This document shows positions 1 to 22,547 of a DNA stretch of 22,547 nt, one piece after another. The position numbers were made by a program, and so were the translations under genes. Positions within the stretch are counted from its first letter, which is position 1, and each line of letters opens with the position of its first letter. The DNA lies in the IMG/VR virus record IMGVR_UViG_3300021375_000175, positions 1 through 22,547 of that record, one strand, 5' to 3'. The notes beneath the pieces were generated by a model. The model made no database searches and was not told where the DNA came from. It saw nothing but the letters and a program-made list of their open reading frames with translations. The DNA comes from a virus.

Positions 1-52
1 CTCAACTTCCGCCGTGACAGGGCGGTGCTCTAACCAATTGAACTACTGGACC
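1..52 (-). tRNA. tRNA-Asp (GUC), 3' part cut off by window edge
   Basis: Read on the minus strand, the first 52 bases are the 5' two thirds of a tRNA: 7-nt acceptor strand GGTCCAG, TA at positions 8-9, a D-arm with stem GTTC/GAGC, and a complete anticodon stem CCGCC/GGCGG enclosing the loop CTGTCAC. The anticodon is GUC, so the tRNA reads Asp codons. The T-arm and acceptor 3' strand lie beyond the left edge. It is the last visible member of a Thr-Ala-Asp tRNA run and follows tRNA-Ala after about 40 bases. Confidence 0.93.
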
Positions 53-62
53 AATTTGTATT

Positions 63-91
63 AGTTTAACAAAGTTTTATTACTTTGTCAA
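63..91 (-). promoter_or_regulatory. Possible sigma70-type promoter and hairpin before tRNA-Asp
   Basis: On the minus strand TTGACA (86-91) is followed after 17 bases by TAAACT (63-68), a perfect -35 and a 4/6 match to -10, about 10 bases upstream of tRNA-Asp. The same stretch is an inverted repeat, ACAAAGT/ACTTTGT around a 6-base loop (70-89), without a U-run. It may be a promoter, an RNA-processing hairpin between the two tRNAs, or both. Confidence 0.4.
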
Positions 92-92
92 G

Positions 93-168
93 TGGTGGAG
101 CCAGGGAGGATCGAACTCCCGACCTCCGCATTGCAAATGCGGCGCTCTCCCGGCTGAGCTATGGCCCC
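93..168 (-). tRNA. tRNA-Ala (UGC)
   Basis: This is a complete cloverleaf on the minus strand. The acceptor strands GGGGCCA and TGGCTCC pair with one G-U; the D-arm is GCTC/GAGC; the anticodon stem CCGCA/TGCGG holds loop TTTGCAA with anticodon UGC; the T-arm GGGAG/CTCCC holds loop TTCGATC. The 3' CCA is encoded in the DNA (93-95). It lies 10 bases downstream of the stop codon of the 82-aa gene, so it is probably cut out of a shared transcript that starts upstream of tRNA-Thr. Confidence 0.97.
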
Positions 169-178
169 TGTATAAATA

Positions 179-427
179 TTAACCTAAGTTTCTATTTAAG
201 TATGCTTTCATTCTGTCGCCTACTCTTTGAGAGTTTCTTGCGACATTGTTACCGATTGTTTCAGCATTCTTCATTATGTTCTTGCTGATTTGCTCTGCGT
301 TCTTTTGAACGTTTTCACCAACTTTAGAAAAATCAAAATCAATTGCTACGATTTTATCTTTCTTAGTTGTTGTTTTCTTAGTAACTTTTTTTGCTACTGC
401 TTTTTTGGTTGTTTTTGCTTTTACCAT
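179..427 (-). CDS. 82-aa Lys-rich basic protein, function unknown
   Basis: The ATG is at 427 with AGGA 8 bases upstream. I do not recognise a family. Residues 1-24 form a Lys/Thr/Ala tail like histone H1 or bacterial nucleoid protein tails (AVAKKVTKKTTTKK). Residues about 35-80 look like one long amphipathic helix with repeated Asn/Lys/Ile spacing (VQKNAEQISKNIMKNAETIG). There is no signal peptide or membrane segment. The gene sits between tRNA-Thr and tRNA-Ala with 41 and 10 bases to spare, so all three are probably on one late transcript. A basic tail plus helix suggests nucleic-acid binding or a condensing protein; this is inference only. Confidence 0.75.
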   Translation of the reverse strand: MVKAKTTKKAVAKKVTKKTTTKKDKIVAIDFDFSKVGENVQKNAEQISKNIMKNAETIGNNVARNSQRVGDRMKAYLNRNLG

Positions 428-468
428 TTTGTTATCCTGTTGCTATTGCAACGTTATCATTAAAGTAA

Positions 469-544
469 TGGTGCTGGTAGTCGGATTCGAACTGACGACC
501 TACTGATTACAAATCAGTTGCTCTACCAACTGAGCTATACCAGC
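469..544 (-). tRNA. tRNA-Thr (UGU)
   Basis: Complete tRNA on the minus strand: acceptor GCTGGTA/TACCAGC, D-stem GCTC/GAGC, anticodon stem ACTGA/TCAGT with loop TTTGTAA (anticodon UGU), variable loop AGGTC, and encoded CCA at 469-471. The T-stem GTCAG/CCGAC has one A-C mismatch at the fourth pair, where G-C is usual. It is the first gene after the late-promoter box at 561-568. Confidence 0.95.
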
Positions 545-554
545 CTGCTATTAC

Positions 555-573
555 GACTATTATTTATATAGTC
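555..573 (-). promoter_or_regulatory. T4-like late promoter inside a palindrome, upstream of tRNA-Thr
   Basis: The minus strand carries TATAAATA at 561-568, 16 bases before the 5' end of tRNA-Thr. The box is embedded in an inverted repeat, gactat (555-560) and atagtc (568-573) around 7 bases. This is the likely start of the tRNA-Thr/82-aa gene/tRNA-Ala/tRNA-Asp transcript. Confidence 0.6.
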
Positions 574-587
574 TTATGGTTATGTAT

Positions 588-618
588 TCAAAAGAAAGGG
601 CAGAATTAATCTGCCCTT
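588..618 (-). terminator. Rho-independent-type terminator after the 184-aa gene
   Basis: A 9-bp perfect stem, aagggcaga (596-604) and tctgccctt (610-618), encloses a 5-base loop and is followed on the minus strand by a T-rich run (TTTCTTTTGAA). It lies 24 bases past the stop codon at 643, so it ends the transcript of the 184-aa gene and separates it from the tRNA unit. Confidence 0.75.
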
Positions 619-642
619 GAGGTTGAATTGATAAAGTTATAA

Positions 643-1197
643 CTAACCTTGAGTCCCTTCAGGATTTTCGCCTTCTGGCATAGGTGCCGTTTCAGGCATA
701 TCTGCTGGCATGTCCTCTGGCATTGGTGCTGTTTCAGGCATGTCTGCAGGCATGTTTTCTGGAGCAGGTTCCATTGCTGGAGCAGGCTCAACATGTGCTT
801 CTTCTACAAATACTGTAGCAGGTGCTTCATACCAGTCACTAGCATAGTCGTTTGACCAGTCACTAGTTTCTACCCATGTGTTGCTTTCGCTTTCATAGGA
901 TACTGCCGTGTTTGCATTGTCGCAATAGTTGTATTCGTCCCATTCCCATACAGTTGGTTCCATCCAACATTGGCAACAATTATCCCAATATGCCGCATCT
1001 GAAAAACCTTCTGGTTTATCATGAGTTGGTGTATCTGGATGCATGTAGTCGCCTATTGCTGGAGCAGTAAATACTGCTTCGTATTCTTGAACTGGTTCCG
1101 CATGATGTGGTATTTCCCAGAGCTTCATTTCAACTTCGTTAAGTTTCTCTCTGAGTTCGTGTAGCATGTTTGCTAAGTCTATTCTTGGATCTAACAT
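643..1197 (-). CDS. 184-aa acidic, Trp/Met/Pro-rich protein, function unknown
   Basis: I start at ATG 1197 because AGGAG lies 6 bases upstream; an earlier in-frame ATG at 1227 has no such site and would add 10 residues. Residues 1-30 form a helix (LANMLHELREKLNEVEMKLWEI); the middle is acidic with many aromatic residues and a Cys cluster (NCCQCW); the C-terminus is low-complexity Pro/Met/Glu with a tandem 14-residue duplication containing MPADMPETAPMPE. There is no signal peptide or membrane segment. It has its own late box (1271-1278) and its own terminator (588-618), so it is a single-gene unit. No family recognised; late timing would fit a virion or assembly role, which is inference. Confidence 0.8.
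   Translation of the reverse strand: MLDPRIDLANMLHELREKLNEVEMKLWEIPHHAEPVQEYEAVFTAPAIGDYMHPDTPTHDKPEGFSDAAYWDNCCQCWMEPTVWEWDEYNYCDNANTAVSYESESNTWVETSDWSNDYASDWYEAPATVFVEEAHVEPAPAMEPAPENMPADMPETAPMPEDMPADMPETAPMPEGENPEGTQG
675..758 (-). repeat. Two tandem 42-bp units inside the 184-aa gene
   Basis: Units 675-716 and 717-758 differ at about six of 42 positions, most of them silent in the protein, and each encodes a 14-residue Met/Pro/Ala/Glu segment. A third, degenerate copy may follow at 759-790. The in-frame length points to slippage or unequal recombination within a disordered tail. Confidence 0.8.
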
Positions 1198-1270
1198 AAT
1201 ATTCTCCTGTTTGTATGTTATTTGCAAATAATATTATGTGTGTGATTTATAATGTCTTTATATGTAACTG

Positions 1271-1278
1271 TATTTATC
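1271..1278 (-). promoter_or_regulatory. T4-like late promoter box (GATAAATA)
   Basis: GATAAATACAG is read on the minus strand 73 bases upstream of the ATG at 1197. It matches the TATAAATA late-promoter core except at the first base, a variant repeated at several other gene starts in this window. Confidence 0.55.
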
Positions 1279-1290
1279 AAATTTTCAGAA

Positions 1291-1321
1291 GTCAATAAAA
1301 AGAGCACCTTAAAGTGCTCTT
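1291..1321 (-). terminator. Rho-independent-type terminator after the 56-aa gene
   Basis: The hairpin stem AAGAGCAC/GTGCTCTT (about 1300-1321) with a 6-base loop is followed on the minus strand by TTTATTGAC. It lies 13 bases past the stop codon at 1335. An A-run on the other side means it could also work for plus-strand transcripts. Confidence 0.8.
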
Positions 1322-1334
1322 CTATTTTATTACG

Positions 1335-1505
1335 TTACTTGTCTGAGAAAGGTTTTTTAGAAACAAATTCGTTAAGTCTTTCTGCTTCTTCTAAAACATC
1401 TTGTGTCGTAGGCATATCTTCCGGAGTTTTCGCTCTTGCTTGAAGTATATCTTTTGCCTCTCTTACCAAATCCAAACGTATTTCGTATGGTGTTTTATTT
1501 GACAT
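1335..1505 (-). CDS. 56-aa small conserved-looking protein
   Basis: ATG at 1505 with AGGATAA 6-10 bases upstream; stop TAA at 1335-1337. The product begins MSNKTPYEIRLDLVREAKDI and ends VSKKPFSDK. It is charged and helical, with no membrane segment, and resembles a small protein I recall seeing beside structural genes of marine T4-like phages (recollection, not searched). It has its own late box at 1538-1545 and a strong terminator 13 bases downstream, which supports it as a real, independently transcribed gene. Function unknown. Confidence 0.85.
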   Translation of the reverse strand: MSNKTPYEIRLDLVREAKDILQARAKTPEDMPTTQDVLEEAERLNEFVSKKPFSDK

Positions 1506-1537
1506 TTAGTTTATCCTATGTTACCTGTTACTACCTA

Positions 1538-1545
1538 TATTTATC
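1538..1545 (-). promoter_or_regulatory. T4-like late promoter box (GATAAATA)
   Basis: GATAAATATAGG on the minus strand, 32 bases upstream of the ATG at 1505. It drives the 56-aa gene, which has its own terminator. Confidence 0.55.
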
Positions 1546-1579
1546 GACCGGTATGTAACTAATTAAAACTATGTATTGC

Positions 1580-1837
1580 TTACTTTTTCTTTTTAAGTTT
1601 TGCTACTTCTTTTTCTAAGTCTACGATACGTTGCCCAAGTAATGGATATTGTGCTAACCATTTTTCTTCGCGACTAGCAATTTCTAAATCATATCGCTTT
1701 GCTACCCACTCCATTGTATTATCCATTTTTACTTGGAACCATACGCCCATTTTAGTATTTTTAAACCACTGATAAAAACTACTACCAATTATACTTGATA
1801 GTATGCTTTTTAGTGCTAATATTATTAACCAATTCAT
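1580..1837 (-). CDS. 85-aa protein with one membrane helix and a C-terminal coiled coil
   Basis: ATG at 1837 with AAGGA 8 bases upstream; this ribosome site overlaps the TAA stop of the lipase gene, so the two are coupled. Residues 1-20 are hydrophobic (LIILALKSILSSIIG), followed by aromatic/basic residues and, from about 62, a heptad-like coiled coil ending in a Lys run (VDLEKEVAKLKKKK). This looks like a membrane-anchored, cytoplasm-facing protein. No family recognised. Its place right after the lipase suggests a joint role at the membrane, for example localising the enzyme; that is inference. Confidence 0.8.
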   Translation of the reverse strand: MNWLIILALKSILSSIIGSSFYQWFKNTKMGVWFQVKMDNTMEWVAKRYDLEIASREEKWLAQYPLLGQRIVDLEKEVAKLKKKK

Positions 1838-1846
1838 ATAATATCC

Positions 1847-2668
1847 TTATTTAGGTAATTGCTCGCCGTTGTCGTCCATGTTGTATAAGAATTCATGATA
1901 TAATCCCATACTATGATCAGCAAAACCATCTATTAAATTAAAAGATTTAAGTGCCATCCAATGTCCTCTACATTTGTCTTTAAAACGTTGAAGCCATGTT
2001 GCAGGTCTTATATTACCATATGTATTAATATACCTTAATACCCCGCCATGTCTAAACAGTAAGAACGAAGGTGGTACAGCCGTTACAGCATCATTATTAT
2101 TTCTATATCTATAATACTTTATGCCATCTAATGATTTTAAAAACTCTTTATTACCTACCCTAGGCTGTCCAAATGTATGTAAGCCACCTGATACTCCTAA
2201 AGGACAAGTATTAAGTTCAGCGGCAACTAATACTGCCATTGCTCCACCTAAACTATGACCTGTAATCCATAAAGTTTTTGTTTGTTTCTTATCATGTTTT
2301 TTAAGAGCGTCATATATACCAGGCATTACTTTTTTGTATTCTGCATAAAACCCTCTATGTACTCTACCTGATACATGATGCTTTACTGGAAACATTTTTA
2401 AGTCTGCAAGTATGTCATTTATTTGTGTGGGTTCAGTACCTCTACATGCAATAAGTACATCGTCTTTGTCACTCATTACATACGCCTGAGCACCATCAAC
2501 ATCTATAAATGTAGGTGGTAAAGGTTTATTTAAAAATTTTTTAAGTGGTGAAAGATCTTTTATACCTGGTCTTGCTTCTAATAATTCTTCAGGGGACTGA
2601 TAACATTGATGAGCATACATGCTTAACAACAATCCTCTTTCTCTATATGACATATCTTTAACTGACAT
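1847..2668 (-). CDS. Class 3 lipase (alpha/beta hydrolase)
   Basis: A 273-aa protein with the features of the Lipase_3 family (triacylglycerol/phospholipid lipases). The nucleophile elbow TGHSLGGA is at 136-143 (Ser139), the likely catalytic Asp193 is in NNNDAVTAVPP, the His252 is in DHSMGLYHEF, and CRGTEP (75-80) and HRGF (104-107) match the oxyanion-side strand. No signal peptide is seen, so it acts inside the host or leaves at lysis. ATG at 2668 follows AGGAG at good spacing. It is preceded by a late box (2719-2727) and a leader hairpin, and is followed by the coupled 85-aa membrane protein. A late-expressed intracellular lipase could attack host membranes at lysis or remodel lipids; substrate and role are inference. 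Confidence 0.88.
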   Translation of the reverse strand: MSVKDMSYRERGLLLSMYAHQCYQSPEELLEARPGIKDLSPLKKFLNKPLPPTFIDVDGAQAYVMSDKDDVLIACRGTEPTQINDILADLKMFPVKHHVSGRVHRGFYAEYKKVMPGIYDALKKHDKKQTKTLWITGHSLGGAMAVLVAAELNTCPLGVSGGLHTFGQPRVGNKEFLKSLDGIKYYRYRNNNDAVTAVPPSFLLFRHGGVLRYINTYGNIRPATWLQRFKDKCRGHWMALKSFNLIDGFADHSMGLYHEFLYNMDDNGEQLPK

Positions 2669-2688
2669 TTTGTTACTCCTGTGTATTT

Positions 2689-2712
2689 AATTGCTTATCC
2701 TACCTAGCAATT
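2689..2712 (-). promoter_or_regulatory. Leader hairpin between late promoter and lipase start
   Basis: A 7-bp inverted repeat, aattgct (2689-2695) and agcaatt (2706-2712), with a 10-base loop sits between the late box and the AGGAG of the lipase gene. It has no U-run. It could stabilise the 5' end of the transcript or affect translation. Confidence 0.4.
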
Positions 2713-2718
2713 ACAGTA

Positions 2719-2727
2719 GTATTTATC
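2719..2727 (-). promoter_or_regulatory. T4-like late promoter box (GATAAATAC)
   Basis: GATAAATAC on the minus strand, 50 bases upstream of the lipase ATG and just after the stop of the oxygenase gene; it starts the lipase/85-aa transcript. Confidence 0.6.
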
Positions 2728-2734
2728 AGTTATG

Positions 2735-3355
2735 TTAATTATATCTTATGGTTAGACCTAACTTAGTTGAGCATTTCATTGCACTTGTACAATGTATTTT
2801 CTTTGAATCAAATTGTATTATAGAGCCTGGTAAAAATTCATATGCTTTTCCTGATAACCCAAACCAATGTTTCTCCGGATAATGATATAAAAAATTATTA
2901 TAAAGTTCTTTTTCTATAGGATTATTAGTTAGTCCTTTTACTTCGTTAAAATCACAGGGTCTACCTTTAACTCCTGTATTAACTTTAAATTTTACGTTTT
3001 CTCTAAATGTCCAGGTTACACTAGGCTCTTCAAAGTATTGATCAAATACTATTAGACTTGGATTTGGTCCACCTTCTACTTCTAAAGGTACAACCAAATT
3101 TTGTATTTCATCATTTCTAAAATCGGTATGAGGATAGTAAGGAACCTTATGCTTATAAAAATGGCATGTTTTAATTTTATCTATTTCTATAACAGAATGA
3201 CTTTCAAGCAAATCTAATACAGCATCTGTACCAGGTGCTTTCTTCATAGATTTAGTATCATATTCTTTACTATTATTATATATTTCTATAAGAGAATTTA
3301 ATAAATCAGAACTTACCACATTATTATAGTATACATCTTTTATAATATTGTCCAT
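2735..3355 (-). CDS. 2-oxoglutarate/Fe(II)-dependent oxygenase
   Basis: A 206-aa protein with the double-stranded beta-helix iron site of this superfamily: HTD at 76-78 (His76, Asp78), distal His188 in PGSIIQFDSKKIHCTSA, and Arg204 (LTIRYN) for 2-oxoglutarate. These enzymes hydroxylate amino-acid side chains, nucleobases or small molecules using O2 and 2OG; the substrate cannot be told. Phages of this type often carry such genes. The ATG overlaps the stop of the SGNH gene as TAATG, and GGAG lies 6 bases upstream, so it is the last gene of the ferredoxin-TM-SGNH-oxygenase operon. The operon context fits modification of a glycan, lipid or virion protein. Confidence 0.82.
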   Translation of the reverse strand: MDNIIKDVYYNNVVSSDLLNSLIEIYNNSKEYDTKSMKKAPGTDAVLDLLESHSVIEIDKIKTCHFYKHKVPYYPHTDFRNDEIQNLVVPLEVEGGPNPSLIVFDQYFEEPSVTWTFRENVKFKVNTGVKGRPCDFNEVKGLTNNPIEKELYNNFLYHYPEKHWFGLSGKAYEFLPGSIIQFDSKKIHCTSAMKCSTKLGLTIRYN

Positions 3356-4041
3356 TATATTATATCTCCGTACTCTGAATTAAATTTATTTTTTATTTCT
3401 ATATGTAGATCTTCACTTAAATGATTTTTACTGTAGTCAGGGTGAGAAGGAAGACTCTGAGTAATATTAAATATATTGGTATCAATTTTAAAATTATCTA
3501 TTGTAGTAGGATCGTTAGGCGTTGTTGCTAGTACAAGTGGAATATTTGCAATTTTACATTTTAAAATTAATGTTTCAACAGCAAATAGATTTGCTCTTGC
3601 TAAAAAGGGAATAGATATATTTTTATACAAATTTGTTGTTTCTTTATTCCAAGAATTCATATTACTATATTCCTCTGAAAATCCAGTTAAAAGAGCAAAC
3701 CCATTATAACCGTTTTCTCTAATATTTTTACTTAGCAACTGTTCAAAAGTATTTTTTTCTGAATCATCTAAAAATTTTTCAATTCGTTTTAAAAAAGCAG
3801 ACGTTTTACTATCACTAGATACTCCTGCTCGTAACCAGTTCGTCATACAATAAATGATAAGATCATATTGTTGCCATTCCTTCGTAAATATTTCATTTAC
3901 TACTGACACATGGTTTGCACCGCCTATCCCAAGATTAGTTACCTGATGTCCCTTATCTTTGCACCATTTATTTGCCCAATGTCCTGCATCAGGATCTAAC
4001 CTTGCAAAACTATCACCTGCTACTAAAACTTCTTTAGGCAT
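3355..4041 (-). CDS. SGNH/GDSL-type hydrolase
   Basis: A 228-aa protein with the SGNH blocks: block I VAGDSFA (Ser11), block II GIGGANH (about 38-44), block III MTNW (Asn68), and a C-terminal NHLS (His207) in place of the usual block V His. This fold covers esterases, acyl-transferases and acetyl-glycan deacetylases. There is no signal peptide, so it acts in the cytoplasm. Its start overlaps the stop of the 60-aa membrane gene (TAATG), and its stop overlaps the oxygenase start (TAATG). A second SGNH-like protein is encoded at 11329-12216 and is only distantly similar. Likely job: deacylation or acylation of a sugar, lipid or protein; substrate unknown. Confidence 0.75.
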   Translation of the reverse strand: MPKEVLVAGDSFARLDPDAGHWANKWCKDKGHQVTNLGIGGANHVSVVNEIFTKEWQQYDLIIYCMTNWLRAGVSSDSKTSAFLKRIEKFLDDSEKNTFEQLLSKNIRENGYNGFALLTGFSEEYSNMNSWNKETTNLYKNISIPFLARANLFAVETLILKCKIANIPLVLATTPNDPTTIDNFKIDTNIFNITQSLPSHPDYSKNHLSEDLHIEIKNKFNSEYGDII

Positions 4042-4223
4042 TAAACTATATGCTGTTCTCTGCTTTTTTCTGCTGTATAAATTTTACCTGTTTTTCTACC
4101 GTAATACATACTTCTACTAATTCCTTTAGTACCGCCTTCACTATTAATCATACTAAACATCATAGAAAACAGACCTATTAATGCAGGAACTACTATTGCT
4201 ACTAAAATTACACCATCAATCAT
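4041..4223 (-). CDS. 60-aa single-pass membrane protein
   Basis: ATG at 4223 with GAGG about 10 bases upstream; it overlaps the end of the ferredoxin gene by 8 bases (ATGATTGA). Residues about 4-27 are one hydrophobic helix ([18 protein letters not shown]), followed by a short basic tail ([18 protein letters not shown]). The tail is probably cytoplasmic by the positive-inside rule. It is tightly nested between ferredoxin and SGNH genes. No family recognised; it may anchor a neighbour to the membrane. Confidence 0.75.
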
Positions 4224-4539
4224 TCTTTGCTACCTCTATTGCCTCTTCTAATGAGTAAGGACTTTCATGTGCCATAGGTTCTTTTGTTTCTGCTATGTTG
4301 GGCCACACCTGACTCATTGCATCATTTATTTCTATAAATGGTATTTGTTCTGGTGGTAGTTCATCGTCACTCCAAATGGCTTCTACTGGACATTCTGGCT
4401 CACATAAGGCACAGTCAATACACTCATCTGGATTAATTACCAGCATATTTGGTCCCTCATAGAAACAATCTACAGGGCAAACCTCTACGCATTTTGTGTC
4501 TTTACATCCGACACATGGACTACCTACTACAAAACTCAT
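4216..4539 (-). CDS. fdxA: 7Fe ferredoxin ([3Fe-4S][4Fe-4S])
   Basis: A 107-aa protein with all nine Cys of the Azotobacter-type seven-iron ferredoxin at the expected spacing: Cys9, 12, 17, 21, 25, 40, 43, 46, 50. By family knowledge Cys9/17/50 bind the 3Fe cluster, Cys21/40/43/46 the 4Fe cluster, and Cys12 and Cys25 are free. The typical SDDELPP stretch follows the clusters, and the length is normal. It is a one-electron carrier of the cytoplasm. It has no Shine-Dalgarno before ATG 4539 and two promoters upstream, a sigma70 type and a late box. It heads the operon with SGNH hydrolase and 2OG oxygenase and could feed electrons to those enzymes, ribonucleotide reductase, the radical SAM enzyme or host pathways; the partner is unknown. 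Confidence 0.93.
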
Positions 4540-4544
4540 ATGTG

Positions 4545-4552
4545 TATTTATA
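4545..4552 (-). promoter_or_regulatory. T4-like late promoter box (TATAAATA) abutting ferredoxin start
   Basis: A perfect TATAAATA on the minus strand with only 5 bases between it and the ATG at 4539. T4 late transcripts begin about this far from the box, so the late mRNA would be leaderless. Confidence 0.6.
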
Positions 4553-4563
4553 AAAATTTATTT

Positions 4564-4591
4564 ATTATACATTATATAATAGGCTTGTCAA
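4564..4591 (-). promoter_or_regulatory. Sigma70-type promoter upstream of ferredoxin gene
   Basis: TTGACA (4586-4591) and TATAAT (4564-4569) are both perfect consensus hexamers separated by 16 bases, on the minus strand just after the stop of the 52-aa gene. The expected start is near 4557, about 18 bases before the ferredoxin ATG. It is the best host-type promoter in the window. Confidence 0.75.
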
Positions 4592-4750
4592 CTATGTTAT
4601 ATAACTAGTAAGGATAAGTAACAATGATACACTTCCTAAAAACATACCTGCTACTAAAAAAGCGAATAGAATAATTCGCAATGGAGTGGGTTTAAAAGTG
4701 CCGTTATTTTTACCTACACCAATAACGGCCTTTACTGCGTTTTTGATCAA
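4592..4750 (-). CDS. 52-aa small membrane protein (TTG start)
   Basis: The frame runs from TTG at 4750 to TAG at 4592-4594. The TTG overlaps the TGA stop of the gene before it as TTGA, the same kind of junction as the ATG overlaps nearby. Residues 1-25 are basic and polar (MIKNAVKAVIGVGKNNG), and residues about 26-48 form a hydrophobic helix (FAFLVAGMFLGSVSLLLIL). No Shine-Dalgarno is clear, so translation would depend on coupling. No family recognised. Confidence 0.6.
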   Translation of the reverse strand: MIKNAVKAVIGVGKNNGTFKPTPLRIILFAFLVAGMFLGSVSLLLILTSYIT

Positions 4751-4932
4751 AACAAGTATGTATTTAATTTAAATACTACTAACATCATACCAAATACTAC
4801 AATCTGAATTACTGCTGGTATAACAACAAACATTTTCATAACATCAAAATCACCTGTCATAAAGAAGTCACCACCGTTTTGCCATTCTTGAACTTCTTGC
4901 GGAGTTGCTTCTGTATAGTTTTTAGTTTCCAT
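4747..4932 (-). CDS. 61-aa small membrane protein
   Basis: ATG at 4932, overlapping the end of the 41-aa gene by 11 bases. The N-terminal half is polar and acidic (YTEATPQEVQEWQNGGDFF); residues about 34-56 form one membrane helix (FVVIPAVIQIVVFGMMLVV). No Shine-Dalgarno of good strength. It belongs to the cascade of small overlapping genes from 5732 to 4592. No family recognised. Confidence 0.7.
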   Translation of the reverse strand: METKNYTEATPQEVQEWQNGGDFFMTGDFDVMKMFVVIPAVIQIVVFGMMLVVFKLNTYLF

Positions 4933-5047
4933 TTTTGTTTCTCATCTTTTCGTATTGGATTACTGTAACAATGTCATGCATAGGTGCTTTTTCTAAAAAG
5001 ATCGCTGATACAAGTAATCCAAATGTTGATATAAATATTATTTCCAT
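4922..5047 (-). CDS. 41-aa small membrane protein
   Basis: ATG at 5047 shares its A with the stop of the 31-aa gene (TAATG); AAGGA lies about 11 bases upstream. Residues 1-18 are hydrophobic (MEIIFISTFGLLVSAIFL), followed by a charged tail. The stop TAA (4922-4924) lies inside the next gene. Too short for most gene callers, but the overlaps on both sides and the hydrophobic pattern support it. Function unknown. Confidence 0.65.
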   Translation of the reverse strand: MEIIFISTFGLLVSAIFLEKAPMHDIVTVIQYEKMRNKNGN

Positions 5048-5142
5048 TATCTTATAGATCCTTTTGGGTGCCAAGGTTGTACCCAATATTTAAAAAAAGT
5101 TTTTACCCAACCTCTTTTAAAAAAATTTAAAAAAGTATTCAT
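5047..5142 (-). CDS. 31-aa basic aromatic small protein
   Basis: ATG at 5142 follows a strong site, TAGGAG, 5 bases upstream; the stop overlaps the next ATG as TAATG. The product is rich in Phe, Trp and Lys (NTFLNFFKRGWVKTFFKYWV), forming an amphipathic, positively charged helix that would lie on a membrane surface or work as a membrane-active peptide. Function unknown; the good ribosome site and the coupled junction are the evidence that it is made. Confidence 0.65.
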   Translation of the reverse strand: MNTFLNFFKRGWVKTFFKYWVQPWHPKGSIR

Positions 5143-5150
5143 TATTACTC

Positions 5151-5279
5151 CTAAACTAATTCTATAAAACTTATAAAAAATACATACCATAATAATCCGT
5201 ATGTAAAAAATTCTATTTTAGTTTGTAACTTCTTTGTGATTCCTGATTTGTCTATAATTTTGTATACTATCTGTGTCAT
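5151..5279 (-). CDS. 42-aa small membrane protein
   Basis: ATG at 5279 overlaps the stop of the 74-aa gene as TAATG. The N-terminus is basic (VYKIIDKSGITKKLQTK); residues about 24-40 form an aromatic hydrophobic helix (FFTYGLLWYVFFISFI). The stop TAG is part of the ribosome site of the next gene. No family recognised. Confidence 0.65.
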   Translation of the reverse strand: MTQIVYKIIDKSGITKKLQTKIEFFTYGLLWYVFFISFIELV

Positions 5280-5503
5280 TAAACTTTAAGAACCTCTATC
5301 TCGTCATCTTCCCACTTTGTGTGATATGTTATCTCATCTAATATCATTGTTACTTTTGCTCTTACGCCTATATCTCTACCTGTTTTTATAATAAACGGTG
5401 TATTCCAAGTATTTTCCATAACGAAATCTCTTACTATTTCACTTACCCTTGGTTCGTATTGTGCGTTTGACAAGTCCAATGTTGCTTTTTCCATCCAAGC
5501 CAT
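5279..5503 (-). CDS. 74-aa soluble protein, function unknown
   Basis: I choose ATG 5503 because a purine-rich GAGAGAGA stretch sits 2-9 bases upstream; a TTG at 5521 would add six residues and would sit next to the preceding stop. The product (MAWMEKATLDLSNAQYEPRV...) is acidic at its C-terminus (KWEDDEIEVLKV), with predicted mixed helix and strand and no membrane segment. It is the only clearly soluble member of the small-gene cascade. No family recognised. Confidence 0.75.
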   Translation of the reverse strand: MAWMEKATLDLSNAQYEPRVSEIVRDFVMENTWNTPFIIKTGRDIGVRAKVTMILDEITYHTKWEDDEIEVLKV

Positions 5504-5521
5504 TTCTCTCTCTCTATCCAA

Positions 5522-5623
5522 TTACATACTAGGCGATACTGCCAGTAATGAAACCAAAAATATGCTGACTAAAGTAAAGACTTCTAAACGATCTTTTATT
5601 TTATTAATTTGTTTTTCGCTCAT
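5522..5623 (-). CDS. 33-aa small membrane protein
   Basis: ATG at 5623 with TGGAG 8 bases upstream. The product has a charged N-terminus (SEKQINKIKDRLE) followed by a hydrophobic helix at about 15-30 (VFTLVSIFLVSLLAV). The stop TAA is immediately before the TTG at 5521. It overlaps the 42-aa frame upstream by 20 bases. Holin-like or lysis-accessory proteins can look like this, but nothing specific supports that. Confidence 0.6.
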   Translation of the reverse strand: MSEKQINKIKDRLEVFTLVSIFLVSLLAVSPSM

Positions 5624-5732
5624 TACTAATGCTCCAGTCGACAACCTCTCGCACACTTCGTAATGCACCGTATAAGTTGTCGGAAGTCTGGATAGACATG
5701 GACAACCATATTGTGAATAAACTTCTTATCAT
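5604..5732 (-). CDS. Possible 42-aa small protein at the head of the cascade
   Basis: The open frame from ATG 5732 to TAA 5604-5606 starts about 45 bases after the late box at 5778-5785 and overlaps the 33-aa gene. The N-terminus is mildly hydrophobic (MIRSLFTIWLSMSIQ), and the rest is polar. No clear Shine-Dalgarno precedes it. It may instead be an untranslated leader. Confidence 0.4.
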   Translation of the reverse strand: MIRSLFTIWLSMSIQTSDNLYGALRSVREVVDWSISNERKTN

Positions 5733-5777
5733 GATGGGAGGTTGATATTAATTCAGTTTATATTATGTTATATGCTG

Positions 5778-5785
5778 TATTTATA
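5778..5785 (-). promoter_or_regulatory. T4-like late promoter box (TATAAATA)
   Basis: ATATAAATACAG on the minus strand, perfect for the core, placed upstream of the small-gene cascade and downstream of the stop of the PP-loop gene. It is the likely start of the transcript running from 5732 toward 4592 and perhaps on into the ferredoxin operon. Confidence 0.6.
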
Positions 5786-5830
5786 TTAGAATTAATATAA
5801 AGGGTCTAAAAGGCGGTATTTTGGATTATT

Positions 5831-6862
5831 TTAAAATTCTATGTCCCAATGCTCAATAAGAGTCATATCATGTTCTCTAAAATATTCATCTAAATCTTCC
5901 AGTAGGTCTGTAATTATTTGTTTGCCTTCTATTATTTTGAACTGAATGAACTTTTGCACACTCCAATCCGGTATTATTCCATATGTATTTTTATAAAAGT
6001 TATAGTTTATTTCCATACACTTAGATCTATAAGTGTTATTAAAATAATCATACTCTCCTGTTATACTTGCAAAATGATATTTTATCATTTCAAAACCAGT
6101 TAAAGACATTAATACAGGTTCAAGTTTTTCCCCTATTATACTATTATAAAAAAGTTCTTTACCATAATTACCTTGCGTACGACTATTTGAGGAACTCATT
6201 ATTTTATGCTCTTTAGAGAATACTACACCTTGTTCAATCGTCTTATATATAATTTCAGGAGAAGAATAAAAAATGTCCTTACAAATTTTTATATTATTTT
6301 GTTTGCTGAAATTTAAATACGGAACTATATTATTAATAAAGTACGATGTATCCTGACCTAAATAACTTGTTATCTTCTCGGTATCCTCATTCCAAGAAAA
6401 ATAAGGAAAATCTCCTCCCATTATAATACTTCTATCTTCAAAATTAAGTTGTTCTAAAAAGTAAAAATGGAAAGCAAGTTGAGGACTTGAAGTTTTATAT
6501 TTAAGGGCATAGTCTAAATGAAGTTCGTTATCTAAAAATTGTTTAAAATCTAATTGGATAACTTCGTGTTCTATATTATGTTTCTTACAAAAATTTCTAG
6601 CCATGCTTACATCAGGTGCATTTACTAAATTAAGACCCCACATAGATTCATAAGTTACTGCTGTAAACTTTATACCTGCCTGCTTTAATAAAAGACATGC
6701 GAATTGACTATCATAACCTCCACTTAAACATACTAAAGGATTTTCGTACTCTGATATTTTTTCTATACATAGAGTAATAAGATCTGTGTCTGTTTTTCTA
6801 ATTTTAAGAGTAAACTGTAACTCATCTAGATTAAGTAGTAGTCCTCCTGTATTATATATCAT
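5831..6862 (-). CDS. PP-loop ATP pyrophosphatase, asparagine-synthase-like
   Basis: A 343-aa protein with the PP-loop signature CLSGGYDSQFA (Ser47-Ser52 core) and the adjacent pattern of the adenine nucleotide alpha-hydrolase fold; SIIMGGDFPY (145-154) sits where asparagine synthetases have their second ATP-site motif. Such enzymes adenylate a carbonyl or carboxyl and transfer nitrogen or sulphur to it. The glutaminase domain of true asparagine synthetases is missing, so the nitrogen source would be free ammonia, another subunit or an amine substrate. ATG 6862 has AAGGA 8 bases upstream. It is divergent from the subtilase gene, 90 bases away, and no clear late box faces it. It could be a tRNA, small-molecule or peptide-modifying enzyme; substrate unknown. 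Confidence 0.8.
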   Translation of the reverse strand: MIYNTGGLLLNLDELQFTLKIRKTDTDLITLCIEKISEYENPLVCLSGGYDSQFACLLLKQAGIKFTAVTYESMWGLNLVNAPDVSMARNFCKKHNIEHEVIQLDFKQFLDNELHLDYALKYKTSSPQLAFHFYFLEQLNFEDRSIIMGGDFPYFSWNEDTEKITSYLGQDTSYFINNIVPYLNFSKQNNIKICKDIFYSSPEIIYKTIEQGVVFSKEHKIMSSSNSRTQGNYGKELFYNSIIGEKLEPVLMSLTGFEMIKYHFASITGEYDYFNNTYRSKCMEINYNFYKNTYGIIPDWSVQKFIQFKIIEGKQIITDLLEDLDEYFREHDMTLIEHWDIEF

Positions 6863-6895
6863 TATCAGTATCCTTTAAAGTTTTCTTCAATATAT

Positions 6896-6903
6896 GATAA
6901 ATA
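6896..6903 (+). promoter_or_regulatory. T4-like late promoter box (GATAAATA), plus strand
   Basis: GATAAATAC on the plus strand, 49 bases upstream of the subtilase ATG. It is the only late box facing right with a gene behind it, and so drives the inverted island 6953-9689. Confidence 0.6.
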
Positions 6904-6952
6904 CTTATATAAAATAGCAATCATTATACCTATTTACTGGAGTTAAAATAAA

Positions 6953-8584
6953 ATGGCAAGTTATATAGTAGAAATGGACGGAACAGTTCATGCAGATTCG
7001 ACGGCGGCTCAAACCGCAATTACAAATGCAGGTGGTTCTATTACCACTGCTTTTGATCTTAATATGACATTTGAAATAGATTGTACTGCTGAACAATTAG
7101 CGGCAATGACAGGAGTTAAATATTCCTCACTATCAGATGCAAATTCAGGATTAGAAGTTTCTGCATTAGATGTTACACATTTTAAATATGTTGATAACAG
7201 ATTCCATAGGCAAGATCCTGATAACGGAAATGCGGCAATTGAACACGGAGAATTTGTTCACTATTACAAAGGTAATGGAAAAACAGTTTATCTTTTAGAC
7301 TCTGGTATGAATGCAAATCATGTGGAATTTGCAAATGCTACTATTACTAACTTATGGACAGCATTCGACACTAATCCAAATGGTGATGCTTATGATAGTG
7401 ATTATGAGGATAATGTAGGACATGGTACAGCAGTAGGTTCTCTTATTGTTGGCGAAAATATAGGTACGGCTCCAGACGCAACCTTAATGAATGTTAAATT
7501 GTATGATCAAGCAGTAGGAACAACTACAATAGGTAATGTTGTTACAGCATTTAGTAAAGTACTTGCACACCATAATGCTAACGACACTTCAGATGTAAAA
7601 GTATTATGTGCTCCATGGATTACAACACAAAACGATCTAATAGATTCCAAGGTTATGGAATTAAATAGTGCTAATGTTGTAGTTGTTGCGGCGGCAGGTA
7701 ACAAAAACGATGATGTAAATCTCTATTCCCCAGCAGGTATAGAAGAAATTATTACTGTTGGTTCTCATGATAGAAACTGGGCACTTTCCGAATTTACAAA
7801 TACTGCATGGGACGGTGGAAGTGCAAACGTATCATTACCAAACTATGGTGCACCAGTTGATATATTAACAATTGGTGAAGATGTATGTATGGCAACATCC
7901 TTATCTAATACAAGTTATGTATTAGGTACTGGAACCAGTCTTTCAGCAGGACTAGTTGCAGGTGGTGCCGCGGCATTTATTGAAAAACATAATAGTAAAA
8001 ATTCAAACGAAATTAAAGATATCCTAGTTGCAGAAGGTAAGTTAAGAGCAAGAACAACATTTGCTATATCAGATACACTTGCTAACACCCATGTATTCCA
8101 TTCCAATGTAGGTGTACAATATGCGGCTTTACAGTTAGATTCTGCAGGCCCTAATGCTTCAGTACAACTATTCACAACACCTTCAAGTCTTGTTGGTAAG
8201 GTTCAAAGAGGACAAAGTATAACAATTGACTTAGGTTTAAATGCCTTAGCATCAAATGTTGAAGTATTATCATTTAGTCCCTTATCACCTTGGATGACGT
8301 TCAACACAGGAACAGGAGTATTAGTTGCTGATACAACCGGATTGGCGGCTGATCGAGCACCTGGATTCTATGTATTTGGTGTTAAAGGTAAAATAGGTGA
8401 GTTATTCTCAGTAGAAGAGTTTACAGTAGGTGTATATGAAACTAATGAGTCAGAATTAGAAGGTAGTGCAAACAGTTATTACTATGATACTGATAACTCA
8501 GAGTATGATTTAAATACAGCAATTAACTATGAACTTTCACCACAATATAATTTTGTAGTAGAGGTTATTGGTACTAAAAAATAA
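6953..8584 (+). CDS. Subtilisin-like serine protease (S8) with Ig-like C-terminal region
   Basis: A 543-aa protein; ATG 6953 follows GGAG at 10 bases. Residues 1-65 resemble an I9 propeptide/inhibitor domain (MASYIVEMDGTVHADST). The catalytic triad is complete: Asp116 in LLDSG, His158 in VGHGTAVGS, Ser329 in GTGTSLSAG, with oxyanion Asn250 in VVVAAAGN. Residues about 385-490 look like a putative Ig (He_PIG-type) domain, with LSPWMTFNTGTGVLVADT followed by GFYVFGVKG. The C-terminus is acidic and Tyr-rich. There is no signal peptide, so it is cytoplasmic or virion-bound. A late box drives it on the opposite strand to its neighbours. It may process virion proteins or ride in the virion as a host-surface protease; role is inference. 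Confidence 0.92.
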   Translation: MASYIVEMDGTVHADSTAAQTAITNAGGSITTAFDLNMTFEIDCTAEQLAAMTGVKYSSLSDANSGLEVSALDVTHFKYVDNRFHRQDPDNGNAAIEHGEFVHYYKGNGKTVYLLDSGMNANHVEFANATITNLWTAFDTNPNGDAYDSDYEDNVGHGTAVGSLIVGENIGTAPDATLMNVKLYDQAVGTTTIGNVVTAFSKVLAHHNANDTSDVKVLCAPWITTQNDLIDSKVMELNSANVVVVAAAGNKNDDVNLYSPAGIEEIITVGSHDRNWALSEFTNTAWDGGSANVSLPNYGAPVDILTIGEDVCMATSLSNTSYVLGTGTSLSAGLVAGGAAAFIEKHNSKNSNEIKDILVAEGKLRARTTFAISDTLANTHVFHSNVGVQYAALQLDSAGPNASVQLFTTPSSLVGKVQRGQSITIDLGLNALASNVEVLSFSPLSPWMTFNTGTGVLVADTTGLAADRAPGFYVFGVKGKIGELFSVEEFTVGVYETNESELEGSANSYYYDTDNSEYDLNTAINYELSPQYNFVVEVIGTKK

Positions 8585-8588
8585 GTAA

Positions 8589-9689
8589 TTGATTGATACT
8601 TTACACATAGATTTAACATCTTATTCAAAGACTTTTAATAGTTTATCTCCCCAAGGGCAGTGGTTCTGTAGTCGTATAGGTAAACGAAAGTATCCTATAC
8701 AAGAAATAAATGTAGATTTATTAATAGAATTCATATCCAAAAACAATCCTAAAAAAGTATTCTGTAACAGTTTCTACGGAGACTCATTAGAATATTCTAG
8801 GATAGTGGAATTATCCAAATATTGTAAAGAACTAGAAATAGAATTTATGGTATTTACATCAGGAAGTAACTTAGACAAAAACATTGTAGATCAATTATTA
8901 GAACACAATACAACATTTTATTTATTTTCTTATGGTGTAGAAGATAATGCAAATAAAATTGTCTTAAATGTTGATTGGATAGACATATATAATTTTTTAA
9001 AACAAGCAAAAAATAAATGTATTATAGAATTTTCCTCTTATAAACATAATGTAAACGACATTTATAAAATGTTGGAAATTTGTAAAGAATATGGTAATAG
9101 TATAAAAATAATAAAAGGCAATAACTTTAAAGAAAATGTTACCAATATTTTTAATGCTCAAGGTAAATGGTTATATGACGTATTACCTATACAAGAGGAT
9201 TTACCTTTTGAAGATGAATTTTTGCATGACGTAACAGAAGCACTACAAGAATATAAAGATATAAAAATAGAATCTAAAAAGTTATTTAGAAGTACAGAAG
9301 GTTACATGAATACAAGATACTTCAGAAAAACATACAGAGGAGAAAATATTTTTGATGCTGGGATTCCAGACTTACGTGATGTATATCCTTTGCAACTTTA
9401 TACCAGTGATGAAGTGTTTATAAATTCTACTGGACATATTTTTTGTAATCGAGAATCTTATGATATTTTTAATAACTGTTTAGCAAACGACTGGCACTTA
9501 AAATTTATGTCTCATATTTCTAGTAATGAAAGTAAATATAGGCAAAGTGGTTTACATAGATTATATATAGAAGAGTCAGAATTTGTTAAAAATGTATTAT
9601 CTAAATATATATTTTACTTTAAAAAGAAATTACAAGAGTGTTCTTTAGAGGAAAATATACAAGATTTCTACTGGTCTAAATCGTCTTAG
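8589..9689 (+). CDS. Radical-SAM-like protein lacking the CxxxCxxC cluster motif
   Basis: A 366-aa frame starting at TTG 8589, 4 bases after the subtilase stop; no ATG lies near, so the TTG start with weak ribosome site implies coupling. The fold pattern resembles a radical SAM barrel: VFCNSFYGDSLEYSRIVEL (57-75) sits where active enzymes have the GGE strand, followed by EFMVFTSGSNL like the TNG strand, and the C-terminal FINSTGHIFCNRESYD resembles a twitch/SPASM segment. The N-terminal region has no CxxxCxxC, so it should not hold the catalytic 4Fe cluster. It overlaps the true radical SAM gene tail to tail by 14 bases. It may be an inactive partner or substrate-binding subunit. The family call is tentative. 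Confidence 0.6.
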   Translation: MIDTLHIDLTSYSKTFNSLSPQGQWFCSRIGKRKYPIQEINVDLLIEFISKNNPKKVFCNSFYGDSLEYSRIVELSKYCKELEIEFMVFTSGSNLDKNIVDQLLEHNTTFYLFSYGVEDNANKIVLNVDWIDIYNFLKQAKNKCIIEFSSYKHNVNDIYKMLEICKEYGNSIKIIKGNNFKENVTNIFNAQGKWLYDVLPIQEDLPFEDEFLHDVTEALQEYKDIKIESKKLFRSTEGYMNTRYFRKTYRGENIFDAGIPDLRDVYPLQLYTSDEVFINSTGHIFCNRESYDIFNNCLANDWHLKFMSHISSNESKYRQSGLHRLYIEESEFVKNVLSKYIFYFKKKLQECSLEENIQDFYWSKSS

Positions 9690-10695
9690 TAATAGATATA
9701 TCAGAAATATTATTACAATATTGATAAGGACAAATCACTTTACTAGCAGGTAAACTCCAATCACTATCTGCAACATTACCAAAATTTACAGCACCACACC
9801 AACTACTATACATATCTCCACTAGCATCTATATTTAAACTTTCAAATCCAAGATGACATTTCATATCCTTAAATGAATTAAGTCCTTCATTTATAATTTG
9901 GTGACTCTGTACATACTTTGTAGTTCCGTCTTCATATAAAAATTCAGTCATCCAGGAAGTGTCTGGAACATGCTCTTTAGGTTCCTTATCTTCAATATGA
10001 TCAATATGCTCTACAGGCATTGGTTTTATTCCAGGCCGTTGTAATACTTCTAATTCCTTATCTGTGTACTGCCAATATGTTTCTTGCTTACTCTGATGCC
10101 CTAAGAGCTTCTTATACATTGTTTTTACACATATACTTACATTATCATATGTATTACGATTAGAATCTAAAAATAAATTTCTTAGTTCTTCTACAAAATC
10201 ACCTAAATCTTGAACTTGTCCACCTATTCCTGCTATATTAATATCTATAGTGACATCTTCTTTAATTTCATTTATAACGTCTATAATATGTTGTTTATCT
10301 TGTGTTTGAGGATGAAATGTTAATACTACTCCGTCCATATAATACTTTGCTTTACTCCACCAATTAACTGTTCTACTACCGTTTGTAAATACAACATTGT
10401 GTGTATTAAATTCATCTATCTTTCTAATAATATCCTCAAACCCTGGTATTACTGTAACTTCTCCACCTATTAATTCAAAGTCCACACGTTTATCCAAACT
10501 GTTATAATGCTTACACAGACGCTCTATGGCCGTTAAATAGGACTCTAAGGGTAACCACGGCTTAGAACCGTCGTGTAGTATTGGAGGACAATATTCGCAA
10601 TTATAATTACATGAGTTACCCATATTCCATTGGATTCTTATATTATCCATTGGACCTCGAGCATGTGGGCCTCGTACTGAAACGAGTTTAGACAT
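9676..10695 (-). CDS. Radical SAM enzyme with SPASM/twitch-type C-terminus
   Basis: A 339-aa protein if begun at ATG 10695, which overlaps the PAAR stop as TAATG; a longer frame adds 17 residues inside the PAAR gene and is unlikely. Cys29, Cys33 and Cys36 in NSCNYNCEYCPP bind the catalytic 4Fe cluster; IGGEVT (77-82) is the SAM-binding GGE motif; FTNGSR (103-108) is the next strand. Cys280, Cys300, Cys322 and Cys327, with Gly293, give a twitch/SPASM-like site for an auxiliary cluster. Family members use a 5'-deoxyadenosyl radical to modify peptides, proteins or carbohydrates. Reducing power could come from the ferredoxin at 4216-4539. The link to PAAR suggests a virion-protein substrate, but that is inference. 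Confidence 0.87.
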   Translation of the reverse strand: MSKLVSVRGPHARGPMDNIRIQWNMGNSCNYNCEYCPPILHDGSKPWLPLESYLTAIERLCKHYNSLDKRVDFELIGGEVTVIPGFEDIIRKIDEFNTHNVVFTNGSRTVNWWSKAKYYMDGVVLTFHPQTQDKQHIIDVINEIKEDVTIDINIAGIGGQVQDLGDFVEELRNLFLDSNRNTYDNVSICVKTMYKKLLGHQSKQETYWQYTDKELEVLQRPGIKPMPVEHIDHIEDKEPKEHVPDTSWMTEFLYEDGTTKYVQSHQIINEGLNSFKDMKCHLGFESLNIDASGDMYSSWCGAVNFGNVADSDWSLPASKVICPYQYCNNISDISITKTI

Positions 10696-10970
10696 TACAG
10701 ACCTGTAATGACGGTGAATGATCCTGGTGCTAATGTATGTCCACAACTAACAACACCAGGTGCTATGGCAACAAATTTACCTTCTGCCATTACTGTGCCA
10801 CTGCCAGTAGCAATAAGACTACTACCTGTTGTATGTGGTGCTTCACCGTGTGTTGCTATTCCATCACCTATTACTGATATAGGCACACCTTCAACAAAGA
10901 CTGTTGGTGCTCCAGGGCCGATAATTAATCCGCCTCCCGCCATATCAATACCTACTCTACAAGTTGTCAT
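10695..10970 (-). CDS. PAAR-domain spike-tip protein
   Basis: A 91-aa protein of the PAAR family (T4 gp5.4-like), with the Gly/Pro-rich repeats that fold into a sharp cone on the tail spike: GPGAPTVFVEGVPISVIGDG and GTVMAEGKFVAIAPGVVS. His46 (PHTTG) and Cys76/His78 (SCGHTL) could be part of the metal site at the tip. No Shine-Dalgarno lies before ATG 10970; a CATAAATA box ends 5 bases upstream, as at the ferredoxin gene, so the mRNA would be leaderless. Its stop is joined to the radical SAM gene by TAATG. Confidence 0.92.
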   Translation of the reverse strand: MTTCRVGIDMAGGGLIIGPGAPTVFVEGVPISVIGDGIATHGEAPHTTGSSLIATGSGTVMAEGKFVAIAPGVVSCGHTLAPGSFTVITGL

Positions 10971-10975
10971 ACTAT

Positions 10976-10983
10976 TATTTATG
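10976..10983 (-). promoter_or_regulatory. T4-like late promoter box (CATAAATA) abutting PAAR start
   Basis: CATAAATAATAG on the minus strand, 5 bases from the ATG at 10970. It overlaps the stop codon of the Sm-like gene. Confidence 0.5.
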
Positions 10984-11293
10984 CAGTTTCTACTATTTCA
11001 GCATCAACTTCTTTAGCATTGGCTACTAAATTAAGATAGTCTTCTTCAGGCTTTTGCAATGTAGGGCAAATAGTTAGAACTTTATTAAGGGAAAATACAA
11101 CTTCACTTGAATTTCCTGTATACTGATAAGGTACTGCCGCAACTTCTCCGTCAGTAATTACTATTGTCATAGGATATTCACATGTAACGTTTTTATCTTT
11201 TGCAACATAGCCTATCATCCTTGTGATAAGTTCAACTCCGGATGTTAGTTTTATTGTTACTGTTTTGCCAATAAGGCTTTTGATATCATACAT
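10979..11293 (-). CDS. Sm/LSm-like small protein
   Basis: A 104-aa protein; ATG 11293 with an AGAG element about 9 bases upstream and a late box 26 bases upstream. Residues 1-75 have the Sm fold pattern: helix then strands (SLIGKTVTIKLTSGVELITR, then MIGYVAKDKNVTCEYPMTIV), a bent five-stranded sheet as in Sm/Hfq proteins; the C-terminus is a charged helix. I recall a crystal structure of an Sm-like protein of putative cyanophage origin from marine metagenome data, which may be this family (recollection, not checked). It may bind RNA or, given the late box and PAAR neighbour, serve in virion assembly. Confidence 0.65.
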   Translation of the reverse strand: MYDIKSLIGKTVTIKLTSGVELITRMIGYVAKDKNVTCEYPMTIVITDGEVAAVPYQYTGNSSEVVFSLNKVLTICPTLQKPEEDYLNLVANAKEVDAEIVETA

Positions 11294-11319
11294 AATTTTA
11301 CTCTGTGTGTTTGTTCTAC

Positions 11320-11327
11320 TATTTATA
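11320..11327 (-). promoter_or_regulatory. T4-like late promoter box (TATAAATA)
   Basis: TTATAAATAGTAG on the minus strand, 26 bases upstream of ATG 11293, directly beside the stop of the SGNH gene. It starts the Sm-like/PAAR/radical SAM unit. Confidence 0.6.
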
Positions 11328-11328
11328 A

Positions 11329-12216
11329 CTAGTTATCTAATAGTTCTTGAATTTTAGGTATTGCAAATTCCGTTGACCATTCTTGCTGTGCCTGTGGACT
11401 AAGATGATGTGTATAATTAGTACCGGGTTCTTCTTGTAATCCTTGTTCTTGCATACGTCTATGATCACCTTGTAATGCAAAGGAAATACCTGGATCTAGT
11501 AAATTCTCTTCTGGTACGAAATCCCACAAATAACCATCTATAGTTAATGTAGGTCGATTCTCAGGATCACTATTTGCTAAATTTGTTTGTGTTTGTTTAA
11601 ATGTAAATGTATTTGGGCAAAATAAAAACTTTACGTTGTTCTGTTGCATCTGGTGTACAGCACTTTGCATCATGTATATTTGCTTATGTGCTTCTAAATC
11701 ATGATCATACATATTAAGATACCATTTCCTAAATGCATAAAATTGAGATTCTGTAAAGTATTGATCTAACATCCACCAGTTATAACATGCTTCTTCATAT
11801 GTACAAGATAAATTATTTTCTAAAATACTTACAAGACTTTGGCTAGTAATTACCGGTGTGTCTTTAGGATATTCAGGATGTTGCTTTCTTGTAAAGTTAC
11901 CCTCAAGGGAACCATCACTTCCTTTTGTTTCTACATCATAGGATAATTGTGATAATCCTTTTTGTATGTCATACTCTTTTCCTGTATTATTCCAACAAAT
12001 TCTACAGGCTGTAGTCCAATTTACAATTATAAAATCTGCTTTTAGATGTTTTATAGCATAGTCAATTTGCAATCTTATACCAAAATTATCACAAGCAGGT
12101 CTGGCAATATTTTGATAATCCCAACCAAAATGTTTGGAAATGTAATACCCGTATTCTGTATCTAAGTTATTAGGGTCTCTTGAACTCCAACTACACCCAC
12201 ATACAACTAGTTTCAT
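11329..12216 (-). CDS. SGNH-like hydrolase with GCSW block I
   Basis: A 295-aa protein of the SGNH-like type seen in marine phages: block I VCGCSWSSRD (Ser9), a conserved NIARPACDNFGIRLQIDYAI region (block II), FIIVNWTTACR (block III position), and C-terminal THHLSPQAQQEW (His270/271). Compared with the usual GDS, Asp is replaced by Cys, yet the Ser is kept. It shares the NHLS/HHLS end with the protein at 3355-4041 but little else. Its ATG overlaps the nrdB stop as TAATG, so it is made with the ribonucleotide reductase. The substrate is unknown; the link to nrdAB may only be shared timing. Confidence 0.7.
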   Translation of the reverse strand: MKLVVCGCSWSSRDPNNLDTEYGYYISKHFGWDYQNIARPACDNFGIRLQIDYAIKHLKADFIIVNWTTACRICWNNTGKEYDIQKGLSQLSYDVETKGSDGSLEGNFTRKQHPEYPKDTPVITSQSLVSILENNLSCTYEEACYNWWMLDQYFTESQFYAFRKWYLNMYDHDLEAHKQIYMMQSAVHQMQQNNVKFLFCPNTFTFKQTQTNLANSDPENRPTLTIDGYLWDFVPEENLLDPGISFALQGDHRRMQEQGLQEEPGTNYTHHLSPQAQQEWSTEFAIPKIQELLDN

Positions 12217-13313
12217 TACAAACTTAGGCCTTTAAATGTATCTATAGATACATCTTGCTTTGTTCCGCCTATTACATAACTACTTATTTCTGTTTCTTGT
12301 GGTGCTACTTGTACACTACCTCCAGTGATCCATTGCTGGGTCCAAGGCAAAGGGTTAGAACCTGTGTTATATATCTTTTCTTGTCCTACGGCGTGCATTC
12401 TTTTACCAGCAATAAATTCTACATACTGACATAATAGTTCTGCATTTAATCCAATAATACTACCATCTTTAAATAAGTATTCCGCCCATGCTTTCTCTTG
12501 TTCTACAGCATCTACAAACATCTGTGTACACTCTGCATATGTTTCCTTTTGTATCTTTGCAAAGTCTTTATCATCTTGTGGTAAAAGTTTTAACATTGTC
12601 TGCGTACTTGCCAAATGAACATTTTCATCTCTAGCAATAAATTTAATAATCTTTGCATTACCTTCCATTCTTTTAAGTTCAGCAAATGCCCAACTACATG
12701 CAAAACTAACGTAAAAACGTACGCCTTCTAATATATTTACACTCATTAAACACATCCAGATTGCTTTTTTATGTTCGTATTCATCATACTTTTTACTACC
12801 TATGGCAAGTAAATCGTTCCAATGTATTAATTTATCGTAATTGGCTGTTATACTATCAGCACAATCACATATTTCTTTGATATCCAACATTTCATCAAAT
12901 ACTTTGCTAGGGTTCGGATAAACATTTCTTATAATATGTGTGTAACTTCTACTATGTATTGTTTCACTGAACGCCCAAGTTTCAATCCATGTTTCTAATT
13001 CAGGAAGACTCACTATAGGCAGAAAAGCAATATTAGGTGAACGACCCTGTACACTATCCAAAAGAATTTGTCTCTTTAGATTAGATGTAAAAATATGCTG
13101 TTCATGGTCTGTTAAATTCTTAAAGTCAGTGGCATCTTTAAGAATATCAACTTCTTCAGGCCTCCAAAAGAATCCTAACTGTTTGTCAGTAAACTTATCA
13201 AATTGTTTATATTTAAGTGTATCATATCTCTGCATTACTGGTCCACCACTTGGGTCTAGGAACATTTTTACTTTTGTATGGTCAACTCTATTTTTTGTAT
13301 CTAAAACTGTCAT
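12216..13313 (-). CDS. nrdB: Ribonucleoside-diphosphate reductase beta subunit (class Ia)
   Basis: A 365-aa protein that provides the diiron-tyrosyl radical for making deoxyribonucleotides. All ligands are present by comparison with E. coli: Asp86 (ILLDSVQGRSPN), Glu117 and His120 (AFSETIHSRSY), radical Tyr124, Glu196 (NILEGVRFY), Glu230 and His233 (ARDENVHLAS). FFWRPEEVDI near residue 48 is also typical. Length is normal. It partners with NrdA; the two genes overlap as TAATG, and the downstream SGNH gene starts the same way. Phages of this group use it to raise the dNTP supply during replication. Confidence 0.98.
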   Translation of the reverse strand: MTVLDTKNRVDHTKVKMFLDPSGGPVMQRYDTLKYKQFDKFTDKQLGFFWRPEEVDILKDATDFKNLTDHEQHIFTSNLKRQILLDSVQGRSPNIAFLPIVSLPELETWIETWAFSETIHSRSYTHIIRNVYPNPSKVFDEMLDIKEICDCADSITANYDKLIHWNDLLAIGSKKYDEYEHKKAIWMCLMSVNILEGVRFYVSFACSWAFAELKRMEGNAKIIKFIARDENVHLASTQTMLKLLPQDDKDFAKIQKETYAECTQMFVDAVEQEKAWAEYLFKDGSIIGLNAELLCQYVEFIAGKRMHAVGQEKIYNTGSNPLPWTQQWITGGSVQVAPQETEISSYVIGGTKQDVSIDTFKGLSL

Positions 13314-15601
13314 TATATTTTACAACTCTCGCAATCTTCATCGTCAATCATACCTGCTTCTAATTCAGGTAGATTGTCTTCTTTGTTAATATCTATTTCA
13401 CCTTGTCCGTCGTATGTGTTATTGTAGTATAACTGTTTGCCACCATATTTATAAAAATTAATGACATCAGTTAGTAGAACGCTCATTGGTACTTTTTCAT
13501 CTTCAAAGTGTTCTGGATTGTAAGATGTATTTACCGAAATACCCTGATCTATGTACTTCTGTAATACCGCCATAATTTTTAAATATCCTGCAGGAGACTT
13601 TTGTTCCCATAGTAAATCATATTTGTTTTTATAATATGGAAATCCAGGCACAACTTGTTTTAATACACCATGCTTACTTTGTTTAATACTGATATAACTT
13701 CTTGGTGCCTCTATACCATTTGTACTATTACTAATTTGTGCAGATGTTTCAGCAGGCATTAATGCCATTAATGTGCTATTTCTAATACCATGTTCTTTTA
13801 ATTCCTTTCGTAATCCTGACCAGTCTAAACGTTCTTTGTGTTTAACTAATTCGTCTACATCTTTTTTATATGTTTGATTAGGTGTAATACCATGACCATA
13901 TTTAGTTTCCATATTTTTAGGACATGCACCTTTTTCTTTTGCTAGATCGTTACTTGCTTTAATTAAATAATAACTCCATGCTTCTGCCCATTTATCTACT
14001 AAGTTTAAGTCTGGTTCTTGATATGTACTATTATTTTTGGCTAACCAATATGCAAAATTAATAATACCTATACCTAAAGGACGTCTATTCATAGTACTTA
14101 ATTCTGCCGCTACAACAGGATACTCTTGATAGTCTAATAGTTCATCTAATGCTCTTACACTTAGATCACATACCTTTTCAAGATCTGTTGTGTCTTTTAG
14201 TACACCCCAATTGATTGCACTTAAAGTACATAGACTAATTTCACCGTCAGGGTCATTTATATCATTTAATGGTTTTGTTGGTAAATCAATTTCGCAACAT
14301 AAATTACTTTGTTTTATAGGGGCAACATCTTCCATAAATGCACCATGTGTATTAGCATGATCAACGTTCATCAAGTAAATTCTACCTGTGTCTTTACGTT
14401 CTGTCATAAATGCAGTAAATAATTCTTGTGCAGGTATAGACTTTTTCTTTATACTTGTCATACGTTCTGCTTTCTCATAAAGTTCTTGAAATTTGTCCTG
14501 ATCATTAAAAAAGGAATCATATAGTTCTGGAACTTCGTGAGGACTAAACAATGTAATATTTCCTCCAGTTAAAAGCCTTTCATACATTAGTTTATTAAAC
14601 TGTACGCCATAGTCCATATGACGTACTCTGTTGTCCTCTGTACCCTTGTTATTCTTAAGTACTAATAAGTCCTCAATTTCTAAATGCCAAATAGGATAGT
14701 ATAGTGTGGCCGCTCCGCCTCTTACGCCACCTTGACTACAACTTTTTACAGCACTTTGAAATAGTTTGTAGAAGGGGATAACACCCGTGTGAGTTGCATC
14801 TCCACTCCTAATCTTAGAACCTACTGCTCTAATACTTCCGCCACCTATACCGATACCTGCTTTTTGACTTACATACTTAACTACAGCACTAGACGTTGCA
14901 TTAATACTATCTAAACTATCACCGGTTTCTATAAGTACACAACTACTAAACTGTCTTTGTGGGGTACGAACACCTGCCATAACTGGTGTAGGCAAAGAAA
15001 TTTTAAAAGTACTAATACAATCGTAGTATGACTTGATATACGACATTCTACTTTCTGCAGGATACTTTGCAAACAATGTTGCCGCAATCATCATATATGC
15101 AACTTGTGGAGTTTCAAAAATTTGTCCTGTTGATCTATTTTGTACCAGATACTTGCCACGGAATTGTTCCATAGCCGCATAAGTTAAAACTTCGTCTCTT
15201 TCATGTTTAATATGAGAATTAAGTTCGTCTATTTCCGCTTTAGTAAAAAGTTCTGTAAATTGAGAGTCATAAAAACCTGCATCTATATTTTCTTGTATGA
15301 TATCACAGAGGCAAGGAGGTTCAAATGTATTGTATACTTGCTTACGCAAATGATAGTTAATAAGTCGTCCAGCAACATATTGGTAATTAGGAGAATCTTC
15401 GCTTATTAAATCTGCGGCACTCTTAATTAGAGTTTCTTGAATGTCTTCTGTTGCTATTGAATCGAAAAATTGTATTTTAGAATTAATTTCTACTTCACTT
15501 GCACTTACACCTGCGATACCTTCACAAGCATACATAACAACTTTGTGTAATTTTTCTACGTTAAGATCTTCTAGTGTGCCGTCTCTCTTCTTTACCTGCA
15601 T
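13313..15601 (-). CDS. nrdA: Ribonucleoside-diphosphate reductase alpha subunit (class Ia)
   Basis: A 762-aa protein, the same length as E. coli NrdA. Residues 1-90 are an ATP-cone (MQVKKRDGTLEDLNVEKLHK). Active-site residues match: Cys221 (FSSCVLIETGDS), Asn433, Cys435 and Glu437 (SNLCCEIDLP), Cys458 (SLCTLSAINWG); Tyr-Tyr-Asn-Asn-Thr near the C-terminus fits the radical-transfer tyrosines. The tail ends DCESCKI, a CX2C pair where E. coli has CX4C. ATG 15601 has AAGGA 11 bases upstream, with a late box and a weaker sigma70-like promoter before it. No intein or intron is seen; the frame is continuous. Confidence 0.98.
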   Translation of the reverse strand: MQVKKRDGTLEDLNVEKLHKVVMYACEGIAGVSASEVEINSKIQFFDSIATEDIQETLIKSAADLISEDSPNYQYVAGRLINYHLRKQVYNTFEPPCLCDIIQENIDAGFYDSQFTELFTKAEIDELNSHIKHERDEVLTYAAMEQFRGKYLVQNRSTGQIFETPQVAYMMIAATLFAKYPAESRMSYIKSYYDCISTFKISLPTPVMAGVRTPQRQFSSCVLIETGDSLDSINATSSAVVKYVSQKAGIGIGGGSIRAVGSKIRSGDATHTGVIPFYKLFQSAVKSCSQGGVRGGAATLYYPIWHLEIEDLLVLKNNKGTEDNRVRHMDYGVQFNKLMYERLLTGGNITLFSPHEVPELYDSFFNDQDKFQELYEKAERMTSIKKKSIPAQELFTAFMTERKDTGRIYLMNVDHANTHGAFMEDVAPIKQSNLCCEIDLPTKPLNDINDPDGEISLCTLSAINWGVLKDTTDLEKVCDLSVRALDELLDYQEYPVVAAELSTMNRRPLGIGIINFAYWLAKNNSTYQEPDLNLVDKWAEAWSYYLIKASNDLAKEKGACPKNMETKYGHGITPNQTYKKDVDELVKHKERLDWSGLRKELKEHGIRNSTLMALMPAETSAQISNSTNGIEAPRSYISIKQSKHGVLKQVVPGFPYYKNKYDLLWEQKSPAGYLKIMAVLQKYIDQGISVNTSYNPEHFEDEKVPMSVLLTDVINFYKYGGKQLYYNNTYDGQGEIDINKEDNLPELEAGMIDDEDCESCKI

Positions 15602-15640
15602 GTGTATCTGTGTCCTTAAAAACTATTTTTCCAACAAACA

Positions 15641-15648
15641 TATTTATC
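15641..15648 (-). promoter_or_regulatory. T4-like late promoter box (GATAAATA) upstream of nrdA
   Basis: GATAAATATG on the minus strand, 39 bases upstream of the nrdA start. Confidence 0.5.
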
Positions 15649-15656
15649 CTTATTTT

Positions 15657-15684
15657 ATTGTAACATAAAACATTATAAAATCAA
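15657..15684 (-). promoter_or_regulatory. Possible sigma70-type promoter upstream of nrdA
   Basis: TTGATT (15679-15684) and TACAAT (15657-15662) with 16 bases between, on the minus strand; matches 4/6 and 5/6 to consensus. The -35 overlaps the end of the 143-aa gene. Early transcription of nrdA would suit its role, but AT-rich DNA gives such matches by chance. Confidence 0.35.
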
Positions 15685-16112
15685 GATATAATTTGTTCTT
15701 TTTGTATATTATGTATTTGGAATACTGTAGCATTCTCTTGGACAAAGTCCCAAGTATCTACTTTATTAGGCAAAAAATTATAAACTAAATTATTATGTAA
15801 TATTACTAATCCAGAATTGCCTGTTATGTTATTACTTATCACTGGATAAATTATTTCATCATTATTTAAGAAACCTTTATAAACCAATGTAGAAGCCAAT
15901 ACTAACGTGATTCCACTTTGGCAAAAATATCCTTCATTTACAATTTCGAATGGAGTTGGCCAACTACTAGGAGTATAATAATCTAAGTATCTTGATTTGA
16001 CATCTATACTAGAGAAATCCTCCAAGACTTCCTCAATGTTAGAGTGATTTTTATTTCTTAAATCTCTCCAAGTCGACAGTCTTTGCTCCGGTGTTTGTAT
16101 ATTGACAAACAT
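15681..16112 (-). CDS. 143-aa protein downstream of the fibre gene, function unknown
   Basis: I take ATG 16112 as the start (a TTG directly before it is also possible); the gap to the stop of the 900-aa gene is 7 bases. The product starts MFVNIQTPEQRLSTWRDLRN. The middle has strand-like hydrophobic segments (SGITLVLASTLVYKGFL, NSGLVILHNNLVYNFL). There is no signal peptide or membrane helix. Phage genes directly after a fibre gene often encode fibre chaperones or adaptors, so that is one candidate role, unsupported by motif. Confidence 0.75.
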   Translation of the reverse strand: MFVNIQTPEQRLSTWRDLRNKNHSNIEEVLEDFSSIDVKSRYLDYYTPSSWPTPFEIVNEGYFCQSGITLVLASTLVYKGFLNNDEIIYPVISNNITGNSGLVILHNNLVYNFLPNKVDTWDFVQENATVFQIHNIQKEQIIS

Positions 16113-16119
16113 CAATTAA

Positions 16120-18822
16120 TTATGAGGACCAACGACTTATTAAATACTTCATGGTAAGTTGTTTACCAGTTGTATTAACAGCCGAAATTTCTATATCAGT
16201 TCCGTTTCTCACAGATGTAAATTGTACATCTCCGCTTAATATATGAGCAACATCAGTAGCCATATCTTGCATAAGTACTTCTGATGCAGTAGGATTAGAT
16301 TGTGTGTTTCCAAACGAGTTTAAAAGCATTTGTCCTACTCTTCTATAGTTTCCATCTGTTGTTCCATCATATACACATGTATAATTAAGTATAAAACTGT
16401 CATAACTTGAGGAATCAATTGTAACTGCTAATTGTGAGGAACCACTATTTGAAATAGTAGCAGAGTTCAAAGAATCAAATGTAGTAATTTTACTACCGCC
16501 GCCTGCTGTTTCGGAGGTTAATAATTGAATATTTGTTTCTAAGTTTAGAAGTCCTTTAATATCAGGATTTGCTGTTGCAAAGTATAGTCCGTTTACAATA
16601 TAATTAAAGTTTTGTGCTTCTTCCCTAGTTTTAAATTTAATAAATTGCTGATCATCAGTATCAGTTAAATCTAAATTGTAAGTTCCTAAGTTGTTAATAG
16701 ATGTTGAACTAAATTTATCGTTTACTAAAACACTTGTAAATAAATCTATATCCTTACTATCAAGTATATTATTAAACCATCTTTCTAATTTTGCTTTTAC
16801 AGTATTATTTGTTCTAGTTTTAGCACCTCTTGTTAAACCTAATGTATTAAGTGTGCCAGTAGAATCTTCATGTAATGTAAATTCAACACCAGGTCCATTT
16901 GCTGATCCAACTGAATCATTAGATGCTTTTGTACTAATATAAATTTTGTTAGTAAATCCAGGTATTAATGCAATGTTAGGAAATTCTGAACTATTTTGTA
17001 CTGTTGCTATTGCTTCTGTAATAGAAGTATTTCCTGATAAATTTAAACTTAAAACTGGAGTATGATGTATTTTTGTTATGCCACTTAGTACTGTATCAGC
17101 AGTTCCAGAAACATTTGCAGTAACCGGATTAGTAGAAGCAATAAAATATGTACTTTCTGAAACACCATTTAATACTGTTTTTTCTGCATTACTAACTTGT
17201 GAAGCAGACGTTGATGCCTTTAGTTCTACATTAGAACCAATTGGTAATCCATGAGATTCACTAATAATCTGTACGTTAGCACCATTACTAGTAGAACCAT
17301 AATTAATATAATCTAGGCCTGCAACAACTGGATTACTTACAGTACCATCTACAACTGTAAATCCTGTTGAAGAAACAGACGTAACTTGATATGTTGCGTT
17401 ACTGAATTGGGAAACATTAGCACCTATAAATTTTACATAGTCACCATTAGTAACACCTGCTACATCTCCTGTCAATGTAACAACATTACTTGATGCCGCT
17501 GAAGCAGTAACTGGTCTAGCAGTATACCAAACATTACCGGTTGGTAATGATACTTCCATAGTATTTGTTTGTACATTAGTTACAGGTAAAGTTTTACCAT
17601 GTATCCAACTAGGACCAAAGTCTGCATTACTGGAATCAGTTGTTGCTTTTTCAACAAAAATGTAATCGTTTGTAGAAGCATTACTATATAATGCACTTGT
17701 ACCAGTTGATATAGTTACCGTTGAACCACTTGCTGATAAGGCGACTGGCGAAATACTTTTATTAGAATTATTACTTACTAATAAATTTCCTAATGTTAAA
17801 TTTGTAGGATTAGATATAGTGGTACCGTCTTCGTAAATTGCTAAATGTTTAAATTCTAATCCTATAAGTCCTGTTCCAGTTGTTTCATTTACTCTTACTA
17901 AGGAATTAGATATTTGTCTATATTCAGGTATACTTTCTTGTGCATTAAAACTTTGAGTACTTGTTCCTGCAAATACTGTAGTTGTATTAGATATAGATTG
18001 CTTAACAGCAGAATTACCGTAATATGTGACTGATATTTCATCTGTCGATAAAGGTGCAACTCTATATGCTAATGTATGAGTATTAGAGCCTAATGTAGAA
18101 GTACTTAAACTATAATCTGTATCAGCAGATGGTAAAGCACTGGTATTATCACCAGTTAATTTTACTGTATTTTTTAGTACCGTAACATCTGTAGACTTAA
18201 AGTTTTCATTTGTTAAAATATTTTTAATATTATTTGGTGTAAATGTAATTAATTTACTAGTCGTTAATGTTTGTGCTGAAGATAAAACTACATCTAATTG
18301 GCTTGCATTGCTACCATTTGCTGATGTACTAACAACAGAAACTGTTCCAGTTACGTCATCACCTGACAATACATCACCAGTACTTATAAATGTGTTACTA
18401 GATCCTACTGTAACTGTTGTACTATTTGTTACATTTGTAACTGGAAAAGCAGTAGGACTATTGTAAATATTTGGATTAAATACTGTTTGACCACTTCCAC
18501 TAAATGTTTCTGTAGTAATACCCCAAGAACTTGAGGTGGTAACACCATCATAAGTTCCTATAGGAAATCTTTTATGTGGTACAGTAAAATGTATAATTCT
18601 TGTATTAGATATACTTACAGAATGTGCTAATGCACTTGTGGTAGTTTCTGCTACACTAATATTAGATGTAGAACTAAGTTCACCACCGATATATAATTGT
18701 TTGCTATCAGTTGCAAAACCAAATTCTCCAGACCTTAACGGTTGAGGTAGATCTTGTTTCAAACCTCTACGTTGCTGAATCCTAGAAATTATTACATTAT
18801 CGTTTGTTGTTACTGTTGCCAT
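16120..18822 (-). CDS. Fibre-like virion structural protein, 900 aa
   Basis: ATG 18822 has AGGAG about 10 bases upstream and a late box at 18848-18855. Residues 11-50 (IISRIQQRRGLKQDLPQPLR, then SGEFGFATDSKQLYIGGEL) match the N-terminal anchoring domain found in marine T4-like phage tail proteins and in major tropism determinants. The rest, about 100-780, is Ser/Thr/Asn/Val-rich beta structure with repeated turns such as SNVVTLTGDVAGVTNGDYV and STVTISTGTSALYSN, as in Ig-like or beta-helical fibre shafts. Residues about 780-900 form a distinct end that could be the receptor-binding head. It is the best candidate here for host recognition. No coiled coil or endosialidase-type cleavage motif is seen. 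Confidence 0.85.
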   Translation of the reverse strand: MATVTTNDNVIISRIQQRRGLKQDLPQPLRSGEFGFATDSKQLYIGGELSSTSNISVAETTTSALAHSVSISNTRIIHFTVPHKRFPIGTYDGVTTSSSWGITTETFSGSGQTVFNPNIYNSPTAFPVTNVTNSTTVTVGSSNTFISTGDVLSGDDVTGTVSVVSTSANGSNASQLDVVLSSAQTLTTSKLITFTPNNIKNILTNENFKSTDVTVLKNTVKLTGDNTSALPSADTDYSLSTSTLGSNTHTLAYRVAPLSTDEISVTYYGNSAVKQSISNTTTVFAGTSTQSFNAQESIPEYRQISNSLVRVNETTGTGLIGLEFKHLAIYEDGTTISNPTNLTLGNLLVSNNSNKSISPVALSASGSTVTISTGTSALYSNASTNDYIFVEKATTDSSNADFGPSWIHGKTLPVTNVQTNTMEVSLPTGNVWYTARPVTASAASSNVVTLTGDVAGVTNGDYVKFIGANVSQFSNATYQVTSVSSTGFTVVDGTVSNPVVAGLDYINYGSTSNGANVQIISESHGLPIGSNVELKASTSASQVSNAEKTVLNGVSESTYFIASTNPVTANVSGTADTVLSGITKIHHTPVLSLNLSGNTSITEAIATVQNSSEFPNIALIPGFTNKIYISTKASNDSVGSANGPGVEFTLHEDSTGTLNTLGLTRGAKTRTNNTVKAKLERWFNNILDSKDIDLFTSVLVNDKFSSTSINNLGTYNLDLTDTDDQQFIKFKTREEAQNFNYIVNGLYFATANPDIKGLLNLETNIQLLTSETAGGGSKITTFDSLNSATISNSGSSQLAVTIDSSSYDSFILNYTCVYDGTTDGNYRRVGQMLLNSFGNTQSNPTASEVLMQDMATDVAHILSGDVQFTSVRNGTDIEISAVNTTGKQLTMKYLISRWSS

Positions 18823-18847
18823 ACTATTAAGTCTCCTAACTTACTAG

Positions 18848-18855
18848 TATTTATC
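18848..18855 (-). promoter_or_regulatory. T4-like late promoter box (GATAAATA)
   Basis: GATAAATACTAG on the minus strand, 25 bases upstream of ATG 18822; drives the fibre-like gene, as expected for a virion protein. Confidence 0.65.
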
Positions 18856-18863
18856 ATCTTTTA

Positions 18864-19538
18864 CTAATGTTTGTTATAATAGTCTGCAAGTCTATCAGAC
18901 CATTTATCACAGTATGTGTCGAACTCTCCGTCTTTAATTGTATATTCTTTAAACTTACTATCACGATCAACCATTAAGATTACAACTTTTCGTATATTTG
19001 TTCCCATCATTTCATTATGAGCCAATGCATAAGCACAACCTTGCATAAAGTAGTCTTCAATCCACTCACGTTTTTTGATCTTTTTTGCAGTTTTGAAATC
19101 TATAATTGCTTCTTCACCTTCATACATACCGATTGCATCTGATGTTCCTGCATAAAGTCCTTCTGCAATTAATCCAACTTCTACACCCCATAATTCATCT
19201 ACTTTAGCAAGTCCATTGTTAATCATTTCTTCTGTCATGGACTTAGCCATAATGCTTATAAAGTTATTACCTTTAATTTCGTATTCTTCATTCAGTATGA
19301 ATTTTTCTAAGGCATTATGTACTTTAGTACCTAGACCTGCACTTTCTCTGCTGATACGATTTGCTTCTTCATCACCTACCCTCTTACGCCAGGCTATAAG
19401 GGCAGTTTTATCTCCGGTATCTGAAAGGACTGTGGTTACACTAGGAACAGGTTTACCTGAATCACCAACGTATTGTCTTTGTCCGTTTTTTTGAGTCTCT
19501 CTTCGTAAGGTTGGGTAGTCGTATTTGTTCTTTAACAT
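18864..19538 (-). CDS. PD-(D/E)XK family exonuclease
   Basis: A 224-aa protein with RecB/Cas4-type nuclease motifs: His74 in GTKVHNALEKF, Asp134 in AGTSDAIG, Asp147 and Lys149 in IIDFKTAKK, and a QxxxY-like segment (MQGCAYALA, Gln166). This order is typical of phage exonucleases that trim double-stranded DNA ends in recombination or replication. No Fe-S cysteine set is seen, unlike Cas4. ATG 19538 has no strong Shine-Dalgarno. It lies between late structural-type genes with 41 bases to the next one, so its timing is uncertain. Confidence 0.85.
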   Translation of the reverse strand: MLKNKYDYPTLRRETQKNGQRQYVGDSGKPVPSVTTVLSDTGDKTALIAWRKRVGDEEANRISRESAGLGTKVHNALEKFILNEEYEIKGNNFISIMAKSMTEEMINNGLAKVDELWGVEVGLIAEGLYAGTSDAIGMYEGEEAIIDFKTAKKIKKREWIEDYFMQGCAYALAHNEMMGTNIRKVVILMVDRDSKFKEYTIKDGEFDTYCDKWSDRLADYYNKH

Positions 19539-19570
19539 TAAATTTAAAAATTATTTTATATACTATGTAC

Positions 19571-19891
19571 TTACCAGGATATGTTCCAGGTTATAGTATT
19601 ATTTGAGCTAGAATTAGTTAAAATGGATACCCCGTAACCTAAGTTTACAAAATATTCTTTAACATAATTTATTTGATCTAATTTTGTTGGATTTGTTGTA
19701 ATAGAGTTATGTACATTGTAATATACATTACTATCAGTCATTGTTGTTCCAGATGTAATATTTGCATAAAGTACACCAGCATCAACATTTGCAAGGACAA
19801 CATTTTCTATTGCTCTAATTTCGCCATGAATAACACTATTGTTTCTAGTATTAGTTCTTGCTTGTGTGGCATTTACAAAAATATTAGCCAT
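19571..19891 (-). CDS. 106-aa Asn/Thr-rich protein, probably virion-associated
   Basis: ATG 19891 overlaps the preceding stop as TAATG and has GGAG 5 bases upstream. The sequence (ATQARTNTRNNSVIHGEIRA, then GTTMTDSNVYYNVHNSIT) alternates helix and beta segments and ends with a Trp-rich strand (NNTITWNISW). Similar short proteins occur, as I recall, in marine myoviruses among structural genes. No enzyme motif is seen; a structural role is inference. Confidence 0.75.
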   Translation of the reverse strand: MANIFVNATQARTNTRNNSVIHGEIRAIENVVLANVDAGVLYANITSGTTMTDSNVYYNVHNSITTNPTKLDQINYVKEYFVNLGYGVSILTNSSSNNTITWNISW

Positions 19892-20232
19892 TATAACTCC
19901 GCTTTAATATCACTTAATGCCTGGTCACCTGCCATAGCACTTACATCTACTTCTTCTTCATCTTCTGAATCGTTTTTATCTAAATCAGCAAGTTCATCTT
20001 TAGGTATAATTTTTTCTGAATCTTGACTACTTGCATATCCTGACTTTTCTACTGCTTGGATGATTTCTTCTATCGAAGCAACAAAGCCTTGATCTTTTAG
20101 TTTATTTTGGAATTTTTCTGTAGATATCTTTTTAATGTCTTTAGACATTGCCATAGCCATAAGATCTTGTACTGCTAATAGTAATTCGTTTTCGTAAGAT
20201 TCTTGTACGTTTACTACCTCAGTAATAAGCAT
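19891..20232 (-). CDS. 113-aa acidic protein, function unknown
   Basis: ATG 20232 follows the stop of the 443-aa gene after 3 bases (TAAGCAATG), with AGAGG 8 bases upstream. Residues 1-68 are helical (NELLLAVQDLMAMAMSKDI, EIIQAVEKSGYASSQ); residues 70-100 are an acidic linker (DLDKNDSEDEEEVDVSAM). The acidic tail resembles that of the gene upstream, and the coupling suggests they act together. No family recognised. Confidence 0.8.
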   Translation of the reverse strand: MLITEVVNVQESYENELLLAVQDLMAMAMSKDIKKISTEKFQNKLKDQGFVASIEEIIQAVEKSGYASSQDSEKIIPKDELADLDKNDSEDEEEVDVSAMAGDQALSDIKAEL

Positions 20233-20235
20233 TGC

Positions 20236-21567
20236 TTATACCTCTACTGGTGCTCTACCTAGTGGCTCTTCTTCAGGACCCGCCGCCGCTGGTTCGTTCA
20301 TATCCATTTCAGGCTCTAATGCTAAATCGTCTATTGAGTCGCCACCTAAGTCACTATCAATGTCTCCTAAATCACTAGTATCACCTAGTCCAGTCATGTC
20401 CGCTCCTGTTCCAGTAATGCCACCAACTAATTGGTTAACACCTTCTTTAGCCGCCTTGGCACTTTCTAGTGCTGAACTTAAAACTTGCTCTGCTGAATCT
20501 TTAAATTGTGCGGCCGAATCTGCACCAAACTCATGTATCATTTGGTCTGCAATAGCAGGAATATCTTCGTTTACCATTCTGCCTAGTCTTTCAACATGAT
20601 CCTGAATATCATCTGCTAATGCTCTAACAGCCATAACAACTTCTGCTTCTTCTACAGTAGTTCCTTCAATTTCTTCTGATAACATATCATCAATAATGTC
20701 ATCAAACATACTTTCGTTTTTCTTTTCTGTTTTATCAAGCATATCTTTAACTTCGTCTGCTGACATGTTTATCTTTTTACCAATCTCTTCGTCGCTCATG
20801 CCTTTGCCTCTTAGACTATGTCCATATTTTGTTGCTTCGTTTGTATTATGTTGTGCAACTTTGGCTCCAAAGAACTTAATTCCATTTGTTAAAGCATCTT
20901 CTTCTAAGCCGTTGAGGAAGCCAACAATTGAATCTCTGCTTTTACCTGATGCTGTAGAAAACAATCCAAGTTTTTCTTCTATAGCATCTATACTTGAAGG
21001 GTCTGTAAGTTCAACACCTACTTCTTTTGCTAGTTCACTTAGTAGATATTCATTTAAATCTGTATTTGGCCCTTCTGTAGCAATTTCTTCTAATGATTCA
21101 CTTTTAGAACCACATGTTGATTCGTAGTAGTCTTTAGCCGCTTTAATTACTATAGGTAATATAACACCATCTTCGTGTGAGTATCTAGAGTCTTGTCTAA
21201 ATCTATTCATACATTCTGAACTTGCTTCTTCAACAGTATATCCACCGTCCATTAAATTTTGTACTTCTGCAACTAAGTTTGCTTTCATTTCCAAAAATGC
21301 AGGTGACTCAGCATAATAGCCTTCTGCTAACATAGTGTCTATGACATCTTTAATGCCTAGATACTTTGCATATTCAGGTTCTAATTGAAATTGCTTTGAT
21401 GTATTTTTTAGTTTAATAATTGCATTTTGAGACATTTCTCTAATAGTTTCTAACTTTTCTTTCTTTGGAAAAGAAGTTTTGATAGTCATATTAAATTGCT
21501 CTTTTAACAACTTATTAATATTATTAATTTTTGTTTTTCCGTTTGGATTAAAATCTCTTATAAACAT
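20236..21567 (-). CDS. 443-aa acidic helical protein, function unknown
   Basis: ATG 21567 has AGGA 7 bases upstream and a late box at 21608-21615. It is mostly helical, with Ala/Glu-rich stretches (SSALESAKAAKEGVNQLV) and a Gly/Asp-rich acidic tail (GLGDTSDLGDIDSDLGG). The segment LRGKGMSDEEIGKKINMSAD followed by EVKDML (about 257-280) looks like a helix-turn-helix of the sort found in sigma factors and recombinases, but this is weak. The late promoter, coiled helical content and acidic tail would suit a scaffold or virion-core protein. An internal ATG at residue 27 is an alternative start. Confidence 0.8.
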   Translation of the reverse strand: MFIRDFNPNGKTKINNINKLLKEQFNMTIKTSFPKKEKLETIREMSQNAIIKLKNTSKQFQLEPEYAKYLGIKDVIDTMLAEGYYAESPAFLEMKANLVAEVQNLMDGGYTVEEASSECMNRFRQDSRYSHEDGVILPIVIKAAKDYYESTCGSKSESLEEIATEGPNTDLNEYLLSELAKEVGVELTDPSSIDAIEEKLGLFSTASGKSRDSIVGFLNGLEEDALTNGIKFFGAKVAQHNTNEATKYGHSLRGKGMSDEEIGKKINMSADEVKDMLDKTEKKNESMFDDIIDDMLSEEIEGTTVEEAEVVMAVRALADDIQDHVERLGRMVNEDIPAIADQMIHEFGADSAAQFKDSAEQVLSSALESAKAAKEGVNQLVGGITGTGADMTGLGDTSDLGDIDSDLGGDSIDDLALEPEMDMNEPAAAGPEEEPLGRAPVEV

Positions 21568-21607
21568 TGTTTCTTCCTAAGTATATGTTCGCTGTTCGCT
21601 ATACTCT

Positions 21608-21615
21608 TATTTATC
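21608..21615 (-). promoter_or_regulatory. T4-like late promoter box (GATAAATA)
   Basis: GATAAATAAGAG on the minus strand, 40 bases upstream of ATG 21567. Between them a short direct repeat, GCGAACAGCGAACA, lies in the leader. Confidence 0.55.
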
Positions 21616-21632
21616 AATTTGATGATATTTTT

Positions 21633-22052
21633 TTAATAGTATGCAAGGTACCTTTTGGCTTCCTTAATCATCCCTAAACTTTCTTGCATCCTTACACCAG
21701 CAGTGAACACCTTTGAGGCATCTTTACTAGTTCTTATTGTGTGTTTATAAAATATAATGTCGTTGGTATGTTTATGGTACATATTAACATGACGGCATAT
21801 TTGAGAAACTCCTCTTTCGCCTTCTTTATTAAGTGTATCACAGAAGTTGTTAGCAGTTCTACTAAAGGGGATATCTTTAACCAGTACTTCTTTGTTAATA
21901 TAATTAAGTATATCAAAGCCTTGTTGTGTCTTTTTTACAACAAATACACCCTTTTTTGCAACATTAGATGCTAAAGTATCTAACTTCTTAGCAATATACT
22001 TTGGGTTATAGTTTCCTTTTTTGCGGATATGTCTTGTAGCCAATGTCTGCAC
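21633..22052 (-). CDS. 139-aa basic protein, function unknown
   Basis: The frame opens with GTG 22052 (AAGGA only 3 bases before) or TTG 22043 (AGGTG 6 bases before); the start is uncertain. The product is basic and helical (RHIRKKGNYNPKYIAKKLDT, VRMQESLGMIKEAKRYLAYY), with a central Cys/His segment (GVSQICRHVNMYHKHTND) that could be a metal site, though spacing fits no known finger. It overlaps the 73-aa gene upstream by 37-47 bases. No family recognised. Confidence 0.7.
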   Translation of the reverse strand: MQTLATRHIRKKGNYNPKYIAKKLDTLASNVAKKGVFVVKKTQQGFDILNYINKEVLVKDIPFSRTANNFCDTLNKEGERGVSQICRHVNMYHKHTNDIIFYKHTIRTSKDASKVFTAGVRMQESLGMIKEAKRYLAYY

Positions 22053-22227
22053 CTTTCCTTATTTTTTGCAAAACGTCTTTTTTAAAAAGTTCTTCTGCAA
22101 CATATTGTTCTTGCTCGTCTAAAGTATTTACTCCTGTAAAGCCTTGTAGATCAACTTTATTGAATATTCTTGACTCAGTACTACTTATTAAACTAAGGTA
22201 TTCGTTTTTTCCTTTAACTGCTTTCAT
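22006..22227 (-). CDS. 73-aa protein, function unknown
   Basis: ATG 22227 overlaps the stop of the gene before it as TAATG. The product starts MKAVKGKNEYLSLISSTESR and ends in a basic tail (GADIGYKTYPQKRKL). It is soluble and helical in the middle (LDEQEQYVAEELFKKDVLQK). The downstream gene starts inside it in another frame. No family recognised. Confidence 0.7.
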   Translation of the reverse strand: MKAVKGKNEYLSLISSTESRIFNKVDLQGFTGVNTLDEQEQYVAEELFKKDVLQKIRKGADIGYKTYPQKRKL

Positions 22228-22547
22228 TATCCGCCGGCGTGCATTGCCGCCATATGTTTTTTGTACTTTTTAGTACCTTTTTTGTGTGGTGACTTGCCTT
22301 CTTCTAATTCTGAGGTATCTAATTGAGACAGTATATCATCTATTACACTACTGCTATCTATAACATTTAACACACCGCCACTTGCAAAGTCGCCCATACG
22401 TTGTCCACCATGAACGTCATTTGGATCTACACAATCTTCTACATCTAATCTTTCTAATTCAGAATATATTGCATACTCTAAATCTTCTTTGTTCTTGAAT
22501 TGATGTTCTTCACCACGAAATTCGTCTACTAATTTATCAACACAGCC
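22227..22547 (-). CDS. C-terminal 106 residues of a gene running off the right edge
   Basis: The minus-strand frame is open from the window edge (GGC first) to TAA at 22227-22229, which overlaps the next ATG as TAATG. The visible part begins GCVDKLVDEFRGEEHQF, is acidic and helical, contains DPNDVHGGQRMGDFASGGV, and ends in a basic tail (KSPHKKGTKKYKKHMAAMHAGG). The start is outside the window. No family recognised. Confidence 0.8.
   Translation of the reverse strand, partial: GCVDKLVDEFRGEEHQFKNKEDLEYAIYSELERLDVEDCVDPNDVHGGQRMGDFASGGVLNVIDSSSVIDDILSQLDTSELEEGKSPHKKGTKKYKKHMAAMHAGG

Follow-up and report, generated by a model that had tools for sequence, protein, structure and literature searches.

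A predicted radical-SAM-fold pseudoenzyme in a conserved gene cassette of uncultured aquatic phages

The window analysed here, the whole 22,547-nucleotide stretch of IMG/VR record IMGVR_UViG_3300021375_000175, covers part of the genome of an uncultured aquatic phage and carries nrdA, nrdB, a tail fibre gene and a PAAR gene. It includes a gene cassette: a PP-loop ATPase with an SGGxDS motif (5831-6862, minus strand); divergent from it, a subtilase of family S8 (6953-8584, plus strand), whose N-terminus is I9-like by our own reading and whose catalytic residues are D116, H157 and S329; a pseudo-radical-SAM protein (pseudo-rSAM) of 366 residues, with a TTG start and a predicted barrel of the radical SAM type (8589-9689, plus strand); an intact radical SAM (rSAM) enzyme with four C-terminal cysteines and a predicted twitch-like auxiliary cluster (9676-10692, minus strand); and, immediately upstream of the latter on the same strand, a PAAR spike-tip protein (10695-10970, minus strand). 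The 3' ends of the rSAM and pseudo-rSAM genes overlap by 14 nt. A small conserved protein of 104 residues with no assigned function (10979-11293, minus strand) sits between the nrdB side and PAAR. A variable accessory block surrounds the cassette (1847-2668, 2735-3355, 3355-4041, 4216-4539 and 11329-12216) and encodes a 2OG-oxygenase-like protein, two SGNH-hydrolase-like proteins and a ferredoxin by our own reading, and a lipase-like protein identified by a PHROG match. The 144-residue protein encoded beside nrdA (15681-16115) has relatives among isolates only in the jumbo phages Phosso and Atu_ph07, and the nearest relatives of the window nrdB are likewise found in jumbo phages. At the C-terminus of the subtilase (8130-8570), the motif SELE...YYYDxD...YD is kept in almost every cassette subtilase, including those of loci that lack the rSAM gene. 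A T4-late-promoter-like sequence, TATAAATA, was considered and found not to be enriched.

The rSAM open reading frame extends from 9676 to 10746 on the minus strand, and its conserved N-terminus, MxKLVSVRGPHAR, sets the start at an ATG near 10692; homologues align from this ATG onwards, so translation probably does not begin at the TTG at 10746. The initial annotation had read in this protein the motifs of an active enzyme, and the reading holds across the family: C28-x3-C32-x2-C35, GGE, TNG and the cysteines C279, C299, C321 and C326 are invariant in all 28 aligned sequences, the 27 relatives being 66-79% identical to the window protein. The enzyme thus has the CxxxCxxC and GGE motifs together with a twitch-like C-terminus whose four cysteines are predicted to bind a cluster. 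Its assignment to prokaryotic viperins was rejected, with a score of 36 bits under the NF038283 cut-off of 180 and a partial PADLOC match, as was that to the STM4011 family (42.6 bits, under the NF038073 cut-off of 200). The mean identity of the rSAM enzymes (0.69) is far above that of the pseudo-rSAM, PP-loop, subtilase and PAAR proteins around them (0.32-0.45).

Several lines of analysis indicate that the convergent neighbour is predicted to have the fold of rSAM enzymes, with a partial barrel. The window protein alone matches the Pfam Radical_SAM profile with an E-value of 5e-4 (5e-6 in a search of its own record), and the match begins at profile position 13, past the cluster motif. A search of the PDB with the family profile returned rSAM enzymes only (TYW1, SuiB and BlsE). 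The AlphaFold2 model (pLDDT 83.7, pTM 0.86) was matched by Foldseek to SkfB, SuiB, BlsE and others, and aligned by VIA-align to SuiB, MoaA, BlsE and SkfB with Z-scores of 15-16.6 over 227-235 residues. Structure prediction of the 8589-9689 product, proposed at the outset as the way in which an unrelated fold would come to light, thus gave an rSAM fold, and the rSAM-like layout that had been noticed is borne out by the profile and, over residues 1-363, by the model. Over this span the closest structures are the SPASM/twitch maturases SuiB, SkfB and ChlB, together with MoaA and BlsE (Z 14-16.6). Yet these are catalytic Fe-S enzymes, whereas the phage protein, 11-16% identical to them, lacks the clusters.

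About 190 pseudo-rSAM loci turned up when viral contigs were scanned; many were overlapping stretches of one and the same contig, and we reduced the set to 66 non-redundant full-length relatives. None of the 66 has the CxxxCxxC motif of functional rSAM enzymes anywhere. In the window protein the three cluster positions are S13, N17 and S20, and across the relatives they hold N/S/T/D, N/I/V/S/T/D/Y and S/E/G/L/D/T/Q, in a loop region of constant length with no insertion or deletion. The description of the protein as cysteine-less was too strong, since relatives carry at least two cysteines each, six on average, and what is missing are the cluster cysteines. Other positions are invariant or nearly so: D8, T10, Q22, G23, G31, K32, R33, G64, D65 and N154, and in the second half W194, D197, G282, D301 and W302; at the near-invariant H28 and F30 the window protein has S and I instead. 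Ten pairs could be scored for dN/dS: nine give values of 0.06-0.25, and the tenth, which has hardly diverged, gives 0.35. These low values indicate a protein under selection, which therefore probably has a new, non-radical job. The protein is a radical-SAM-fold pseudoenzyme; this identity is firm, and its mechanism is something that we infer.

Judging by profile comparisons, the pseudo-rSAM appears to descend from an intact viral rSAM subfamily, here named GDP-type, with loss of both the radical and the auxiliary cluster and retention of a modified pocket. The GDP-type signature is 'LTSKCQARCPMC ... GNLGDP ... FKHN'. A GDP-type profile of 85 members aligns with the pseudo-rSAM by hhalign over 271 columns (E 2.3e-17), and a profile match to a single member reaches 3e-10. 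Homology to GDP-type enzymes (for example L207:6001-6978 and L217:7563-8645; PHROG phrog_21308) runs along nearly the whole length, with GD(P), KHN and a C-terminal G-x hairpin in common. The GDP-type enzymes, however, keep CxxxCxxC (105 of 105 members checked) and five C-terminal cysteines, whereas the pseudo-rSAM lacks them and has a new QG..HRFGKR loop. Three of their nine conserved cysteines belong to the radical cluster, one is close to the GDP motif and five are C-terminal. None of the nine has a conserved cysteine at the same position in the pseudo-rSAM; the SPASM/twitch-type set at GDP-type positions 234, 253, 254, 310 and 314 is thus absent. We rejected the possibility that the pseudo-rSAM is a worn duplicate of the facing enzyme: the profile match is 3% to the neighbour, whose profile is shallow, against 97-99% to the GDP-type. 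The view of the two proteins as paralogues is hence not upheld, as they belong to different rSAM subfamilies.

GDP-type enzymes are abundant (585 of the 600 candidate stretches) and occur in the multi-rSAM islands of many aquatic viruses. By our own reading, these islands contain several rSAM types together with methyltransferase-like and SGNH-like genes; one such island also has a PP-loop protein by the same reading, and full-length relatives of the window rSAM occur in these islands. In pelagimyophages, radical SAM cassettes were described in the host-recognition cluster (PMC7029224). One phage contig of 250519 bases (G004, with loci L061 and L141; also L205 and L206) has twelve rSAM matches, one of them the weak match given by the pseudo-rSAM itself, at 164-177 kb and 233-245 kb, with six or seven in a tandem array. 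Among isolates, Agrobacterium phage Atu_ph07 (MF403008.1) has four rSAM genes at 116-123 kb, all annotated as hypothetical, and Sinorhizobium phage Phosso (PV764938.1) has about five at 180-192 kb, in both cases near a giant structural gene. As these phages are isolates, their rSAM islands are amenable to culture tests. The pseudo-rSAM was not found in the two phages, which share the small neighbour gene. Isolated phages gave no relatives of the pseudo-rSAM or the PP-loop protein, and weak, partial matches only for the rSAM and subtilase. Two short-pattern scans of limited scope found no pseudo-rSAM in cellular genomes, a result that does not imply absence.

The order of the cassette, PP-loop (-), subtilase (+), pseudo-rSAM (+), rSAM (-) and PAAR (-), is highly conserved. 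The initial annotation had suggested a search for the pair in viral contigs, and every one of 70 non-redundant rSAM loci that had room for it has a convergent pseudo-rSAM, with an overlap of 4-46 nt; conversely, 70 of the 75 pseudo-rSAMs with room on that side face an rSAM. The subtilase lies directly upstream of the pseudo-rSAM in 61 of 61 loci with room, and the PP-loop ATPase is present in 41 of 41. The subtilase triad and the PP-loop SGGxDS motif are invariant or nearly so (at least 96% of 46 loci), with D116, H157 and S329 of the triad kept in 46 of 46. Across these 46 loci, pairwise identities of the pseudo-rSAM correlate with those of the PP-loop protein at 0.94, the subtilase at 0.92, the rSAM at 0.82 and nrdB at 0.51, and, with nrdB held constant, at 0.92, 0.89 and 0.74 for the first three; the loci share phylogeny, which makes these values indicative only, and fixed synteny among related phages inflates both co-occurrence and distance correlations. 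Mean identities are 0.32 for the pseudo-rSAM, 0.33 for the PP-loop protein, 0.45 for the subtilase and 0.83 for nrdB. The pseudo-rSAM is thus tied more tightly to the subtilase and the PP-loop protein than to the rSAM.

From the fold, the family-wide loss of cluster cysteines, purifying selection and the invariant gene order, we infer, with a probability of roughly 0.4, that the pseudo-rSAM may serve, without a cofactor, as a recognition or scaffold subunit in a phage cassette for protein modification, alongside the PP-loop enzyme, the subtilase and usually the rSAM. The pseudo-rSAM would bind a polypeptide, which could be a phage virion or tail-associated protein or even the subtilase; this target would be activated by the PP-loop enzyme, modified by the rSAM where there is one, and processed by the subtilase. 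This proposal is supported by the intact catalytic residues of the subtilase, PP-loop protein and rSAM, all predicted to be active, and by the peptide-binding maturases SuiB, SkfB and ChlB among the nearest folds. It also has a precedent in the Qhp system, where the rSAM enzyme QhpD and the subtilisin-like protease QhpE, likewise encoded together, mature one protein, QhpC (PMC7876137). The phage cassette differs from Qhp by its additional PP-loop and pseudo-rSAM proteins and by having no visible flavoprotein or ABC transporter, and no counterpart of QhpC was noticed. The subtilase resembles QhpE only in a generic way (38 bits, far under the cut-off of 165), and no QhpD match was obtained. The failure to identify a substrate or precursor peptide of the cassette counts against a recognition or scaffold subunit, and so does the conserved pocket (D8, T10, G31, R33, GD64-65 and N154), which also fits a new catalytic or ligand-binding role. 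A more far-reaching picture is conceivable, if somewhat doubtful: the cassette could form a virus-specific modification system in which an rSAM-derived, cluster-free specificity subunit, or else a non-radical enzyme, acts on a virion protein together with a PP-loop ligase and a protease, the radical step being optional.

The pocket might instead belong to a new catalyst or a ligand carrier, a repurposed barrel in which the loop Q22-G23...HRFGKR replaces the cluster and serves a non-radical reaction or holds a small ligand. Such a role agrees with the conserved pocket almost as well as recognition or scaffolding does, since the most conserved new motif occupies the former site of the cluster loop, and the ancestral pocket still has its GD64-65 and N154. 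HemW, an rSAM-family protein turned to heme binding and transfer as a chaperone, gives a precedent, and the extended cluster motif tabulated for it is carried by only 29% of HemW sequences (PMC10320005). However, HemW is HemN-like, its E. coli representative keeps a cluster, and we found no match or other sequence relation between HemW and the pseudo-rSAM. With no ligand known, and given that pocket conservation does not show catalysis, we consider a catalyst or carrier rather unlikely.

The initial annotation had suggested a possible heterodimer in which the pseudo-rSAM binds the substrate and the facing rSAM does the radical chemistry. The part of this idea that survives is that an active enzyme faces an inactive protein of rSAM fold. 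The overlapping convergent arrangement at every rSAM locus with room speaks for a partnership, and so does the observation that GDP-type enzymes have a second rSAM directly beside them at 55 of 80 loci, which makes two-rSAM teams usual in these viruses. Yet the rSAM is absent from its place in five contigs that retain the pseudo-rSAM (L122, L076, L083, L098 and L110), so that an obligate heterodimer is not supported; in L083, L098 and L110 PAAR is kept and directly faces the pseudo-rSAM. No rSAM was found on the whole records of L076, L083, L098 and L110; these are all fragments, and the gene may therefore lie elsewhere in those genomes. The pseudo-rSAM of an rSAM-less lineage nevertheless has a dN/dS of 0.06-0.07. 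Furthermore, the pseudo-rSAM co-varies less with the rSAM than with the PP-loop protein and subtilase, and pseudo-rSAM and rSAM contrast in mean identity, neither of which suggests a dedicated pair; their genes lie on opposite strands and are therefore not one operon. A heterodimer is possible, but it is unlikely, and less supported than a recognition or scaffold subunit.

The pseudo-rSAM might also serve only the adjacent subtilase, as its chaperone or inhibitor, the rSAM and PP-loop proteins being mere neighbours. Its constant position directly downstream on the same strand and their closely co-varying distances are what such a helper would show, but the PP-loop gene is equally constant and co-varies even more, and nothing about this role calls for an rSAM fold, which makes it a distinctly improbable one. 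That the gene is decaying or an annotation artefact, as the loss of all cluster residues and the weak single-sequence Pfam score might suggest, is already refuted by the full-length reading frames of the 66 relatives, a dN/dS well below 1 and the new invariant residues.

Two further leads were rejected. PAAR and the tail of the subtilase were considered as substrates of the rSAM, and no feature in them separates rSAM-bearing from rSAM-less contigs. A defence system was considered as well, and PADLOC gives no match for the pseudo-rSAM or the PP-loop protein.

Radical SAM pseudoenzymes are rarely described. Our limited search of open-access papers found none for viruses, and no described phage system with a pair such as this one, in agreement with the initial annotation. 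A family that lacks both clusters, is under selection and occupies a fixed cassette is a natural experiment in the repurposing of the rSAM fold, for which the intact viral relatives provide a comparison set and the rSAM-less contigs provide controls. The cassette may also be a sign that aquatic phages modify their tail or virion proteins in a way not yet recognised.
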